A stretch of DNA of 64,000 bases from Paenibacillus alginolyticus DSM 5050 = NBRC 15375 (GTDB lineage Bacteria; Bacillota; Bacilli; Paenibacillales; NBRC-103111), in NCBI RefSeq assembly GCF_000422905.1, contig NZ_AUGY01000026.1, positions 1 to 64,000 of the forward strand, in the 5' to 3' direction. The translations under genes and the position numbers were made by a program. Shown piece after piece: positions 1 to 64,000 of this stretch (position 1 is the stretch's first letter; every line of letters starts with the position of its first letter). The notes under the pieces are model-generated. The model ran no database searches. It was not told the DNA's origin and saw only the letters and a list, made by a program, of their open reading frames with translations.

Positions 1-63
1 GACTATCTGCTTCGAACCAACCGACTCTACGAACCCAAGGAGGTGATCCGACAACAGAAATGA
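1..63 (+). CDS. C-terminal end of an unidentified protein (partial)
   Basis: An open frame enters from the left edge and stops with TGA after 20 residues (…RTNRLYEPKEVIRQQK). The residue composition looks like coding sequence, but the piece is too short to assign to a family. The AAGGAGGTGATCC stretch inside it resembles a Shine-Dalgarno or anti-16S sequence, probably by chance. Confidence 0.35.
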   Translation, partial: DYLLRTNRLYEPKEVIRQQK

Positions 64-420
64 CATAACCTTACTCAACCATTCCACCTATTATTTTGGA
101 AATTAGAAAATATTTCCATATAACCAAAATAGGGTGGGTTTAGTTTCGTGCGGCCTTTTTTAGGCTCACCCCCTAAAAAAGTTACGGTTCTTCAAGGTTT
201 TTTCCAATTAAGGTCTTGACATAGTACCGCTGCTCTAATTGCTGACTTTTTTCACATCCACATATTGTAACTGATTCCAGAATGGATGAATAGCATGTTC
301 TGAGTATGATGAAGTCAATTAAAAAAACAAATAAAAAAATTCCTCTTTACATAATGCTTTTCTATATAATAAAATTAATCCAATAAGGTTAGTGGGTAAT
401 TCGATTGGGGACATGACAAC
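64..420. other. Intergenic region, mostly featureless
   Basis: AT-rich spacer between the end of the edge gene and the permease at 421. It contains one inverted repeat (TTTTTTAGG at 156-164 and CCTAAAAAA at 172-180), a possible weak terminator. A TATAAT hexamer at 365-370 has no well-spaced -35. I see no RNA motif or small gene. Confidence 0.4.
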
Positions 421-1188
421 ATGACTTTAAGTGTAATATTTATGGGCGTATTTGTAGGTTTTATGGTCGGATTAACTGGTGTTGGCGGAGCTTCGCTGCT
501 CACCCCTATTTTGATCCTGATTGGTATTCATCCTTCAATTGCCGTGGGAACAGACCTTTTTTATAATTCGATTACAAAGCTTTTTGGCACGATTCAGCAT
601 TGGCGGCAGAAAACGATTGATTTCAAGCTGGTTAAAATGCTCGCTATGGGGAGTATTCCAGGTGTTATCGCAGCTGTTGTTTTTTTGAAATTATTCAATT
701 CGTTCTTTCATAACCAGGAAAATATAATTAAGCATGCACTTGGTTATGTCTTGATTCTGGTAGCCTTTGCTACCTTGTTTAAAGTTTTCTTCGGCCACAA
801 GATCAAAGAAAATCGCTGGCAGCTCCAATCTTTGGAGGAGAAACGAGGACTAACCATTACAATTGGTGCTGTACTGGGTTTTGTTGTAGGGCTTACGTCC
901 ATAGGATCTGGCTCCCTGTACGCTATTGCCATGCTTTACTTTTTCCGCATGAATCCTGCTCAACTCGTAGGAACAGACATTGCTCACGCTTTTTTCCTTG
1001 CAACGACAGCAGGCATTCTGCATGCAAGTATGGGGAATGTGAATTATACACTCGTCCTCAATCTTCTCACCGGTTCTATTCCCGGCGTCGTTATCGGAAG
1101 CATGCTATCCACCAAGGCACCGACCGCTATTCTGCGCACGATTATTGCAAGTCTGGTATTAATTAGCGGCCTTAAATTAATAGGATGA
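421..1188 (+). CDS. Sulfite exporter TauE/SafE (TSUP) family permease
   Basis: Predicted polytopic inner-membrane protein of 255 residues, the usual size for TSUP permeases, which move sulfite, organosulfonates or other small anions. Two internally repeated halves each carry a glycine-rich motif (GLTGVGG near residue 18, GLTSIGSGS near residue 157), with hydrophobic segments throughout. The start at 421 follows a weak GGGG ribosome site; the ATG six bases upstream stops at once. It is a single gene ended by the strong hairpin at 1213-1247. The substrate cannot be told from sequence. Confidence 0.85.
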   Translation: MTLSVIFMGVFVGFMVGLTGVGGASLLTPILILIGIHPSIAVGTDLFYNSITKLFGTIQHWRQKTIDFKLVKMLAMGSIPGVIAAVVFLKLFNSFFHNQENIIKHALGYVLILVAFATLFKVFFGHKIKENRWQLQSLEEKRGLTITIGAVLGFVVGLTSIGSGSLYAIAMLYFFRMNPAQLVGTDIAHAFFLATTAGILHASMGNVNYTLVLNLLTGSIPGVVIGSMLSTKAPTAILRTIIASLVLISGLKLIG

Positions 1189-1212
1189 AGCGCAGCAACG
1201 TGCATCTATACG

Positions 1213-1247
1213 AAGAAGCGTCCGATTAAACCAATCGGACGCTTCTT
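1213..1247. terminator. Bidirectional Rho-independent terminator
   Basis: Perfect 15-bp stem (1213-1227 with 1233-1247) and a 5-base loop between the convergent TSUP and fetB genes. It can serve both. Confidence 0.75.
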
Positions 1248-1300
1248 GCTGATCTCATATCATGTCGTTTTGTGCGGTTCCCCGGGAAATATCCGCTGCT

Positions 1301-2044
1301 TTATTTCAATGTCATTTCCCGAGTAAACCATAATTTATAACTAAGCATGCTTAAAATGATACTTGTAATTGCCGCTGCTGCTGTGAATGCAAACAAAATC
1401 AACATTTGATATCGAACGGCTTCCACAGGATTTGCGCCTGCGATAATCATCCCCGTCATCATTCCAGGCAGCTGTACGAGTCCAACTGTTTTCATTCCGT
1501 CTATCGTCGGAATCATACTTGCCTTCACGGAGCGCTGCAGTGCTTGCTGAATCGCCTGTCTAACCGAGGATCCGAGAGCTAGCAGCGCTTCAATCTCTCC
1601 GCGCGATGATTGCACCTCACGATTCATTTGATTCAAAAACAAGCCACAAACAATCATCGAACTACCAATGGTCATCCCGCTAATCGGGATAATGAACTGG
1701 CTGGTTGGCTTGATAATATGTAAACTGAGCATGAGTGACATTGTTATCGTTTCCGTTACAGCAATCGCTGCAGCTATTCTCCAATATATCCCCTTTAACC
1801 CTTCTCCGCGCTTGCCCGCATTGTGTGTAGCAACCACAATCATAATTGCAATGATCATAAAGTTAAGTCCCCAATGCTCCGTCTGAAAAATAAAGTGAAG
1901 CACATACCCAATGAACAACAGCTGCAAGGCTCCACGAATGGTTCCTACAGCAATGTCCTTCTCAAGCCCAAGCTTCTGCCATTTAGATAAGGCTACTGTA
2001 ATCATGACAAAGGTCAATGTAAAGCCTAACGCTAGCGTAGACAC
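1301..2044 (-). CDS. fetB: FetB/YbbM-type ABC transporter permease (iron export family)
   Basis: Hydrophobic permease of about 247 residues of the UPF0014/FetB family, the membrane partner of the ATPase encoded just upstream. In E. coli FetAB exports iron and relieves oxidative stress. The family-typical motif VATHNAGKRGEGL lies between membrane segments. I place the start at GTG 2044, two bases after the fetA stop and directly behind a GGGGGGAGGGG ribosome site. An upstream in-frame ATG at 2086 lies inside fetA and lacks such a site. Metal specificity is inferred from the family only. Confidence 0.85.
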   Translation of the reverse strand: MSTLALGFTLTFVMITVALSKWQKLGLEKDIAVGTIRGALQLLFIGYVLHFIFQTEHWGLNFMIIAIMIVVATHNAGKRGEGLKGIYWRIAAAIAVTETITMSLMLSLHIIKPTSQFIIPISGMTIGSSMIVCGLFLNQMNREVQSSRGEIEALLALGSSVRQAIQQALQRSVKASMIPTIDGMKTVGLVQLPGMMTGMIIAGANPVEAVRYQMLILFAFTAAAAITSIILSMLSYKLWFTREMTLK

Positions 2045-2046
2045 GT

Positions 2047-2763
2047 CTAACCCCTCCCCCCTTCGACTGAGGGTGTATCCGTCCATTCCAACGAGTCTTC
2101 CGGTACAGATTCAGCTAATAATCCACGATTCAAATACCAGAACCGATTGCCTACCCTCTTGGCTTGCTCCATCTCATGCGTTACCCAAATAAGCCCAGCT
2201 TCCCGCTCTTCAAGCCAATTCATTAGGGTATCTTCGACTGCTTGCTTGCTGTGTGCATCCAGTGCAGAAGTTACTTCATCAAGTAAGAGGATATCCGCTC
2301 CTAGCAGCATTGACCGGACTAATTGAACCCGCTGCTTCTGTCCTCCAGATAAATCAGCCGCCTTCTGAGACCAGCTCAGGTCTCCAAGCCCAACCTGCTC
2401 CATCAAGCTTAGCGCCAATGATTTATCGAAATTACGCTGATGCAGTTTACTCACCAAAGCAAGGTTGTCTGCGACCGTAATAGGCAGCATAACCGGCTGT
2501 TGGGGGACATAACAGACTTTCTTCCGCCACTCACTTGGTCCCCAGCTCGCAACCTGTCGTCCATGCAAGGATAAGCTTCCGCCATCCATGCTTTCTAAGG
2601 TGGACAACATCCGAAGCAGTGTACTCTTCCCTTGGCCGGAAGGACCTAGAATTGCAATTCGATCTTTGGGCATGACGTTCGCACTTATTTGCTCCATTAA
2701 AGGCGACAGGCCTTCATTTGGATGCTTCTTATATAGATTTTCAATAACCAGAATAGGCTGCAG
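2047..2763 (-). CDS. fetA: FetA-type ABC transporter ATP-binding protein
   Basis: Cytoplasmic ATPase of the FetAB transporter. Visible motifs are Walker A GPSGQGKST, signature LSGGQKQR, Walker B ILLLDEVTSALD and the H-loop WVTHE. The first ATG (2697) would remove the first beta-strand of the ABC fold. The frame continues upstream for 22 codons with a typical N-terminus (QPILVIENLYKKH) up to a CTG at 2763, seven bases after GGGAGTG. A TGA lies further upstream in frame and no ATG, GTG or TTG intervenes. The CTG start is therefore the best candidate, giving 238 residues. Translationally close to fetB. Confidence 0.82.
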   Translation of the reverse strand: MQPILVIENLYKKHPNEGLSPLMEQISANVMPKDRIAILGPSGQGKSTLLRMLSTLESMDGGSLSLHGRQVASWGPSEWRKKVCYVPQQPVMLPITVADNLALVSKLHQRNFDKSLALSLMEQVGLGDLSWSQKAADLSGGQKQRVQLVRSMLLGADILLLDEVTSALDAHSKQAVEDTLMNWLEEREAGLIWVTHEMEQAKRVGNRFWYLNRGLLAESVPEDSLEWTDTPSVEGGRG

Positions 2764-2945
2764 TACTTTTCACTCCCATCTATCCAAGTTTACATATATC
2801 CATTTTAATAGTATATCACAGCCATAAATCAACGTGACATTTACCCATTTTTCGCTCGAAATAGGCTTTAGCCTACACCAGTTGACCGACCTTAGGCATA
2901 CTTTGTGATGAATACCCAATGTGATGATAAAGGAGCTACTGCAAT

Positions 2946-3347
2946 ATGCTGCGACTAATGTGTAAAGGGAAGATCCACCGTGCGACGGTAACGGAAGCCG
3001 ATTTGGATTACGTGGGAAGCATTACTATAGATGGTTTATTGATGCGCAAAGCGAACATTTTACCCTATGAAATGGTTCAAGTGACAAGTCTTCGTAACGC
3101 CACCCGGTGGAAAACATACGCGATACCTGCGCCGGAAGGCTGCGGCAAGATCGGTTTGAATGGCCCTCCCGCCCACCTTTTTGCTCCAGGCGACCTCGTT
3201 ATTATTCTTAGTATGGGACTTATGAATGAAACTGAAATTAACAACCTCAAACCTCAAGTGGTTTTCGTAGATGAACGCAACCAACTGCTCCGAGTTGAAG
3301 AACATGATCTAGTTATTTTCAAGCAAGAAGCGAAATCCAATGACTAA
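2946..3347 (+). CDS. panD: Aspartate 1-decarboxylase
   Basis: Pyruvoyl enzyme that converts L-aspartate to beta-alanine for pantothenate and CoA. The self-cleavage site Gly24-Ser25 (YVGSIT) and the E. coli-equivalent Lys9, Arg54 and Tyr58 are all in the expected positions. At 133 residues it has the usual length. The ribosome site AAAGGAG precedes the ATG. panB and panC are not in the window. Its end overlaps the next gene by 8 bases, which suggests translational coupling. Confidence 0.93.
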   Translation: MLRLMCKGKIHRATVTEADLDYVGSITIDGLLMRKANILPYEMVQVTSLRNATRWKTYAIPAPEGCGKIGLNGPPAHLFAPGDLVIILSMGLMNETEINNLKPQVVFVDERNQLLRVEEHDLVIFKQEAKSND

Positions 3348-4095
3348 GCTAAACACAAGCAAATGGACCAAATATAAGCTGCTGCGGAAATCGTCTAAAC
3401 TTAGTGTGAATCTTCCAGAAACAGCATGGCTGCGAGAAAGCTCATTCTGGCGAATGATAAAAAAATACGGTGAAATCATCATTAAACCAACTGGGAGTTA
3501 TGGGGGAAATGGTGTCATTCGGATCAAAAAGATGGATTCTTCCACCTATGAGGTTCAGGATGGCGCTGCGAAGAAAAGCTTTACACAATATAGCCAATTA
3601 AACGCCTATATCAAAAAGAAAGCACTCAATAACAACATTATTCAGCGGCGGATTCCGCTTGCCACGGTGAATGACCGCCCTTTTGATCTCAGAGTGATGG
3701 TGCAGCGCCGTCTGGATTCTCCTTGGGAAGTAACTGGTAAACTGGCCAAAGTAGCCGGAAAGGGCTTTATCGTGACGAATATTCGCCTGAGCAGTGGTAA
3801 GGTCGTATCCTTGGATTATGCTCTCAAATACTCGGAACTCAAAAAGATGCGGGCTGCCGACCTCCATTCACAGCTCGATAAAGTTGCTCTAAAAGCAGCT
3901 CAGCAATTAAGTCCTTATTATTCTTGGGTGCGTACGATGGGGATTGATATGGCTTTGGATAAAGAAGGAAATGTTTGGATTATTGAGGTTAATTTCGCTC
4001 CGATGCTTGAGCTATTTTTGAAGTTGAAGGATAAGTCGATGTTCCAGAAGATGAAGTCATTTCACAAAAGCAAACCAATAAATAGAGTTAATTAA
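3340..4095 (+). CDS. YheC/YheD-type ATP-grasp protein
   Basis: A 251-residue ATP-grasp domain protein related to the endospore-coat-associated YheC/YheD group. The glycine-rich ATP loop IIKPTGSYGGNGV is near residue 50, NDRPFDLRVMVQ near residue 111, and the metal-binding end GNVWIIEVNFAP near residue 210. It is shorter than YheC/YheD (roughly 360-450 residues) and consists almost only of the catalytic fold. ATP-grasp enzymes usually join a carboxylate to an amine or thiol; the substrate is unknown. The start overlaps panD by 8 bases. Confidence 0.8.
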   Translation: MTKLNTSKWTKYKLLRKSSKLSVNLPETAWLRESSFWRMIKKYGEIIIKPTGSYGGNGVIRIKKMDSSTYEVQDGAAKKSFTQYSQLNAYIKKKALNNNIIQRRIPLATVNDRPFDLRVMVQRRLDSPWEVTGKLAKVAGKGFIVTNIRLSSGKVVSLDYALKYSELKKMRAADLHSQLDKVALKAAQQLSPYYSWVRTMGIDMALDKEGNVWIIEVNFAPMLELFLKLKDKSMFQKMKSFHKSKPINRVN

Positions 4096-4120
4096 CTATG
4101 ATAATTAACTGAGGAATTGA

Positions 4121-4182
4121 CGGAGAAATAAACGGAGAAATAATTCGAAAATAAACCAAAAATAAACCGAAAACAAACCAAA
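4121..4182 (+). repeat. Short degenerate AT-rich tandem repeat
   Basis: Intergenic stretch with repeated units resembling GAAATAAAC / AAAATAAACC / GAAAACAAACC. Probably slippage-type low-complexity DNA. Confidence 0.4.
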
Positions 4183-4306
4183 TCAAAAGACACAAGCCGT
4201 TTCCTTATTCTCTTCTTGATAATAGTCTAAATAAGAGTTTGCTATTTCAAAACTCAAATTACAACTACGTTAGTTTTCCTGTTGAAAACTTGGAGGAGGC
4301 CCGGAG

Positions 4307-5512
4307 ATGAACCGATTGGGGCTTTATTGCTCACTATGTTCTGCAAGGCTCCCTTTCCGCTATCAAGAAATGAAATGTGACTGCGGTGGCACTTTATTGG
4401 TCGATTACGACTTGGAGCACATAGCTAGAACGTTAACGAAGGAAGCTTTACAGAAACGCTACCCATCGATGTGGAGATATAAAGAATTGCTTCCAGTGAG
4501 TAACCCTGATTGTATCATCACATTAGGCGAAGGCTGGACGCCACTTCTGCGCATGCAGGAATGGGAGAAGAAGCTGCCTATTAAACGACTATGGATCAAG
4601 AGAGAAGAACAGAACCCTACAGGAAGCTTTAAAGCGAGAGGCTTCTCCGTCGCCGTTTCCTTGCTCAAGGAAGCGGGAGTGACGAAAGCGGCCGTACCCT
4701 CAAATGGAAATGCCGCTGGGGCATTAGCTGCCTATGCTGGACGTGCTGATATCGAGGCTTCCGTCTTTATCCCTAAGGATTGCCCGCCATTAATCGTGGA
4801 CGAATGTCCGTTATATGGAGCAGCCACCTTCCTCGTCGATGGCTACATTCATGATGCAGCAGCAATCATTGAAGCGGGTAAACAAGATCAGGGCTGGGTA
4901 AACGTCGGCACTCTGAAGGAGCCAGGACGTGTAGAAGGCAAGAAAACTATGGGACTTGAGCTCGCCGAGCAACTCGGTTGGACATTCCCCGATGTCATCA
5001 TCTATCCCACCGGCGGCGGCTCCGGGATTATTGGCATGTGGAAAGCTTACCAGGAGCTCAAAGCACTACGCTGGATTGACGGTCCCATGCCAAGGTTCGT
5101 CTGCGTGCAGGAAGAGGGATGTCAGCCCATCGTCGATGGTACAGCATGCAGCCAAACTGCAAGTTCCGTACCTGCCGGAGAAGAAGCAAGTCCGACAGGC
5201 ATGCGCGTACCGAATCCGCCAGACTTGGCGCTCATCCTGTCGATTGTGAAACAAAGCGGCGGCACAGCCATCGCCATCTCCAAAAGCCAAATTGCCGAGG
5301 CGACTCGCACTTTGGGTTCGCAGGGCATTTCCGCGTCCCCCGAAGGCTCGGCAACCTGGGCAGGTCTGCTCGCCCTCTGCGACAGCGGATGGCTGCGCCC
5401 GAGCGATTCCGTTGTGCTTTTTAATACGTCGCACGCGATGAAATATGTGAACTTTGGATCCTTCTCTTCACTTCCGATTATTAGCAGCTATGAGGAGTAT
5501 CTCCGTTTGTAG
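4307..5512 (+). CDS. thrC: Threonine synthase (PLP-dependent)
   Basis: Fold-type II PLP enzyme that converts O-phosphohomoserine to threonine. Cysteine pairs at 8/11 and 24/26 form the N-terminal zinc ribbon seen in many threonine synthases. The PLP lysine is Lys109 (NPTGSFKARG) and the phosphate loop is TGGGSG near residue 230. At 401 residues it is slightly longer than Bacillus ThrC. The start follows GGAGGAGG. No hom or thrB is adjacent, so a paralogous PLP lyase cannot be fully excluded. Confidence 0.85.
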   Translation: MNRLGLYCSLCSARLPFRYQEMKCDCGGTLLVDYDLEHIARTLTKEALQKRYPSMWRYKELLPVSNPDCIITLGEGWTPLLRMQEWEKKLPIKRLWIKREEQNPTGSFKARGFSVAVSLLKEAGVTKAAVPSNGNAAGALAAYAGRADIEASVFIPKDCPPLIVDECPLYGAATFLVDGYIHDAAAIIEAGKQDQGWVNVGTLKEPGRVEGKKTMGLELAEQLGWTFPDVIIYPTGGGSGIIGMWKAYQELKALRWIDGPMPRFVCVQEEGCQPIVDGTACSQTASSVPAGEEASPTGMRVPNPPDLALILSIVKQSGGTAIAISKSQIAEATRTLGSQGISASPEGSATWAGLLALCDSGWLRPSDSVVLFNTSHAMKYVNFGSFSSLPIISSYEEYLRL

Positions 5513-5547
5513 GAAGTAAACTATTAACGTGTTTCTTGGAGGCTTAG

Positions 5548-5578
5548 AGAGGATGGCTTAAATTAGCCATTCTCTTTC
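5548..5578 (+). terminator. Terminator after threonine synthase
   Basis: 11-bp stem (5548-5558 with 5565-5575, one G-U pair) followed by a T-rich stretch. Confidence 0.6.
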
Positions 5579-5762
5579 AGTTTGTTTGGGAGATGAGTAT
5601 TTTTCTTTCTTCTACTTCTACTTCTATTCCTAAACTACAACAGTTCTAGCTCTGCGAGAAGAAACTAAGAAAATTGTTGTACGTTGTACAACTTCTCTCG
5701 TTGCAAACACGGAGAACCCCCTGTAAACAGGTAGACTATTCCTCTATAAGCCCATAAAATCA

Positions 5763-5792
5763 AACAGCCAGGAGGAAACCCTCCCGGCTGTT
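5763..5792 (-). terminator. Terminator of the minus-strand gene at 5805
   Basis: Stem AACAGCC-GGAGG with CCTCC-GGCTGTT and a 4-base loop. The minus strand continues into TTTGATTTTA. Confidence 0.65.
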
Positions 5793-5804
5793 CACTTCTC
5801 AACC

Positions 5805-6440
5805 TTATTGACCCAAATTATTTTCTTCATACAACCGATACATTGCTTGAATTAAAGGCTCGGCCGGGTCACGATTCAATAAATATAACGTCATTAAATA
5901 TTGCAGTGGAAGCGCACACGTATTATTGCCGTCTTCAACAGCTACGAAGCCAGCCTCAAGAACTGGGCCATGCTCCTCATGAAGCTCCAAGTCAACATAG
6001 ATCTTTTGATCAGGGAATTCTTCCCGCACAGTAGCCGCGCAATAAGGAACAATATGTTTATCCAGCAGCTCTTTGGCTTCATCTTCCGATTGTGGCGGAT
6101 TAGGCAGCGGATGATTTTCTGGGCTTCTCAGCAAATCTACGAAGAAGGACGATAGCCATAGCCCTGCATTTGGATTTGTTTGGAAGTTTCTCATAATTTC
6201 ATTCAAGAAAAATCCGCAGGATGTGGACTTTTCATCATTTTTAAGTGTGAAAGCAAACATTGGACCGTAAGTCGGGTTATTGCCGATTTGTCCATCTACT
6301 TCATATTCAGGAAATTGTTCTTTCATTACTTCTTGAATATGCTGAAACCAAGTCATAATGATTTGGGCCTGTTCGCGTTCTTGATCTTGTTCTTGTTCGT
6401 TATCTACTGGAGCTTGAGTATCGATATCTTTTTCTGTCAT
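5805..6440 (-). CDS. Hypothetical acidic protein
   Basis: Soluble, acidic protein of about 211 residues that I do not recognise. A Glu/Gln/Asp-rich N-terminal tail is followed by two similar blocks, each starting with a helix and an EEFP/EQFPEYEV-like strand (KEQFPEYEVDGQIGNNPTYGP and REEFPDQKIYVDLELHEEHGP), suggesting an internal duplication. There is no signal peptide or membrane segment. The start at 6440 (MTEKD) is chosen because AGGAGG lies 11 bases upstream; the in-frame ATG at 6464 overlaps that site. Own terminator at 5763-5792. Confidence 0.7.
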   Translation of the reverse strand: MTEKDIDTQAPVDNEQEQDQEREQAQIIMTWFQHIQEVMKEQFPEYEVDGQIGNNPTYGPMFAFTLKNDEKSTSCGFFLNEIMRNFQTNPNAGLWLSSFFVDLLRSPENHPLPNPPQSEDEAKELLDKHIVPYCAATVREEFPDQKIYVDLELHEEHGPVLEAGFVAVEDGNNTCALPLQYLMTLYLLNRDPAEPLIQAMYRLYEENNLGQ

Positions 6441-6584
6441 TGTGGTTAAAGCCTCCTGAATCATTCAAATTGGCACGAATATTCTTATTGTACCGCATTT
6501 GATCAAGATCAGAAAGCTTATGTTGCATTTTTAAGGACGAATGCGAACAACCCCGACTTCCGAAGCATGAGATCGTTTTTCCGG

Positions 6585-8471
6585 TTACAATCGTTTGGGC
6601 GTCGGCATACCCAGCACTTCCAGAACTTGATGCATGGTGTCTTTATACGTTTGCGTAATCCAAAGGCGATGGGCGATGCTTTCTTCACTGCCTTTTAAGA
6701 CCGGACATACGCTGTAAAAATGGTTAAAAAGTGACGCTAACTCGAAGGCATAATGGCAAAGTACGTTCGGAGCCAATTGCTTAGTAGCAGTTTCCAGTAT
6801 TTCAGGCCAGTAGGCGACGTGCCTCAGAAGGAGGTATTCCTGATCTTCCAAAAGAGTCCCGTCAAGCTTAACCTCCATCCTAAGTAGGCGAATATCTTTC
6901 TTCGCTTTGTCCAAAATACTGTTTGCTCTTGAGTACGCATAAAGTAAGTAAACGCCCGTGTTCCCTGTTATTTCCGTCGCATGCTCCAAGTCAAAAATAA
7001 CTTCCGTTTGCAGCTGATATTTCAGCAAATAATAACGGATCGCAGCCGCGGCTATCGCTCTGCTGGAGATCCCCGCTTTTCTTGAGCGTTTTGCGTCAAT
7101 GACTCTCTCCATGTGATCAAGTAGGTCAGCGACTTTAATCCCAATCCCTTGACGCCCAGACATCGCATAAGAGCTTTTGCCATCCGAAATATCAATACCC
7201 AGGCCTGCAGCAGTATCTGGACTCAAGGAAACGACCCCGTAGCTCACGTGTTTAAGCTGACTAGCCTGCTGTTCATAACCCAGCACTTCAAGAGCTAGCT
7301 TAACCATCTCCTGAGGGTATTGTTGACGATAATCAATGACATTAATGACGATATCCGCTTGCCCGATCGATTTCTTCTTGCCTTGGGGAGCGGTAGACCA
7401 TAGTCCGTCCTCCCATTTTTTATATACAAAATCATTCGGCAGCACTCCGAATTTCCATAAATGATAGGCAATATCCTTCGCTGTGTACGTTAAAATACCA
7501 TTGGAACGAACGAGCACTTTATCCCCTTGATAATCCGCATTTTGCCCGTCAGCAACAGCCCCTTCTTCAACATTCTTCAGCACCCAGCAGCCTGCCAATT
7601 TACCATCTGTCACCCGATGAAACATATTGGTTTGCCTCAGCAGCTCGAAGGTTGTATCCCAGAACCCCGCTCTCACAATACTGCTTTCCCAAACCAGCAC
7701 ATCGTAGTGAATGCCGAATTGCTTCATTTCTTCCAACTGCTCGCGTACGATCCTTTCCGCTACCAATGCCCCCATCCAAGCAAGATTGGAATGCCCGCTC
7801 TCTAGCGCATGAAGTACGGTAGAACGCTGCTCTACAAGCTCCGGCTCCACTTTGTAAGCTTGATTCACCTTCGCGTAGGTCTCCCAACAAAAGTCGCCAA
7901 ATCGATGAAAAGCCTCTTCTGTTTGTGTATGAAGAATGCCCACCACTGTATCCGCTAGTTGATTCCCCAGATCATCGATATAGTTATGCACTTCCACCTG
8001 ATACCCTGCTTGCGTGAGCATGCGTGACAACGAATCACCGATACAGGAATTTCTCAAATGGCCCACGTGGGCAGCTTTATTGGGGTTGATTGAGGTATGT
8101 TCGATCAAAACTTTTGTTTTGTTTCTTTCGTTAACAAGTCCTTTTGCAGTTCCATAATGACCAGAAGACCAGGTGTCCCAATTTATATAAAAGTTCAGAA
8201 ATCCCGGCGGCACCGCAGCCACTTTAGCGAATAAGCCTTGAACAGAGCCGCTTTTTTCTATGCGTTGCTGAAGCTCATGCGCGATTTGCAAAGGAGCCTT
8301 ACGAATTAATTTTGCTAGAAGCATAGCCACATTCGTGCTGTAATCACCGTGCTCTGCGTGAGCTGGGTGCTCTGTCAAGATCTTCAAAGTCGCAGGATGT
8401 TCTATTCCGTACTCTTGAAATAAAACACCTACATGATATTTGATTTCATTTGTTAGAAGCTGCTGAATCAT
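6585..8471 (-). CDS. argS: Arginyl-tRNA synthetase, long atypical form
   Basis: Class I synthetase that charges tRNA-Arg. The HIGH motif appears as HVGH at residues 135-138 after an N-terminal Add-1-like domain. The KMSKS region is degenerate (MSGRQG, 437-442), as is common in ArgRS. A C-terminal DALR-type anticodon-binding domain is visible, with FNHFYSVCPVL near the end. At 628 residues it exceeds the roughly 550-560 of typical bacterial ArgRS. Expression should respond to uncharged tRNA through the T-box at 8528-8762. Good AGGAGG site before the ATG. Whether it is the only ArgRS in the cell cannot be seen here. Confidence 0.9.
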   Translation of the reverse strand: MIQQLLTNEIKYHVGVLFQEYGIEHPATLKILTEHPAHAEHGDYSTNVAMLLAKLIRKAPLQIAHELQQRIEKSGSVQGLFAKVAAVPPGFLNFYINWDTWSSGHYGTAKGLVNERNKTKVLIEHTSINPNKAAHVGHLRNSCIGDSLSRMLTQAGYQVEVHNYIDDLGNQLADTVVGILHTQTEEAFHRFGDFCWETYAKVNQAYKVEPELVEQRSTVLHALESGHSNLAWMGALVAERIVREQLEEMKQFGIHYDVLVWESSIVRAGFWDTTFELLRQTNMFHRVTDGKLAGCWVLKNVEEGAVADGQNADYQGDKVLVRSNGILTYTAKDIAYHLWKFGVLPNDFVYKKWEDGLWSTAPQGKKKSIGQADIVINVIDYRQQYPQEMVKLALEVLGYEQQASQLKHVSYGVVSLSPDTAAGLGIDISDGKSSYAMSGRQGIGIKVADLLDHMERVIDAKRSRKAGISSRAIAAAAIRYYLLKYQLQTEVIFDLEHATEITGNTGVYLLYAYSRANSILDKAKKDIRLLRMEVKLDGTLLEDQEYLLLRHVAYWPEILETATKQLAPNVLCHYAFELASLFNHFYSVCPVLKGSEESIAHRLWITQTYKDTMHQVLEVLGMPTPKRL

Positions 8472-8527
8472 GGAATATTCCTCCTAAATGGATGATGCGA
8501 AGCTAATCATGTTAGTATTGGAGAACG

Positions 8528-8762
8528 CAAAAAAGCCCCCGTCTCTACAATAAGAGACGAGAGCTGTTCATTCCCGCGGTACCACTCTAAGTGTTAAACC
8601 ATTGGTTTAACCACTCCAACGATAACGGCTTATGCCGGATCTCCCTACGTTGACCTTTCGGAAGACCATTTCCCAGGCCCGCTTCACTCTTGACGTTCGT
8701 ACCGGTTCTCACCTGCTCCGGCTCGCTGCGACTGTCCGACAAGAATTACTGTCCTGTTCACC
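8528..8762 (-). promoter_or_regulatory. T-box leader (tRNA-sensing riboswitch) of argS
   Basis: On the minus strand the conserved T-box core GAGTGGTACCGCGGGAAT lies at 8570-8587. It is followed by a terminator (AGCTCTCGTCTC pairing with GAGACGGGGGCT, then TTTTTT, 8530-8562). Stem I begins near 8760 with an AGTA element on its 5' strand and GTGAGAACCGGTAC in the distal loop. The specifier strand reads GTGAAGCGGG, so the specifier is CGG (Arg) or, one base earlier, GCG (Ala). The gene downstream favours Arg. Confidence 0.92.
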
Positions 8763-8818
8763 AATGTTGCTTATGAAATTAAGAATTTACTGAATATTAC
8801 AGCAATAATAATGTGTTG

Positions 8819-9685
8819 TCAAGATGCAACTAATTTCATCATCATAATGCCAATGAACGCTAAAGCTAAGCCGGATTGTTCCATTATTGAGAATTTGTCC
8901 CTCAAAACAAAACGTGTATACAATAAGACGATCAATACGTTGAGTGCAACGACCGCGGAAACTAGCCCCGTTTTCCCCAGAGCGAACGCATGAATAATGA
9001 AGATCATTCCAATGACATTGGTGATCCCGACGACCATCCCAAACAGAAAGGTTCTTCGTTCTGTCCAACTGGCTGGCGCAGCTTCCTTGCCTCTATCCTT
9101 TGCCTTGTCCTTCAACCACCACAATCCAAAACAGCATGTCCCTGTTGCAAACATAAAAAATAGCGTTGGAAACAATGGCGCAGATACGATGGTTGTCCAT
9201 TTGCTGGACAAATCATTCCCGGCAAAAAGAAACAAAGCAAGCACTCCCCATCCGGCTCCTTGCAGATTCTTTAAGGTGATATCATTCGAGTACCGAACGA
9301 ATAAAATACCAACAACGATCACAATGAAGGCAAAGAATTGCCATAAATTGAGCCGCTCATCCCAAAGCAGGAATGCGACAAAGACCACAACGACCGAGGG
9401 TAAACCGGTGAGGATAGCAACTAATGAGGCTTTGCCTACCGCAAAGCCTTTGAACATACTGGCATTGGCTCCAAAGGAGAACAATCCCATCTGAACTCCA
9501 ATCAGAGCAGACACCGTCCACTGCTGCTGAGAAATAAGGGCGCAGCCGATGCTGACGAGCGCCCCCATAAAAAATGTGCCGCAGAGCAGCACATTTCGAT
9601 TCAGCGATTGCTGGCTGGTCCAGTGATATAGAATGCCTCGCAGTCCGAAGCTGACAGCTGCAAGTACTGAAAATATAAGCCACAT
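8819..9685 (-). CDS. EamA/DMT-family transporter
   Basis: Integral membrane protein of 288 residues with about ten hydrophobic segments arranged as two EamA repeats, typical of drug/metabolite transporters. The substrate is unknown. The gene ends only about 60 bases before the argS T-box, and no clear terminator separates them, so some read-through is possible. Confidence 0.82.
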   Translation of the reverse strand: MWLIFSVLAAVSFGLRGILYHWTSQQSLNRNVLLCGTFFMGALVSIGCALISQQQWTVSALIGVQMGLFSFGANASMFKGFAVGKASLVAILTGLPSVVVVFVAFLLWDERLNLWQFFAFIVIVVGILFVRYSNDITLKNLQGAGWGVLALFLFAGNDLSSKWTTIVSAPLFPTLFFMFATGTCCFGLWWLKDKAKDRGKEAAPASWTERRTFLFGMVVGITNVIGMIFIIHAFALGKTGLVSAVVALNVLIVLLYTRFVLRDKFSIMEQSGLALAFIGIMMMKLVAS

Positions 9686-9742
9686 GAGAACAGATGCCCC
9701 TTTCTTTTATGCAAAGATCGGGTTATTCTACCATATTAATCT

Positions 9743-11980
9743 TTATTGAACAATACTAGGTTGTAACAATAATCGTACAAGAATGGCATCGCCGCCAGCA
9801 GAAACTCTCACTTCCGCAAATTTGGCACCACGTTCATATTCACGACCTGTTCCTTCCGGAATGAAATAAGTCTCAATCCCATATTCAATGCCCTCATAGC
9901 CGATTTTGTTTCCATTCAAGCGAACCTCTCCAGGAGCAAGTGCTTCCCCTTTTGTATACACGCGGCGGTATTCATAAACACCTGTCGCCCCGTTCGGAGC
10001 AAGAACGACTGTAATTTTCCCCTTAGAATCTAGAACATGATTGTTATCTCCAAATAGTGGAGGCTCAGATATTTTATAGCGCAACCGCACATAATCACCC
10101 TGAATGAGAGAACGTGGATCAAGCGGTTCAAGCTGCAGCTTAATCAGCTGTCCGTGAGCGAGCAGCCACTCACTTTTACCAATTTGTAAGGACATAGCCA
10201 TAACTTGCAGCAGAACTAGCAGAGCAATAATCCAGCGGTTCATTGCGTAATTTGAGTGTACCTCATTTGATTCAATCGCTTCCAAACGATGTCTTTTTTC
10301 ATACCAAACCGTAAAAGCAAGTACCAAAATCCCGATGACAGCGAAGCTAATCGATTTGTGCAGAAGCTTCCAGGCCAAATCGTAATATTTGTATACCAGG
10401 AAAGCAATCCAAAAGCCCATTGACCAAGTATAAATCCATTTGATATGCAATTGTTTACTAATGACCAAAGCGAGAACAACGACGAGAAAGAACAGCACAT
10501 TGACTATATAATACCAAGCTGACTCCGCTATAAAGGTTAGGATAAATAAAGTTAGCAGAAAAGAAGGAAAACTGCTGTAAAGAATAGGCTGTCTGACTCT
10601 AACATTTGCTATGACCTGACCACTGGCAAACATAACGAATAGTAAGCCGGTAAGCACAGTCATAACAATAATACCGCTATCGATCCAATTGAAAAGTACG
10701 AAAGAAGCAATAATGACAGCCGCGAGAAAAAAGAAGATACGATGTACCAACCCAGCCATATAGATGAAAGCAGCTACCGTAAGCACTAGGAAAACCAATA
10801 GAATAGGAACATTCTCCTTAAAAACAGCCGCTCCTGCGCCAAGGAGCAATCCACTAATTAGAATTGTGTAACGCACTAAGGGATTTAGTTTTTTGGCTAT
10901 GATCATCGCAATAACAGTTACAATACCAAAGCCAATTAGTACATTCTCTGGGTTATTAAATCCTAGTACAACAGTAACAATACCAATGATCGTCAAGCTT
11001 CCTAGAAGCGAACCAATTATGATGACCGAAACCGTGAGGACACGAACGACCCATTTCGTAAAATCTCCATCCGGCTTCACTTGATCCGAAGCTTCTAAAT
11101 CTGAGCTATGTTCCGTTTCCAACTGCTTGGAGGAAGGATTCCAAGAGCGAATAAAGTTCATGAACTTCACATTCGCAAAGATGAACACGATAATAAACAA
11201 CAAGCTGGCAATGAAAAAGAACTCGTTATAATGCTGGATAATAAGCTCGATATATTTGACTGTCACCGTAATCGATACCCACAGTCCGGCAAATAAAAGA
11301 TAAGCTTTGTTCCTTGTCTTGTGAGTATAGTAAACAGCTGCCGCAAGTACGAGGATGAGAGGCAAATTCATAAACACACCGTACTTCTCGTACACATGCG
11401 AATTAGAAGCCACGACTAGAACGGCTATCCCAACTTGAAAAGAAATCCATTTGAGAAATGGCGAGTACAACCGGCCCTTCTCAGTCAAAACATACAAAAT
11501 GCCATTCGCAAGGGCGATTCCGAGCCAGGTGACAATTTGGATGACTTCCGCATCTGAACTCACTCCCCAACGCCCAAAGAAATAAATCCCATAAGCGAGA
11601 TGACCTAATATATAGGCCAGTACATAATAGGGCTGCCACCTGGTTAATAGGGCAAGTAAGAATGCCGGAATGAACCATACGGCGAACAAGCTGTAACTGT
11701 CAGCATGAGAATTGTAGGTTTGACCTATGAGTCCAACACCTACACCGAAGGATATACAACTCGCAAACAGGCTGAGTTTACTTAGAAACCGCCTGCCATT
11801 TTGACAAGAAAGCCATACAGATAAGCCGTAAAAACCCATAATAAGCACAAAGACAGGAATGAATTTCTCCCAGCGGTTTAATTCCTCCCAATTCGTAGCA
11901 AAAAAATATGCAATGGCGGTTAGTAGAGCACTAGCTCCCAATACATAGCCTAGCCCAATCGTAACAAATTTGGATTTCAT
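9743..11980 (-). CDS. DUF2157 / GDYxxLxY-type large membrane protein
   Basis: Protein of 745 residues with a DUF2157-like N-terminus (ATNWEELNRWEKF, then GQTYNSHADSY) and some 18-20 hydrophobic segments. The C-terminal extracytoplasmic domain carries the GDYVRLRY signature near residue 640. Function is not known for this family. The start follows GAGAGGAGG. It stands alone on the minus strand, ending next to the EamA gene. Confidence 0.8.
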   Translation of the reverse strand: MKSKFVTIGLGYVLGASALLTAIAYFFATNWEELNRWEKFIPVFVLIMGFYGLSVWLSCQNGRRFLSKLSLFASCISFGVGVGLIGQTYNSHADSYSLFAVWFIPAFLLALLTRWQPYYVLAYILGHLAYGIYFFGRWGVSSDAEVIQIVTWLGIALANGILYVLTEKGRLYSPFLKWISFQVGIAVLVVASNSHVYEKYGVFMNLPLILVLAAAVYYTHKTRNKAYLLFAGLWVSITVTVKYIELIIQHYNEFFFIASLLFIIVFIFANVKFMNFIRSWNPSSKQLETEHSSDLEASDQVKPDGDFTKWVVRVLTVSVIIIGSLLGSLTIIGIVTVVLGFNNPENVLIGFGIVTVIAMIIAKKLNPLVRYTILISGLLLGAGAAVFKENVPILLVFLVLTVAAFIYMAGLVHRIFFFLAAVIIASFVLFNWIDSGIIVMTVLTGLLFVMFASGQVIANVRVRQPILYSSFPSFLLTLFILTFIAESAWYYIVNVLFFLVVVLALVISKQLHIKWIYTWSMGFWIAFLVYKYYDLAWKLLHKSISFAVIGILVLAFTVWYEKRHRLEAIESNEVHSNYAMNRWIIALLVLLQVMAMSLQIGKSEWLLAHGQLIKLQLEPLDPRSLIQGDYVRLRYKISEPPLFGDNNHVLDSKGKITVVLAPNGATGVYEYRRVYTKGEALAPGEVRLNGNKIGYEGIEYGIETYFIPEGTGREYERGAKFAEVRVSAGGDAILVRLLLQPSIVQ

Positions 11981-12096
11981 GATGATATTCCTCCTCTCGC
12001 TTACTTCTAATTGTACTAGAGATATACAGTTTGAGAAGTACTATCTATTCCTAGTACCAGATCATTAGCCTAGGGTGGATTCCGCTTTTATGACAC

Positions 12097-12150
12097 AAGG
12101 ATAAACGACTCCGTCGTCCTTCAGGGACGAGCGCGTTTGTCAAGACTGAT
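12097..12150. repeat. Dispersed hairpin element, copy A
   Basis: A CGTCC-loop-GGGACG hairpin with flanking ACG/CGT pairing and a conserved tail GCGTTTGTCAAGA. The same arrangement recurs at 43170-43212 (copy B) with roughly 70 percent identity by eye. It lies between the broken chemoreceptor gene and the DUF2157 gene. It has no poly-T tail on either strand. Confidence 0.5.
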
Positions 12151-12240
12151 GACGCGAAGTGTAATAAAACTTATACTTTCTTATCTACTGAAAAAAGCCA
12201 GCACTAGGCTGGCAAGTAATCAAATGAGAAGCGATTATCG

Positions 12241-13983
12241 TCAATCTGTAATCTTAAAATTTTGAACAGAACTTTGCAGGACAACAGCCATATCTGATAA
12301 TTGGCGAATCGCTGAAGTAATTTCCTGAATGGAAGCACTTTGCTCTTGAGCAGCAGCCGCCACCTCCTCGTAACCTGCCGATTGTTCCTCGGTAATGCCA
12401 GAGATTTTCTGCATAGCGTTAGAAATAATCTCAAAGGATCTTTCCGCTCTCTCTAAAGTCTCGATCAAGCGGTCTGTCCGATTAGTGAAAATGGAAATAC
12501 CGTAAAAATAACTTTGAAATTTTCATATGTATCGTTAATCCAGCTTTGACCTTGTTCGACTGCTTGATTTCCTTGAACAATGCTCTCCATGACAAGAAGG
12601 CTGTCATTTTGAGTACTGGAAACAAGCTCGGTGATCGAGCTTGCGGCTTTCGTCGATTGCTCCGCCAGCTTCTTCACTTCGCCAGCTACAACAGCAAAGC
12701 CTTTGCCCTGTTCGCCAACCCGTGCCGCTTCAATCGAAGCATTCAGAGCCAGCAGGTTCGTCTGCTGTGCAATTTCGGTGATGATATGGATAATTTCCCC
12801 AATTTCCTTCGAGCGGTTTCCTAGCTGCTGCGCCGCTTCTTGGGAATGCTTCATCTCTTTCTGAATCACATTCATCTGATGTAACGTCTTCTCAACGAGC
12901 TGCTGGCCGTCAGCAGATTGCGCACCTACTTTATGGGCCATTTCCTGCATCTCTTTGACTTCCGATGTTACTTCTGATAACTCCGTATTGATCTCAACGA
13001 TGGATGAAGTACTCTCTGTAATCGAAGAAACAACTTCAGCAACGCCCTCGTTCATGCTGTTCATGGAAACGGCAACTTGCCCAGCACTTGAGCTGGATTC
13101 GTCTGCTGACTGATACAATTGCGCGCTTGTATTAGTAATGAGGTTGGAGGAAGAAAATATTTGGCGGATCAGGGAATCTAAATTCTGACGCATCTCATTA
13201 AACGCATTTGCCAATTTACCAATCTCATCTACTCGCTGGATAGAGACTTGTGCAGACAAATCTCCGGCAGCAACCTTCTCAGTTACACGCATCAATTGAA
13301 TGACCGGTCGCGTCACACTTCGGCTGATGAAATAGCCAATCAGGCCGCCTAGTACGATAACGATTAAGGTAATCGTAAAGGTTGTCCATAACAATTCTTG
13401 CTGCGTCTTGGGAACGACTCGAAGCGTCCAAATCAATGCCGACAATTCCGACGTTTTCGCCTTTACCATTTTTGAGGGGAACAAAGACAGATTTATGTAT
13501 GCCAAATTCATCCTTATAAATCTCACTGATCGTTAGTTTATTTTCTTTGATCGCGTTGTTCATTTCAGGTGTAAAGGGATACTCGGAGCCATAATCTTCA
13601 TCAACCCCGGTTAAAATGACGATTTGATCTTTATTTTGAACTTTCTGCAGGACATAAACATTCTCAAGAGAGTCTTGCTTTTTGAATTGCTCAAACTGCT
13701 GTTTAATTTTGGTATAGGCCGGTTTATCCTTGCCAGTAATTTCATCAGCATGTTCGGGAATAGAGGTCAAATATTTCGATACATTTTCAATGTTTGTCGT
13801 TAATCTTAGAACGAATTGATCTTCAAGCTTCGTTGTTAAACTTTTGCTGGTCAAATAGCCAGAGACGGAGAAAGCTGCGCATACAAATAGCAACAGCAGC
13901 AAGATACTGCTCGTCATTTTTACCGCGATTTGTCCTCTGAACCAGTTTAAAATTTTTGTTGGAGCATGCTTTGCCACTTTCAA
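12241..13983 (-). pseudogene. Methyl-accepting chemotaxis protein, frameshifted twice
   Basis: Reconstructed MCP with an N-terminal membrane segment, periplasmic Cache-type sensor, second membrane segment ([17 protein letters not shown]), HAMP domain and signalling domain with hairpin tip [32 protein letters not shown]-like residues. Two single-base shifts break it. An extra A near 13419 changes DLDAS-VVPKTQQ to [10 protein letters not shown] missing T in the run at 12504-12508 separates the last 80 residues (…FYGISIF…). The start overlaps the decarboxylase end, so the two genes form one operon behind the c-di-GMP riboswitch. Real decay and assembly error are both possible. Confidence 0.85.
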
Positions 13984-15640
13984 TTACCTCCCGCTTAAAA
14001 TCGATGTTTCGGAATATTTCTCGTAGACTTGCGCTACGGTTTCCTTCAAATATAGAACGATGTCATGCACATGTTTGGTCTCTGTATAAGGGGAGATGAC
14101 AAAAATCTTTGTCGCGTACAGTGCAACAGAACTATCATCCTTCGTTTGAACAAGCAGATGCTTTTTGGTATCGCCAAAAAATATACGGTCGCGATGATTC
14201 CCTAGCATTTCGAACAAACGCACATTAAATTTATTATTCCGTTCAATTTCCTTAAGCGTGCACTTGCCCGAAACTTCTTCCTGAAAATGAGGACTGCCTT
14301 CCGGATAAATACGAAAAAGTGTAATAATGCCAGGGTTATCGTTATTAACGATCTCAGCTTGAGGGATTTCTTGGCGCAGCGCTTCCCTGAAAGCGAGATT
14401 AACCTCAACGAACTGGGCCAGTAATTGCTGATACCCTTGAATGCCGAATGCAAGCAAAGCACTGTATATGCTAATGGAGCTAGCCATGCGCGAGCACTCC
14501 AACGTATATCCGGTATGATACTGCCCGTATCCCCGATGTCCAACATAAGGGGTTTCATCTGGATGCAAATCCATGAGTCTTAAATCGGCGGCATCCTTGA
14601 CCAGGAATAGGCTTGTCACGTAAGGGGTTTGACCCAGTTTTTGAAAATCGAAGCAGAGTGAGTCCGCCAAATGCAAATGCTTCATTTTGCTTTGAATAGA
14701 AATTAAAGCCTGAGTGACATCATTCTTAAATTCGAGTGGATTAGCAGTGAAATCATAGTCATTAAAGAATGCAAAGAATCCACCTAAAGCTGAGTCTGCA
14801 TGTATATGAGGTCTATGCAAACCATGATGAACTGCTGCCTTGTCTGACACGGCATAAATTTGTTCCAAATCATCAATCCCCATCGCATCCGTTGTTCCTG
14901 TTGTAGCTACAATGTAAATTGGGATTCCGCCTCGTGCAATCACTTCTTCCATATTAACTCGGAGATCATTTACATCCATGGAGCTATCTGCATTCGTGCG
15001 AACTCTGATCAATCTATCGCTTCCTATGCCCGATGCCTCCATAGATTTAAACAAGCTGTAGTGAGCGGCATCGGAACAAAATGCATACAAGTTGTCGGGA
15101 ACACCTTTTTGCAAGGCGTCCGGAACGAATTTAGATATTGCTATCCGAAGTCCTGAGAAGACAGCTCCTTGTCCGCCCCACGTCGTATACCCGCCGCTTT
15201 TCAACGCATCATAGCCTATTAATTTGGACATCATGCTGATTACCCTTACTTCTGCTTCAGCTCCGGCCGGGCCGTATACATCCCATAAATTGTTGCCGTT
15301 AACCAAGAACGCTGCAATCATGCCCATAATTCCCGGGATGCTTCGTCAAGAAATTTTTCGTATGATAAGGATGATCATGCAGCAATTTCAATAACTCGGT
15401 ATTAACTTCCTCCATAGGGACACTGCCATTAAGGATGGAGCTATTTCGAATAAGGTTGTTATAGAAAGTTCCTGTTCGGTTTTTCTCGCCCTTGAGATTG
15501 ACGCCATCCGGGTTTTTTAGATCATCGACTCCCGTTACTAATTGTTCAATGAGCCGTAAAACCATTTGACGCGTTTGTTGGTTTCCATCCTCACTGGGGA
15601 ATAATTGCTGTACATTCGTTAGTCTTTTCTCTCTCATCAT
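13984..15640 (-). pseudogene. PLP-dependent group II decarboxylase, frameshifted
   Basis: Amino-acid decarboxylase of the group II (aromatic-L-amino-acid/glutamate/diaminobutyrate) type. The cofactor motif HADSALGGF corresponds to HVDAAWGG, and the PLP lysine lies in SLCFDFQK. The N-terminal 104 codons (15640 to about 15332) and the rest are in different frames. Removing one G at 15332-15334 restores HPGIMGMIAAFLVNGNNLWDVYGPAG. The substrate is not identifiable. It is the first gene after the c-di-GMP riboswitch and abuts the MCP gene. Confidence 0.82.
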
Positions 15641-15726
15641 TTCTCTCCTATCGATAGAATTACTTGAAGAAAATGTTCACAAAAAAAAGGAGAAACAAAG
15701 GCATAAATGCCCTATTCCACCAATTG

Positions 15727-15820
15727 CTACAATGCAACTGGCTGACATATCCTTGTTGGATGTAGTCCCTCTAGCTTTGCGTCCCTATTTTTCAATAGGT
15801 TTGCCATTATAAAGTTGTAG
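15727..15820 (-). promoter_or_regulatory. Cyclic-di-GMP-I (GEMM-I) riboswitch aptamer
   Basis: The minus strand reads GGCAAACC, a GAAA tetraloop hairpin, GGGACGCAAAGC, then a second hairpin and …GTCAGCC, the conserved core of class I c-di-GMP riboswitches. P1 is formed by CTACAA (15820-15815) and TTGTAG (15732-15727). The 3' strand of P1 can alternatively join CCAGTTGC…GCAATTGG (15740-15719). A hairpin GGCAT/ATGCC and a T8 run follow before the decarboxylase start at 15640, a plausible expression platform. The direction of control cannot be decided by eye. Confidence 0.9.
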
Positions 15821-16089
15821 GTGAAAAATCCCATCTTCGACATTAATCGACAGCAAAAATTTACAATTTTATACATTAGTATAGTATAGTAAACTGAATA
15901 AAAAAACATAATTTTCCATTATTGTTTGTTAAGTTATTATATTGTAACTAAATTGCTTTTTTAACATTTTCCACGCCCCCTGGTAAAATAGGATCATTTG
16001 TCTCTCTTCGAGACATTTATACCCATCCATTTATGCAATAAATGCTAGAATCTTGCAGTACTTTTCTAGGACTTTTATCACACAAATAA

Positions 16090-16142
16090 AAAAATAAGCT
16101 TCGTCACGACTTCCTAACGAGGAGTCTGACAAAGCTTATTTT
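16090..16142. terminator. Terminator of the ABC exporter operon
   Basis: Long stem with arms AAAATAAGCTT (16091-16101) and AAGCTTATTTT (16132-16142), largely paired inside. T-rich on both strands, so it may also stop plus-strand transcription. Confidence 0.7.
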
Positions 16143-16165
16143 CAACTCTCAATTGCAGATTCATG

Positions 16166-17968
16166 CTATGAAATGGTTTGTGCAGCATCCATATTCCCCT
16201 GTGAATGCAGAAATAATTGCTCGTAATAGCCCCGAAGCGCAAGTAATTGAGCGTGGTTCCCTTCTTCAACAATCTTGCCTTGACTCATCACAATGATGCG
16301 GTTAGCATGCATAATAGTCGAGATGCGATGCGCGATGACAAGTGTCGTTCTTCCTTCGGCTACAACCTGCAGCGCGGATTGAATCAACTGCTCCGTTTGT
16401 GAATCCAAATTCGCTGTAGCTTCATCAAGAATCAGTACTTTCGGCTGGAATACGATAATTCGCGCAAACGAGATCAGCTGTCTCTCTCCTGCGGAAAGCC
16501 CGCTTCCTCTCTCGGAAATGCGTGTTTCATAACCATCCTTCATTCGTGAAACGAGATTGTCTGCCCCAACCATCCGGCATGCCTCAATCACTTCTTCACG
16601 CGTTATGGTTTCATCGAACATCCGAACATTGTCTAGTATGCTGCCAGCGTATAAGTACGGTTCTTGCTGTACAAGTCCAACCATTCGGTGTAGATCAGCT
16701 TGCGGGATATCTCGAAGATCCGTGCCATCCATGCGGATACTTCCCTCCTGCACATCATAAAAGCGGCAAAGCAGACTAATCAGCGAGCTTTTCCCCGCGC
16801 CGGTCGTTCCAACAATGCCAATCATTTCGCCGGGCTCAATATGCAGCTCTAGATCCTCAATAACAGCCGTATCCTTCGAATAACCAAAATGTACATGATT
16901 GAAATGAATGTCCCCTTTAACGTCATTGAGCGAAATTGGCGGCACGCCTTCCTTATCCTTTACTTCCGGCTGAATGGAGAAGATATTCCAAATTCGATTG
17001 ACCGATACAGTCGTAGATTGAAGAGTATTCCACTGCTGAGTAATGTTATTAATCGGTTGAAAAAACTGCCGGATATACGTAATAAAAGCGTACAATACAC
17101 CGAATTCAATCGTTTTATCAAACACGGCCATACCGCCAATCCAAGTAATAAAGGCTACCGATAAATTCCCCAAAATATCAAAGGAACGATTGAACAACAC
17201 ATTGGTACGAATTTCTCTCAAATTAGCTCGAAAATACCCAAGATTCCGCTCCGTGAAGCGATTCATCTGCTCCTTCTCTTGATGAAAAGCCTGAATGAGA
17301 TGCATCCCAGATAAATTCTCAGCGGCAAAAGCAACCATTTGAGACAGCTGCGTCCTTGAGAGCTGATAAGTTTTGCGCATATATCTGCGAAAGCTGACCG
17401 CTATGAGCACAATGATCGGAATCACGATCATGCTGTAGAGCGTTAGCTGCGAGTCTAGATGATACATCAGCACTATGATGAATACGAGTGTCATGCCGTC
17501 GCGTACCAGACTTAGAAGAACCTGCGTAAAAAATTGATTCAGTGTCTCCGTGTCACTAGAAACATGTGTAATTAGGCTGCCGCTTGGCGTCCGGTCATAA
17601 TAAGACATCGACTGCTTAAAGATGTGCTCGAACAAATCCTTGCGTATTTTGGCGACGATGCTTTGCCCGGCAAACTGCAATAAATTGTTCTGCAGATAAC
17701 TGAAGAATAAACTGCTGATAGATAAACCTGCATAGAACAAGCAAATGAGCAGCAGGGAGCGATAGTCATTTTTCCCAATCATCAAATTATCATCAATCGC
17801 GATCTTAACCAGATAAGGTTGAAACAGATCCGCTGCTATCCCCAGTATTGCGCAAAATAAAACAGCAGCAAAGGTGAACCTATGCGGTTTGGCATAAGCA
17901 GATAAAGAACGAAAGGAAGATCGCGTCTTCTGCCGCTCCTCATTGTTTTTGTTACTCGGTTTGGGCAT
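16166..17968 (-). CDS. ABC exporter subunit with active nucleotide site (BmrD/YheH-like)
   Basis: Half-transporter of 600 residues: six-helix membrane domain, then a nucleotide-binding domain with Walker A GTTGAGKSS, a variant signature LSAGERQL and Walker B VLILDEATANLD with the catalytic Glu. The start at 17968 (MPKPSN) is chosen because GAGGGAGG precedes it; a frame-open ATG at 18025 lies deep in the upstream gene. Overlaps the partner by 17 bases. Together they resemble heterodimeric multidrug exporters such as B. subtilis BmrCD. The substrate is unknown. Confidence 0.85.
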   Translation of the reverse strand: MPKPSNKNNEERQKTRSSFRSLSAYAKPHRFTFAAVLFCAILGIAADLFQPYLVKIAIDDNLMIGKNDYRSLLLICLFYAGLSISSLFFSYLQNNLLQFAGQSIVAKIRKDLFEHIFKQSMSYYDRTPSGSLITHVSSDTETLNQFFTQVLLSLVRDGMTLVFIIVLMYHLDSQLTLYSMIVIPIIVLIAVSFRRYMRKTYQLSRTQLSQMVAFAAENLSGMHLIQAFHQEKEQMNRFTERNLGYFRANLREIRTNVLFNRSFDILGNLSVAFITWIGGMAVFDKTIEFGVLYAFITYIRQFFQPINNITQQWNTLQSTTVSVNRIWNIFSIQPEVKDKEGVPPISLNDVKGDIHFNHVHFGYSKDTAVIEDLELHIEPGEMIGIVGTTGAGKSSLISLLCRFYDVQEGSIRMDGTDLRDIPQADLHRMVGLVQQEPYLYAGSILDNVRMFDETITREEVIEACRMVGADNLVSRMKDGYETRISERGSGLSAGERQLISFARIIVFQPKVLILDEATANLDSQTEQLIQSALQVVAEGRTTLVIAHRISTIMHANRIIVMSQGKIVEEGNHAQLLALRGYYEQLFLHSQGNMDAAQTIS

Positions 17969-19742
17969 CGTCGCTGCCTCCCTCTTGTATCGCATGAAGC
18001 TCGGCGTACAAGCCTTCTTGCGCAATTAGCTCTTCGTGCGTGCCGCGCTGTACAATCCTGCCTTCATGCAGCACGATAATCTCATCTGTATGCTTCAGAG
18101 CGGAGATACGATGAGCGATCCAAATCGTCGTTTTGTTCAATCGCTCCTTGCGGATCGTATCAATAATGCGCTTCTCCGTCACAGAGTCTACAGCGCTTAC
18201 ACTATCGTCTAGAATCATCAAAGGAGAATCCTTAATGATCCCTCTGGCTAAGCTTGTTCGTTGACGCTGCCCTCCCGATAAGGTGACACCGCGCTCTCCC
18301 AGCTTCGTCTCAAACTTTTCAGGGAATGACGTAATGCTGGAGAGGATTTGAGCTTTTTTGGCAGCTCGCTCGACCTGCTCTAAGGGTGATTCTCTTTTAT
18401 AAAAGGCGATGTTATCCCGGATGGTCGTGCTAAACAAGAACCCCTCTTGCGGTACGTAAGCGATTTGATTACGCAGGCTTTCTAATGTCACATCGCGAAT
18501 ATCCGTATCCCCGATCCATACCGTCCCCTCCGGTGGGTCGTATATCCTAAGCATGAGCTTCACCAAGGTCGATTTGCCGCTGCCTGTTTTCCCGATAATG
18601 CCAATGGATTTACCAGGTTCAATCGTTAATGTTATGTCATGAAGTACTTCATCTTCGTCATCTGGATAGGCAAAGGACAAATGTTCAATCCGAATTCCCT
18701 CGTGATCGAGGTCGGATATTTGCGCAAGCTCCTTTTGCACAATTTCGGATTTCAAATCGAGCAGCTCATTCATGCGTTCTAGCGAAGCTCGAGAGCGCTG
18801 CATAGCATTAATAACGCGGCCAATTTGCTGTAAAGGGTTTACCATCATCCGTATGTATAGCGTTAATTCAACGAAATTGCCAATCGTAATCCGCCCTTGA
18901 ATAGTCAAATAGCCCCCAAAAGCAATCGCTATGATCAGCGATATTGCGCCCAGAAACGGAATAAGTGCTTCAAATAAGGAAGAAAGTCGAACGAGCCTCA
19001 ATTGGTTGTCACGAATCCGATCTACCGTATCGCTAAACCTACGAACCATGATGGGTTCAACCGCAAATTTCTTAGCTACCCGTATGCCTCCGAATTGCTC
19101 CTCGGCCGACTCCGTCATTTTGCCTAATGCTTCTTGTACGTGTAAGGAATGCTTTTTAATAATAGGCTGAAATCGAACGGTTAGAACAGGAATAAGCAAT
19201 AAGGGCAATATACAGATAAGAATTAAATAGAGCGGGATCGAACTGAAAATCATCATTAGAATGACAGCCGTGATCAAAATCGCAGAGTTTACCACTTGGT
19301 TAATCCCCATGGATATCGATTCTCGAATGACAGTTACGTCATTCATCACATAACTGAGCAGCTTACCCACACCGTTCTTTGAGTAAAATGTTGCGCCTAG
19401 CTGTGTGAAATGGTTAAACAAGCGGTTTCTTGAAACAAACTCGAAGCGTCTTCCGTTACGCATGATCATGTACTGGCCGATGGCTGTCAAAATACCGAAT
19501 GTAACGCCGATCGTCAGCAGCTTCAGACTGTAGTCAATAATTAGAGTTTTGTTTAAACGTCCTTGCTGCAGCTGATCTGTAAACATGCCTAGCAGCTTCG
19601 GGTAATACGAATGAATAATGTTACCTAAAGAAATGGACAATGCGGCTACGACGTACAACGGCCATTTCTCTTTGAAGAAATCAAACAATAACCGTGTAGA
19701 CTTCAAAACGACATCACTTCCTGCTACAAGTTTGTCTAGCAA
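17952..19742 (-). CDS. ABC exporter subunit with degenerate nucleotide site (BmrC/YheI-like)
   Basis: Half-transporter of up to 596 residues. Walker A is GKTGSGKST, the signature is a canonical LSGGQRQR, but Walker B reads LMILDDSVSAVD, with Asp where the catalytic Glu should be. That substitution marks the degenerate-site subunit of heterodimeric exporters, and this order (degenerate subunit first) matches bmrC-bmrD. The start is uncertain: TTG 19742 or a TTG twelve codons later, after AGGAAG. Inner membrane. Confidence 0.85.
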   Translation of the reverse strand: MLDKLVAGSDVVLKSTRLLFDFFKEKWPLYVVAALSISLGNIIHSYYPKLLGMFTDQLQQGRLNKTLIIDYSLKLLTIGVTFGILTAIGQYMIMRNGRRFEFVSRNRLFNHFTQLGATFYSKNGVGKLLSYVMNDVTVIRESISMGINQVVNSAILITAVILMMIFSSIPLYLILICILPLLLIPVLTVRFQPIIKKHSLHVQEALGKMTESAEEQFGGIRVAKKFAVEPIMVRRFSDTVDRIRDNQLRLVRLSSLFEALIPFLGAISLIIAIAFGGYLTIQGRITIGNFVELTLYIRMMVNPLQQIGRVINAMQRSRASLERMNELLDLKSEIVQKELAQISDLDHEGIRIEHLSFAYPDDEDEVLHDITLTIEPGKSIGIIGKTGSGKSTLVKLMLRIYDPPEGTVWIGDTDIRDVTLESLRNQIAYVPQEGFLFSTTIRDNIAFYKRESPLEQVERAAKKAQILSSITSFPEKFETKLGERGVTLSGGQRQRTSLARGIIKDSPLMILDDSVSAVDSVTEKRIIDTIRKERLNKTTIWIAHRISALKHTDEIIVLHEGRIVQRGTHEELIAQEGLYAELHAIQEGGSDDAQTE

Positions 19743-19889
19743 ATGAGGTATTCCTAATCCATGGAGTATGCGGTCATGTATCCCCTTACAGTATACGCCT
19801 ATTCCTATGTACTTCCTATATCAGATATTGACGTTATAATAAGAGAAGTTGTCTTAACTTTACAACTTATCTTAGGGAGGAGTACCATA

Positions 19890-20096
19890 ATGGACTTTAT
19901 TTTGGATCGCATAGATAATAAAATCGAGTTTTTTCAAGCCTATGATATGAAAACGCTGGAACGTCAAATCAACGAGCAAATCGATAACAACAAAGCTTTG
20001 CTGCTCGACGTGTTCGCGATTCAGCATCATATCGTGTTCGATCCGATTGCTGGTAAAATGCTGTACAGCGCGGTTGTGCATTTTAAGGTGAAATGA
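19890..20096 (+). CDS. DUF2536-family small protein (YrzA-like)
   Basis: Small cytoplasmic protein of 68 residues resembling Bacillus YrzA/DUF2536 (IDNKIEFFQAYDMKTLERQINEQIDNNKALLLDV… ending in YSAVVHFKVK, described here in parts). Function unknown. The ATG at 19890 follows TTAGGGAGGAG; longer in-frame extension upstream lacks a ribosome site. A TATAAT at 19835-19840 may be its -10. Followed by a strong terminator. Confidence 0.75.
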   Translation: MDFILDRIDNKIEFFQAYDMKTLERQINEQIDNNKALLLDVFAIQHHIVFDPIAGKMLYSAVVHFKVK

Positions 20097-20130
20097 AATT
20101 TGCATGCTCTAATGTAAGTAATATTTCGTT

Positions 20131-20175
20131 AAAAAAACCTTCAGCTCCACTGTATAGTGGTGTTGAAGGTTTTTC
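20131..20175. terminator. Bidirectional terminator
   Basis: AAAACCTTCA…TGAAGGTTTT with an inner CCACT/AGTGG stem, between the convergent DUF2536 and HPr-like genes. Confidence 0.75.
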
Positions 20176-20195
20176 TGACAACTCTACATTCCTAT

Positions 20196-20438
20196 CTAAT
20201 CTTCGCTCAGCGGCAGCCCATGTTTAATAAATAACTCCTCCATTGCATGCTTAGCCTCAGCTTCGTCGGGGCCGTGAATTTCTAACTGGTACACCTCGTT
20301 GCTGAAAAGTGTAATGCTTAAACCAAGTATACTTTTGACGTCGATGTAACGTTGACCTACTTTGATAACAATGCTCGATTGAAATTGATTTGCGACTTGG
20401 TTAATTTCTACAATCGCTCTTGTCCCGACACCACTCAT
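20196..20438 (-). CDS. HPr-like protein lacking the catalytic histidine (Crh-like)
   Basis: 80-residue HPr fold. The Ser46 region is intact (DVKSILGL), but the active-site segment normally reading GLHARPA is GTRAIVE, with Gly at the position of His15. It therefore should not carry PTS phosphate but could be a target of HPr kinase, as Crh is. Its ATG overlaps the malic enzyme stop by four bases (ATGA), so it is translationally coupled to that gene. A role as a CcpA co-regulator is inference. Confidence 0.8.
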   Translation of the reverse strand: MSGVGTRAIVEINQVANQFQSSIVIKVGQRYIDVKSILGLSITLFSNEVYQLEIHGPDEAEAKHAMEELFIKHGLPLSED

Positions 20439-21868
20439 ATGGATCCCCCCGATCTGAATTCACGCGGCATTCTCCGAGCCACTCCAGTTCTTATTGCTGC
20501 TTCAATGACCCCTGTTCGAATCCGTCTAACGACCTCTTGATTGAAAACACTAGGAATAATGTACAGTTTATTTAATTCTTGCGGGGCTACAACCGAGGCG
20601 ATGGCCGCTGAAGCAGCTAGCTTCATTTCCTCATTAATTGTCGTAGCCTGGCAGTCTAACGCAGCTCGAAATATGCCTGGAAAGCATAGGACATTATTAA
20701 TCTGATTTGGGAAATCAGACCTTCCAGTAGCGATTACGCCAGCAATGTCCTCAATCTCGTCGGGATGAATCTCCGGTGTCGGATTCGCCATGACGAATAC
20801 AATGGGGCGTGGCGCCATCCGTTCAACATCGCCTCGTTTCAGCACACCACCAGAGGATAATCCGATAAATACATCGGCCCCTTCAATAATTTCGTGCAAG
20901 GATCCCGTTAGTCGATTCGGGTTGGTCCGTTCTGCATACCAGTTCCACATGGGATTGTTATAGGAAGTGCTGCTCACCAGAGCCCCTTCTCGATCGACTC
21001 CGATCAATTCCTTGACACCTGCTGCGAGTAGGATGTTGGAGCATGCAATACCAGCTGCCCCAATTCCGCATACAACAACCTTCGCTTCATGAATCGATTT
21101 GCCAACGACTTTCAGTGCGTTAATGAGTCCCGCATATAGAACGACTGCCGTCCCATGCTGATCGTCATGGAATACGGGGATATCAAGCTCCTCGCGAAGC
21201 CTTTCCTCAATTTCGAAGCAGCGTGGCGAAGAAATATCCTCTAAATTGATGCCGCCAAAAGCAGGGGCTAGATTCTTAATTGTGGTAATGATTTCTTCCG
21301 TGTTCTGCGTGTCTAGACAGATTGGAAAGGCATCGACATCCGCAAGCTGCTTGAACAGCATCGCCTTACCCTCCATAACCGGCATAGCCGCGTAGGGTCC
21401 AATGTTACCCAAACCTAGCACTGCACTGCCATCAGAAACAACGGCTACCGTATTCCGCTTAATCGTAAGCTTGTACGCATTCTCTTGCTTCTCATGAATC
21501 GCCATACAAACTCGAGCAACATCAGGTGTATACACACGAGACAGATCGTCCCGATTTTGAATCGGTACCTTAGGTTTCATCTCGATTTTGCCGCCTAGGT
21601 GAAGCAGAAAGGTACGATCCGATACATGAACAAGCTTGACACCTTGAAGTAATTTGATGGCGCCAGTGACGGCCTCCAGTTGAATCTGTTCTGATGCTGT
21701 GACCGTAATATCACGAACTGTCCAATTTGGACCTGTTTGAATAACGTCAATGGCAATAACATCCCCGCCATTTTCCGTAATCACGGTGATTAATTGTCCA
21801 AAATGAACGGCTTCCGTTTGCAGCTCCACACGCAGAATAATGCTTTTGCCACCAATCGTATCTTTCAA
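20435..21868 (-). CDS. NAD-type malic enzyme with N-terminal ACT domain
   Basis: Oxidative decarboxylation of malate to pyruvate. Residues 1-80 form an ACT-like domain, then the malic domain (YTPDVARVC, IKRNTVAVVSDGSAVLGLGNIG in part) and an NAD-binding domain (VVCGIGAAGIA). 477 residues. The start is TTG at 21868, seven bases after GAGGAG. It sits between the AEC permease gene (30-base gap) and the HPr-like gene, forming a malate uptake and use unit. Confidence 0.88.
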   Translation of the reverse strand: MKDTIGGKSIILRVELQTEAVHFGQLITVITENGGDVIAIDVIQTGPNWTVRDITVTASEQIQLEAVTGAIKLLQGVKLVHVSDRTFLLHLGGKIEMKPKVPIQNRDDLSRVYTPDVARVCMAIHEKQENAYKLTIKRNTVAVVSDGSAVLGLGNIGPYAAMPVMEGKAMLFKQLADVDAFPICLDTQNTEEIITTIKNLAPAFGGINLEDISSPRCFEIEERLREELDIPVFHDDQHGTAVVLYAGLINALKVVGKSIHEAKVVVCGIGAAGIACSNILLAAGVKELIGVDREGALVSSTSYNNPMWNWYAERTNPNRLTGSLHEIIEGADVFIGLSSGGVLKRGDVERMAPRPIVFVMANPTPEIHPDEIEDIAGVIATGRSDFPNQINNVLCFPGIFRAALDCQATTINEEMKLAASAAIASVVAPQELNKLYIIPSVFNQEVVRRIRTGVIEAAIRTGVARRMPREFRSGGSI

Positions 21869-21898
21869 AGTGAACTCCTCGTTTCTAGGGCATCATGC

Positions 21899-22822
21899 CT
21901 AAAATAATAGTTTCGATACATACACGACTATGGTAACAGTCAAGCTGCTGAACAATGTAGAGAGCAGTACCACTTGAGCTGCGTATTCCGGGTGATTCCC
22001 GTATTCTAATGCGAATACTGCGCTGTTCCTTGACGTGGGAAACGAGCTTGCGATAAACAATGCTTGTGCGGTTGTTCCTTCTAAATGAAGCAGAAAAATG
22101 AAAATTAATGCTAGGATCGGGGAGACAACTAGTCTTCCTAGCAGACTGAAGATAAGTACGCTGCTTAGCCGCTTAAACTGCAAGTAAGCACTTTGTGCAC
22201 CTAAAGTAACTAGTGCAACCGCAAGGAAAGCGTTTGAAACATTCTGGATCGGATGCCATATAAAAGCCGGGATTGGAATCGCCAGAACATGCATTAGCAA
22301 CCCGAGTACAAATGCATGAATCATAGGATTTTTCAAAAGCTCCCGCAGCATCTTCTGACCTTGGCTTTGTGCGGAAACCGCATTAACCAAGCCAAAGGTA
22401 TTCGTTAGAAGGTTTTGATAGATGGTGACAATAACTTGAACAGCTAAACCGACCGGGTTCCCCTGAAACACAAGCTGTGACACCGGCAAGCCGAAATTAC
22501 CCGAATTGCTAAGTACTACACTATTTGAGAAGCTGGAAGACAAGCCTTTATCAAATTTAGCCAGCTTTGCTGTTCCTTTGCTCACCGTGATAAGAGCGAT
22601 GCTTTGCAGAAGCAAAAAGCTAACGATTTGCAGCAGAGTGCTCCACTCCAGCTTACTTTGATAAATATTCGTAAAAGAGACGGCTGGGAGCAAGAAATAC
22701 GCATTGAGCTTAGACAATGTATGCATATCAAAATGAAATACACGATGCATCAGAGCCCCTGCCCCAATTAATAAAAATACAGGAATAATGACATTGAGCA
22801 CGATAAGGAAAAGTACGTCCAT
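21899..22822 (-). CDS. AEC-family permease (auxin efflux carrier type), probable malate/organic-acid transporter
   Basis: Membrane protein of 307 residues with ten hydrophobic segments and the central SNSGNFGLPVSQLVF motif typical of the AEC family, which includes bacterial malate permeases (MleP/YwkB). The position directly before malic enzyme supports malate or a related acid as substrate. The start follows GGAGTG. Confidence 0.83.
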   Translation of the reverse strand: MDVLFLIVLNVIIPVFLLIGAGALMHRVFHFDMHTLSKLNAYFLLPAVSFTNIYQSKLEWSTLLQIVSFLLLQSIALITVSKGTAKLAKFDKGLSSSFSNSVVLSNSGNFGLPVSQLVFQGNPVGLAVQVIVTIYQNLLTNTFGLVNAVSAQSQGQKMLRELLKNPMIHAFVLGLLMHVLAIPIPAFIWHPIQNVSNAFLAVALVTLGAQSAYLQFKRLSSVLIFSLLGRLVVSPILALIFIFLLHLEGTTAQALFIASSFPTSRNSAVFALEYGNHPEYAAQVVLLSTLFSSLTVTIVVYVSKLLF

Positions 22823-22844
22823 CCGAATTTCACTCCATGAAATG

Positions 22845-22908
22845 AAACCCCTATTCTACCGATAGAGGCTGATTGGTATCAGAGCTCCACCCAGCATCAT
22901 AGGGGTTT
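22845..22908. other. Structured intergenic element between tctA and the AEC gene
   Basis: A perfect 10-bp stem AAACCCCTAT/ATAGGGGTTT (22845-22854, 22899-22908) encloses a smaller CTGAT-TGGT-ATCAG hairpin. There is no T tail, so it looks more like a processing or stability element than a terminator. tctCBA may be read through into the malate genes. Confidence 0.5.
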
Positions 22909-22917
22909 ACGTCCAGC

Positions 22918-24444
22918 TTATGCTTCTTCGTTTACGAGAACATTTTTGCCTCTCATCTTCAGGATTAAAGGGATCGTCAACCATAAGAATCCAATGATCA
23001 AGAAAGCGAGAGAAACAGGTTTTTGTAGGAAAATCATGAAATCTCCATTCGAAATGGTCAACGCTCTGCGCATGTTATTTTCCAGCATCGGTCCAAGAAT
23101 AAGACCAAGTACCAATGGTGCTAACGGGTAATCGTTTTTCGATAAGAAGTACCCTACAAGACCGCATCCCATAATCAAGAGCAAATCAAACGTTGAATAT
23201 TGAACGGCGTAAACACCGAATACGGAAAACACGATAATTAATGGAATCAAATATTTCGTTGGTGTTTCAATAACTTTGGCAAACACTTTAACAAGCGGCA
23301 TATTCAGAATAAGCAGCATCAGGTTGCCCACGAACATACTGGCAATAACGCCCCATGCGAGCTGCGGGTGATCTTGGAAGAGCAAAGGACCCGGCTGAAC
23401 ATTGTACATAATGAAAGCACCCATCAGAATAGCGGTTGTACCGGATGAAGGAATGCCGAGTGTCAATAGTGGAATCATAGCGCCGCCTGACGCCGCATTA
23501 TTTGCAGCTTCCGGAGAGGCTACACCTTCAATAGCACCCTTCCCGAATCTCTCGGGATTTTTACTGATTTTCTTTTCTACAATGTAAGCGAAAAAGGAAG
23601 CAAGAATGGCACCGGCTCCAGGCAGAAGCCCGATGAAAAATCCAAGAACCGAGCCTCGAGCGATTGGTGCCGCGCTATCCTTCAAATCCTTCTTGGTCGG
23701 TAGGATTCGATTGATTTTGGCCAATTCGCCGTCATTTCCTTCTCGCTGCAGAATGGTCTTGAATACTTCACCGACAGCGAATGTACCTACAGCTACAGTC
23801 AGGAATTCCAAGCCCTGATAAAGTTCAGGGATATTAAATGTAAATCGTTCAACGCCGGATACATTATCAATCCCGATCGTTGCGAGCAGCAGCCCGAAGG
23901 CTGTCATCATTAAGGCTTTGACCATGGATTTGCCAGCAAGACCGCTGATTGCGAGTAAGCCGAGAACCATGAGCGAGAAATATTCGGCAGGACCAAACTT
24001 GATGGCAACTGCCGACAAGGGCCTGGCTAGGAAGATAAGTCCTATGAGAGAAATAATACCGGCTGCAAAGGAACCGATCGCCGAAATCGCAAGCGCAGCA
24101 CCAGCTCTGCCTTGTTTAGCCATCTGATAACCATCTAGGGTCGTTACTACGGAAGAAGATTCTCCCGGTGTATTCAGCAGGATGGAAGTCGTCGAACCTC
24201 CGTACATCGCTCCATAATAGACACCAGCGAGCAGAATAATAGAGCTCGTCGCGGCTTCTTCAGGACCTAATCCTGCAGTCATTGTCGCTGTTATCGGGAT
24301 TAACAGAGCTACACCGCTCATGGGTCCAATCCCGGGTAGGACACCTACCACGGTACCAATTAATACGCCTAGAAAAACAAACACGACATTGTGCCACTGC
24401 ATTGCAGTACCCAAGCCATGAAGCACATAATCAATCGTGCTCAT
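22918..24444 (-). CDS. tctA: Tripartite tricarboxylate transporter, large membrane subunit TctA
   Basis: 508-residue polytopic permease of the TctA family (VLPGIGPMSGVALLIP and GIPSSGTTAILMGAFI motifs, about twelve membrane segments). With TctB and the TctC binding protein it imports citrate or related carboxylates by a secondary mechanism. The start at 24444 (MSTIDYV) follows AAGGAGG; a longer in-frame ATG at 24483 has no site. Last gene of tctCBA. Confidence 0.9.
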   Translation of the reverse strand: MSTIDYVLHGLGTAMQWHNVVFVFLGVLIGTVVGVLPGIGPMSGVALLIPITATMTAGLGPEEAATSSIILLAGVYYGAMYGGSTTSILLNTPGESSSVVTTLDGYQMAKQGRAGAALAISAIGSFAAGIISLIGLIFLARPLSAVAIKFGPAEYFSLMVLGLLAISGLAGKSMVKALMMTAFGLLLATIGIDNVSGVERFTFNIPELYQGLEFLTVAVGTFAVGEVFKTILQREGNDGELAKINRILPTKKDLKDSAAPIARGSVLGFFIGLLPGAGAILASFFAYIVEKKISKNPERFGKGAIEGVASPEAANNAASGGAMIPLLTLGIPSSGTTAILMGAFIMYNVQPGPLLFQDHPQLAWGVIASMFVGNLMLLILNMPLVKVFAKVIETPTKYLIPLIIVFSVFGVYAVQYSTFDLLLIMGCGLVGYFLSKNDYPLAPLVLGLILGPMLENNMRRALTISNGDFMIFLQKPVSLAFLIIGFLWLTIPLILKMRGKNVLVNEEA

Positions 24445-24498
24445 TTCAATAACCTCCTTAGAGCTTGCTTTTAGCAAACCCACTGCGTAAGCGATATC

Positions 24499-24957
24499 TT
24501 AGAAGCCTAACCAAGCTGGGAATCCAGGAAGTGACCCATCTAAACCATTCACATACAGCGTATACACCCCATAGGAGAATGCAGCTGAGATCAAAAGCGA
24601 AACCCAAACTCTGCCTTTTTGCATCGTTTGGAACCCAATCATTAAAAAGAGAAACGTGGAGATGACGAATCCGATATCTTCGAGAAATAACGCATAAAGG
24701 ACTGCTGCAACGAAAATGATTCCAAATCTTTTGTAATCCAAATTTTCTTTATGCTTTTTCGCCTGCTGCTTGCGGAACGTATCATAAATGAGACGAATGC
24801 TCATTAGTGCTAAGAAAGCCCCCAGCATCATTGGGAATATATTAGCGCCTACATTACTGCCGTAAGCACTTGTTGAAATGCTTCTGCTGCCGATCACAAA
24901 TGTGGTGCCGATAGCGAAAAAAACGATACCTGCATAGCGGTCAAACATGGTATTCAT
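24499..24957 (-). CDS. tctB: Tripartite tricarboxylate transporter, small membrane subunit TctB
   Basis: Small integral membrane protein of 152 residues with four hydrophobic segments, in the right place and size for TctB. I start it at ATG 24957 (MNTMFDRYAG) after GGGAGG rather than at the in-frame ATG at 25020, which would add a Cys/Arg-rich stretch without family character. Between tctC and tctA. Confidence 0.83.
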   Translation of the reverse strand: MNTMFDRYAGIVFFAIGTTFVIGSRSISTSAYGSNVGANIFPMMLGAFLALMSIRLIYDTFRKQQAKKHKENLDYKRFGIIFVAAVLYALFLEDIGFVISTFLFLMIGFQTMQKGRVWVSLLISAAFSYGVYTLYVNGLDGSLPGFPAWLGF

Positions 24958-25032
24958 CTGCCTACTCAACCTCCCGCCCTTCGTGCATGGGAAGAAGCAA
25001 AATTCGCTTCTTCCCAGCATCCCAAGGCTCTC

Positions 25033-26100
25033 TTATTTCTGCATACCCAAAGCTGTTAGCATATCTTTCAATTGCGTTTCTTGCTGACCTAAGAAAGCTT
25101 TGAAATCATCCGCTTTTTTATAGTCTGTTTCCCAATTGTTCGCTGTCATTTCTTTTTTCCATGCATCAGAATCAACCATTTTCTTGATCGAATCTTCCCA
25201 GAACTTTTTCGCACCAGCATCCATATTCTTAGGTCCGAAGAAACCGCGCCAGATTAAGAACTCAGCGTCAACACCTTGCTCTTTCATCGTAGGAACATCT
25301 TTCATACTGCCACCAAGTCGTTGTGGAGCTGCTACCGCCAGCACTCTGATTTTGCCTGCTTTCACATACTGATCCAAGGAAGATGCATCGGTACCAAGCA
25401 CATCCGCATTACCGCCGAGCAGAGCAGTTACCGCTTCCCCGCCGCCATCATAGGAAACGTATTTCACCTTTTTCGGGTCGATTCCGTATTTAAAAGCAGG
25501 AAGAATAGAAACCAGATGATCCATAGAGCCAGGTGCAGAACCGCCAGCAACCGTCAGTTTCGTAGGATCTGCTTTCAAATCATCCAATAGCGACTTTAAA
25601 TCTTTATATTTCGAGTTTGCCGCTACCGCTACCGCGCCATAATCCTTCGTCAATTGAGCAAGCGGTGTTGTGTCAGCATAGCCGTATGGCGTGTTGCCTT
25701 CTTTTTTCAGATGGTTAATGAGAATCGGCGGCGAGCTTACGAACAATTTGTAATTGTCCTTCACATCTTTAGTCGCATATTCCGCCATGAAGACGGCACC
25801 GCCTCCGCCCGGTTTATTTTCAACCGAAATAGGCTTATCCATCGCTTTCGTTTCCGTCAATACTTTGGCAATCGTACGAGCTGTCATATCCCAACCACCG
25901 CCTGCGCCGGATGGTGCAATGATGCTAATCGCTTTTTCAGGATATTTGGATGCCGCTTGTGCTGGTGCCGTTGTTTCTTTGGCTTTGTCACCCGTTGCTT
26001 CTGTTGGTTTAGCTCCCCCATTACCGCATGCTGCCAAGGAAATTGCTAACAAACTGATCGATGTTACTTTCCAAGATGCTGACCATACATTTTTTATCAA
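25033..26100 (-). CDS. tctC: Tripartite tricarboxylate transporter, substrate-binding lipoprotein TctC
   Basis: Extracytoplasmic binding protein of the Bug/TctC family. A signal peptide ends in lipobox LAAC, followed by a Gly/Thr/Ala linker. The domain starts with YPEKAISIIAPSGAGGGWDMTAR, a TctC hallmark. TTG at 26100 is preferred as start because GGAGGGG lies eight bases upstream; the in-frame ATG at 26115 has no ribosome site. Two possible cre sites lie between it and the divergent kinase gene, so CcpA control is likely. Confidence 0.88.
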   Translation of the reverse strand: MIKNVWSASWKVTSISLLAISLAACGNGGAKPTEATGDKAKETTAPAQAASKYPEKAISIIAPSGAGGGWDMTARTIAKVLTETKAMDKPISVENKPGGGGAVFMAEYATKDVKDNYKLFVSSPPILINHLKKEGNTPYGYADTTPLAQLTKDYGAVAVAANSKYKDLKSLLDDLKADPTKLTVAGGSAPGSMDHLVSILPAFKYGIDPKKVKYVSYDGGGEAVTALLGGNADVLGTDASSLDQYVKAGKIRVLAVAAPQRLGGSMKDVPTMKEQGVDAEFLIWRGFFGPKNMDAGAKKFWEDSIKKMVDSDAWKKEMTANNWETDYKKADDFKAFLGQQETQLKDMLTALGMQK

Positions 26101-26147
26101 AAGAAACCCCTCCATCTTTTTGGTTTTATACGTGTATCCGCTTTCTT

Positions 26148-26161
26148 TGAAGCGCTTTCAG
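26148..26161. promoter_or_regulatory. Possible cre (CcpA) site upstream of tctC
   Basis: TTGAAGCGCTTTCA matches 12 of 14 positions of the cre consensus TGWAARCGYTWNCW. It lies about 50 bases upstream of the tctC start. Confidence 0.5.
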
Positions 26162-26273
26162 AATATCACCTGAATAGAAAATTGAAAAGTTTAACAAGAT
26201 TAATTATAATAACGTCGTTTTGGGCATTTTGTTCATATTGTTCACGACTGCTCCTACGCGTTTTCCCTCAAAA

Positions 26274-26287
26274 TGAGAGCGCTTTAT
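26274..26287. promoter_or_regulatory. Possible cre (CcpA) site upstream of the sensor kinase
   Basis: TGAGAGCGCTTTAT matches 12 of 14 cre positions and lies about 40 bases upstream of the kinase start. Confidence 0.45.
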
Positions 26288-26325
26288 GATACAATACTAG
26301 CAAAAACGGGGGGCTTTATTGGGGA

Positions 26326-27957
26326 ATGAGACTGCAAACCAAGCTGATCCTGATTATTTGTTCACTGCTTGTCTTTATCATCCTAAGTCTTGGCGGCATT
26401 TTCTATTACCTAATGACCTCAGCCCTTGAGGAACAGATTGGTACACGCGCCTTGAAGGTAGCCGAGACTGTGGCCAGTATGCCTGAAATAAGGCATGCCT
26501 TTCAATTAAATGACCCCTCAGCTGTCATTCAACCCATTGCGGAAACGATTCGTGAGAAAATAGATGCGGAATACATCGTTGTTGGAAACCGTGAAGGGAT
26601 CCGTTATTCGCATCCTCTACCTGATCGAATAGGCAAAGAAATGGTTGGGGGAGATAACGGACCTGTTCTTGAGGGGAAATCCATTATTTCCGAGGCAATT
26701 GGTTCTTTGGGTCCATCACTCCGCGGCAAAGCTCCGGTATTTGGTGATAATGGTCAAGTGATTGGTATCGTATCCGTTGGCTTCCTGACAGAGGACATTG
26801 ATCTGGTTACCACTGCGTATCAAACACGAATCGAGACGATCTCTTTGATCGTTCTCGTCATCGGACTTGTAGGTTCTGTCCTCATCGCCCATAACGTCAA
26901 GCGTTCCATTCATGGCTTGGAACCCAAAGAAATCGGTGCCTTATATACTGAAAAGAAGGCGATTCTAGAGTCCATTCGCGAAGGTATTATTGCAATTAAC
27001 CGTGAGGGTGTTATAACGATGGCTAACCGATATGCCCTTCAGCTGCTGCAGCTGCCTGTCACGGCAAAGATTACTGGAAGGCATATTGAGGACATTATTC
27101 CGAACACGAGATTGTATGAAGTCGTTCGTTCGGGCAAAGCCGAATTTGACCATGAAATGCTCATTGGCGACCATGAGGTTATTGTGAATCGGGTACCAAT
27201 TATTGAGCGAAAATTAGGCGTGACAGGCGCAGTTTCGAGCTTTCGCAGCAAATCAGAACTGTATCGATTGGCCGAAGAACTTTCTCAGGTCAAACGCTTC
27301 GCTGAAGCTCTCCGTGCACAAACGCATGAATTCTCGAACAAGCTGTATGTCATCTCTGGGCTAATCCAGCTCGAATCGTATCAAGAAGCTGTTGAACTTA
27401 TCTCACGAGAGGCCAATGTGCATCAGAATTGGGTACAGTTCATTATGCGAGAAATCCCCGATCCCATGATTGGCGGGCTGCTCATTGGTAAATTCAATCA
27501 TGCGCAGGAATTAAAAATAACGTTCGAAATCGATCACGAAAGCTCATTCAGTGACATCCCGACTCAGATGGATCGAAATATGCTCGTTACCATCATCGGT
27601 AACCTTATTGACAATGCCATGGAAGCGGTACTTGCTGGTGGCGATCAGACGGAACCGCATGTGAAGTTATTTCTAACCGACCTTGGTGAGGATCTTATTA
27701 TCGAGTGCGAAGATCGAGGTGTAGGCATTCCTGAGGAAACGAGTATGGCAGTATTTGAAAAAGGCTTTTCGACCAAAGAAGGGGAACACCGCGGCATTGG
27801 ACTCGCTTTGGTCCAGCATGCTGTCGGAAAGTTGAGCGGGTACATTACGTTTCACAAAAACCCCGCAGGCGGCACCATTTTCACCGTTGCGATTCCCAAG
27901 ATCCCTGATCTCAAAGAAAGGAGCCTGCCCAATGGAACACCAGAATCAAACCGTTGA
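26326..27957 (+). CDS. CitA/DcuS-type sensor histidine kinase
   Basis: 543-residue membrane kinase: an N-terminal membrane helix, an extracytoplasmic CitA-like sensor, a second helix near residue 175, a cytoplasmic PAS domain, a dimerisation box with the phospho-His in AQTHEFSNKLYVISGL, and an ATPase domain (N box IGNLIDNAMEAV, G box GIGLALV). This family senses citrate or C4-dicarboxylates. It is divergent from tctCBA and followed by its regulator, so it probably turns on that transporter. Confidence 0.9.
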   Translation: MRLQTKLILIICSLLVFIILSLGGIFYYLMTSALEEQIGTRALKVAETVASMPEIRHAFQLNDPSAVIQPIAETIREKIDAEYIVVGNREGIRYSHPLPDRIGKEMVGGDNGPVLEGKSIISEAIGSLGPSLRGKAPVFGDNGQVIGIVSVGFLTEDIDLVTTAYQTRIETISLIVLVIGLVGSVLIAHNVKRSIHGLEPKEIGALYTEKKAILESIREGIIAINREGVITMANRYALQLLQLPVTAKITGRHIEDIIPNTRLYEVVRSGKAEFDHEMLIGDHEVIVNRVPIIERKLGVTGAVSSFRSKSELYRLAEELSQVKRFAEALRAQTHEFSNKLYVISGLIQLESYQEAVELISREANVHQNWVQFIMREIPDPMIGGLLIGKFNHAQELKITFEIDHESSFSDIPTQMDRNMLVTIIGNLIDNAMEAVLAGGDQTEPHVKLFLTDLGEDLIIECEDRGVGIPEETSMAVFEKGFSTKEGEHRGIGLALVQHAVGKLSGYITFHKNPAGGTIFTVAIPKIPDLKERSLPNGTPESNR

Positions 27958-28645
27958 AGTATTAATTGTAGAAGATGATGTGAAAATTGCCGAGATTAAT
28001 AGACGATTTATTGAAAAAGTAGATGGATTCCACGTTGTCGGTATCGCCACAGATGTGAGTCAAGCCAAGGAACAGTTGGAAATTCTGACCCCGCATCTCG
28101 TCCTACTCGATGTCTATTTACCGGGCGCCAACGGCTTAGAGATGCTTTCCTTTATTCGGCAGCATTACCGGGAAACAGACGTCATTATGATCACCGCTGC
28201 CAAAGAAATAGACGCCATTCGGGACGCTATTCGCAGCGGTGCGTTTGATTATATCATTAAGCCGCTCGTCTTTAATCGGCTTCAAGAAACACTATTACGC
28301 TATCTGAATTTCCATCGTGAACTGAGTCGGATGAACGAAAGCGGCATGATCAATCAGAGCGATGTTGATCGCCTTATGTCCGGAACCTCCAAGAAGGAAA
28401 CCAACTTGGACACCTCTTTCCTGCCCAAAGGAATTGATAAGCTCACGTTGGTAAAAATCGTACAAGCGATTTCAAGCGCATCCGGCGGCTTGACCGCTGA
28501 TCAAATCGCCAAAGAAATCGGTGTCAGCCGCTCCACCGGCCGCCGCTACCTCGAGCACTTAGTCAGCTCAGGCGATTTGTACGCCGACTTGTCTTATGGT
28601 GTGGTCGGTCGACCGGAGCGGGTATACCGGCGGAAGAATGCTTGA
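27932..28645 (+). CDS. CitB/CitT-type response regulator
   Basis: 237-residue cytoplasmic regulator with an N-terminal receiver (acidic VEDD, phospho-Asp in LVLLDVYLPG, Lys in YIIKPL) and a C-terminal helix-turn-helix (LTADQIAKEIGVSRSTGRRYLEHL in part). Start at ATG 27932 after GGAG; it overlaps the kinase end. The frame runs on upstream inside the kinase gene but without a start site. Likely activator of tctCBA. Confidence 0.9.
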   Translation: MEHQNQTVEVLIVEDDVKIAEINRRFIEKVDGFHVVGIATDVSQAKEQLEILTPHLVLLDVYLPGANGLEMLSFIRQHYRETDVIMITAAKEIDAIRDAIRSGAFDYIIKPLVFNRLQETLLRYLNFHRELSRMNESGMINQSDVDRLMSGTSKKETNLDTSFLPKGIDKLTLVKIVQAISSASGGLTADQIAKEIGVSRSTGRRYLEHLVSSGDLYADLSYGVVGRPERVYRRKNA

Positions 28646-28855
28646 TCGCAGGTACTATGGATAACGGAGAAAGGGTTGTCCAGTTTGAATTGGCTTTTGG
28701 TGCGCTAGTTAGGTTTGATTAACAGGAAAACAAATTAGCTGGAGGAAAATGGTTGTTACTTCATTGCCTTTATTTTATGATGAGAGCGTACCTATCTTTA
28801 GGGTTCATTCCGACATTCATTAGGGCCTTATTTGACATAACAGGAGTAAAATGAA

Positions 28856-29734
28856 ATGACCATTAAACGAAGCATTATCGAAACGCCCGGCGATCAATAT
28901 TTCCTTCCGGAACTTCCGCTGTACGTCAACCGAGTTCACGAATCATTTGAAATGCTGCAGCATAAGCACGATTTCATTGAAATTAGCTATGTCGCTGAAG
29001 GCAGTGGTGCACATTACATCGACAATACTTCTTTACCCGTATCCAAAGGGGATCTCTTCTTCCTTCCGGTTGGCGTCTCCCATGTGTTCCGCCCCTCATC
29101 TTTCGCTCAGAAAAATAACCTTGTGGTTTACAATTGCATTTTCACGCAGGAATGGTTAAACCAACTATTTCACTTGCAATTGAGAGGAAGTAAAGATGAC
29201 TTCAACGTCCTATTCATGCAGGCAACCGAACGCGCTGCTTGGCTTTCTTTTAAAGAGCGCAATGGGGAATTCCAGCCTCTTTTTGAACGATTGCATTTCG
29301 AGTTTAGTGCTCATCGCAGCGGTTTTATGACGATTTTGCAAACTTGTGTGGCCCAGCTTCTTGTTTACATGTATCGCTCCAAAATGGATTTCACTCCGGA
29401 AGCGTCCAAAGCTAATCTGCAGGACTTAGATAGTCTACTTATCTATATTCGCGGGCATTGCAGCAGCCCAATATCGCTTAAGGAAGCTGCAGCCAGATTG
29501 TCGATCAGCGAACGTCAGCTTCATCGCCAGCTTAAAAAGCATACGGGAATGTCCTTCATGGAGTTCGTGCAGCACGCGCGAATTGAAGCCTGTTGTCAGC
29601 TATTGCGAACAATCGATCACAAGATCAGCGATATCGCTGCAAGTGTCGGCTATCAGGATATGAAATTTTTTAACCACCTTTTCAAAAAGATAACCGGGAT
29701 AACCCCCAGTCAGTTCCGACAACAACATAGATAA
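28856..29734 (+). CDS. AraC-family transcriptional regulator
   Basis: 292 residues: an N-terminal cupin-like ligand domain (HKHDFIEISYVAEGSGAHYID region) and a C-terminal double helix-turn-helix (SLKEAAARLSISERQLHRQLKK; ISDIAASVGYQDMKFFNHLFKK, in parts). AraC regulators of this layout often control sugar or polysaccharide genes. The convergent esterase gene at 29787 is a candidate target. Start after AGGAG. Confidence 0.87.
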   Translation: MTIKRSIIETPGDQYFLPELPLYVNRVHESFEMLQHKHDFIEISYVAEGSGAHYIDNTSLPVSKGDLFFLPVGVSHVFRPSSFAQKNNLVVYNCIFTQEWLNQLFHLQLRGSKDDFNVLFMQATERAAWLSFKERNGEFQPLFERLHFEFSAHRSGFMTILQTCVAQLLVYMYRSKMDFTPEASKANLQDLDSLLIYIRGHCSSPISLKEAAARLSISERQLHRQLKKHTGMSFMEFVQHARIEACCQLLRTIDHKISDIAASVGYQDMKFFNHLFKKITGITPSQFRQQHR

Positions 29735-29737
29735 CAA

Positions 29738-29776
29738 AAAAATGCCCCTCCATCACGAAGATGTGAGAGGCATTTC
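29738..29776. terminator. Bidirectional terminator
   Basis: AAATGCC (29740-29746) pairs with GGCATTT (29769-29775) between convergent genes, with A- and T-rich flanks. Confidence 0.6.
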
Positions 29777-29786
29777 AGTTTCAGTT

Positions 29787-30746
29787 TTAAAGACCCAACA
29801 TAAATTGCAAAGTTTTATCGCTGAAGCCAGGTAAACCTTCGTGACCATAGTCCGGGTACAACTCAAACTGCTTTTTCGACTTGATTTTGTTATAAGCAGC
29901 AAACTGCGTGGAAGGCGGGCATACAGTATCGCTTAGACCAACAGCCATCAGTACTTCACCTTGGATGCGATCTGCCAGATTCTGAATGTCAATATAGCCC
30001 AGCTTCGTGAATATTTCATCTTCGCGTTTGTGCTGTGGATCGTGGCGGCGGAAGAAATCCTTCAGTTCCTGATAAGCATCCTTCGCCAAGTCCATTTCCC
30101 AAACACGCTTATAATCGCTAAGGAATGGATAAACTGGCGCTAACCGCTTAATACGAGGCTCAAGTGCCGCACATGCGATCGTCAAGGCGCCCCCTTGAGA
30201 GCCACCCAATGCGCCTACACGCTCGGGATCAACCTCTGGCATGTTCATCGCAATGCCGGCAAGTTGAGCCGTATCTAAGAAAATATCCCGATACAACAAT
30301 TGATCCGGGTGATCATCTAAGCCGCGAACGATATGTCCGCGAAGCGTCGTCCCCTTAACTCCTCCCGTATCTTCCGATAACCCGCCTTGACCACGGCAAT
30401 CCATGGAAAAGAACGAGTAGCCTAGAGCGGCATACGGTAATTTACCTAACCAATCGCCGGAGCTTCCAGAGTAACCATGGAATTCAACGATAGCTGGATG
30501 CGGCTTATCTGCGTGTTTAGGACGAACATATTTGGCATAAATACGAGCCCCTTTGACACCTGTAAAATAGAGATCAAAACATTCGGCGTAAGGCACTTGA
30601 AATTCACTCGGACGAAGTTCAATTTGAGGATCGACGGCCTTCATTTCAGCAATGGCCCGCTCCCAATAAGAATCGAAATCTTCAGGGCGGGGATTACGCC
30701 CTTCATAAGTAACTAGCTTTTCTAATGGAAAATCAAATAATGGCAT
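29787..30746 (-). CDS. Acetylxylan esterase / cephalosporin-C deacetylase family hydrolase
   Basis: Alpha/beta hydrolase of 319 residues that removes acetyl groups from xylan or xylo-oligosaccharides in characterised relatives. Nucleophile Ser in GGSQGGAL, acid Asp in GLSDTVCPP and His in YGHEG are present, along with the RGQGGLSED motif of the family. No signal peptide, so probably cytoplasmic. ATG 30746 lies six bases after AGAGGA. It follows the gene at 30771 by 24 bases, so the two form an operon. Confidence 0.88.
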   Translation of the reverse strand: MPLFDFPLEKLVTYEGRNPRPEDFDSYWERAIAEMKAVDPQIELRPSEFQVPYAECFDLYFTGVKGARIYAKYVRPKHADKPHPAIVEFHGYSGSSGDWLGKLPYAALGYSFFSMDCRGQGGLSEDTGGVKGTTLRGHIVRGLDDHPDQLLYRDIFLDTAQLAGIAMNMPEVDPERVGALGGSQGGALTIACAALEPRIKRLAPVYPFLSDYKRVWEMDLAKDAYQELKDFFRRHDPQHKREDEIFTKLGYIDIQNLADRIQGEVLMAVGLSDTVCPPSTQFAAYNKIKSKKQFELYPDYGHEGLPGFSDKTLQFMLGL

Positions 30747-30770
30747 GTCCAATCCTCTTTTCTATTTTTT

Positions 30771-32441
30771 TCAAGAAACCGTATAGCTAGAGAAATCAAC
30801 AGCTTCACCATTCACAAGTCTGATGATCTTCCTGTCATTATGTAGGCCACTGCTTAAAACCATCGTTTCATCCTTCAAAGTCGTATAGGTGATTTGCAAT
30901 TCGTCCTCGCTGGAAAGGGTATAAACGGGTTGTTTCTGCTTCATCCTATTCGCAAATTGCTGTACATCCCTTATCTGAAGGGTTTCTGCTGTTCGCTGGT
31001 CGATACACTCGACAACAACGGAATTCATTCTTCCTTGGCTTGTGACAACGGATCGATCTTCGCGTACTTCCCTTTGAAAAGACTGCTGCACATAAACAGC
31101 CATGTAAACATGTCCGCATAATCCAAACAGTCCGTTAGGTTCCTCTACCCAATCTCCTACAGGCAGACATCCCATGATGAATTCAGGCTGGCCGTCTGGA
31201 ATTTGATAGGAAGCAATCAAGGCATTTTGATGAAAAAGCACTTCAGAAAACTCACTTTGATGACGTAAATCTCCTTCTGCATAGCCTTGACCAGGGTGAA
31301 AAAAATACAAATGATTTATACCTTGGACCGCATCTAACGGAAGGGCTACATCCCAGCGATGCTGTTCATTATCAAACTCCTGTACGCGTTCCCACATACC
31401 GCCTAGGGCAAAGTTTTCTGTGATATATACATAACTGTGCAGCACATCATTATCGCTGATAGATAGAGCTGCTTTTTGGGGAACTCTGCGAATCACTTCT
31501 ACCGGAGTCGAACGTTGCAAGGCAGTGCGCTGGACTTCTGACGAAGCTTCATAGGCAATAAAACCTGCATACTCGGTTCGAGGCATGTAATCAGGCAATG
31601 TGAAATCGCCAAACTGAACATAATCATGCAGTACATTGTTGTCCCTTGGCATATCATGCGGCCATATCCGTGAATGGGGGCCTACCCATGCCCCTCCCAG
31701 ATAATAGTTCGAGCGAACCTCCCAGAGGTAGTCCAATAGACGAGCTAATTCAGCTTTAATTTCTGCATCCTTCATAAGCTCCCAAGCGCACGTAAAAGCC
31801 TGCATCCAGTGCCAGAACCAAGGTAATCCCCCATATTCTGACATGCCTCTCGAAGTAACCTGATTCAGCGTACTGCGCAAGCTTTGGCAGCCATCCTCAA
31901 ACAATGCCGTATCCTCATAAAACTGTCCGAAAATAAGCTTAGCTGCCGTGTATTTCGCTTCGTGATGGTTGTAATTCTCAGATGGTCTGCGATAAAAATC
32001 ACTTTTATAAATATGCAGCATTGCTACAGCAAATAAGTTACGCAAGGATTCACTCAAATTGTCTGAATAGCGTTGATAGAAATAAACCATCAAACTTCCC
32101 ATTAATTCAACAGGAAGTGTATTTTTCGGTGCTTCTTGTGGAGTAGGTCTTAGATGCAAGGGCCAATGACCGTAGGTCACACTCTCTTCATTCTGGTCCT
32201 GGAGTTCCAGTATATGAAGCAGAATGCCCTCAGCCTTGATCTTAGCCTGCTCGCGATCCCCTTCAAAAGGGACTGCTTCTTCCTGTGACGCTGCAAATAA
32301 ATAAGAAGCATAGTAGAAATTATCTCGGATATCGTGATGAAATAATAAACCGCTGTTTAAAATAGGCTGCTTGAATGCCGCTTCAGCAATTCTGGACTTG
32401 ATGTCATTTTGGCGTTGTTGCAAATTTGTCAATTTTGTCAC
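30771..32441 (-). CDS. Unrecognised large protein, probably polysaccharide-related
   Basis: 556 residues, no signal peptide or membrane segment. The N-terminal 300 residues are rich in long helices with aromatic residues (GGLPWFWHWMQAF, YYLGGAWVGPHSRIWPHDMPRDN in part), suggesting an alpha/alpha toroid like those of polysaccharide lyases. The C-terminal part is beta-rich. I cannot place it in a family. It is the first gene of an operon with the acetylxylan esterase, and its promoter region holds a cre-like site and an operator nearly identical to that of the LacI operon at 42.8 kb, which supports a role in plant-polymer use. Confidence 0.7.
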   Translation of the reverse strand: MTKLTNLQQRQNDIKSRIAEAAFKQPILNSGLLFHHDIRDNFYYASYLFAASQEEAVPFEGDREQAKIKAEGILLHILELQDQNEESVTYGHWPLHLRPTPQEAPKNTLPVELMGSLMVYFYQRYSDNLSESLRNLFAVAMLHIYKSDFYRRPSENYNHHEAKYTAAKLIFGQFYEDTALFEDGCQSLRSTLNQVTSRGMSEYGGLPWFWHWMQAFTCAWELMKDAEIKAELARLLDYLWEVRSNYYLGGAWVGPHSRIWPHDMPRDNNVLHDYVQFGDFTLPDYMPRTEYAGFIAYEASSEVQRTALQRSTPVEVIRRVPQKAALSISDNDVLHSYVYITENFALGGMWERVQEFDNEQHRWDVALPLDAVQGINHLYFFHPGQGYAEGDLRHQSEFSEVLFHQNALIASYQIPDGQPEFIMGCLPVGDWVEEPNGLFGLCGHVYMAVYVQQSFQREVREDRSVVTSQGRMNSVVVECIDQRTAETLQIRDVQQFANRMKQKQPVYTLSSEDELQITYTTLKDETMVLSSGLHNDRKIIRLVNGEAVDFSSYTVS

Positions 32442-32481
32442 CTCCTTAATAAAAACTTAAAAAATACCGATTTTCACCTTA

Positions 32482-32495
32482 TTTAAGCGCTATCT
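32482..32495. promoter_or_regulatory. cre (CcpA) site upstream of the polysaccharide operon
   Basis: TTTAAGCGCTATCT matches 13 of 14 positions of the cre consensus, about 40 bases upstream of the gene start at 32441. Confidence 0.6.
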
Positions 32496-32502
32496 TTCTA
32501 AA

Positions 32503-32516
32503 TTGAAACGGTTAAC
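32503..32516. promoter_or_regulatory. LacI-type operator
   Basis: TTGAAACGGTTAAC, with flanking CCT, differs by one base from the operator TTGAAACGTTTAAC at 42817-42830 in front of the LacI gene. Confidence 0.65.
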
Positions 32517-32583
32517 CTCAGTTTATATGTTAATAATTAGAGCGTCAATGCAAAGTAAATATTCGTTTTCCATATTTTAGATA

Positions 32584-32612
32584 TTGCATCCTCTTGCAAA
32601 TTCTTATAAAAT
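32584..32612 (+). promoter_or_regulatory. Possible sigma-A promoter of metNPQ
   Basis: TTGCAT and TAAAAT separated by 17 bases, about 60 bases upstream of the metN ribosome site. The -35 is weak. No SAM riboswitch is visible. Confidence 0.35.
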
Positions 32613-32673
32613 GATCTACCGTTGGTCAAAATATACAATCACCAATATTTGCATGGAATAGGAGGTATTCATC

Positions 32674-33699
32674 CTGATTCATATCGAAAATTTACAAAAA
32701 GTATATGAGGATATTCCGGGACGTGTACCGGCCATCCAGCAGATCCATTTACATATCGATCGCGGAGAAATATTCGGCATCATCGGACATTCCGGTGCAG
32801 GGAAGAGTACATTACTGCGTTGTGTAAATCTACTGGAGCGCCCCTCCTCTGGCAGCATTCACATTGATGGTGAAGAAATGACAAAGTTGGATTCTCGCCA
32901 GCTGCAAACGAAACGCCGTAAAATCGGGATGATTTTCCAACATTTCAATCTCCTTTCTTCATCTACCGTTGCCGAAAATATTGCCTTTCCTCTGAAATTG
33001 ACAGGGATGGGGCAAGTGGCAATTCAAGCGCGTATTAAGGAGCTGCTTGATTTAGTCGGTCTGCAAGAACACGCGCAAAAGTATCCAGCCCAGCTTTCAG
33101 GCGGACAGAAGCAGCGCGTCGGTATTGCAAGAGCTTTGGCTAATCATCCAGATATTCTCCTATGCGACGAAGCGACCTCAGCGCTCGATCCTCAGACAAC
33201 GAATGCCATTCTTGCGCTTCTGCTCGATATCAATCGAAAGCTTGGCATTACGATCCTGCTCATCACGCATGAAATGCAGGTCATTCGTGCGATCTGTGAC
33301 CGCGTTGCTGTTATGGAGAAAGGCTTGATTGTTGAAACCGGGAAAGTGCTTGACGTATTTCTAAAGCCTCAGCATGCGGTTACGAAGGAGTTCATCGGAC
33401 AAGTTTCGGATTTCGCACAAAGTTCAGATCAGGATCCGATGGTGAAACAGGGAGAAAAGCGCGGAACGGTAATCCGGATTACCTACATCGGTGCCAAAAC
33501 GTATGAGCCGATCCTGTTCGAAACCGTCAAGTCGACGAATGTGTCCTTTGCCATCCTTCAGGGTACTATTTCTTCTATGAAAAGTGTCCCTTACGGTCAA
33601 TTGGTTGTGGAATTAACAGGCGGACACCAAGAAGAAATCGATTCTGTGATTGCCAAGCTTGAGCAAGAAGGAATCGACGTGGAGCTGCTCAACCCATGA
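32674..33699 (+). CDS. metN: Methionine ABC transporter ATP-binding protein
   Basis: 341-residue ATPase of the MetNPQ importer: Walker A GHSGAGKST, signature LSGGQKQR, Walker B ILLCDEATSALD, and a C-terminal ACT-like NIL domain. The first ATG is at 32878, far inside the ABC domain. The frame is open upstream to CTG 32674 (CTG ATT CAT ATC GAA), eight bases after TAGGAGG, and a TAG lies just beyond. The result, (M)IHIENLQKVY, is the normal MetN N-terminus, so CTG is the best start. Confidence 0.9.
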   Translation: MIHIENLQKVYEDIPGRVPAIQQIHLHIDRGEIFGIIGHSGAGKSTLLRCVNLLERPSSGSIHIDGEEMTKLDSRQLQTKRRKIGMIFQHFNLLSSSTVAENIAFPLKLTGMGQVAIQARIKELLDLVGLQEHAQKYPAQLSGGQKQRVGIARALANHPDILLCDEATSALDPQTTNAILALLLDINRKLGITILLITHEMQVIRAICDRVAVMEKGLIVETGKVLDVFLKPQHAVTKEFIGQVSDFAQSSDQDPMVKQGEKRGTVIRITYIGAKTYEPILFETVKSTNVSFAILQGTISSMKSVPYGQLVVELTGGHQEEIDSVIAKLEQEGIDVELLNP

Positions 33700-34358
33700 A
33701 TATGACCTGGGACATTAACTGGTCCGAAATTATGAAAGCAACCGGCGATACACTCGTCATGCTGGGATGGTCGCTCTTATTCACAGTCATCATCGGCATG
33801 GCACTGGGCATCATTTTATTTCTTACCTCCAAAGGGCAGCTGCTGCAAAATCTGCCGCTTTACGGAGTGCTCTCGCTGATCGTGAACATCTTGCGCTCCG
33901 TACCGTTCGTGATTCTGATGATCTCGGTTTTTCCGATCACGAAGGCCATCGTGCATACAACCATCGGCGTACAGGGCGCGATCCCGCCTCTCGTGATCGC
34001 AGCTGCGCCGTTTCTCGCGCGGCTGGTTGAAACCGCGCTGCGCGAGATAGACAGCGGCGTCATTGAAGCCGCGCAATCGATGGGCGCTACGCCGTGGCAA
34101 ATCGTCTGGCGCGTCCTGATGCCGGAAGCGCGCCCGGGTCTGATCTCAGCCGTTACCGTGACGGCTGTTGCCCTGCTCTCCTACTCCGCCATGTCAGGCG
34201 TCGTCGGAGGCGGCGGGCTTGGCGATCTCTCGCTTCGCTACGGCTACATGCGGTTCCGTACCGATATCATGATCGTGACCGTCGTCATTCTCGTCCTTTT
34301 CGTTCAGCTCCTGCAAATGCTAGGAGACCGATTGGTCGTTAAATTTAACCGCAAATAA
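33696..34358 (+). CDS. metP: Methionine ABC transporter permease
   Basis: 220-residue MetI/MetP permease with five to six membrane helices and the ATPase-coupling EAA loop (EAAQSMGATPWQIVWRVLMPEA in part). Its ATG overlaps the metN stop (ATGA). Local GC content is higher in the middle of this gene than in its neighbours. Confidence 0.9.
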   Translation: MNMTWDINWSEIMKATGDTLVMLGWSLLFTVIIGMALGIILFLTSKGQLLQNLPLYGVLSLIVNILRSVPFVILMISVFPITKAIVHTTIGVQGAIPPLVIAAAPFLARLVETALREIDSGVIEAAQSMGATPWQIVWRVLMPEARPGLISAVTVTAVALLSYSAMSGVVGGGGLGDLSLRYGYMRFRTDIMIVTVVILVLFVQLLQMLGDRLVVKFNRK

Positions 34359-34386
34359 AACACATTATTTTGGAGGTCATCTCATC

Positions 34387-35235
34387 ATGAAGAAACTTTC
34401 GCTATCATTAATGGCTATATTCGTTGTGCTTGCACTTGCAGCATGCGGACAGAAAGCCGCTGAAACGCCTGCAAGCTCGGCACCTGCTGCCTCAACTGCT
34501 CCAGCAGCAGCCAAAGAAGTTACACTTAAAGTCGGTGCATCTTCTGTCCCTCATGCCGAAATTTTGAATAGCCTTAAAGACAAAATGAAAGCACAAGGCG
34601 TGAAGCTTGAAGTTATTGAGTTTAACGATTATGTTCAACCGAACGTGCAAGTGTTTGAAAAACAATTGGACGCTAACTTTTTCCAACATCAGCCTTACCT
34701 GGATCAATATAACCTAGATAAAAAACAAAACCTCGTAAAAGTAGTTGGCGTGCACATCGAACCGTTCGGCGCTTATTCCCAAAAGGTGAAAGCCGCTGCA
34801 GAATTGAAGGATGGCGCTTCCGTCGCTATTCCTAATGATCCTTCTAATGCCGGCCGTGCGCTTGCGCTGATGGAGAAAAACGGACTGATTAAACTGAAAG
34901 ACGGCGTTGGCATCAAAGGTACGGTTCAAGATATCGTAGAAAACAAAAAGAAGCTTCAAATCAAAGAATTAGACCCTGCCATGCTGCCACGTACGATCGG
35001 CGAGTTTGATTTGGCTCTAATTAATACGAACTATGCACTTCAAGCGAATCTTAATCCGACGAAAGACGCTTTGTTTATCGAGGATAAAAACTCGCCTTAC
35101 GTAAACATCGTTGTTTCTCGTCCGGACAACAAGGATTCCGAAGCGATGCAAAAGCTTGCTAAGGAACTGAACTCCGCTGACACGAAAAAGTTCATTGAAG
35201 ATAAATACAAAGGCGCGATCGTGCCTGCGTTCTAA
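34387..35235 (+). CDS. metQ: Methionine-binding lipoprotein
   Basis: 282-residue NlpA/MetQ binding protein. The signal peptide ends at lipobox LAAC (Cys20), followed by an Ala/Pro-rich linker. VGASSVPHAEIL and the ANFFQHQPYLDQY motif are typical of the family. Captures D/L-methionine outside the membrane for MetNP. Ends the operon. Confidence 0.92.
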   Translation: MKKLSLSLMAIFVVLALAACGQKAAETPASSAPAASTAPAAAKEVTLKVGASSVPHAEILNSLKDKMKAQGVKLEVIEFNDYVQPNVQVFEKQLDANFFQHQPYLDQYNLDKKQNLVKVVGVHIEPFGAYSQKVKAAAELKDGASVAIPNDPSNAGRALALMEKNGLIKLKDGVGIKGTVQDIVENKKKLQIKELDPAMLPRTIGEFDLALINTNYALQANLNPTKDALFIEDKNSPYVNIVVSRPDNKDSEAMQKLAKELNSADTKKFIEDKYKGAIVPAF

Positions 35236-35250
35236 GCATTCAGCAAGAGA

Positions 35251-35289
35251 AAAAACAGCCCGTCCCTTTTTCAGGGACGGGCTGTTTTT
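35251..35289. terminator. Strong terminator after metQ
   Basis: 17-bp perfect stem (35251-35267 with 35273-35289), 5-base loop, T-rich tail. It also faces the convergent YitT gene. Confidence 0.85.
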
Positions 35290-35318
35290 TGATATAGCTG
35301 CAACACCCAAGAGTCCGA

Positions 35319-36155
35319 TTACTCCTGCTTTGCGAATCCATTCCCAACAACTTCTCTCACATCACTGAAAGTTACGAAAGCGGATGAATCCACGCGATGT
35401 ACAAGTGTTTTCAGCTTGATGATTTCTTTGCGGCTTACGATACAATAAATCACTTCTCTGTGTTTGCCTGTATAGCCGCCTCTTCCTTCAAGAAAAGTAA
35501 TCCCTCTATTTAATTCCGTCATAATCGCATTTGCTGTCAAATCCGGTTGGGCTGTTATAATAAAAGCCGCCCGCGCGCCAGAGGCACCCTCCAGCACAAA
35601 ATCAATGACTCTAGCTCCAACAATAATCGCAACTAACGTATACATCGCACGCGTGAGATCCAAATAAATCAGCGACAACAGCAGTATGACGAAATCCAGC
35701 GCTAATATAGTCTTCGCGATCCCAATCCCATAATGCTTCTGCATCAGACGCGCAATGATATCTGTCCCCTCTGTCATCCCCTCGAAACGGAACACAATGC
35801 CAAAACCAAGTCCAACAATCCCTCCCGCATATAACGAAGCTAACAGAGGATCAGGCAAGGGCATGGAAAAGCTCTCGAATAACCACAAAAACAGCGAAAC
35901 CGATAACATCCCTACAACTGTATAAATGAAACTAATGCGTCCGAGCATTTTCCAACCGATAAGAATAAGCGGAATATTAATGAGTAGATTCGTCCATGCG
36001 GGATTCCATCCGAGCACATATTTGAGCAAAAGAGCTAGGCCAGTTATCCCTCCTTCTGCCAGTCCATTTGCAAGATTGAAATAATTGATACCAAAAGCGA
36101 TGATGGCAGAACCAGCTATGATGGCCGCAATATTGATCCATTTGATTCTATTCAT
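35319..36155 (-). CDS. YitT-family membrane protein
   Basis: 278 residues: five to six membrane helices (DUF161), then a cytoplasmic DUF2179 domain (GRGGYTGKHREVIYCIVSRKEI in part). Family function is unknown. ATG 36155 follows GAGGAG; an in-frame start at 36179 would place the site inside the gene. A second, shorter paralogue lies at 60998. Confidence 0.83.
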   Translation of the reverse strand: MNRIKWINIAAIIAGSAIIAFGINYFNLANGLAEGGITGLALLLKYVLGWNPAWTNLLINIPLILIGWKMLGRISFIYTVVGMLSVSLFLWLFESFSMPLPDPLLASLYAGGIVGLGFGIVFRFEGMTEGTDIIARLMQKHYGIGIAKTILALDFVILLLSLIYLDLTRAMYTLVAIIVGARVIDFVLEGASGARAAFIITAQPDLTANAIMTELNRGITFLEGRGGYTGKHREVIYCIVSRKEIIKLKTLVHRVDSSAFVTFSDVREVVGNGFAKQE

Positions 36156-36333
36156 AATAATTCTCCTCAATAACGACATTGATCGTCTATTATACCCTTA
36201 TTTGTCCATAAAATGAACCCATCCATACATTAAGTAAAAAACACAGCTTATATATGTTAGAACTTGCTCTTAACATTGCGCTCGCGGAACGAGGAGCCTC
36301 TATTCTCCCGTCTTGTCCTAATCAGTCATAACT

Positions 36334-36367
36334 AAAAAAAGGACCTCCGCAAAGCAGCGAAAGTCCT
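36334..36367 (-). terminator. Terminator of ald
   Basis: 11-bp stem with two G-U pairs (36340-36350 with 36357-36367), followed on the minus strand by seven T. Confidence 0.75.
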
Positions 36368-36382
36368 CATAGTTTGCAAGCT

Positions 36383-37498
36383 CTATTGCAACAGCGAGTA
36401 AATATCAGTGTACGTGTAGCCATGTGCCTCAGCTACAGCTTGGTAAGTAACATGACCGGCGACCACGTTGATGCCCTTTGCAATCGCTTTGTTGTCCAGA
36501 GCTGCACGCACATAGCCCTTGCTTGCTATTTGCAAGCCATACGGTGTTGTCACATTTGTCAGAGCCAGCGTGGACGTACGTGCAACAGCTCCTGGCATGT
36601 TGGCCACCGCGTAATGAATGACACCATGTTTCACATATGTCGGTTGATCATGCGTGGTTATGCGGTCAATCGTCTCGATGGACCCGCCTTGGTCAATTGC
36701 CACGTCAACGATAACGCTGCCAGGACTCATCATTTTGACCATGTCCTCTGTCACGAGACGTGGTGCTCGAGCTCCTGGAATAAGGACAGCCCCAATGACC
36801 AAATCAGCGTGACGAACGACCTCGGCGATGTTGTAGGGATTGGACATAATCGTCTTCACGCGACCTTGGAACTGATCATCCAATTGACGCAGGCGATCTG
36901 GATTCAAATCAACGATGCTCACATCGGCGCCAAGTCCGATGGCCATTTTCGCCGCATTCGCACCAACAATCCCGCCACCGATGACAGCTACCTTGCCTGG
37001 CTCAACTCCCGGTACTCCACCTAGCAGGATACCTTTGCCGCCATGTGCTTTCTCCAAGAAGTGAGCACCGATTTGAACGGACATACGTCCAGCCACTTCA
37101 CTCATTGGTGTCAGCAGCGGAAGGCTGCCATTGTCCAATTGAATGGTCTCATAGGCGATTGCTGTTACTTTGTTATGAGCTAAAGCGTGCGTCAATTCGG
37201 CCTCAGGTGCAAGGTGTAAATACGTATACAAAATCAAACCCTCGTGGAAATAACCATACTCTTCAGGGAGCGGTTCTTTCACTTTAACGACCATATCTGC
37301 CGTCCATACTTCAGCTGCTGAGGCAACGATGGTTGCACCTGCTTCTGTGTAATCTTCATCTGTGAATCCGATGCTTTGACCTGCTAAGGTTTCGACGATA
37401 ATGTCATGCCCTGCTTTTTTGTAAGATAGTACGGAGCTAGGCGTCATGCCGACACGAAACTCATTATTTTTAATTTCCTTAGGAACCCCAATGATCAT
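36383..37498 (-). CDS. ald: Alanine dehydrogenase
   Basis: 371-residue NAD-dependent enzyme that interconverts L-alanine and pyruvate plus ammonia. Visible features: N-terminal [17 protein letters not shown], the catalytic region YTYLHLAPE, and the Rossmann motif [13 protein letters not shown]. Important in alanine catabolism and sporulation of bacilli. The adjacent PucR-type gene on the same strand is probably its activator. Confidence 0.94.
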
Positions 37499-37620
37499 TC
37501 TGCATCTACCTCTCTGGATGATCCCATAAAAAATGGATCAATCTTATCTCGTCTCCAAGTATAAGACCGATCCATGGACGTTCCATTAGACAAATTGTAA
37601 AAAATGTTTACAAAATCTTT

Positions 37621-39276
37621 TCACATTTTTATTTCCGGATTCAAAAGCTGATATGCCCGTATCCCCACCTGCAGCGCCAAGCGCTTTTCCGGCAGCATGT
37701 AGTCGGCTCCAAGGAGCTCTTCTATTTTTTCCAAACGGTAATACAGGGATTGTCGGACGATAAAAAGCTGCTGGGCAGCGATTTGCTTAGAACCATCCGT
37801 GTCGAGGTAAACCTTGAGCGTGCGCAGGAGCTCGCTGCCTTTCATCTGATCATGATCGATGATCGGTCCCAAATAGGTGCGGACAAAAGATTGTAATATC
37901 TGTTTATCTGGAATGTGAAATAACAATTGAAATACGCCTAGCTCATCAAAAAACAATACCTTCCCTTGCAGTGTTGGAGCAAGCGAAATCGCTTGAAGCG
38001 CCTCTTGGTAGCTAATGTGAGCTTGCAAAAAACTTCGATTACTCTGTCCAACGCCAATGGTTAACTTGATCTCATCCTCGGCTTTCAGGTATTGAATGGA
38101 TTGGAAAACCTGCTGAAGGCGTTCTTTGGACGGTCGTTTTTTTGTTGCTTTATCAAAGGCTACGACGACGAGCCGATTATTTTTCAACGTGATCAATGGA
38201 TGAAAGGAATGCTGCTCGAAAACGGATCTTACAGCAAGTGAAAGATGAATCCCCGAAGACTCCACACCCTCCTCTTCCGTGTTTTCCCCCTCCGCTTGTT
38301 CATGCTCAAACTCGATTAAGATAACGTGATAGGGAAGCTCGTTAAGCCGCTTAAATTCAGTCCCAATCAACACTTTTATTTGCTCTTCGTCACGAATCCG
38401 CAGATGCAGCAGATCATCAACCCAAAGCGTCTGTGAATACAATTTACGCTCCTCGATATAGCGTTTGCGCAGCAAATCTTGTGCGATAGACAATGAGGCT
38501 GAGTCTAGAATTAAGTATTCATATTCCTGCGGCTTTCGGCTGAAAACCAGGATAATATGCGCCCATGTTTTGCCCATTGCCCCAACGGGTTGTACGATAA
38601 CCGTTTGACCCTCAACTTCCATCACGGAAGGAGCCGCTGTATTACCATTATTCGGGCTTTCGACCAGACGACTTTCTAGAAATTCCAACCACTGTCCTGA
38701 CTCCCGGCTCCCTAAATGAGGGATAAACTTGGGCTGTCCATTCAGAGGAACATAAATAACTTGAGCTTTGGTACTGCTTTGCAGCAGCCCCAGTACATGA
38801 GAAACACCTTGTGAAGATAGTGTCATTCGATGGAATTCTCGCGATATTTTCTCCAAATCCTGAAGCGCTTTATGGTGTTGGTTGATGATATGCGCATGAA
38901 TATCCTGCGTAATGTCGATGAATCGCACAGCTTGCGGAAAAATAATGAGCGGGAATTGATAGGATTCCGCCGCTTGTATCCATTCTTGTGGCACTGAACT
39001 CAAGTAATGTCCCATTTCAATGCAGAGGCATGACACGTATTTATTGATCAATTGCTCCAGATACGTCATGAATAAATCCGTATCGCTCTTGAAGGCAGCC
39101 CCTGTCGTAAGGATCATTTCTCCGCCTTGCAGCAGTTGTTCAAACTGAATCACTTCAATGATATGTACCCAGCGGACTAGACGTTGTATTCCCTCTTTAC
39201 CTGCCGCGATATAGGCATGCTGAAAAGTGGGCCGTCCCAGTACTTCCTGCAGCGTTAATTGATAATTTTGATTCAA
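37621..39276 (-). CDS. PucR-family regulator (AdeR-like)
   Basis: 551-residue regulator with an N-terminal PucR domain (TLQEVLGRPTFQHAYIAAG), a GGDEF-like middle region and a C-terminal PucR helix-turn-helix (QIAAQQLFIVRQSLYYRLEKIEELLG in part). The start is taken as TTG 39276 behind GTGGAG; the frame is open to 39429 but the extra 51 residues look non-coding. Its position upstream of ald matches AdeR, the alanine-responsive activator of ald in Bacillus. Confidence 0.82.
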   Translation of the reverse strand: MNQNYQLTLQEVLGRPTFQHAYIAAGKEGIQRLVRWVHIIEVIQFEQLLQGGEMILTTGAAFKSDTDLFMTYLEQLINKYVSCLCIEMGHYLSSVPQEWIQAAESYQFPLIIFPQAVRFIDITQDIHAHIINQHHKALQDLEKISREFHRMTLSSQGVSHVLGLLQSSTKAQVIYVPLNGQPKFIPHLGSRESGQWLEFLESRLVESPNNGNTAAPSVMEVEGQTVIVQPVGAMGKTWAHIILVFSRKPQEYEYLILDSASLSIAQDLLRKRYIEERKLYSQTLWVDDLLHLRIRDEEQIKVLIGTEFKRLNELPYHVILIEFEHEQAEGENTEEEGVESSGIHLSLAVRSVFEQHSFHPLITLKNNRLVVVAFDKATKKRPSKERLQQVFQSIQYLKAEDEIKLTIGVGQSNRSFLQAHISYQEALQAISLAPTLQGKVLFFDELGVFQLLFHIPDKQILQSFVRTYLGPIIDHDQMKGSELLRTLKVYLDTDGSKQIAAQQLFIVRQSLYYRLEKIEELLGADYMLPEKRLALQVGIRAYQLLNPEIKM

Positions 39277-39411
39277 AGGAGTCACTCCACTTTCTTTCCA
39301 CTCATATCTAAAAGTTATCCACAACCGTCCAATTAGGCTATTTGTGGATAAATACGCTTCAGCAGCTAATTGACCTAAGTTCAAGCTAGTTGTCATTCTA
39401 AGTTTACACGA

Positions 39412-39449
39412 AAAAAGCGCCTGTTTCATTAAGAAACAGAACGCTTTTT
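39412..39449. terminator. Terminator of the LacI-GH88-DUF2264 operon
   Basis: AAAAAGCG…CGCTTTTT with an inner TGTTTC/GAAACA stem. Confidence 0.75.
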
Positions 39450-39462
39450 ATGCAACAATCGA

Positions 39463-40614
39463 TTATAACGCTTTATCAATGGCAACCGTTTGCCCTGACC
39501 ATACCCTCTGAGACGTCCAAGGGGTATCTGCCCCCTGCCAAAATTCGTCATCTGCTGGCAATCCTAACGGAAGGAAAACAGCTGAACATAAGTACAGGCT
39601 GCCTGTGGAAATATACGTTTCGCCAAGCTCAGGCTGGTGTCCGCATAATCCAATCTTCAGCCAGCCTGCCTCATCGAAGGTGCCTGGGGCTTCAATCAGC
39701 CTGTGAATGACCGAACTTAGTGCGCATCTCACTTGAGCTGGCGCAACACCATCGGGTAGTTCACGTCGCAGCGACATGTGTGCAAGTGATTGAAAAGCGC
39801 CAAAACGATAAGCAAGCGACCGACCAGTAACAGGAAACGTCCCCTCAGGTGAAATCGATCGTTCCTGCACGGCCGCATAACGCCGTGCTCTAATCAAAAT
39901 ATTCTCGCGCATTCCAGCCCAATCATCGTAATGCCCATGTACATGCTCAACGATATCAACCAACATGGGTTGAATGACGAAACTGTTGTAATAATCGGCA
40001 TGATAGTGCGGACCATCGCCGTACATCCCATCACCTAGATACCACTGCTCGTGCTGTTTAAGGGCAAAATCCACGCGCATGGCATCCCAATCCTCGCCAA
40101 TCACCCCTAAAGCCGTTTCGGTCATAGCAGCGAACAAGAGCCAGTTGTTGAAACCTGGTTTGCGCGTTCTTGTTGCCTTCATGGCTTTCACCAGATTGCC
40201 CTGAACGCGGCTATCCAACTGATGCCAAAGCGTATTAGGGGCTCTTAGGATCGCATTAGCCAGGAATGCTGTATCTACAATCGGCTGCATGCCTTTGGAA
40301 AAGTTCAAAAAATCAGGCGACTCTGGATCCGTCGCAGCGTCCAGACCAGCTCGGACTAGCTCGCCGTAGTGAATGCGTAGCTTCTCTTCCTCGGCATCTT
40401 GAGCTGGACTTTCTAACCACGGTGCCATGCCTACCAGTGTTCGTGCGAATGCTTCTAGATGCGAATACTGGAGCTGCTCTTCTTTTTTATTCTCTACTGG
40501 CATTGTTGCGCGCAGCTTTCTAGATGCCAATGCCTTTATCACAGGATCAGCGATGCGTTGCATCGTAGCCAACCAATATGCACGGTCATTGCAGGCTGCA
40601 GCTTGATTACTCAT
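39463..40614 (-). CDS. DUF2264 protein
   Basis: 383-residue cytoplasmic protein of the DUF2264 family, often found in polysaccharide-use loci and predicted to be an alpha/alpha toroid. Aromatic and His-rich motif GDGMYGDGPHYHADYYNS lies near residue 203. The ATG lies inside the last codons of the GH88 gene (8-base overlap). Probably acts on an oligosaccharide or its modification; no activity is established. Confidence 0.83.
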   Translation of the reverse strand: MSNQAAACNDRAYWLATMQRIADPVIKALASRKLRATMPVENKKEEQLQYSHLEAFARTLVGMAPWLESPAQDAEEEKLRIHYGELVRAGLDAATDPESPDFLNFSKGMQPIVDTAFLANAILRAPNTLWHQLDSRVQGNLVKAMKATRTRKPGFNNWLLFAAMTETALGVIGEDWDAMRVDFALKQHEQWYLGDGMYGDGPHYHADYYNSFVIQPMLVDIVEHVHGHYDDWAGMRENILIRARRYAAVQERSISPEGTFPVTGRSLAYRFGAFQSLAHMSLRRELPDGVAPAQVRCALSSVIHRLIEAPGTFDEAGWLKIGLCGHQPELGETYISTGSLYLCSAVFLPLGLPADDEFWQGADTPWTSQRVWSGQTVAIDKAL

Positions 40615-41728
40615 ACCAGTAACCTTTGATTCCTTTTTCCATCCGTACGAGAGCTTCTAAATAGTAATAGTCACCCCAGATCATGTAATCATCTGGAGCA
40701 CTTCCACCACGAACGTGATAGGAACCGCGTTCGATGAAGCCTTGAGCATCAGGCTTGCCAATGGTTGCGTAGGATTTAACTAGCCCAGTCATGGAGCGCT
40801 GAATCGCATTTTCCAAATATGCACGGTCAGCATCATCAGCAGCCAAGTGTTCCAATAGCTCTAAGGCTCCCGCTGAAGCAATCGCAGACGCTGAGCTATC
40901 ACGGTTCGTTTCTGCGTTCACCGGCGCATTGAAATCCCAGTAAACCACATCATCCTGCGGCAAGCGGTCAAAGAAGTAACGCGCTAAGCGCTTGGATGTT
41001 TCTAAGTAAAGCGGGTTTTTCGTATAGTAGTACGAAAGCGCGAATCCATAAATTCCCCAAGCTTGACCGCGAGTCCAAGTTGAACCATCTTGATACCCCT
41101 GATGCGTTCCGCCATGAAGTGGTTCACCACTCTCTTGATCAAAGTAAAACGTGTGGAAGGATGAATCATCGCCGCGAACCAAATAGCGGCGGCTCAAATC
41201 CGCATGAATCACGGCAACCTCCTTGTATTTGACATCGCCAGTTTGCTCGTATGCCCAGTACAAAAGTGGTAGGTTCATCATGCAATCAATGATGATACGT
41301 CCTCCATTTTCTTTGTCCCCTTCAGGACCCCAAGCTTGAATATATTGACCCTTCGGTCTCCAGCGCTTCATCAGCACATCGGCAGCTTGCAGCGTAAGTT
41401 GTTTCGCAGCTTCATCTTTCTCAATAATCCATTGCGCTTTAGAAGATAGAGAATATAAGAACCCGATATCGTGGTGATCTAGTGCAACATTGTTTTCCAG
41501 TCTGCGCTTAAAGCTCTCCACTGTTTTCTGAGCGGCTTGCTGGAACGCTTTGTCACCGCTATATTCGTAGCCAAGCCACAAAATACCTGACCAGAAGCCG
41601 TCTGTCCAATCTGTATTCGGATTCAAATGATACACATCGTTCTCACTAACGTGAGGAAATAAATCCCCAAAACGTTCGATATTCACTTTCGTTTTTTGCA
41701 AAGCATCTTCAATGGCTTGTTTCCACAT
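40607..41728 (-). CDS. GH88-family unsaturated glucuronyl hydrolase
   Basis: 373-residue enzyme that hydrolyses unsaturated uronic acid from the end of oligosaccharides made by polysaccharide lyases. The two catalytic aspartates fit Asp87 (DHHDIGF) and Asp148 (IIIDCMMN), close to Asp88/Asp149 of the Bacillus GL1 enzyme. No signal peptide, so it works on imported oligomers. Second gene of the LacI operon. Confidence 0.9.
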   Translation of the reverse strand: MWKQAIEDALQKTKVNIERFGDLFPHVSENDVYHLNPNTDWTDGFWSGILWLGYEYSGDKAFQQAAQKTVESFKRRLENNVALDHHDIGFLYSLSSKAQWIIEKDEAAKQLTLQAADVLMKRWRPKGQYIQAWGPEGDKENGGRIIIDCMMNLPLLYWAYEQTGDVKYKEVAVIHADLSRRYLVRGDDSSFHTFYFDQESGEPLHGGTHQGYQDGSTWTRGQAWGIYGFALSYYYTKNPLYLETSKRLARYFFDRLPQDDVVYWDFNAPVNAETNRDSSASAIASAGALELLEHLAADDADRAYLENAIQRSMTGLVKSYATIGKPDAQGFIERGSYHVRGGSAPDDYMIWGDYYYLEALVRMEKGIKGYWYE

Positions 41729-41735
41729 GATCGAT

Positions 41736-42764
41736 TCACTCCGTTTTGTATGATTTGGTTGATTCTCGTTCTATGAAAGTAAGCGGGACCTCGATCTCAC
41801 GTTCCTCACCTGACTCAGCCTTATTGCCAAATTTATGCAGCAGTTTGTTAATGGCCGATTGGGCTTGATAGCTATAAGGAATGTCCCAGCTTGATATACC
41901 TGGATAACTTTGTTTAGCAATATAATCGTTATTAATTCCAATAATCTGAAGCTGGCTTGGAATCGCAATTCGCAGCTTATTGGCTGCCGATAAGAGCCGC
42001 AGGGCAACATGGTCATCAAAAGCGATCATACCTACGGGCATCGCATGGCGCTGTAATAAGCTTGAAAGAAAAGCTTCCATATCCAAATCTTTCGCGTCCA
42101 CGATCTCATGAATGACATCGCTTGCATATTGCCGGATCCCGGCATTGAAACCCTTGCGGCGCTGCTCGTCGATGACTTTCGAACCTATACTGCCCACATA
42201 GCAAAGCGCTTTACAGCCACGTTCTACCAACAATTTAGTGGATTGTTTGCATGCCTCGGCAAAGCCTAAATTCACTGCACCTAACGCAATATCCTCCGGC
42301 CAGTTCCAACCATTAATAAGGACTAATGGTGTACCGCTGTTTACGATCGAACGTGTAGATTCGAATCCCATGGCTAGACCATGACAAATCAATCCGTCTA
42401 CTCTGCGCTGCAGCAAAACTTCGAGATTTCTCCGCTCAATATCCGGATCGAATCCCCCAGAGGAAAACACAGATAAGTGATACCCCGCATTATGTGCTTC
42501 AATCTGCAAATGCTCAGCAAGCTCTCCATAGTAATTCGTTAACCCTGGTAAGATGAGGCCGATCTCATACGTCTTGCTGCGGCTTAACCCCGCTGCCATC
42601 GTATTCCGCCGATAACCTAATTGCTCAGCAGCCAATTCTACCTTGCGTATCGTCTCCTTGGACGAACGAATACCACCTCGATTCAGCACATTGGAGACTG
42701 TGGCAATGGATACTCCTGCTGCTGCCGCCACTTCTACAATTGTGACTTGTTTAGGCTTGCTCAT
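41736..42764 (-). CDS. LacI-family transcriptional regulator
   Basis: 342 residues: an N-terminal helix-turn-helix and hinge helix (TIVEVAAAAGVSIATVSNVLN region) and a periplasmic-binding-protein-like effector domain. First gene of the operon with GH88 and DUF2264. Two palindromic operators lie upstream at 42785 and 42817, so it probably represses itself and those enzymes; a near copy of one operator at 32503 suggests it also controls the 30.8-kb operon. Confidence 0.9.
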   Translation of the reverse strand: MSKPKQVTIVEVAAAAGVSIATVSNVLNRGGIRSSKETIRKVELAAEQLGYRRNTMAAGLSRSKTYEIGLILPGLTNYYGELAEHLQIEAHNAGYHLSVFSSGGFDPDIERRNLEVLLQRRVDGLICHGLAMGFESTRSIVNSGTPLVLINGWNWPEDIALGAVNLGFAEACKQSTKLLVERGCKALCYVGSIGSKVIDEQRRKGFNAGIRQYASDVIHEIVDAKDLDMEAFLSSLLQRHAMPVGMIAFDDHVALRLLSAANKLRIAIPSQLQIIGINNDYIAKQSYPGISSWDIPYSYQAQSAINKLLHKFGNKAESGEEREIEVPLTFIERESTKSYKTE

Positions 42765-42784
42765 ACTTGTTTCAACTCCGCTTT

Positions 42785-42798
42785 GTTAAACGTTTAAC
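42785..42798. promoter_or_regulatory. LacI-type operator O1
   Basis: Perfect 14-bp palindrome GTTAAACGTTTAAC with the central CG of LacI-family sites, about 20 bases upstream of the regulator start. Confidence 0.7.
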
Positions 42799-42816
42799 AT
42801 TCTCTATTAGCTTAAA

Positions 42817-42830
42817 TTGAAACGTTTAAC
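42817..42830. promoter_or_regulatory. LacI-type operator O2
   Basis: TTGAAACGTTTAAC, 32 bases (three helical turns) from O1. Near-identical to the site at 32503. Confidence 0.7.
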
Positions 42831-43039
42831 CTGTCAAGAGATAAAATAAATGCATCTATTAGAGACTTTTGTATGGTAATAAGACAAAATCCATATGAAT
42901 CACCTTCAGATCCACAGCACACGCTGCGGATCTATTTTTGTGATCATTTACATAAAAAAAAAATAAAACCTTTTATACTTTTCTTACGTAATACTGTTTA
43001 TGCATGACATTCTTTCAGGGTTAGGGAGGTTTCTTGCTT

Positions 43040-43132
43040 ATGACAACAACACTCGCTTTTCACCAAACCGCTTCGATCCGAGACGCAATCTCCATGTTGG
43101 TCTGGTATCTACGAAAGAAGCGAAGAGCATAA
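43040..43132 (+). CDS. Candidate small protein, 30 residues
   Basis: ATG preceded by TTAGGGAGG at good spacing. The peptide has a polar start (MTTTLAFHQTASIRDA), a short hydrophobic helix (ISMLVWYL) and a basic end (RKKRRA). No homologue recognised. Short enough to be chance, but the ribosome site is strong and it precedes hairpin copy B and a terminator on the same strand. Confidence 0.4.
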   Translation: MTTTLAFHQTASIRDAISMLVWYLRKKRRA

Positions 43133-43169
43133 CATACTCGTATCACCATGAAAAAATACATTCTTATAC

Positions 43170-43212
43170 ACGCCCATGACGTCCAGTAGGACGGAAGCGT
43201 TTGTCGAGATTG
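43170..43212. repeat. Dispersed hairpin element, copy B
   Basis: ACGC-N6-CGTCC-AGTA-GGACG-GAA-GCGT followed by TTGTCGAGA. It has the same architecture and tail as copy A at 12097. Confidence 0.5.
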
Positions 43213-43217
43213 AATGG

Positions 43218-43269
43218 AAAAAGGCTGCTCCTCTGAAGAATGAATTTCTTCCAGAGATGCAGCCTTTTT
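43218..43269. terminator. Bidirectional terminator (SDR gene / small ORF)
   Basis: AAAAAGGCTGC (43218-43228) pairs with GCAGCCTTTTT (43259-43269), with an inner stem TCTGAAGAA/TTCTTCCAGA. Confidence 0.75.
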
Positions 43270-43325
43270 ACTGTTTGTAATGAATAAAAGATTATGGGTT
43301 AGCACCCTTCGATTCGCTTATCAAC

Positions 43326-44108
43326 TTAGAGAGCCGCACTCTTACCGCCATCTATATTGACGGAAGTGCCAGTAACATAAGAAGCTGCATCCGAGGATAA
43401 GAAGGTGATCACATTAGCTGCTTCCTCCGCATTCCCAATTCGGCCGAGCGGAATGTCATGCTTGGGATCCGATGCATACTCTTCCCAAGTCTGCTCTGGC
43501 GCCTCGCGCTTCCAGCCTCTCTCAATTTGGCTGCTGCGAATTTTCCCAATGCAGACGGTGTTCACACGAATCTGGGCGGATGCCAGGTCTTTGCTCATCG
43601 CATTCGTTAATGCAAGGCCTGCGGCACGGCTGACCGATGTTGGCAGCGAAGAAGCAGGTGGTGTTTTGGATGCGGAAGTCGTTATATTTACAATAGAACC
43701 GCCTCCTGCTTGACGCATGTAAGGGATTGCATAACGGGAGCAATGAATGGCTCCAAATAATTTCAACTCAAGATCTTGCCGCCATAGCTCCGTGCCTACC
43801 TCTTCAAAAGGCTGGGCTGCAGACGTACCCGCATTGTTTACCAGAATATGTAAACCCCCGAATCGCTGAATGGTTTGTTCCACAGCACGCTGACAGTCGG
43901 CTTCCGAGGTCACATCCGCTTGAATCGCAAGCACCTCACCCTCTGTCAAATTAGCAATATGGACAGCGGCTTCTTGAAGCTGCTCCTTATTCCGAGCGAG
44001 TATCGCAACTTTAGCTCCCTCTCGCGATAAGGAAATCGCTGTTGCCAATCCAATTCCTTTACTTCCCCCAGTAATCAAAGCTACCTTGCCCTGTAATCCC
44101 AAATGCAT
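43326..44108 (-). CDS. Atypical short-chain dehydrogenase/reductase
   Basis: 260-residue Rossmann enzyme with cofactor motif TGGSKGIG and structural NNAG. The catalytic Tyr-x-x-x-Lys is replaced: where YSASKAA is expected the sequence reads TSVSRAA, so Tyr is Thr and Lys is Arg. This places it among the divergent SDRs, whose catalysis is uncertain. Start at ATG 44108 (MHLGLQGK) after AGGAAG. Single gene. Confidence 0.82.
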   Translation of the reverse strand: MHLGLQGKVALITGGSKGIGLATAISLSREGAKVAILARNKEQLQEAAVHIANLTEGEVLAIQADVTSEADCQRAVEQTIQRFGGLHILVNNAGTSAAQPFEEVGTELWRQDLELKLFGAIHCSRYAIPYMRQAGGGSIVNITTSASKTPPASSLPTSVSRAAGLALTNAMSKDLASAQIRVNTVCIGKIRSSQIERGWKREAPEQTWEEYASDPKHDIPLGRIGNAEEAANVITFLSSDAASYVTGTSVNIDGGKSAAL

Positions 44109-44203
44109 CGCTTCACGCTTCCTTTCCTTCAATTCTTAGTTGGGTCCTTCAATAATTCTAGCATACTCCTATTCCACTTCTTTTTTCAAATTTCAATGGG
44201 TTT

Positions 44204-44227
44204 AAAAAAGAGGAGCCTAGGCTCCTC
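44204..44227 (-). terminator. Terminator of the oxidoreductase pair
   Basis: Palindrome GAGGAGCCTAGGCTCCTC followed on the minus strand by six T. Confidence 0.7.
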
Positions 44228-44253
44228 CTGATAAATCTTATAGCTTTGACGCA

Positions 44254-45339
44254 CTATTCATTCAAATAAACGGCTTTCCCTGTGCGTGCAGACTCATAAA
44301 TCGCTTCAAGAATTTGTGAAACGACATATGCTTGCTCAGGTGTCACAACAGGATCGATATCATTTTCAATGGCTTTAATCCATGTACGCATTTCCAAATC
44401 TGCATCACTTTCCTTAGCGCCGTCATAGAAAGCAACACCGCCTGCTTTCAGATCCACCTCAGTTGTAAATAAGCGGCTATGTTTCTCACCGTTGATGCGA
44501 AGCCCGCCTTTCATATCAGCTCCGCCTTCCGTACCGCTTAATGAGCATTTAGCCTCATCGACTTCAAGCGTATTCAGTGCCCAGCTGGATTCCAGCATAA
44601 TTGTAGCCCCGTTTTCCATGACGATCATACCGAAAGCAGAGTCCTCCACGGTGAATTTACTAGGATCCCAAGGCCCCCAAGCATTGGCCGCATTTTCTTT
44701 TTGAGACAATTCGTGGTACTTCGTTCCCAGAACCACTTTCGGCTTGTAGTTGTTCATCATCCAAAGCGTTAGATCCAAAGCATGTGTACCGATATCAATA
44801 AGCGGTCCTCCGCCTTGCTTTTCTTCATCCAGGAATACGCCCCATGTTGGAACTGCGCGACGACGAATGGCATGCGCTTTCGCGAAATAAATTTCGCCAA
44901 GCTCCCCTTCCTCACATACGCGCTTCAAATGCTGGCTATCAGCCCGGAAACGGTTGTTGTAGCCGATTGTTAGTTTCTTGCCAGTACGCTTCGCAGTTTC
45001 AACCATGCGCTTAGCATCCGCTGCTGTTTTGGCCATTGGCTTCTCACACATCACATGCTTGCCAGCTTCTAGCGCAGCAATGGCAATTTCGGCGTGTGAA
45101 TCATTCGGTGTTAACACATGAACGATATCAATCGTCGCATCCTGCAAAAGCTCTTTGTAATCCTCATATACTTTAGCGGTTTTAGAGCCATATTTCTCAG
45201 CGGCAGTTTCAGCCTTCTCTTGCACGATGTCACAGAATGCGACCAATTCAACATTCGAAAGCTTTTTCAAACTTGGTAAATGCTTGCCGTTTGCAATACC
45301 TCCACAACCAATAATACCAATACGGAAAATACGTGACAT
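44254..45339 (-). CDS. Gfo/Idh/MocA-family oxidoreductase (second of pair)
   Basis: 361-residue NAD(P)-dependent sugar or cyclitol dehydrogenase. N-terminal Rossmann motif GIIGCGGIANGKHLPSL, the EKPMAKT motif with the catalytic-region Lys, and a C-terminal Gfo/Idh domain with GGPLIDIGTHALDL. Follows its paralogue by 33 bases; together they may oxidise and re-reduce one sugar. The substrate is unknown. Confidence 0.87.
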   Translation of the reverse strand: MSRIFRIGIIGCGGIANGKHLPSLKKLSNVELVAFCDIVQEKAETAAEKYGSKTAKVYEDYKELLQDATIDIVHVLTPNDSHAEIAIAALEAGKHVMCEKPMAKTAADAKRMVETAKRTGKKLTIGYNNRFRADSQHLKRVCEEGELGEIYFAKAHAIRRRAVPTWGVFLDEEKQGGGPLIDIGTHALDLTLWMMNNYKPKVVLGTKYHELSQKENAANAWGPWDPSKFTVEDSAFGMIVMENGATIMLESSWALNTLEVDEAKCSLSGTEGGADMKGGLRINGEKHSRLFTTEVDLKAGGVAFYDGAKESDADLEMRTWIKAIENDIDPVVTPEQAYVVSQILEAIYESARTGKAVYLNE

Positions 45340-45372
45340 GAGAATACCTCCAGAGTAATGTGTAGTTTTGAG

Positions 45373-46455
45373 TTAATTAGGAAGTTCGATCGTAACTTCG
45401 CGTTTAATGAGCGATGAACGAATAATGCCATCAATAATGGCTTGATTGCGAACGATCTGTTCGCCAGGAATCGGTGCTGGTTTGCCATCCCGGACAGCCT
45501 CTACGAAATCGCGGACCTTCTCGTTAAACAAATTCAGCTTATGATCAATCAGCGGAATTTGGCTTTCCGTGTGATGTCCGCGAACATCGTGGAAATACGC
45601 AATGGAACCCACATTTCCATCAAACACTCCGCTCCATGGCCCTTTACCGGCAGGTGTTACTTTGAGTCCGCCATCCGTACCAAGGAATAACGTTGGTCCT
45701 AGCGTGTCCATATGCATCGCCCAGGAAATTTTGAAATTCAGCACCAGATCGTCTTCAAAACGGATCATCGCCACACCGAAATCTTCCACATCGAATCGAC
45801 TAGCTTCCTTATGATATAACGGATTCGTTCCAAAATAGTTGCTGCTGTAAGCGGATACGGTAAGCGGTTTCGGATACCCCATCGCATTCAGAGCCATATC
45901 TAGTGAGTAGCAACCGATATCAGCCATTGCTCCTGCTCCGGCGATTTCCTTGCTAATAAATGTACCGCCAGGCATACCTCTGCGGCGTCCGCCGCCTGTT
46001 TCAACATAATAGACCTTACCAAGCTGACCAGACTGAACCACGTCCTGAATAATCTTCATATTCGGATCATATCTCGGCTGGAAACCAACATTGAGCATGA
46101 AGCCCGTTTTCTTCGCCGTTTGCGCCATCTCGACGGCTTCTTCCAGCGTGACGGACATCGGCTTTTCCAGCATAACGTTTTTTCCTGCCAATAAAGAATC
46201 TACCGTCGTCCGATGGTGAGCCACATTCGGTGTGCAAATGCTTACCCCATCAAGGTCTAATTCCAACAGCTGCCGATAATCATCAAAGGCTTGTGCCGAA
46301 GGAATTTGCCAAAAATCAATGAATTGTGCCGCTTTGCCTGGTACCGCATCTGCTACCGCTACAATCTCTACGTCAGCTAGCTCACGATAGGCTCTGACAT
46401 GAGCGCCAGCAATACCGCCGCCTCCAATAATGCCGATCTTCAACGTTTTGTTCAT
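45373..46455 (-). CDS. Gfo/Idh/MocA-family oxidoreductase (first of pair)
   Basis: 360 residues with GIIGGGGIAGAHVRAY, EKPMSVT and GAMADIGCYSLDMAL. Related to the downstream gene but clearly diverged. The start at 46455 (MNKTLK) follows GATGAGG; an in-frame start at 46497 lacks a site. Confidence 0.87.
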   Translation of the reverse strand: MNKTLKIGIIGGGGIAGAHVRAYRELADVEIVAVADAVPGKAAQFIDFWQIPSAQAFDDYRQLLELDLDGVSICTPNVAHHRTTVDSLLAGKNVMLEKPMSVTLEEAVEMAQTAKKTGFMLNVGFQPRYDPNMKIIQDVVQSGQLGKVYYVETGGGRRRGMPGGTFISKEIAGAGAMADIGCYSLDMALNAMGYPKPLTVSAYSSNYFGTNPLYHKEASRFDVEDFGVAMIRFEDDLVLNFKISWAMHMDTLGPTLFLGTDGGLKVTPAGKGPWSGVFDGNVGSIAYFHDVRGHHTESQIPLIDHKLNLFNEKVRDFVEAVRDGKPAPIPGEQIVRNQAIIDGIIRSSLIKREVTIELPN

Positions 46456-46564
46456 CGAGTTTACCTCATCGCTATATGATATTAAGACATCTGTCATAAA
46501 TGTAGCATAGGAATAACGATATTTTTAGTCTAACTTTAGGACAATGAGGTTAAGAAATTACGAC

Positions 46565-46597
46565 ACAAAAAACCAGACGGGTGTTAACCCTCTGGTT
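46565..46597 (-). terminator. Terminator of the gene at 46608
   Basis: AACCAGA-GGG pairs with CCC-TCTGGTT; minus strand runs into TTTTTTTG. Confidence 0.75.
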
Positions 46598-46607
46598 AAT
46601 TATGTTT

Positions 46608-47285
46608 CTATGATGACTCGCTTCCTCTTGCTTTCCTTTGCGCATCCTCCAGATAACTTCTGTAGGCTTGCCCATCCGGATGATTACGGGTTAAATCCTC
46701 ATAGTAACGAGTCACCTTCTGAAAATAATACGAATACACATCTTGCATGGGAACAAGTCTGTAAGGATCCCATCGATACGTTTCCACATTGTAAGCCTGA
46801 TCCCTTTCATGCCCCCACAGCGCTATTTCGCAAAGACCGTCTCTGCTGCCATCACGACCAGGCATATCTTCAATCTCCAGATGATTGTAGAAAGTTCCTG
46901 GAGGAATCAGCCGTTGGAAACCGGTTGGTGTCCACTGCACGATATCGAGCTCGGAGGAGGATTCCCGCTCATTTTTCCAGCCAATAATCAGGTCCCAACC
47001 TTCTCTACGTGACACAGGAGCAGCCGCGAAATCCGTTACAGCTTGGATTCTACCCGTTGCGGCAGAGGCGATTGGGAACCAGTTACCGGAATAGTTTTTG
47101 AGCGAAAATAGATACTGATTGTCTAAATATCTATACATGGCTGTGATTTCAGGGTGACCATCGCCATCTACATCCGCGTAAATAATAGCCGAGGGGCTCC
47201 CCTCCCTCTTCAATACGACAACCTCGGCTTCCTGAGGTATACAGCTTCGGACGACGGAATGGAAATCAATCGGGGTCAAACTCAT
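46608..47285 (-). CDS. Hypothetical protein with a DxDxDG calcium-type loop
   Basis: 225-residue protein not assigned to a family. DVDGDGHPEI near residue 38 resembles the FG-GAP/EF-hand-like calcium loops of beta-propeller repeats, and REGWDLIIGW and CEIALWGHE look like further blades. No signal peptide is apparent, unusual for such folds. Single gene. Confidence 0.68.
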   Translation of the reverse strand: MSLTPIDFHSVVRSCIPQEAEVVVLKREGSPSAIIYADVDGDGHPEITAMYRYLDNQYLFSLKNYSGNWFPIASAATGRIQAVTDFAAAPVSRREGWDLIIGWKNERESSSELDIVQWTPTGFQRLIPPGTFYNHLEIEDMPGRDGSRDGLCEIALWGHERDQAYNVETYRWDPYRLVPMQDVYSYYFQKVTRYYEDLTRNHPDGQAYRSYLEDAQRKARGSESS

Positions 47286-47430
47286 CGTTATCCCTCTTTT
47301 CGCATCATACTCAACTAAAGTATATGCGGTAGAGAACTTGGCCCATGAGTGGCAGTCACAACATATCGAGTAGATGCTAATTGATCATATTGTGCCGCAA
47401 ACTTTTAGATAATGATGAATCTCTTCCCAA

Positions 47431-47685
47431 CTAATCACTTCCCATTAAGATCGTATACATGCTCTCTCCCATATCAGCAAGTATCATCCCCGGAATGATT
47501 TCATCACCCGGCTGCACATGAAGTCCTGTTACAACACCGTTGTATTCCGCTGAAATATGAACTAACTTCTCCGCTGTTCTGATTACAAATATGGATTCCC
47601 CTTCATACACATAGGAGGACTCTTGGCTAAGAACACTCTCAACCATTCCACGAAAAGGACTAATCACCTCATATTTGATAAACAT
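47431..47685 (-). CDS. Small biotinyl/lipoyl-domain-like protein
   Basis: 84 residues spanning two hammerhead-like halves (VISPFRGMVESVL… and AEYNGVVTGLHVQPGDEIIPGMILADM), the pattern of biotin or lipoyl carrier domains. The turn reads TAEKLVHI where EAMKM is expected, so a lysine is near the modification position but the motif is not canonical. ATG 47685 follows AAGGAG. No carboxylase gene is nearby. Confidence 0.6.
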   Translation of the reverse strand: MFIKYEVISPFRGMVESVLSQESSYVYEGESIFVIRTAEKLVHISAEYNGVVTGLHVQPGDEIIPGMILADMGESMYTILMGSD

Positions 47686-47785
47686 TAACAACCCAACTCC
47701 TTTTAGCTTGCTGTTTTTTCTGTAAATAATCTAGCAATAACCATTCCAACATCTTGAATATGCGTACTGAAAATATGATTTCCAT
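47669..47785 (-). CDS. Candidate small protein, 38 residues
   Basis: ATG after AAGAGGTG. An amphipathic helix (IFKMLEWLLLDYL) is followed by a basic segment (QKKQQAKRSW). Overlaps the start of the biotinyl-like gene by 17 bases, so it could be a leader for it. May be chance. Confidence 0.35.
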   Translation of the reverse strand: MEIIFSVRIFKMLEWLLLDYLQKKQQAKRSWVVNVYQI

Positions 47786-48070
47786 GGAAAAAGCACCTCT
47801 TGCTTTTGAGCCGTTATGCATATTTGGGTTAATTATGAAAAAATGCATAATCGTTTTTACCTTAATTTCATTGCCTACCCATTTTTTATGCAAACTTTCC
47901 CAGTATAGATATGGATTACGTTTTGAGTGGACTTCATTGTTCCATTCTTTTTTTGCGCATAAGAAAAACCTGAGGCTCCGTCTCGGGTCCTTTGACTGAT
48001 CATACATTTGCTGGATGGCGCGGCGGGCTGTTAGCGCCTTTCGCTTATTGAGCGGGCTTGCATATCTTCA

Positions 48071-48105
48071 AAAAAAACTGACGCCGTCGGAACTCGCGTC
48101 AGTTT
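48071..48105 (-). terminator. Terminator of the gab operon
   Basis: AAACTGACGC (48075-48084) pairs with GCGTCAGTTT (48096-48105); T-rich on the minus strand. Confidence 0.8.
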
Positions 48106-48112
48106 AATATGA

Positions 48113-49537
48113 TTACAACTTCAGACTGATTAGCTTCAGCTCAGTCATTTCTTCCACCGCATATTTCACACCCTCGCGGCCGACGCCACTATCTTTGAGC
48201 CCTCCATAAGGCATGTTGTCGACGCGGAAAGTCGGAATGTCGTTGATCATCACTCCGCCTACCTCTAAATCTTCTGCAGCTCGTAATGCTGCATTGATAT
48301 CGTTCGTATAGATGCCTGCTTGCAGACCAAACCTAGAGTTGTTGACGGCTGAGACAGCTTCATTCAACGTGGTAAAGGGAGTCAATGTCACTACGGGTCC
48401 GAAGACCTCTTGACACGAGACCGTCGCCGTTTCAGCTACATTCGTCAAAATCGTTGGCGGAAATAGGCTCGGTGACAATGCTTTGCCTCCAGACAGAGCA
48501 ATTGCTCCACCCGCGATTGCAGCGGATACCCAGCTCGCGATGCGGTCGACCTCTTTGCAGGAGATTAAAGCTGACATGTCTGTAGATTCCTCAAGCGGAT
48601 CACCAATAACCAATTTCTCTACCGCGGTTTTGAACATAGCTGCAAACACTTCGTATTTGCTTTCATGAACATAAATACGTTGAATGGAGATACATACTTG
48701 ACCGCTGAAGGAGAAAGCTCCCAGTACACAACGATCCACTAGTTGCTGTGTTATGTCCACATTACTGTCGATAATTACGGCTGAATTAGATCCTAACTCT
48801 AGAGTAACTCGTTTAAGCCCTGCTTTATTCCTCATCGCAATGCCCACTTCAGGGCTGCCTGTAAATGTGATAGCCGCAATTCTCCGATCGCGAACCAGCT
48901 TCTCGCCAATGACTGATCCTTTGCCCGGGATAACGTTAAGAGCTCCTGCAGGTAAACCGGCTTCCAGCATGATCTCCGCTAGCGCAAGTGAGCTTAACGG
49001 TGTTTGGCCGGCTGGTTTCAATACAACCGTATTGCCAGCTGCAATCGCTGGCCCCACTTTATGGGCAACAAGGTTGAATGGGAAATTAAATGGTGTTATG
49101 GCTCCCACAATGCCAAGCGGTTTCCGCACGGTGAACGCTAGACGCCCCTCGCCACCCGGTGCGGCATCTAGGGGGACAGTCTCGCCATGAATGCGTTTAG
49201 CTTCTTCTGCAGCAAATTTGTAAGTGTGAATCGTTCGAGAAATTTCCGTTCTCCCTGTTCTTATCGGTTTGGCCGCTTCCATCGCCAGCAGACGGGCTAA
49301 TTCCTCTTTGCGTTCTTCCATCAGAAGCGCAGTCTTCTCCAAAATTGCTGCGCGTTCGTGAGCAGGCATTTTCTTCATAATCGAACTTGCAGCCTCAGCT
49401 GCCAGGATCGCTTCTTCTGCATCCTCATCATTTGCTTGAGCTACTTGAGCAATAAGTTCCCCGGAATACGGCGAGAATAAATCGGTATAGACGGTAGCTT
49501 CTTTCCATTTCCCATTAATAAATAAGTGTTTTTTCAT
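48113..49537 (-). CDS. Aldehyde dehydrogenase, probable succinate-semialdehyde dehydrogenase role
   Basis: 474-residue NAD(P)-dependent ALDH. Catalytic Cys in FSGQVCIS, Glu in TLELGSN, cofactor motif FTGSPEVG and NFPFN present. It follows gabT by seven bases on the same sigma-54-type transcript, so oxidation of succinate semialdehyde from GABA is the simplest role. By sequence alone it could equally be a lactaldehyde or glyceraldehyde-phosphate-type ALDH. Confidence 0.85.
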   Translation of the reverse strand: MKKHLFINGKWKEATVYTDLFSPYSGELIAQVAQANDEDAEEAILAAEAASSIMKKMPAHERAAILEKTALLMEERKEELARLLAMEAAKPIRTGRTEISRTIHTYKFAAEEAKRIHGETVPLDAAPGGEGRLAFTVRKPLGIVGAITPFNFPFNLVAHKVGPAIAAGNTVVLKPAGQTPLSSLALAEIMLEAGLPAGALNVIPGKGSVIGEKLVRDRRIAAITFTGSPEVGIAMRNKAGLKRVTLELGSNSAVIIDSNVDITQQLVDRCVLGAFSFSGQVCISIQRIYVHESKYEVFAAMFKTAVEKLVIGDPLEESTDMSALISCKEVDRIASWVSAAIAGGAIALSGGKALSPSLFPPTILTNVAETATVSCQEVFGPVVTLTPFTTLNEAVSAVNNSRFGLQAGIYTNDINAALRAAEDLEVGGVMINDIPTFRVDNMPYGGLKDSGVGREGVKYAVEEMTELKLISLKL

Positions 49538-49544
49538 ACGAACA

Positions 49545-50912
49545 TCATACCCCCATCGTTGATTTGGCAGGAACTAACTTCCTCAGAACCTCGCCGATAA
49601 TATCCAATCCCTCTTGAAGCTGCTCATCTGTGATGACCAGCGGCGTGAGGAAACGCAGCACATTGCCTTGAACGCCTGCACTCAGCACGATGACGCCCGC
49701 TTCATAGCAAGCTTTTACGCAGCTAGCCACCAGCTCTTTCGAGGGTTTTCCTGTCGCCGGATCCACAAACTCTATTCCGCACATCGCTCCAAGTCCTCTC
49801 ACATCGGCAATGTGTGGAACATCTTTTTGCAAATTTATAAAAAAACTGCGGATTTTATCGCCAATGATTTTGGATTTCCCTGGGAGGTCATCTCGCTCCA
49901 TCATTTCAATAACAGCCAAAGCTGCCGCGCATCCTAACGGGCTCCCTCCGTAGGTTCCTCCTATTTCCCCGGGCCCAGGCGCATCCATAATCCCAGCTCT
50001 GCCGACCACAGCACTAATAGGAAGTCCCGCCGCAATCGATTTAGATAACGTCATTAAATCCGGCTCAATATCGAATTGACTAGAGGCAAACATCGTACCT
50101 GTCCGTCCAAAACCTGTCTGAATCTCATCCGCGATAAAAAGAATGTCATTCTGCTTACAGATCTTATAAACACCTTGCACAAAAGATTTGGGAGGCACAA
50201 TAAATCCGCCTTCTCCCTGTACAGGCTCCATAATAACCGCGGCAATCTCTTCTGGTGCCACTTCCGTATACAGGAAGTCTTCAAACTGCTTCAGGCAAAA
50301 ATCTGCATATTCTTCTTCCGTCATCGATCTAGGACGGTTGAAAGGATACGGGAACGGAGCTTTATAGATCGCCGGAGCAAAGGGTCCCATGTTAAATTTA
50401 TATGGCTTTACTTTACTAGTCAGCGACATGCCAAGTAAAGTGCGTCCATGAAACCCGCGAGTAAACGAAACGATGCCTGTTTTCCCTGTATATTTTCGAG
50501 CGATCTTCACCGCATTTTCTACGGCTTCCGCGCCACTGTTCAGAAAAATCGTCTTTTTCTCGAAGTTGCCTGGCGTGATTTCATCTAATTTCTTGGCAAG
50601 CTGCACGTAAGGTTCGTACATCGCAATATGGAAGCAAGTATGCAGATATAATTCTGCTTGCTTTTGAATTGCCTTTACAACTTCTGGCGGGCAATGCCCT
50701 GCATTTAATGAACCGATCGCACCAACAAAATCCAAAAATACATTGCCGTCTACGTCGTACAATAAGGCCCCTTCCGCCTTTTCAACAAAAATTGGCGTAT
50801 TATTGCTAACTCCCTTAGGTACATATCTTTTTCTTTGCTCAAGCAGTTCCAGTGATTTAACTCCTGGTACTGAACTTGAGATAGATACAAATTGTCGATT
50901 ATTAGTGCTCAT
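49545..50912 (-). CDS. gabT: 4-aminobutyrate aminotransferase
   Basis: Class III PLP aminotransferase of 455 residues moving the amino group of GABA to 2-oxoglutarate. Motifs: LNSGAEAVENAVKIAR, FTRGFHGRTLLGMSLT, and FIADEIQTGFGRTGTMFA followed by the PLP lysine in LSKSIAAGLP. ATG 50912 (MSTNNRQ) follows AAGGAGG; an in-frame ATG at 50951 lies around the predicted transcription start. A strong -24/-12 promoter lies upstream. Confidence 0.9.
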   Translation of the reverse strand: MSTNNRQFVSISSSVPGVKSLELLEQRKRYVPKGVSNNTPIFVEKAEGALLYDVDGNVFLDFVGAIGSLNAGHCPPEVVKAIQKQAELYLHTCFHIAMYEPYVQLAKKLDEITPGNFEKKTIFLNSGAEAVENAVKIARKYTGKTGIVSFTRGFHGRTLLGMSLTSKVKPYKFNMGPFAPAIYKAPFPYPFNRPRSMTEEEYADFCLKQFEDFLYTEVAPEEIAAVIMEPVQGEGGFIVPPKSFVQGVYKICKQNDILFIADEIQTGFGRTGTMFASSQFDIEPDLMTLSKSIAAGLPISAVVGRAGIMDAPGPGEIGGTYGGSPLGCAAALAVIEMMERDDLPGKSKIIGDKIRSFFINLQKDVPHIADVRGLGAMCGIEFVDPATGKPSKELVASCVKACYEAGVIVLSAGVQGNVLRFLTPLVITDEQLQEGLDIIGEVLRKLVPAKSTMGV

Positions 50913-50966
50913 ATTAAGCATCCTCCTTATTAACAACGCTGAAATTAGCATATGTATATACTTCCT

Positions 50967-50982
50967 AGCAATAATGATGCCA
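50967..50982 (-). promoter_or_regulatory. Sigma-54 promoter of the gab operon
   Basis: Minus strand TGGCAT-CATTA-TTGCT. It matches TGGCAC-N5-TTGCW except one base, with GG and GC at the required spacing. Start of transcription expected near 50955, 43 bases before gabT. Confidence 0.8.
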
Positions 50983-51042
50983 CTTAGCAGAAGATTTTTA
51001 GCTCACGTTTAACAGCCCCTCTGATAGGACTCTTTAAATAAG

Positions 51043-51094
51043 TTGAAGATGCATTTTTGAATAATCCATGCACAAATGCATGTACTGGCTTCAA
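51043..51094. promoter_or_regulatory. Possible enhancer (UAS) between divergent sigma-54 promoters
   Basis: Nested dyad: TTGAAG (51043-51048) with CTTCAA (51089-51094), and ATGCATTT (51049-51056) with AAATGCAT (51074-51081). It lies about 90-140 bases from the gab start and 55-105 from the pdxS-side start, suitable for an enhancer-binding activator. Confidence 0.5.
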
Positions 51095-51122
51095 TTATCC
51101 TGTTATCCCTGATCCATAAGGT

Positions 51123-51138
51123 TGGCATACAATTTGCT
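51123..51138 (+). promoter_or_regulatory. Sigma-54 promoter facing the pdxS remnant
   Basis: TGGCAT-ACAAT-TTGCT, the same -24/-12 pattern as the gab promoter, pointing right. Confidence 0.75.
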
Positions 51139-51195
51139 AGTATAGGGGTATCGTACCATTCATGTAGAATTCATCTTGCAGGAGGAATATACAAC

Positions 51196-51776
51196 ATGAC
51201 ACAAGTAACCGTTCCCTTTGTATGCGGCGCTAGAGATCTAGGAGAAGCACTCCGTCGAATCGGCGAAGGCGCTTCTATGATTCGTACGAAAGGCGAGCCA
51301 GGTACTGATAATATCGTTGAGGCCGTCCGTCATATGCGTACGATGCAGCAGCAAGTTCGAAAAGTGCAAAGTATGTCTTATGATGAATTGATGGCTGAAG
51401 CCAAACAACTTGGAGCTCCCTACAATTGTTAGAGCTAGTGCATAGAACTGGTAAGCTCCCCGTTGTCAATTTTGCGGCAGGCGGTGTAGCAACACCTGCG
51501 GATGCAGCTTTGATGCATCTAGGATCGGAAGGCATCTTTGTCGGTTCCGGCATTTTTAAATCTGAATGTCCAGATATATTTGCCCGCGCCATTGTCGCAG
51601 CGACTACCCATTACACAGACTATGTACTAATAGCCTCCGTATCCAAAAATTTAGGCACCGCCATGAAAGGAATTGAACTTTCTACCTTACAACCAAGTGA
51701 GCTTATGGCTCAGCGCATGCTGGTAGTCGTGTTGTTGGTAGTAATTGACTCATTTCATACATCTACGCTGAAATAA
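51196..51776 (+). pseudogene. pdxS: pdxS (PLP synthase) remnant, deleted and frameshifted
   Basis: Clear similarity to the C-terminal 60 percent of PdxS ([75 protein letters not shown]). About the first 115 residues, including the start of the catalytic barrel, are missing, yet an ATG with AGGAGGA lies right at the new 5' end. This is consistent with an internal deletion joining the original start to the middle of the gene. A one-base loss near 51424 breaks the frame after LGAPY. Non-functional. Confidence 0.85.
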
Positions 51777-51815
51777 TTGTATAAATTCATAGTTATGATG
51801 GTTCGTGAAAAACAC

Positions 51816-51864
51816 GCCGCTTTCCTATTCAGCATTTACTGCTTGGGGAGCGGCTTTATTTTTT
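51816..51864 (+). terminator. Terminator after the pdxS remnant
   Basis: 10-bp stem (51816-51825 with 51845-51854, two G-U pairs) followed by TTTATTTTTT. Confidence 0.7.
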
Positions 51865-52014
51865 ACCCCGCCTGAACTCTTCGAAATAAATCAAAACCCT
51901 TTTTATTTACACCTTGCGTTTTCACGAATCGTGTAGCGTCATCAACATCCTATTTATATTAAGTATTTTAAAATAGGCATTCTCAACTCTACTGCCCGTC
52001 CCTCAATGAAATAA

Positions 52015-52048
52015 AAAAAGGAACTGCTTCAATGCAGCTCCTGAACTA
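52015..52048 (-). terminator. Terminator of the SGNH hydrolase gene
   Basis: Minus strand AGGAGCTGC-ATTGAA-GCAGTTCCT followed by seven T. Confidence 0.75.
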
Positions 52049-52066
52049 TCGTTCTCCGTCCCTCGG

Positions 52067-52846
52067 TCAATTTAGTTTTAAAGCCTCAGAATTCGGCTTG
52101 ACCAGCTGGCCGGATATTTTCTGAGCGACTGCATCAGCGATTGTCCGGTAGCCTGCTTCATTCGGATGGATTGTATCCTGAATGAAAGGATGCTCCGGCC
52201 TAACCTGCCGCCCAAATACGAGGCTGGGTATATCGAGAATATCGACGCGTGGATCATAGTCCCGGAAGCTATGATACACGTCCCAAAGTTGATCGGAGTA
52301 AAGCTGCGCGTTCTCAATATCTAGATGAATATAGCTCCAGCGATTCACTGATAAGAATGGATTCGGTATGCGCAGCAGCACCCCACCGTGAGTTTCCTTC
52401 AAGAGTCTGTCCACGACGAGCTTCAGATCGGCTTTAATCTGCGTAGAGCTACTTTCTCGAATGTCGTTGATCCCATAAGAAACGACATACAAGTCTGCCT
52501 GGTCTTGAATCACATTGTCAAGAGTATTGCCGTGGGTAGCGATTTGGTTAACAAAATGATGCAGCGTATTGCCGCTGGAGCCGCGGTTACGGATTCGTGC
52601 CCCTTCCAGAACGCCTCCGGGAGCCCCATAGATCTCTGCCAGCTGTTCATATAGTCCCTGCGCCGCTTCTGTCGTACTATCGCCGACAAAGTTGATGAGC
52701 TTACCTGATTTGGATCTCTGATAGAACGTTTGAATCGATTCGTCCGTCATCCCGAAGGACGAAACAGGAAGCGGCAGCGAGAAGATCAAGGAGAACGCCA
52801 AACCGAGCTTCCACCAGTTCATTCTGCTATGCATCATCCTGATCAT
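52067..52846 (-). CDS. Secreted SGNH/GDSL-type hydrolase
   Basis: 259-residue esterase/lipase-like protein. A hydrophobic signal peptide (residues 10-31) precedes the four SGNH blocks: Ser in VGDSTTE, Gly in NRGSSGN, Asn in YGINDIR and Asp/His in DTIHPNE. Likely exported and acting on ester bonds in carbohydrates or lipids; the substrate is unknown. Single gene. Confidence 0.83.
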   Translation of the reverse strand: MIRMMHSRMNWWKLGLAFSLIFSLPLPVSSFGMTDESIQTFYQRSKSGKLINFVGDSTTEAAQGLYEQLAEIYGAPGGVLEGARIRNRGSSGNTLHHFVNQIATHGNTLDNVIQDQADLYVVSYGINDIRESSSTQIKADLKLVVDRLLKETHGGVLLRIPNPFLSVNRWSYIHLDIENAQLYSDQLWDVYHSFRDYDPRVDILDIPSLVFGRQVRPEHPFIQDTIHPNEAGYRTIADAVAQKISGQLVKPNSEALKLN

Positions 52847-53119
52847 TCCTTTCTAGAAAAAAGTTGAAATGTCATAATATTATTTACGCAAATCTGTTTC
52901 CTCACTCACTAATGTTCCTGTCGCAAGTCCCTTCATAAACTTCCGGTGTCCTCGTGCCGGACTTTCATAAGACTTCACCGCCAGTAGACCGAACAGCTCT
53001 CACTGCAAAAACTATTGTGCGCTCACAAAAAAAGAAAAAGACAGCTCCATTGGGAACCGCCCTCTGTACGAAGTTTAACTCTCGTTAGCTTAACCTGGCA
53101 GCGGCGTCTTAGTTGTTTA

Positions 53120-53398
53120 TTAATCTATAGTTTTCCGTTCTTTGCCGATGGCATCGTTATGCTGAGATCGGTACCCGGCAAATATTTTCGTGTTGCCATC
53201 GTCCATCCGAACCGGAATCATTACTTCTAGAAATCGGATCGGGTCTTTTAACAATTCATAAACGGGTTCGGGATACAGCAGTAAGTCAGTCGCTTCTTTT
53301 AATAGGGATTGAAAGGCGGTTAACGGATTTTCAACTTCCATACTTTCATTTGAAGATGTAGCAGGCACTGTTTCTCTTTTTGCGTCGATACTTAGCAT
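53120..53398 (-). pseudogene. N-terminal remnant of a glutamate dehydrogenase (RocG/GudB type)
   Basis: 93-residue frame whose middle reads LLYPEPVYELLKDPIRFLEV, then MIPVRMDDGNTKIFAGYRSQHNDAIG, the conserved N-terminus of Bacillus Glu/Leu/Phe/Val dehydrogenases. The match ends abruptly just before the TKGGIRF region and a stop follows after seven unrelated residues. No catalytic or NAD-binding part is found downstream to 52847. ATG 53398 has GAGG at proper distance, and a perfect sigma-54 promoter lies upstream, as for rocG of B. subtilis. Confidence 0.82.
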
Positions 53399-53452
53399 CA
53401 CGGGCACCTCATTCAGTGTATTTTTCTTGATATCTTGATATCTTTATCTATC

Positions 53453-53468
53453 AGCAAGAACAGTGCCA
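53453..53468 (-). promoter_or_regulatory. Sigma-54 promoter of the glutamate dehydrogenase remnant
   Basis: Minus strand TTGGCAC-TGTTC-TTGCT, a full match to the -24/-12 consensus, about 55 bases upstream of the start. Confidence 0.85.
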
Positions 53469-53601
53469 AGGCTTAATATAGGATACGGACAGGGTTTAAC
53501 CGCGATATGTAAGCTCTTTAACTGCAGAATCCTTTTAGGACTGACCCGCATTTTATGCATATTTGAATAATAACTACTTTTTGCATAGCTTCAAGACAAA
53601 G

Positions 53602-53637
53602 AAAACCCGCCGAGAGGAATTGCCTCTGGCGGGTTTA
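53602..53637 (-). terminator. Terminator of rpoN
   Basis: AAACCCGCC-GAGG pairs with CCTCT-GGCGGGTTT, minus strand continuing TTCTTTG. Confidence 0.8.
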
Positions 53638-53640
53638 TGC

Positions 53641-54951
53641 TTACAATATATTTTTACGTAATGCAGATGATAGAATATGCATCTCTTCACGATATTTGGT
53701 CACCGTTCTGCGTGAAATGCGAATGCCCTCTTCGGTTAAGATTTCTACAACCTTTTGATCGGAATACGGCTGTTTCTTTTGTTCCTGTGAAATGAGTTCC
53801 TTGATTCTTATCTTGATTGTTTTGATAGACGTTAGTTCACCTTCATCCGATTGCAGCCCCGAGGAAAAGAAATATTTTAGCTCAAGCACGCCATAGGGGG
53901 TTCGAATGTACTTGTTTTGAACGGTTCTACTTATTGTAGATTCATGGAGATCAAGCTTTTCTGAAATCATTTTTAGAGTTAAGGGTTTTATGCCTCGTAC
54001 GCCGATCTCTAAAAACGCCAGCTGTTCTTCAAAAATAGCACGAATGACCCGGTACAGGGTCATCTTCCGCTGCTCCAAGCTGCGCACAACCCAATCGGCA
54101 GTTTTCCATTTTTCTTTTATAAAAGAAACCGCATCTTGACAACCTGCCTGCTGGATATGGCTATAATAGTCCGTATTGACTGAGGTCTTGGGGATTGCAC
54201 CCGCATTCATTTGGATCACGATGTTCCCTTGCTCTTTATATATAGTGGCATCGGGAATCATATAAGATTCTTCGATCCAGCTGAAGGCCTTACCAGGCCG
54301 TGGATTCAAATTGCGAATATAAGTGACGATTTCCTTCACTTGCATGAGAGTTGCACCTAACTGCTGCGCAATCTTATCCAGCTTCATCTGAGCAAGCTGC
54401 TGCATATTTTGGCTGACCACTTCAAAAGTGCCATGCGGCGCTGCGGGATCCCTAGAAATCTGCAGCAATAAGCATTCCTGCAAGTCTCTTGCTCCTATAC
54501 CTGGCGGTTCCAGCGACTGTAGACAAGATAGCGCTACTTCAACAACCTCTTTTGGCTTATTCAAAAATGTGCTTACTTCCGAAATAGATAGGGGTAAATA
54601 ACCTCGATCATCTAAATTTCCTGCCAGATAAGCTGCCGTCTTATATACATCATCGGGAACCCCTGCTATCCGCAGTTGGCTGAGAAGACACTGTTCCAAT
54701 GTTTCCTCTTTCGCCTTCGCCTTCCATAGCGGATCTGAGATTGACCCCGACAGCTGTGAAGATTTACCCGTTTTCAAAGAAGAACTTGTGAAAGATTCGA
54801 TGTCCAGTAAGGGGTTTTCCAAGGCTTGCTCTTGGAGGTACTGCGACAACTCATAGCTTGATAATTGCAATATATGAATGGACTGCTGCAGTTCAGGAGT
54901 CATCGTTAGCTTTTGGTTCTGCACTTGCGTTAGACTATAGCCTGTTTTCAT
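53641..54951 (-). CDS. rpoN: RNA polymerase sigma-54 factor (SigL)
   Basis: 436 residues, all three regions present: a Gln-rich activator-interacting N-terminus (LTMTPELQQSIHILQL), a core-binding middle (LEPPGIGARDLQECLL, then GIKPLTLKMISEKLDLHESTISR in parts) and the C-terminal RpoN box ISRRTVTKYREE. Recognises -24/-12 promoters and needs an enhancer-binding activator; none is encoded in this window. Its own upstream region holds a perfect sigma-54 promoter and a cre site, matching known CcpA repression of sigL in B. subtilis. Confidence 0.95.
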   Translation of the reverse strand: MKTGYSLTQVQNQKLTMTPELQQSIHILQLSSYELSQYLQEQALENPLLDIESFTSSSLKTGKSSQLSGSISDPLWKAKAKEETLEQCLLSQLRIAGVPDDVYKTAAYLAGNLDDRGYLPLSISEVSTFLNKPKEVVEVALSCLQSLEPPGIGARDLQECLLLQISRDPAAPHGTFEVVSQNMQQLAQMKLDKIAQQLGATLMQVKEIVTYIRNLNPRPGKAFSWIEESYMIPDATIYKEQGNIVIQMNAGAIPKTSVNTDYYSHIQQAGCQDAVSFIKEKWKTADWVVRSLEQRKMTLYRVIRAIFEEQLAFLEIGVRGIKPLTLKMISEKLDLHESTISRTVQNKYIRTPYGVLELKYFFSSGLQSDEGELTSIKTIKIRIKELISQEQKKQPYSDQKVVEILTEEGIRISRRTVTKYREEMHILSSALRKNIL

Positions 54952-55014
54952 ACCTAGTTCCTCCTTGATTTTGCCTTGGTAACACTTTTCGTGGTGAGCA
55001 TGCGCTCCATCAAT

Positions 55015-55028
55015 TGAAAACGCTTACG
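55015..55028. promoter_or_regulatory. cre (CcpA) site in the rpoN leader
   Basis: TGAAAACGCTTACG matches 13 of 14 positions of the cre consensus. It lies between the predicted sigma-54 start and the rpoN ATG, a roadblock-type position. Confidence 0.7.
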
Positions 55029-55102
55029 AATATTATAAATCTATTATAGCTCATTTTAGATCCATTTGGCTTATGGAAAAATTAGATCCCATCTATTTTT
55101 CA

Positions 55103-55118
55103 AGCAAGAATCGTGCCA
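55103..55118 (-). promoter_or_regulatory. Sigma-54 promoter upstream of rpoN itself
   Basis: Minus strand TTGGCAC-GATTC-TTGCT, a full consensus match about 150 bases upstream of rpoN. The glpX terminator (55163-55201) separates it from the preceding gene, so rpoN is its only obvious target. Confidence 0.82.
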
Positions 55119-55162
55119 ACCGAATACAATATCTCATAAAAGCTGATCCTTTGTTATAAACA

Positions 55163-55201
55163 CAAAGAAATCTCTCCTTAATTCAAAGAGAGATTTCTTT
55201 G
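55163..55201 (-). terminator. Terminator of the glpX operon
   Basis: AAAGAAATCTCTC paired with GAGAGATTTCTTT around an AT-rich loop; T-rich on the minus strand. Confidence 0.75.
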
Positions 55202-55226
55202 CATATGTAGTTCTCTATATGCCTGC

Positions 55227-56192
55227 TCAGGCGCTCCCGAGGTGGTACTCATGCATCTGATGAGCACATTGAATGAAACGAACCGTCTGAGTTTGCGCCC
55301 TCATAACGACCGAATGTGTTTCTGCGCGACCGCCGAATAAAAATTTAACACCGCTCAGGAAGTCTCCTGAGGTCACACCCGTTGCTGCAAAATAAATGTC
55401 AGATTCGCCTACCAATTCGCGCATTCCAAGCACTTTGGAAGGATCAACAATCCCCATTTCCTTGCATCGCCCCATTTCTTCGTCATTCTCCGGGAGAAGC
55501 CGTCCTTGAAATTCGCCTCCCATACAACGTAGGGCAGCGGCTGCGAGCACACCTTCCGGTGCGCCTCCGGAACCTACGTGGAGATCAATGCCCGTTTCTG
55601 GGAAAGCTGCTGCCATAGCACCCGCAACATCGCCATCATTCAGCAAATGAATTTTGACACCCAGCGTCCGTAAAACAAGGATTTTATCTGCATGTCTCTT
55701 ACGATCCAAGATGGAAACGGTCAGCTCTGTTATCTCTTTTTGTAAAAGTGCAGCGGCCTTTCTAATCGTTAATTCGAGGGGGTCATCCAATTTCAGTTGA
55801 CCCACCAAACGCGGTCCTACTGCCAGCTTTTCCATATACATATCCGGTGCATGCAGCAGGTTCCCTTTCTCAGCAATGGCTACAACGGACAGGGCATTGT
55901 TCCTGCCGCTGGCTACAATATCGGTACCTTCGAGCGGATCAACAGCCACATCATACTCGGGACCCAACCCATTTCCTACAGACTCACCGATGAACAGCAT
56001 CGGGGCTTCATCCATCTCACCTTCACCAATGACAACTGTTCCTCGGAATGGTATGGAGCTAAAAATAGAACGCATAGCAGAAGTTGCTGCCTCGTCAGCG
56101 CTGTGTTTATTCCCTTTTCCCGTCCAACGTGCGGACGCTAAAGCCGCAGATTCTGTTACTCGTACAATTTCCAGAGACAAATCTCTTTGCAT
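55227..56192 (-). CDS. glpX: Fructose-1,6-bisphosphatase, class II
   Basis: 321-residue metal-dependent phosphatase of gluconeogenesis (fructose-1,6-bisphosphate to fructose-6-phosphate). GEGEMDEAPML, the metal-site motif DPLEGT and GSGGAPEGVLAAAALRC are all present. Last gene after PPSR; the same-strand order pckA, ccpN, PPSR, glpX groups gluconeogenic functions. Confidence 0.93.
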   Translation of the reverse strand: MQRDLSLEIVRVTESAALASARWTGKGNKHSADEAATSAMRSIFSSIPFRGTVVIGEGEMDEAPMLFIGESVGNGLGPEYDVAVDPLEGTDIVASGRNNALSVVAIAEKGNLLHAPDMYMEKLAVGPRLVGQLKLDDPLELTIRKAAALLQKEITELTVSILDRKRHADKILVLRTLGVKIHLLNDGDVAGAMAAAFPETGIDLHVGSGGAPEGVLAAAALRCMGGEFQGRLLPENDEEMGRCKEMGIVDPSKVLGMRELVGESDIYFAATGVTSGDFLSGVKFLFGGRAETHSVVMRAQTQTVRFIQCAHQMHEYHLGSA

Positions 56193-56237
56193 ACATCATT
56201 CACCCTTTCTATTAGGAAATGTTGGCTTCCTGGCTGG

Positions 56238-57038
56238 CTATCTGTCTGCTAGAATCAGACCAGCCGTTTCTTCAATGGCTTTCTCACTGACATCGATGAT
56301 CTTACAACCAAGCTCACGATATAAATTCATTGCAAATGCCAGCTCTTCTTCGACTCGCTCCCCAGTCGCATATTTAGCGCCAAAAGGAAGTCCGACCGCT
56401 TTCAGACGTTCCGTACGAATACGTACTAGTTGTTCGGGACTCATCGTCAAACCAATCAATTTACTCGGGTCTAGCTCATATATAATTGCAGGCGGCTTTA
56501 CCTCAGGTACAAGCGGGTAATTCGCCACCTTATAGCCTTTGTGCGCCAAATAAATACTGAGTGGCGTTTTGGAGGTTCGGGAAGGTCCGATTAACACAAT
56601 CTGCGCTTGCTTCATAGCGTTTGGGTCCTTGCCATCGTCACTGTTTACCGTGAACTCTACCGCTTCCACTCGTTGGTAGTATTGTTCATCAAGCTGATAA
56701 AGCAAACCGACTTTCCGCTTTGGGGATCCCTTAAAGGTATCTATGAAAGCCTGCATCATGGGTCCCATGATATCAATGGCATTTACACTTAAACGTATAG
56801 CTTCCTGCCGCATCATCTCTCTAAGCTCAGGCAATACTAACGTATAAGCAATGAAACCATCCACTTTCGCTGCCTCTTCTACTAAAGCGCGCACTTCATC
56901 TTCCGTTCGGATAGATCCGAAACGTCTGACTTGCACTTGACTTGCATTAAATTGGCGGATCGTTGCTTGTACGACAGTATTCGCTGTTTCCCCTACTGAA
57001 TCCGAACAAACGAAAATCGTATGGATCTTCTCTCCCAC
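56238..57038 (-). CDS. Pyruvate, phosphate dikinase / PEP synthase regulatory protein (PPSR, YqfL-like)
   Basis: 266-residue bifunctional kinase/pyrophosphorylase that switches PPDK or PEP synthase off and on by threonine phosphorylation. The P-loop-like GPSRTSKTPLS and following KVANYPLVPEVKPP are diagnostic; the N-terminus IFVCSDSVGETA is typical. In B. subtilis the homologue yqfL lies beside ccpN and modulates CcpN action, and the same adjacency (15-base gap) is seen here. Confidence 0.92.
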   Translation of the reverse strand: MGEKIHTIFVCSDSVGETANTVVQATIRQFNASQVQVRRFGSIRTEDEVRALVEEAAKVDGFIAYTLVLPELREMMRQEAIRLSVNAIDIMGPMMQAFIDTFKGSPKRKVGLLYQLDEQYYQRVEAVEFTVNSDDGKDPNAMKQAQIVLIGPSRTSKTPLSIYLAHKGYKVANYPLVPEVKPPAIIYELDPSKLIGLTMSPEQLVRIRTERLKAVGLPFGAKYATGERVEEELAFAMNLYRELGCKIIDVSEKAIEETAGLILADR

Positions 57039-57053
57039 TTACACTCCCCCTGA

Positions 57054-57689
57054 TTAAGTACCCAGCGCTACATCAAGCAGCAATTTGGTCATTGTTGTTT
57101 TCGTAATTCGGCCAACCACTTCATCTGGCTCTTGATCAGCCTCACTCTTAACCACAGGCAGCCCATCTACTTGATGATGAATCATTTTCCGCGCTGCTTC
57201 TAATACACTGTCTTCCGGGTTTACCGTCACAACATTCGGATGCCTTGTCATGACTAGTGAAACGGGCATTGTATTTGCCGTCGCTTGCCCAAGCGTAACC
57301 TTTAGCAAGTCCTTCCTAGTAACAATGCCGGCTAATACCCCCTGCATATTTACAACAATCAAGCTTCCTACATTTTCGAGAAAAAGAGTTACTACAGCGT
57401 CGCTTACGGTGGCGGTTTCCCTTAGAACAATAGGGATTCCCATGACATCCTTAACTTTTACAGCTTCTATATGTTTGAAAGGTGAATCTACTTCAAGAGC
57501 AGCCGTTCCTAGGAAATATCCTACCTTTGGTTTGGCATCGATATAGCGAAGCATGACCAAAACAGCAAGGTCGGAACGAATGGTTGGACGGCTAATTCCA
57601 AGCAACTCAGCAATTCGCTCCCCTGTAATCGGTGCATGCTTTTTGACGAGATCGATCATTTCCATCTGTCGGGATGTAAGCTCTATGAT
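57054..57689 (-). CDS. ccpN: CcpN-type transcriptional repressor of gluconeogenic genes
   Basis: About 211 residues: a helix-turn-helix (PITGERIAELLGISRPTIRSDL region) and two CBS domains. Represses pckA and gapB on glycolytic carbon in B. subtilis. The first ATG (57665) is 30 bases from the strong site GAAAGGAGG. In frame between them lie only AAC ATC ATA GAG CTT…, and the encoded IELTSRQ matches the IELNKRQ-like start of CcpN. So ATC (57689) or ATA (57686) is the likely start, an unusual initiator. Adjacent pckA is probably its target. Confidence 0.85.
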   Translation of the reverse strand: MIELTSRQMEMIDLVKKHAPITGERIAELLGISRPTIRSDLAVLVMLRYIDAKPKVGYFLGTAALEVDSPFKHIEAVKVKDVMGIPIVLRETATVSDAVVTLFLENVGSLIVVNMQGVLAGIVTRKDLLKVTLGQATANTMPVSLVMTRHPNVVTVNPEDSVLEAARKMIHHQVDGLPVVKSEADQEPDEVVGRITKTTMTKLLLDVALGT

Positions 57690-57746
57690 GTTTCCCTCCT
57701 TTCGTAAATCTTGTCTTACCTAATTCTAACTCAACTAATGTTCGTT

Positions 57747-59312
57747 TTAAATCTTAGGTCCAGCAGCGATGATACGTTCATCGACACCAGCGAATTTTTG
57801 GAAGTTGTTGATAAAACGCTGCGCTAATTCCTTCGCCTTGACGTCATATCGACTTTGATCTTGCCAAGTGTTCCTTGGCAGCAAGAGCTCGCTCGGAACC
57901 CCTGGTACCGCATCAGGACATAACAGACCGAAGAACGGAACTTCCGTGAACGTCGTCTTCTCCAAGCTGCCGTTTAAAGCAGCTGTCACCATCGCTCTTG
58001 TATACCCCAAATTCATACGTTCGCCTTCGCCGTAAGAACCGCCGACCCAACCCGTATTAATGAGGTATACGTTGGCCTTATGTTCTTCGATTTTACGCCC
58101 CAGCATTTGTGCATAAACGTTAGGACGAAGCGGAAGGAATGGCGACCCGAAACAAGTAGAAAATGTTGCTTCTGGTTCCGTAACTCCGCGCTCTGTACCT
58201 GCCAGCTTTGACGTGTAACCAGACAGGAAGTGATACATCGCTTGTTCTTTCGTAAGCTTGGATATAGGAGGCAGAACGCCGGAAGCATCTGCCGTCAAGA
58301 ACATGATCACATCAGGATGACCGGCAACTCCCGGTATCTTCACTCCAGGGATATACTCCAGTGGATAGGCTGCGCGTGTATTCTCCGTAATCTGCGTATT
58401 GCCGTAATCGGCAATGCCGCTAGTTGGATCAATCACCACATTCTCCAAAACCGTGCCGAATCGGATAGCTTGCCAAATCTGCGGTTCCTTCTGCTCGGTA
58501 AGGCCAGCGCATTTTGCGTAGCAGCCTCCCTCGAAATTAAACACGCCGGTCTCCGACCAGCCATGCTCATCATCGCCAATGAGACGACGATTCGGATCTG
58601 CGGAAAGAGTCGTTTTCCCTGTGCCTGATAACCCGAAGAACAAGGCTACATTTCCTTCTTCACTAACATTGGCCGAGCAATGCATAGGTAGAACTTCTTG
58701 ACCGGGCAAGATATAATTCAAGACGCTGAAAATGGATTTCTTCATTTCACCGGCGTACTCCGTACCGCCAATCAGAACAACCTTTTTCTCAAAGGAGAGG
58801 CAGATGAACGTTTCTGATCTAGTACCGTCAATGAGAGGATCCGCTTTTAAACCGGGTAGAGCAATAACGGTGAACTCCGGCTTATGCGCCAGCAGTTCCA
58901 TCTGACTCGGACGAATAAACAGTTGTCTGGCGAACAAATTGTGCCAAGCATACTCATTGACTACCCGAATCGGCAGCCTGTACGCCGTATCTGCTCCTGC
59001 AAAGCCATCAAAGATGAACAATTCTTTCGTCGCCATGTAGTCTTGCGCTTTTTGATACAACCGCTCAAATTGCTGCTCCGACATCGGCTGATTCACGGCT
59101 CCCCAATCGATATGATCCGTTACAGAAGCTTCATTTACAATGTATTTGTCTTTGGGAGAACGCCCTGTATACTTACCAGTGTTCACTTGAAGCGCTCCAG
59201 AGGACGCGAAAGACCCTTCTTTGCGCTCGATGCTCATTCTCATTAGCTCTGACACTGACAAATTGTAGTGGGTGGCACCTGCTCTTAGCTGTTCAACCTT
59301 TAGTTCTATGCT
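57747..59312 (-). CDS. pckA: Phosphoenolpyruvate carboxykinase (ATP)
   Basis: 521-residue enzyme that makes PEP from oxaloacetate with ATP. The kinase-1a motif [11 protein letters not shown] and the following LIGDDEHGW metal site, plus RNPEN-region equivalents, are present. ATG 59312 (MSIELKV) is preferred over in-frame 59336; GAGGAATGGGAG lies just before it. Direct repeats upstream look like CcpN operators. Confidence 0.94.
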
Positions 59313-59346
59313 CATTCTCCCATTCCTCTCATCCATAAGGTATCAT

Positions 59347-59390
59347 TTATATAGTGTGTTCTATTTATTATATAGTGTACATTATATAAC
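59347..59390. promoter_or_regulatory. Repeated boxes upstream of pckA, possible CcpN operators
   Basis: TTATATAGTGTG (59347-59358) and TTATATAGTGTA (59368-59379), 21 bases apart (two helical turns), then an inverted partial copy ATTATATAAC. On the minus strand they read ACACTATATAA, resembling the CcpN box TRTGHYATAYW at 8-9 of 11 positions. They also contain TATAAT-like -10 elements. Confidence 0.5.
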
Positions 59391-59473
59391 GAAATAAGTG
59401 AATATAATATTGTTTATAGCACATAAAATAATTTTTTATCACCATTCGACACAAATAATACACAATAATACGA

Positions 59474-59516
59474 AAAACTCTCCTTTCACTCCATCTGAAG
59501 GAATGAAAAGAGAGTC
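59474..59516 (-). terminator. Terminator of the chromate transporter genes
   Basis: ACTCTC-TTTCA-TCC pairs with GGA-TGAAA-GAGAGT; minus strand continues TTTTTCG. Confidence 0.7.
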
Positions 59517-59539
59517 CTGTAAGAAGACAGCTTTATAAA

Positions 59540-60082
59540 TTACTGGAAAAATACGATGCCCATAACACCCGCAAATACGATGACCATAAAGGGATGCAGC
59601 TTATATTTGATAATGACCACAAAGGCACCTGCCGCAATAAGTACCGTCGCAATTTGGTCCCAAGATATTTGGTACTTCACTGGACCTAACCCCGACCACC
59701 CGAAGTGTATCGCTGCAAAAATGATAAAGCCTGTTACAACTGGTTTCAAGCCATAGAAAGAAGATTTAAACCATTTATTCGCGTGCCACTTATACAAAAA
59801 AGCGGCTAATACAATAATAAGGATGAGCGAAGGCAGCACCATTCCTAACGTAGCTGCAATAGCGCCAGGCATGCCTGCCGTATGAAAACCGATTAAGGTA
59901 GCACTATTCGTTGCAATCGGTCCTGGTCCTGTACCTGCTAAGGATATCACGTTATTAAAATCATCTGCAGTAAGCCATTGATGCCTCTCCACCTCAAGTT
60001 GGATAACAGGCATCATGGCATAACCGCCTCCGAAGGAGATAAGGCCAGTTTTAAAGAAAGTAATAAATAAACTTAAAAGCAT
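59540..60082 (-). CDS. Chromate transporter ChrA-family half protein (second)
   Basis: 180-residue half-size CHR protein with six hydrophobic segments and the family motif KTGLISFGGGYAMMPVIQ. Half-size ChrA proteins act in pairs and may export chromate or another oxyanion. ATG 60082 follows GAGGTGG; its gene starts 15 bases after the other half. Confidence 0.87.
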   Translation of the reverse strand: MLLSLFITFFKTGLISFGGGYAMMPVIQLEVERHQWLTADDFNNVISLAGTGPGPIATNSATLIGFHTAGMPGAIAATLGMVLPSLILIIVLAAFLYKWHANKWFKSSFYGLKPVVTGFIIFAAIHFGWSGLGPVKYQISWDQIATVLIAAGAFVVIIKYKLHPFMVIVFAGVMGIVFFQ

Positions 60083-60097
60083 AATCCACCTCAATCC

Positions 60098-60742
60098 TCA
60101 AATCCCGTCTGCGATGAAATAGTCGGCAGGACGATTGCTTTTGTCCCCTGCCATAGCGTCTTCTTGCTTCTTGATTGGACTCTTCATTCCCCAGTGTTGT
60201 TTCAAGAAAACAACGACAATCCCGACCAATAGGCCGAATATAACCATTAAAATGGGGGATATCGGTAGGAAGAGCAGCAGAAGCACGGTGCCAACTGCAG
60301 CTGTTAGTGTCATAATATCTACAATCGAGGATTTCGCCATTTTGTAAGCAGCGGCAGCGATTAATCCTACGATAGCGGCATGGATGCCTTCCATAATAGC
60401 TTGCATTTTCGGATAACTTTGAAGGAAAGTGTAGATGATGCTAAGCAGTATCACGATAAAAAAGGTAGGAAGCGTAATGCCGACTACGGCTGCTACCGCT
60501 CCTCTTATCCCTGCCAAATGATATCCAACTAAAGCTGATACATTAACGCCAATACCACCCGGAGCGGCACCTGAAATAGCAAGCAGTTCCGACATCTCAT
60601 CGTCGGTCATCCACTTGTTCGTTACGACAACTTCTCTTTGGATTGCAGGAAGCATGGCATAACCACCACCGAATGTGAGTGGGCTGATACGAAGAAACGT
60701 CCAAAAAATATTTAGTAAATGACGAAAGTTATTCATCGGCAT
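60098..60742 (-). CDS. Chromate transporter ChrA-family half protein (first)
   Basis: 214 residues with RISPLTFGGGYAMLPAIQ and GAAPGGIGVNVSALVGY motifs and six hydrophobic segments, plus a short polar tail. Start at ATG 60742 after GGGGAGG. Pairs with the downstream half; resembles B. subtilis ywrB/ywrA-type organisation. Confidence 0.87.
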   Translation of the reverse strand: MPMNNFRHLLNIFWTFLRISPLTFGGGYAMLPAIQREVVVTNKWMTDDEMSELLAISGAAPGGIGVNVSALVGYHLAGIRGAVAAVVGITLPTFFIVILLSIIYTFLQSYPKMQAIMEGIHAAIVGLIAAAAYKMAKSSIVDIMTLTAAVGTVLLLLFLPISPILMVIFGLLVGIVVVFLKQHWGMKSPIKKQEDAMAGDKSNRPADYFIADGI

Positions 60743-60942
60743 GTTGGTAGACCTCCCCTGCACTTGATTCTATTTTGAACTAAAGACGGCATATTGTCCA
60801 ATCAAAAGTTTTAATCCCTTCTCACATTATCGCTTATAATGCAGGATGTACGTCTAACTCAATCCCGATCATCCCGATTATTTTGCTAAGTTTAATTTAT
60901 TTTGGTTAAAAGGTGATCTCTTACCGCTTTATCTATGAAAAC

Positions 60943-60981
60943 AAAAAAATGCGTACTCTACAGTTGTAGGGGACGCATTTT
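60943..60981 (-). terminator. Terminator of the YitT gene at 60998
   Basis: ATGCGT…ACGCAT stem with T-rich minus-strand tail (AAAAAAATGCGT on the plus strand). Confidence 0.65.
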
Positions 60982-60997
60982 GGGGTGCACTCCAGTG

Positions 60998-61618
60998 CTA
61001 TTTCAATTTCATCGTACAAAAACTAGTCGCTAAACCGCCTGCGGTAATTGTAAGGATGGAAAGCAGAAATGTTTCAGCCGACAGCAGTAGTCCTCCAAGG
61101 CAGATAATTACACCATCGGTGATAAAAATAATGATCCCCACATTGATCGGAACCCATTTTGAGAAATATTGAGCCAGCAAGTCCGTTCCTCCGGTACTCG
61201 TTTCATAACGCAGCATGATTCCTATTCCAGTACCCACAATAAATCCGCCGATCACGGAGCTGCTGAATGATGTTAAATCCACATAATATAAGAAAAGTTC
61301 ACTGTATGGCCCTAGGAAATCGATCACGAATGAAGAAAATAACAATCCATAAATACTGTTGTAAAACATGTCACTGTAATGAAACCATACCAATATGAAG
61401 ATAGGAACGCTGCACAAAAACATAATAAGTCCCACTTTGAATCCAAATAAATAATGGATAATAAGAGCAATTCCAATAAGCCCGCCATCCAGTATCTTAT
61501 AAGGCATCAGAAAAAAATTGATACCTATTGCGATCAGTAAACTTCCCAAAATGATTGCTGCATGCTTTTGTAGCGAAGGCAAACAAACCAGCTCCTGTAA
61601 AAGGCTTGTCTGATTCAT
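60998..61618 (-). CDS. YitT-family membrane protein, short form
   Basis: 206 residues with about six hydrophobic segments (DUF161 type: ILDGGLIGIALIIHYLFG, YETSTGGTDLLAQ) and no C-terminal DUF2179 domain, unlike the paralogue at 35319. No clear ribosome site at the ATG. Function unknown; its position before a forespore lipoprotein gene suggests, but does not show, a sporulation link. Confidence 0.8.
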   Translation of the reverse strand: MNQTSLLQELVCLPSLQKHAAIILGSLLIAIGINFFLMPYKILDGGLIGIALIIHYLFGFKVGLIMFLCSVPIFILVWFHYSDMFYNSIYGLLFSSFVIDFLGPYSELFLYYVDLTSFSSSVIGGFIVGTGIGIMLRYETSTGGTDLLAQYFSKWVPINVGIIIFITDGVIICLGGLLLSAETFLLSILTITAGGLATSFCTMKLK

Positions 61619-61686
61619 ATGCTGTTAAGAGAAATAAAAGAATATAATCTTTTTATAGACGCGAACATACTGACCGAGCCCAGTCC

Positions 61687-61728
61687 AAAAAAGCAGCAGG
61701 CAGCCGGTCAAAGTGCCGGCTGCCTGCT
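61687..61728 (-). terminator. Terminator of the YhcN-family gene
   Basis: 13-bp perfect stem AGCAGGCAGCCGG/CCGGCTGCCTGCT, minus strand followed by TTTTTTGG. Confidence 0.85.
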
Positions 61729-61751
61729 CATAAACCATCCCTGATAAGAAA

Positions 61752-62234
61752 TTATTTGGCGGTCGGGAAAACCCGAGCTACGATCTCTTTAAACTGGTCA
61801 ACAAAACCGGCAACAGGCCTTCCTTGTTGAACATCTTGTACATAAGTATTGAAGCGGTTCACCAAATCTGGATTCGTTGAAACGTAAACATTCTGGATAT
61901 TTGGATCCGTTGCCTTGACTTGATTGGCAATTTGATCTTCAATATCACGCGTTAATTGTTGATCGTTTTTTAGCACAGCTGCAACATAGGCATTTCTTTT
62001 GGTTACCAGCACATTTGTTTGTTTTACGCTGCCTAGCTCTACAATTTTAGCTGCCGCTACTTTCGCTATTTGGATGCGATTATCCTCATTCACTGGTTGT
62101 TGAACTTGCTGCTGTTTAATTGGTGCATTTTGCTGGTTTTGGGTATTTGGTTTAGCTGCACAGCCCGATAGTAATATCGACATGGTCGCTGCGGTTAAAA
62201 TCAAAACTTTATGAGAACCTTTAGTTACTAACAT
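61752..62234 (-). CDS. YhcN/YlaJ-family sporulation lipoprotein
   Basis: 160 residues. Signal peptide with lipobox LSGC, a Gln/Asn/Pro-rich linker, then the YhcN domain (QIAKVAAAKIVELGSVKQTNVLVTKRNAYVAAVL in part). YhcN proteins sit in the inner spore membrane region and influence germination or outgrowth. A perfect sigma-G promoter upstream supports forespore expression. Confidence 0.88.
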   Translation of the reverse strand: MLVTKGSHKVLILTAATMSILLSGCAAKPNTQNQQNAPIKQQQVQQPVNEDNRIQIAKVAAAKIVELGSVKQTNVLVTKRNAYVAAVLKNDQQLTRDIEDQIANQVKATDPNIQNVYVSTNPDLVNRFNTYVQDVQQGRPVAGFVDQFKEIVARVFPTAK

Positions 62235-62275
62235 CGTACACCCCTTATCTGTTTTATTCTTTATGTGTTTGTGGT

Positions 62276-62305
62276 TAGTATGCTTTACTGATCATTTTCA
62301 TATTC
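62276..62305 (-). promoter_or_regulatory. Sigma-G promoter of the YhcN-family gene
   Basis: Minus strand GAATA, an 18-base spacer, CATACTA. Full match to the forespore consensus GMATR-N18-CATWMTA, about 45 bases upstream of the start. Confidence 0.8.
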
Positions 62306-62336
62306 ATTTCAATCATTTGGAGTAAATCGATTCATG

Positions 62337-62369
62337 AAAAAAACCTAGCGAAAGCTCCGCTAGGTTTTT
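62337..62369 (-). terminator. Terminator overlapping the EamA gene end
   Basis: AAACCTAGCG/CGCTAGGTTT stem, T-rich tail. The stop codon TAG of the EamA gene lies inside the stem. Confidence 0.8.
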
Positions 62370-63289
62370 GCTATCTCTATTCTTGCGCCTTTTGTTTGCC
62401 GTTTCTTTATTGCATAATTCGTGATGTACACCCCAACAACGATCCATATGGCACCTAAAAGATGATACATCCTTAACGATTCCCCGGTAAAAGCTGTTGC
62501 AAAAATGGCACTGAACATCGGAATTAAATTCAGAAAACCCGCACACCGCTGTGGTCCAACCAGCTCAATTGCTCGATTCCAGCTCAAGAAAGCTACAATC
62601 GAAGCAAACAAACCAATATAAATGAGGCCTGTTACAAGAGAAGGACTCCAATCAACGTGTGGCGACTTCCACGCCCACTCCACGGCTGAAAGCGGAAGAA
62701 GCAGCAGTAAGGCCACAGTCATTTGAATTAGTAAAAAAGGACTGGATGGGAAGCGTCCTGACATTTTTTTCATACCCACCGAATATAAAGACCAACACAG
62801 AACGGCCACTAGCATGAACAGGTCGCCTTTGTTAAATGAAAGACTCAGCAGCGCCGATACACTCCCTCGACTAATAATCCAGCTTACACCAGCCATGGAC
62901 ACCAAAATTCCTGGTAAAGCCGACCACGCGAATCGCTCTTTCATAACTAACCAGGTTAAAAGCACAACCATGATTGGCGTGGCCGAATTCATTAACGAAG
63001 CATTAATCGAACCCGTATATTGGACAGCCACATAAGTTAAGGTATTGAATCCGGCAACACCGGTTGCGGACAGAAAAAGGATCATTTTCCAGCTGCGGAG
63101 AAATTCAGCTCTTAGCTGCCAAGCCTGCCTACCGAAGAATGGAAGAAGACAAAGAAAAGCAATACTCCAACGTAATGCAGCCAGCGTAATCGGTGGGATG
63201 TGAAGGACAAGCGCCTTGCCAGCAACAAAATTGCCTCCCCATATACATGTGGCGAGAACTAGCAGAATGTAGGGGGAATGTTTGATCAT
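62360..63289 (-). CDS. EamA/DMT-family transporter
   Basis: 309 residues, ten hydrophobic segments in two EamA repeats (CIWGGNFVAGKAL near the start, GLFASIVAFLSWNRAIELVG in the second half). Substrate unknown. ATG 63289 (MIKHSP) follows AAGGAGC; the frame is open to 63331 without a site. Divergent from the gerA-type gene. Confidence 0.84.
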   Translation of the reverse strand: MIKHSPYILLVLATCIWGGNFVAGKALVLHIPPITLAALRWSIAFLCLLPFFGRQAWQLRAEFLRSWKMILFLSATGVAGFNTLTYVAVQYTGSINASLMNSATPIMVVLLTWLVMKERFAWSALPGILVSMAGVSWIISRGSVSALLSLSFNKGDLFMLVAVLCWSLYSVGMKKMSGRFPSSPFLLIQMTVALLLLLPLSAVEWAWKSPHVDWSPSLVTGLIYIGLFASIVAFLSWNRAIELVGPQRCAGFLNLIPMFSAIFATAFTGESLRMYHLLGAIWIVVGVYITNYAIKKRQTKGARIEIAKT

Positions 63290-63430
63290 ATCGATTCGTG
63301 CTCCTTTTTGAATAACTCGTGGATCATTCACTTCATCACATATTCATTCACCATGATAACATATGATTCAACCTACTAGGCGATGTATGGAAAATAAGAC
63401 GCGCTTATTTGGGATATTTTCCGCGAACTC

Positions 63431-63460
63431 GCATAGTGAATTCACAAAAGAACCATAATA
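63431..63460 (+). promoter_or_regulatory. Sigma-G promoter of the gerA-type gene
   Basis: GCATA, an 18-base spacer, CATAATA: a full match to the forespore consensus, 56 bases upstream of the ATG at 63516. Confidence 0.82.
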
Positions 63461-63515
63461 AAGAATGGAAATATTGGGCAATCCTGAATCACAGCGAGGA
63501 AGGAGATCGATAAGC

Positions 63516-64000
63516 ATGAACGGAGACTTGAAGAGTGAAACTAGTCTGCTAGAGCAAACATTGCAATTGCTCAGCGATTGCTCGGATCTATCTCATCTGC
63601 ACCTCCCACTTCCGCAAATTAATATCATTTATTTCGGTCACCTTGTCAGCACAGATGCACTGAGAAAAGATGCATTAGAGCCCTTCAATGATAAAAATGC
63701 TGATATGGTCGCAATCCTGAGCCAATCTTTCTATAAACATAAGTCGCAAGCAAGCGAACTCGTTACTGGCATTTTGGCTGGAAATATCGCTATTTATTAT
63801 AAAAATAGAGCTTACTTGTACGATGCTTACGCGCCTGAATCTCGATCCATTCAAAGTTCTGAGACAGAAGGCGTCATTAATGGTCCTATGGACTCATTCA
63901 CCGAATCGCTGAATACAAATTTATCTTTGATACGGAGGCGTATCAAGGATTCTGAATTAAAAGCGGTCACCTTCACAATCGGTACTAGAACTGGAACGAC
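63516..64000 (+). CDS. GerA-family spore germination receptor A subunit (5' part)
   Basis: The frame runs off the right edge after 161 residues. It matches the N-terminal soluble domain of GerAA/GerKA-type receptors, including the hallmark GPMDSFTESLNTNLSLIRRRIKD (quoted in part: DSFTESLNTNLSLIRRR). The complete protein would sit in the inner spore membrane and help sense germinants; B and C subunit genes are expected beyond the window. ATG 63516 follows AAGGAGAT. The sigma-G promoter supports forespore expression. Confidence 0.88.
   Translation, partial: MNGDLKSETSLLEQTLQLLSDCSDLSHLHLPLPQINIIYFGHLVSTDALRKDALEPFNDKNADMVAILSQSFYKHKSQASELVTGILAGNIAIYYKNRAYLYDAYAPESRSIQSSETEGVINGPMDSFTESLNTNLSLIRRRIKDSELKAVTFTIGTRTGT

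Follow-up and report, generated by a model that had tools for sequence, protein, structure and literature searches.

An accessory rpoN gene of Paenibacillus alginolyticus DSM 5050 is preceded, on its own strand, by a perfect -24/-12 element of the sigma-54 type, and this element is conserved in five of seven orthologous spacers. Sigma-54 promoters are usually seen as being controlled by their activators and not by the supply of sigma-54. The arrangement described here suggests that sigma-54 may boost its own supply, and a similar layout appears to recur at other sigma-54 genes of related bacteria. We consider it fairly probable, from the order of the sites, that the element is a booster promoter placed above a basal sigma-A promoter gated by CcpA, with a positive feedback that would be common to the sigma-54 paralogues. 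If the supply of sigma-54 is under its own promoter type, then switch-like, history-dependent use of amino acids, GABA, arginine or proline among them, becomes possible. Throughout, the window is the whole stretch of 64,000 nt that was analysed, G000 is its genome, and window-type rpoN refers to the accessory copy at 53641..54951 and its orthologues.

The spacer between glpX and rpoN

The original prediction placed a full -24/-12 match about 150 bases 5' of rpoN on the same strand, and such a match, with 0 mismatches, is present at 55119-55103 (Table 1). The sequence, TTGGCACGATTCTTGCT, lies inside the 275-bp glpX-rpoN spacer on the rpoN strand, with its -12 GC approximately 150 bases 5' of the rpoN ATG (54951) and its GG and GC doublets correctly spaced in a consensus context. 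The pattern TGGCACN5TTGCW has 14 matches in the 8.33-Mb genome, compared with 6 for a reversed control; by arithmetic from the genome count, the chance of a match on one strand of a 275-bp spacer is about 2e-4. On inspection, 7 of the 14 lie within ORFs, 1 faces no same-strand gene and 6 precede a gene on the same strand. All 6 are in loci with rpoN, an activator or the rocG relic, although one of them overlaps the start of an ORF when the longest reading frame is taken. The window has another perfect match, TTGGCACTGTTCTTGCT, 1.6 kb from the rpoN element and before a broken glutamate dehydrogenase gene. The looser pattern TGGCN7TTGCW occurs four times in the window against a shuffle mean of 1.8, with four or more in 10 of 100 shuffles; alone, this count would not be convincing. 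Matches to TTGGCACN5TTGCT with up to two mismatches total 13 in the window, against a shuffle mean of 7.2.

Conservation of the GG and GC bases in relatives had been proposed as a check, and these are intact in five of the seven orthologous spacers; the outcome named in advance as refuting, an element not conserved in close relatives, thus did not occur. The element is present in G000, G001, G003, G016 and G040 and missing from G015 and G042, where the alignment gaps at this place have differing ends and the element has apparently been deleted. Since rpoN is intact and under purifying selection in the two genomes without it, the element is not essential. The longest string common to the five element-bearing spacers, TGGCACGATT, falls within the element, and the spacers otherwise differ much. 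Invariant columns among these five make up 15 of 17 in the element versus 105 of 209 ungapped columns elsewhere (one-sided Fisher p 0.0019, which treats columns as independent and ignores relatedness and linkage). Four-fold sites of rpoN in the same genomes are invariant at 85 of 151; at this rate, twelve given positions would all persist with a probability of about 0.001, relatedness and linkage again being ignored. The distance from the element to the start codon ranges from 137 to 290 bases.

The first of two -10-like boxes begins about 55 bases downstream of the -24/-12 element, with no overlap. It reads TATAAT in six of the seven spacers and TAAAAT in G015; GCTATAAT, downstream of the element, is also conserved in six of seven, with GCTAAAAT in G015. 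A two-hexamer sigma-A promoter scan of the rpoN leader found none, the -10 boxes being without a recognisable -35. A cre site matching at 13 of 14 positions had also been predicted in the leader, and the sequence bears this out: CGTAAGCGTTTTCA, between the -24/-12 element and rpoN, departs from the 14-base cre consensus at a single position. Such a match by itself is what chance would give, since one-mismatch matches to a 15-base cre pattern in the window number 43 versus 37.0 +/- 6.4 in shuffles. Its weight comes from its conservation and not from the match itself, for it is kept in all seven spacers, including the two that have no -24/-12 element.

The predicted position of the element, 3' of a glpX terminator, agrees with a hairpin seen by eye between glpX and the element at about 55200-55164. 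This hairpin is kept in six of the seven spacers, in one of them with a mismatch, and G016 has another hairpin instead; its T run is weak and it is absent from the terminator scan list. With a further hairpin downstream of rpoN (about 53635-53600, by eye), rpoN looks monocistronic; it had been put forward as the only target of the element.

Table 1. Positions in the window of the rpoN leader, rpoN and the neighbouring roc and gab features
Feature	Position	Strand	Basis and remarks
-24/-12 (sigma-54-type) element TTGGCACGATTCTTGCT	55103..55119	-	0 mismatches to TTGGCACN5TTGCT; in 5/7 orthologous spacers
Two TATAAT -10-like boxes, candidate sigma-A promoter without clear -35	55032..55048 (55048-55043, 55037-55032)	-	read from sequence
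cre-like operator CGTAAGCGTTTTCA	55015..55028		13/14 consensus match; in 7/7 spacers
Ribosome binding site AAGGAGG of rpoN	54960..54966	-	read from sequence; conserved
Hairpin AAAGAAATCTCTC...GAGAGATTTCTTT, presumed glpX terminator	55164..55200	-	read from sequence
glpX-like gene, upstream	55227..56192	-	ORF; name from earlier reading
rpoN, accessory sigma-54 factor of 436 aa; domains AID, core-binding, DNA-binding	53641..54951	-	PF00309, PF04963, PF04552
Candidate enhancer half ATTATTCAAATATGCAT	53555..53571	-	ATTATTCAAAWATGCAT: only two exact genome copies
Second perfect -24/-12 element TTGGCACTGTTCTTGCT, before rocG relic	53453..53469	-	motif scan; also in G003
N-terminal relic (95 aa) of glutamate dehydrogenase, rocG-like	53120..53407	-	PF02812, residues 57-88
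Candidate enhancer half ATTATTCAAAAATGCAT, before gabT	51049..51065	-	other exact copy of ATTATTCAAAWATGCAT
-24/-12-like element GTGGCATCATTATTGCT of gabT	50967..50983	-	two mismatches; similar ones in G003, G040
gabT, 4-aminobutyrate transaminase	49545..50951	-	TIGR00700 above cut-off
Aldehyde dehydrogenase, gabD-like by position	48113..49537	-	aldehyde dehydrogenase families; none above NCBIfam cut-off among matches listed

Paralogues, activators and the roc/gab neighbourhood

The RpoN encoded in the window scores above the TIGR02395 cut-off and has an RpoN box, read from the sequence. Its genome contains two sigma-54 genes besides the window copy: a core rpoN on contig C12 and another rpoN on C86, encoding proteins 40% and 46% identical, respectively, to the window RpoN. 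Of 30 genomes of the genus, 7 carry a window-type rpoN, and the six copies outside G000 are 88-90% identical to it; the carriers include Paenibacillus sp. Root444D2, Soil787 and V4I3 and P. phytorum. The window-type proteins form their own clade, separate from the core clade, and a core rpoN is present in all seven genomes with a window-type copy. The rpoN shared by the whole genus is a different gene, the window one being an accessory paralogue. Among the seven window-type genes dN/dS is 0.09-0.20 and dS 0.19-0.40.

Does the gene then have its own sigma-54 promoter, as originally predicted? The element itself is there, conserved in five of seven spacers; the word "own" is unproven, given three sigma-54 genes in the genome and an RpoN box, SRRTVTKYREE, that the window and core proteins of G000 have in common, so that the element could be read by either of them. 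Where a core sigma-54 is also encoded, sequence alone does not allow a claim of self-dependence. The feedback may be common to the paralogues, or there may be a cascade from the core copy. The core rpoN on C12 has no strong -24/-12 element within 2.6 kb. The C86 rpoN is at the end of a same-strand run with no terminator found, and the -24/-12 element at the head of this run is 11.7 kb upstream of the gene; in G000, then, a -24/-12 element precedes each accessory rpoN but not the core one. The C86 locus (L063:1661-17262) is apparently a self-contained sigma-54 module, comprising a sensor-like gene, an NtrC-type activator and eleven same-strand ORFs behind a perfect -24/-12 element, with the third rpoN last. 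Another accessory rpoN, in G042 (contig C119:14900-17150; L175, L114), adjoins a sigma-54 activator that is 53% identical to the one on C86.

A PF00158 search of G000 gave 13 matches, 7 of them strong (E below 1e-50) and one of these 7, on C81, frameshifted; on the contig of the window it located none. At E 1e-40, G003 and G016 have three activators only, the C12, C78 and C97 types, and these types are common to the five element-bearing genomes, at 91-96% identity to those of G000. A single activator serving the rpoN promoter in all five genomes, if there is one, would therefore be of the C12, C78 or C97 type. Palindromic enhancers were seen by eye at the aldehyde dehydrogenase promoter belonging to the C97-type activator; near rpoN, this enhancer type (TGTNYCN5GRNACA) has four matches, each with 2 mismatches. 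The only copy of the roc/gab-type enhancer found near rpoN, allowing up to 4 mismatches, is the one before the rocG relic. Neither of these two motif types thus gave a convincing site near the element, and inspection by eye for other types identified no enhancer there. An enhancer common to rpoN, rocG and gabT was considered and rejected: ATTATTCAAAWATGCAT is exact only before the rocG relic and gabT, not near rpoN. The region around it is shortened or lost in G001, G016 and G040 (by eye).

The frameshifted C81 gene (L095:1823-2959) was also rejected as the missing gab/roc activator, since it is in pieces in several frames; its start resembles a KamR-like gene on C12 (both by eye). On C78 (L096:5413-9880) a PAS-type activator is found beside P5C dehydrogenase-like and proline dehydrogenase-like genes (by eye); no -24/-12 element scoring 14.5 or more was found in the 18 kb surrounding this activator, and its targets may be elsewhere. 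C8 (L092:7664-7695, 15500) has a divergent -24/-12 pair and a third element beside a PrdR-like activator and proline racemase-like genes.

The neighbourhood of the window rpoN is a decaying sigma-54 locus. Each of the other six genomes has lost or disrupted the roc and gab parts beside rpoN to its own extent (by eye). The rocG-like gene is broken in G003 and G016 as well (by eye); G001 has a broken gabT, and the sequence covered downstream of rpoN contains no gabT in G016, G015 and G042. G015 and G042, both without the rpoN element, are also without gabTD beside rpoN, a comparison limited to the rpoN neighbourhood. Such decay speaks for a regulon that is either common to these genes or fading. 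The plus strand at 51140-51776, in the gap from the rocG relic to gabT, has pdxS-like fragments with broken frames (by eye), and similar DNA is found in G003.

Sigma-54 genes across the order

Matches to P0001 provided 65 rpoN loci of the order, which are not a random sample and contain many near-copies; the cut-offs were stricter in the wider of the searches that gave them. Most have 8-9 kb of upstream sequence covered, with 806 bases for G081 and 1500 bases for G058. Elements were scored with weights devised for this analysis (maximum 17, cut-off 15.5, GG and GC required) over a distance of 2.6 kb. Omitted from the 65 are further copies in G059 (two), G084, G281, G338 and G384, the core copies of G006 and G023, an interrupted G014 copy, a partial match in G034 and fragments in G001, G020 and G040.

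A strong element within 2.6 kb is present on the rpoN strand at 26 of the 65 loci versus 3 of 65 on the opposite strand. None of the 20 core-clade loci has a same-strand element, compared with 26 of the 45 others. By type, these are five of seven in the window-type clade; all seven of an aldehyde dehydrogenase-DUF779 clade, where TTGGCACGATTCTTGCT is upstream; all five of an aldehyde dehydrogenase type (G302, G314, G322, G338, G384), with an activator nearby in the two examined; seven of eight of a DUF2179 type; and, in a malic enzyme type, G019a and G025a. Pfam assignments cover one member each of the DUF779 (G004), aldehyde dehydrogenase and DUF2179 types and both malic enzymes. On the rpoN tree, with C86 and G059 added (28 of 65), the element label changes 11 times, and at least 8 of these changes are forced by well-supported branches.

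At the remaining 19 of the 45 non-core loci no element was found within 2.6 kb (G015win, G042win, G039, G014, G020a, G036a, G012a, G020b, G023a, G098, G059, G061, G054, G042b, G281, G084, G046, G025b and G000_C86). Strong elements, outside the 26, are found farther upstream in G084 (4.9 kb), G059 (5.2 kb), G012a (8.2 kb) and C86 (11.7 kb), and a weak one in G020a (7.0 kb). In G098, G061, G054, G046, G039, G014 and G281 none was found in the 8-9 kb upstream. The G281 rpoN is in a same-strand run with gabT-, gabD- and potABCD-like genes (by eye).

Terminators bear on how these loci are read. In the DUF779 clade there is a terminator between DUF779 and rpoN in G004, G024 and G023c, with hairpins seen by eye in G009, G008 and G006b. 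Terminators before rpoN in at least three members led us to reject the clade as clear autoregulation; it is kept in the 26 and lies outside the ten single-copy cases below, and G004, G008, G009 and G024 likewise have a single sigma-54 gene. Before rpoN there is a terminator in G025a and a weak one in G384; in G302 a looser scan marked a weak terminator-like site within the coding region upstream, and this site was disregarded. Ten genomes (G058, G080, G081, G086, G090, G099, G100, G302, G314 and G322) combine a single PF04552 match with an element and no terminator detected. With their only sigma-54 gene behind an element, the loop is closed there if the promoter works; "only" refers to PF04552 matches in mostly draft assemblies, G058 being 89% complete. 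Single-rpoN relatives such as G302, G314 and G090 are clean test systems, because no second sigma-54 can substitute.

A cre-like site (up to 2 mismatches) is present from -150 to +170 of the element at 9 of the 26 loci, against a shuffle expectation of 3.4. These comprise four window-type loci and five of the DUF779 clade, the cre of G003 being outside the scanned stretch. Of sixteen core loci, 3 have such a site versus 2.3 expected. A cre is thus not a general feature. In G004 (L176:2250-2430) and its relatives, a distant rpoN lineage, a -10-like TATAAT is directly followed by the cre-like GTTAAGCGTTTGCA, which is the layout of the window (by eye).

The catabolic loci with such elements encode an aldehyde dehydrogenase of the P5C dehydrogenase kind, a malic enzyme, a DUF2179 protein or eleven transporter/dehydrogenase ORFs; the names P5C dehydrogenase and proline dehydrogenase were given by eye. 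Could positive feedback on sigma-54 be a design that has evolved repeatedly in the order? We offer this only tentatively, as an idea that falls just short of probable. It would place rpoN behind -24/-12 elements that are either dedicated or part of a catabolic locus, so that the sigma-54 supply rises with the pathway served, with a basal promoter, accompanied by cre in the window type, setting when the loop may start. The idea covers accessory rpoN genes and the ten genomes with only one rpoN detected.

A candidate booster promoter, its rivals and known systems

The rpoN leader is probably composed of a basal sigma-A/CcpA promoter and a sigma-54 booster. Basal transcription of rpoN would start from the TATAAT boxes, gated by CcpA at cre. 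Given an active enhancer-binding protein, RNA polymerase with sigma-54 would start about 12 bases after the -12 GC (near 55092) and read through the cre region, raising the level of accessory RpoN. Any cellular sigma-54, including the accessory RpoN, should recognise the element, and the positive feedback would in this way be common to the paralogues.

Three other readings were weighed, and together with the booster they are not fully exclusive. The promoter might be fired by the core RpoN of C12 alone, with the accessory RpoN a downstream target and the loop not closed. The presence of a core rpoN in all seven window-type genomes, with no strong element within 2.6 kb, is in keeping with such a cascade, and so is the RpoN box shared by the window and core proteins. 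However, the same box means that the accessory RpoN should read the element too, and in the ten relatives whose sole detected sigma-54 is behind an element the loop must close if the promoter works. We regard a pure cascade as unlikely. A little less likely still is that the element is left over from a former roc/gab sigma-54 regulon, rpoN now being served by a sigma-A promoter. The rocG relics of G000, G003 and G016, the broken gabT of G001 and its absence beside rpoN in G016, G015 and G042 would fit this, as would the loss of gabTD from beside rpoN in both genomes that have no rpoN element and the retention of TATAAT in six and cre in all seven spacers. Against it, no conserved string of the spacer is longer than the one within the element, in G016 and G001 too, which have no roc/gab promoters beside rpoN.

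Finally, sigma-54 polymerase parked on the element in the absence of an activator might hinder rpoN transcription. Negative autoregulation is reported for rpoN of Rhizobium leguminosarum in the accessible part of PMC3538637, but the element in the window stands clear of the first -10 box, about 55 bases 5' of it, and the explanation is very improbable here. The booster reading, with feedback common to the paralogues, is the best supported of the four.

A 2025 matrix survey, in the text available, finds rpoN (COG1508) enriched behind sigma-54 promoters in Bacilli, Clostridia and others, "implying autoregulation", and gives rpoN autoregulation as documented in Geobacter sulfurreducens and Dokdonia and several rpoN genes in 5.04% of organisms, with more than two in six (PMC12316311). 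It treats the same class, Bacilli, but as far as this text goes by a per-class matrix prediction, without locus, paralogue or cre; "Paenibacill" does not occur in its main text. No autoregulation statement was found in the accessible part of a Geobacter RpoN paper (PMC2725144), which may not be the paper that the survey cites. Among the literature matches listed (titles and abstract starts), none concerned several rpoN genes or rpoN autoregulation in Paenibacillus, and none among those listed described a dedicated element on an accessory rpoN with a conserved cre, a conservation test, the paralogue problem or a many-locus count. Autoregulated rpoN as a kind is already known, from Rhodobacter and as a prediction for Bacilli.

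CcpA reportedly controls sigL of Bacillus subtilis by a roadblock, to go by the title of Choi and Saier 2005. The window is alike in having cre between promoter and gene, and adds a -24/-12 element. In the Bacillus thuringiensis gab cluster, which is linked with GabR and sigma-54, gabT is behind a -24/-12 element, and sigL promoter activity is unchanged by GABA, according to the part of PMC4279683 available. The window too has gabT behind such an element; its contig is without an activator gene.

The closest parallel is the nifU2-rpoN superoperon of Rhodobacter capsulatus, for which Cullen et al. 1994 is said to be the reference. As described in the accessible text of PMC6925177, a weak constitutive promoter is 5' of rpoN and a stronger one, activated by NifA and RpoN, is 5' of nifU2, and NifA control of rpoN is argued to have arisen several times in alphaproteobacteria. 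Both systems would give rpoN a basal promoter and a promoter of the activator/RpoN type, the basal one being predicted here from -10 boxes without a -35. In R. capsulatus, so far as that text describes it, the activator is NifA, dependence was demonstrated and rpoN is the sole copy, whereas the window has an accessory rpoN that directly follows the element and has cre in its leader.
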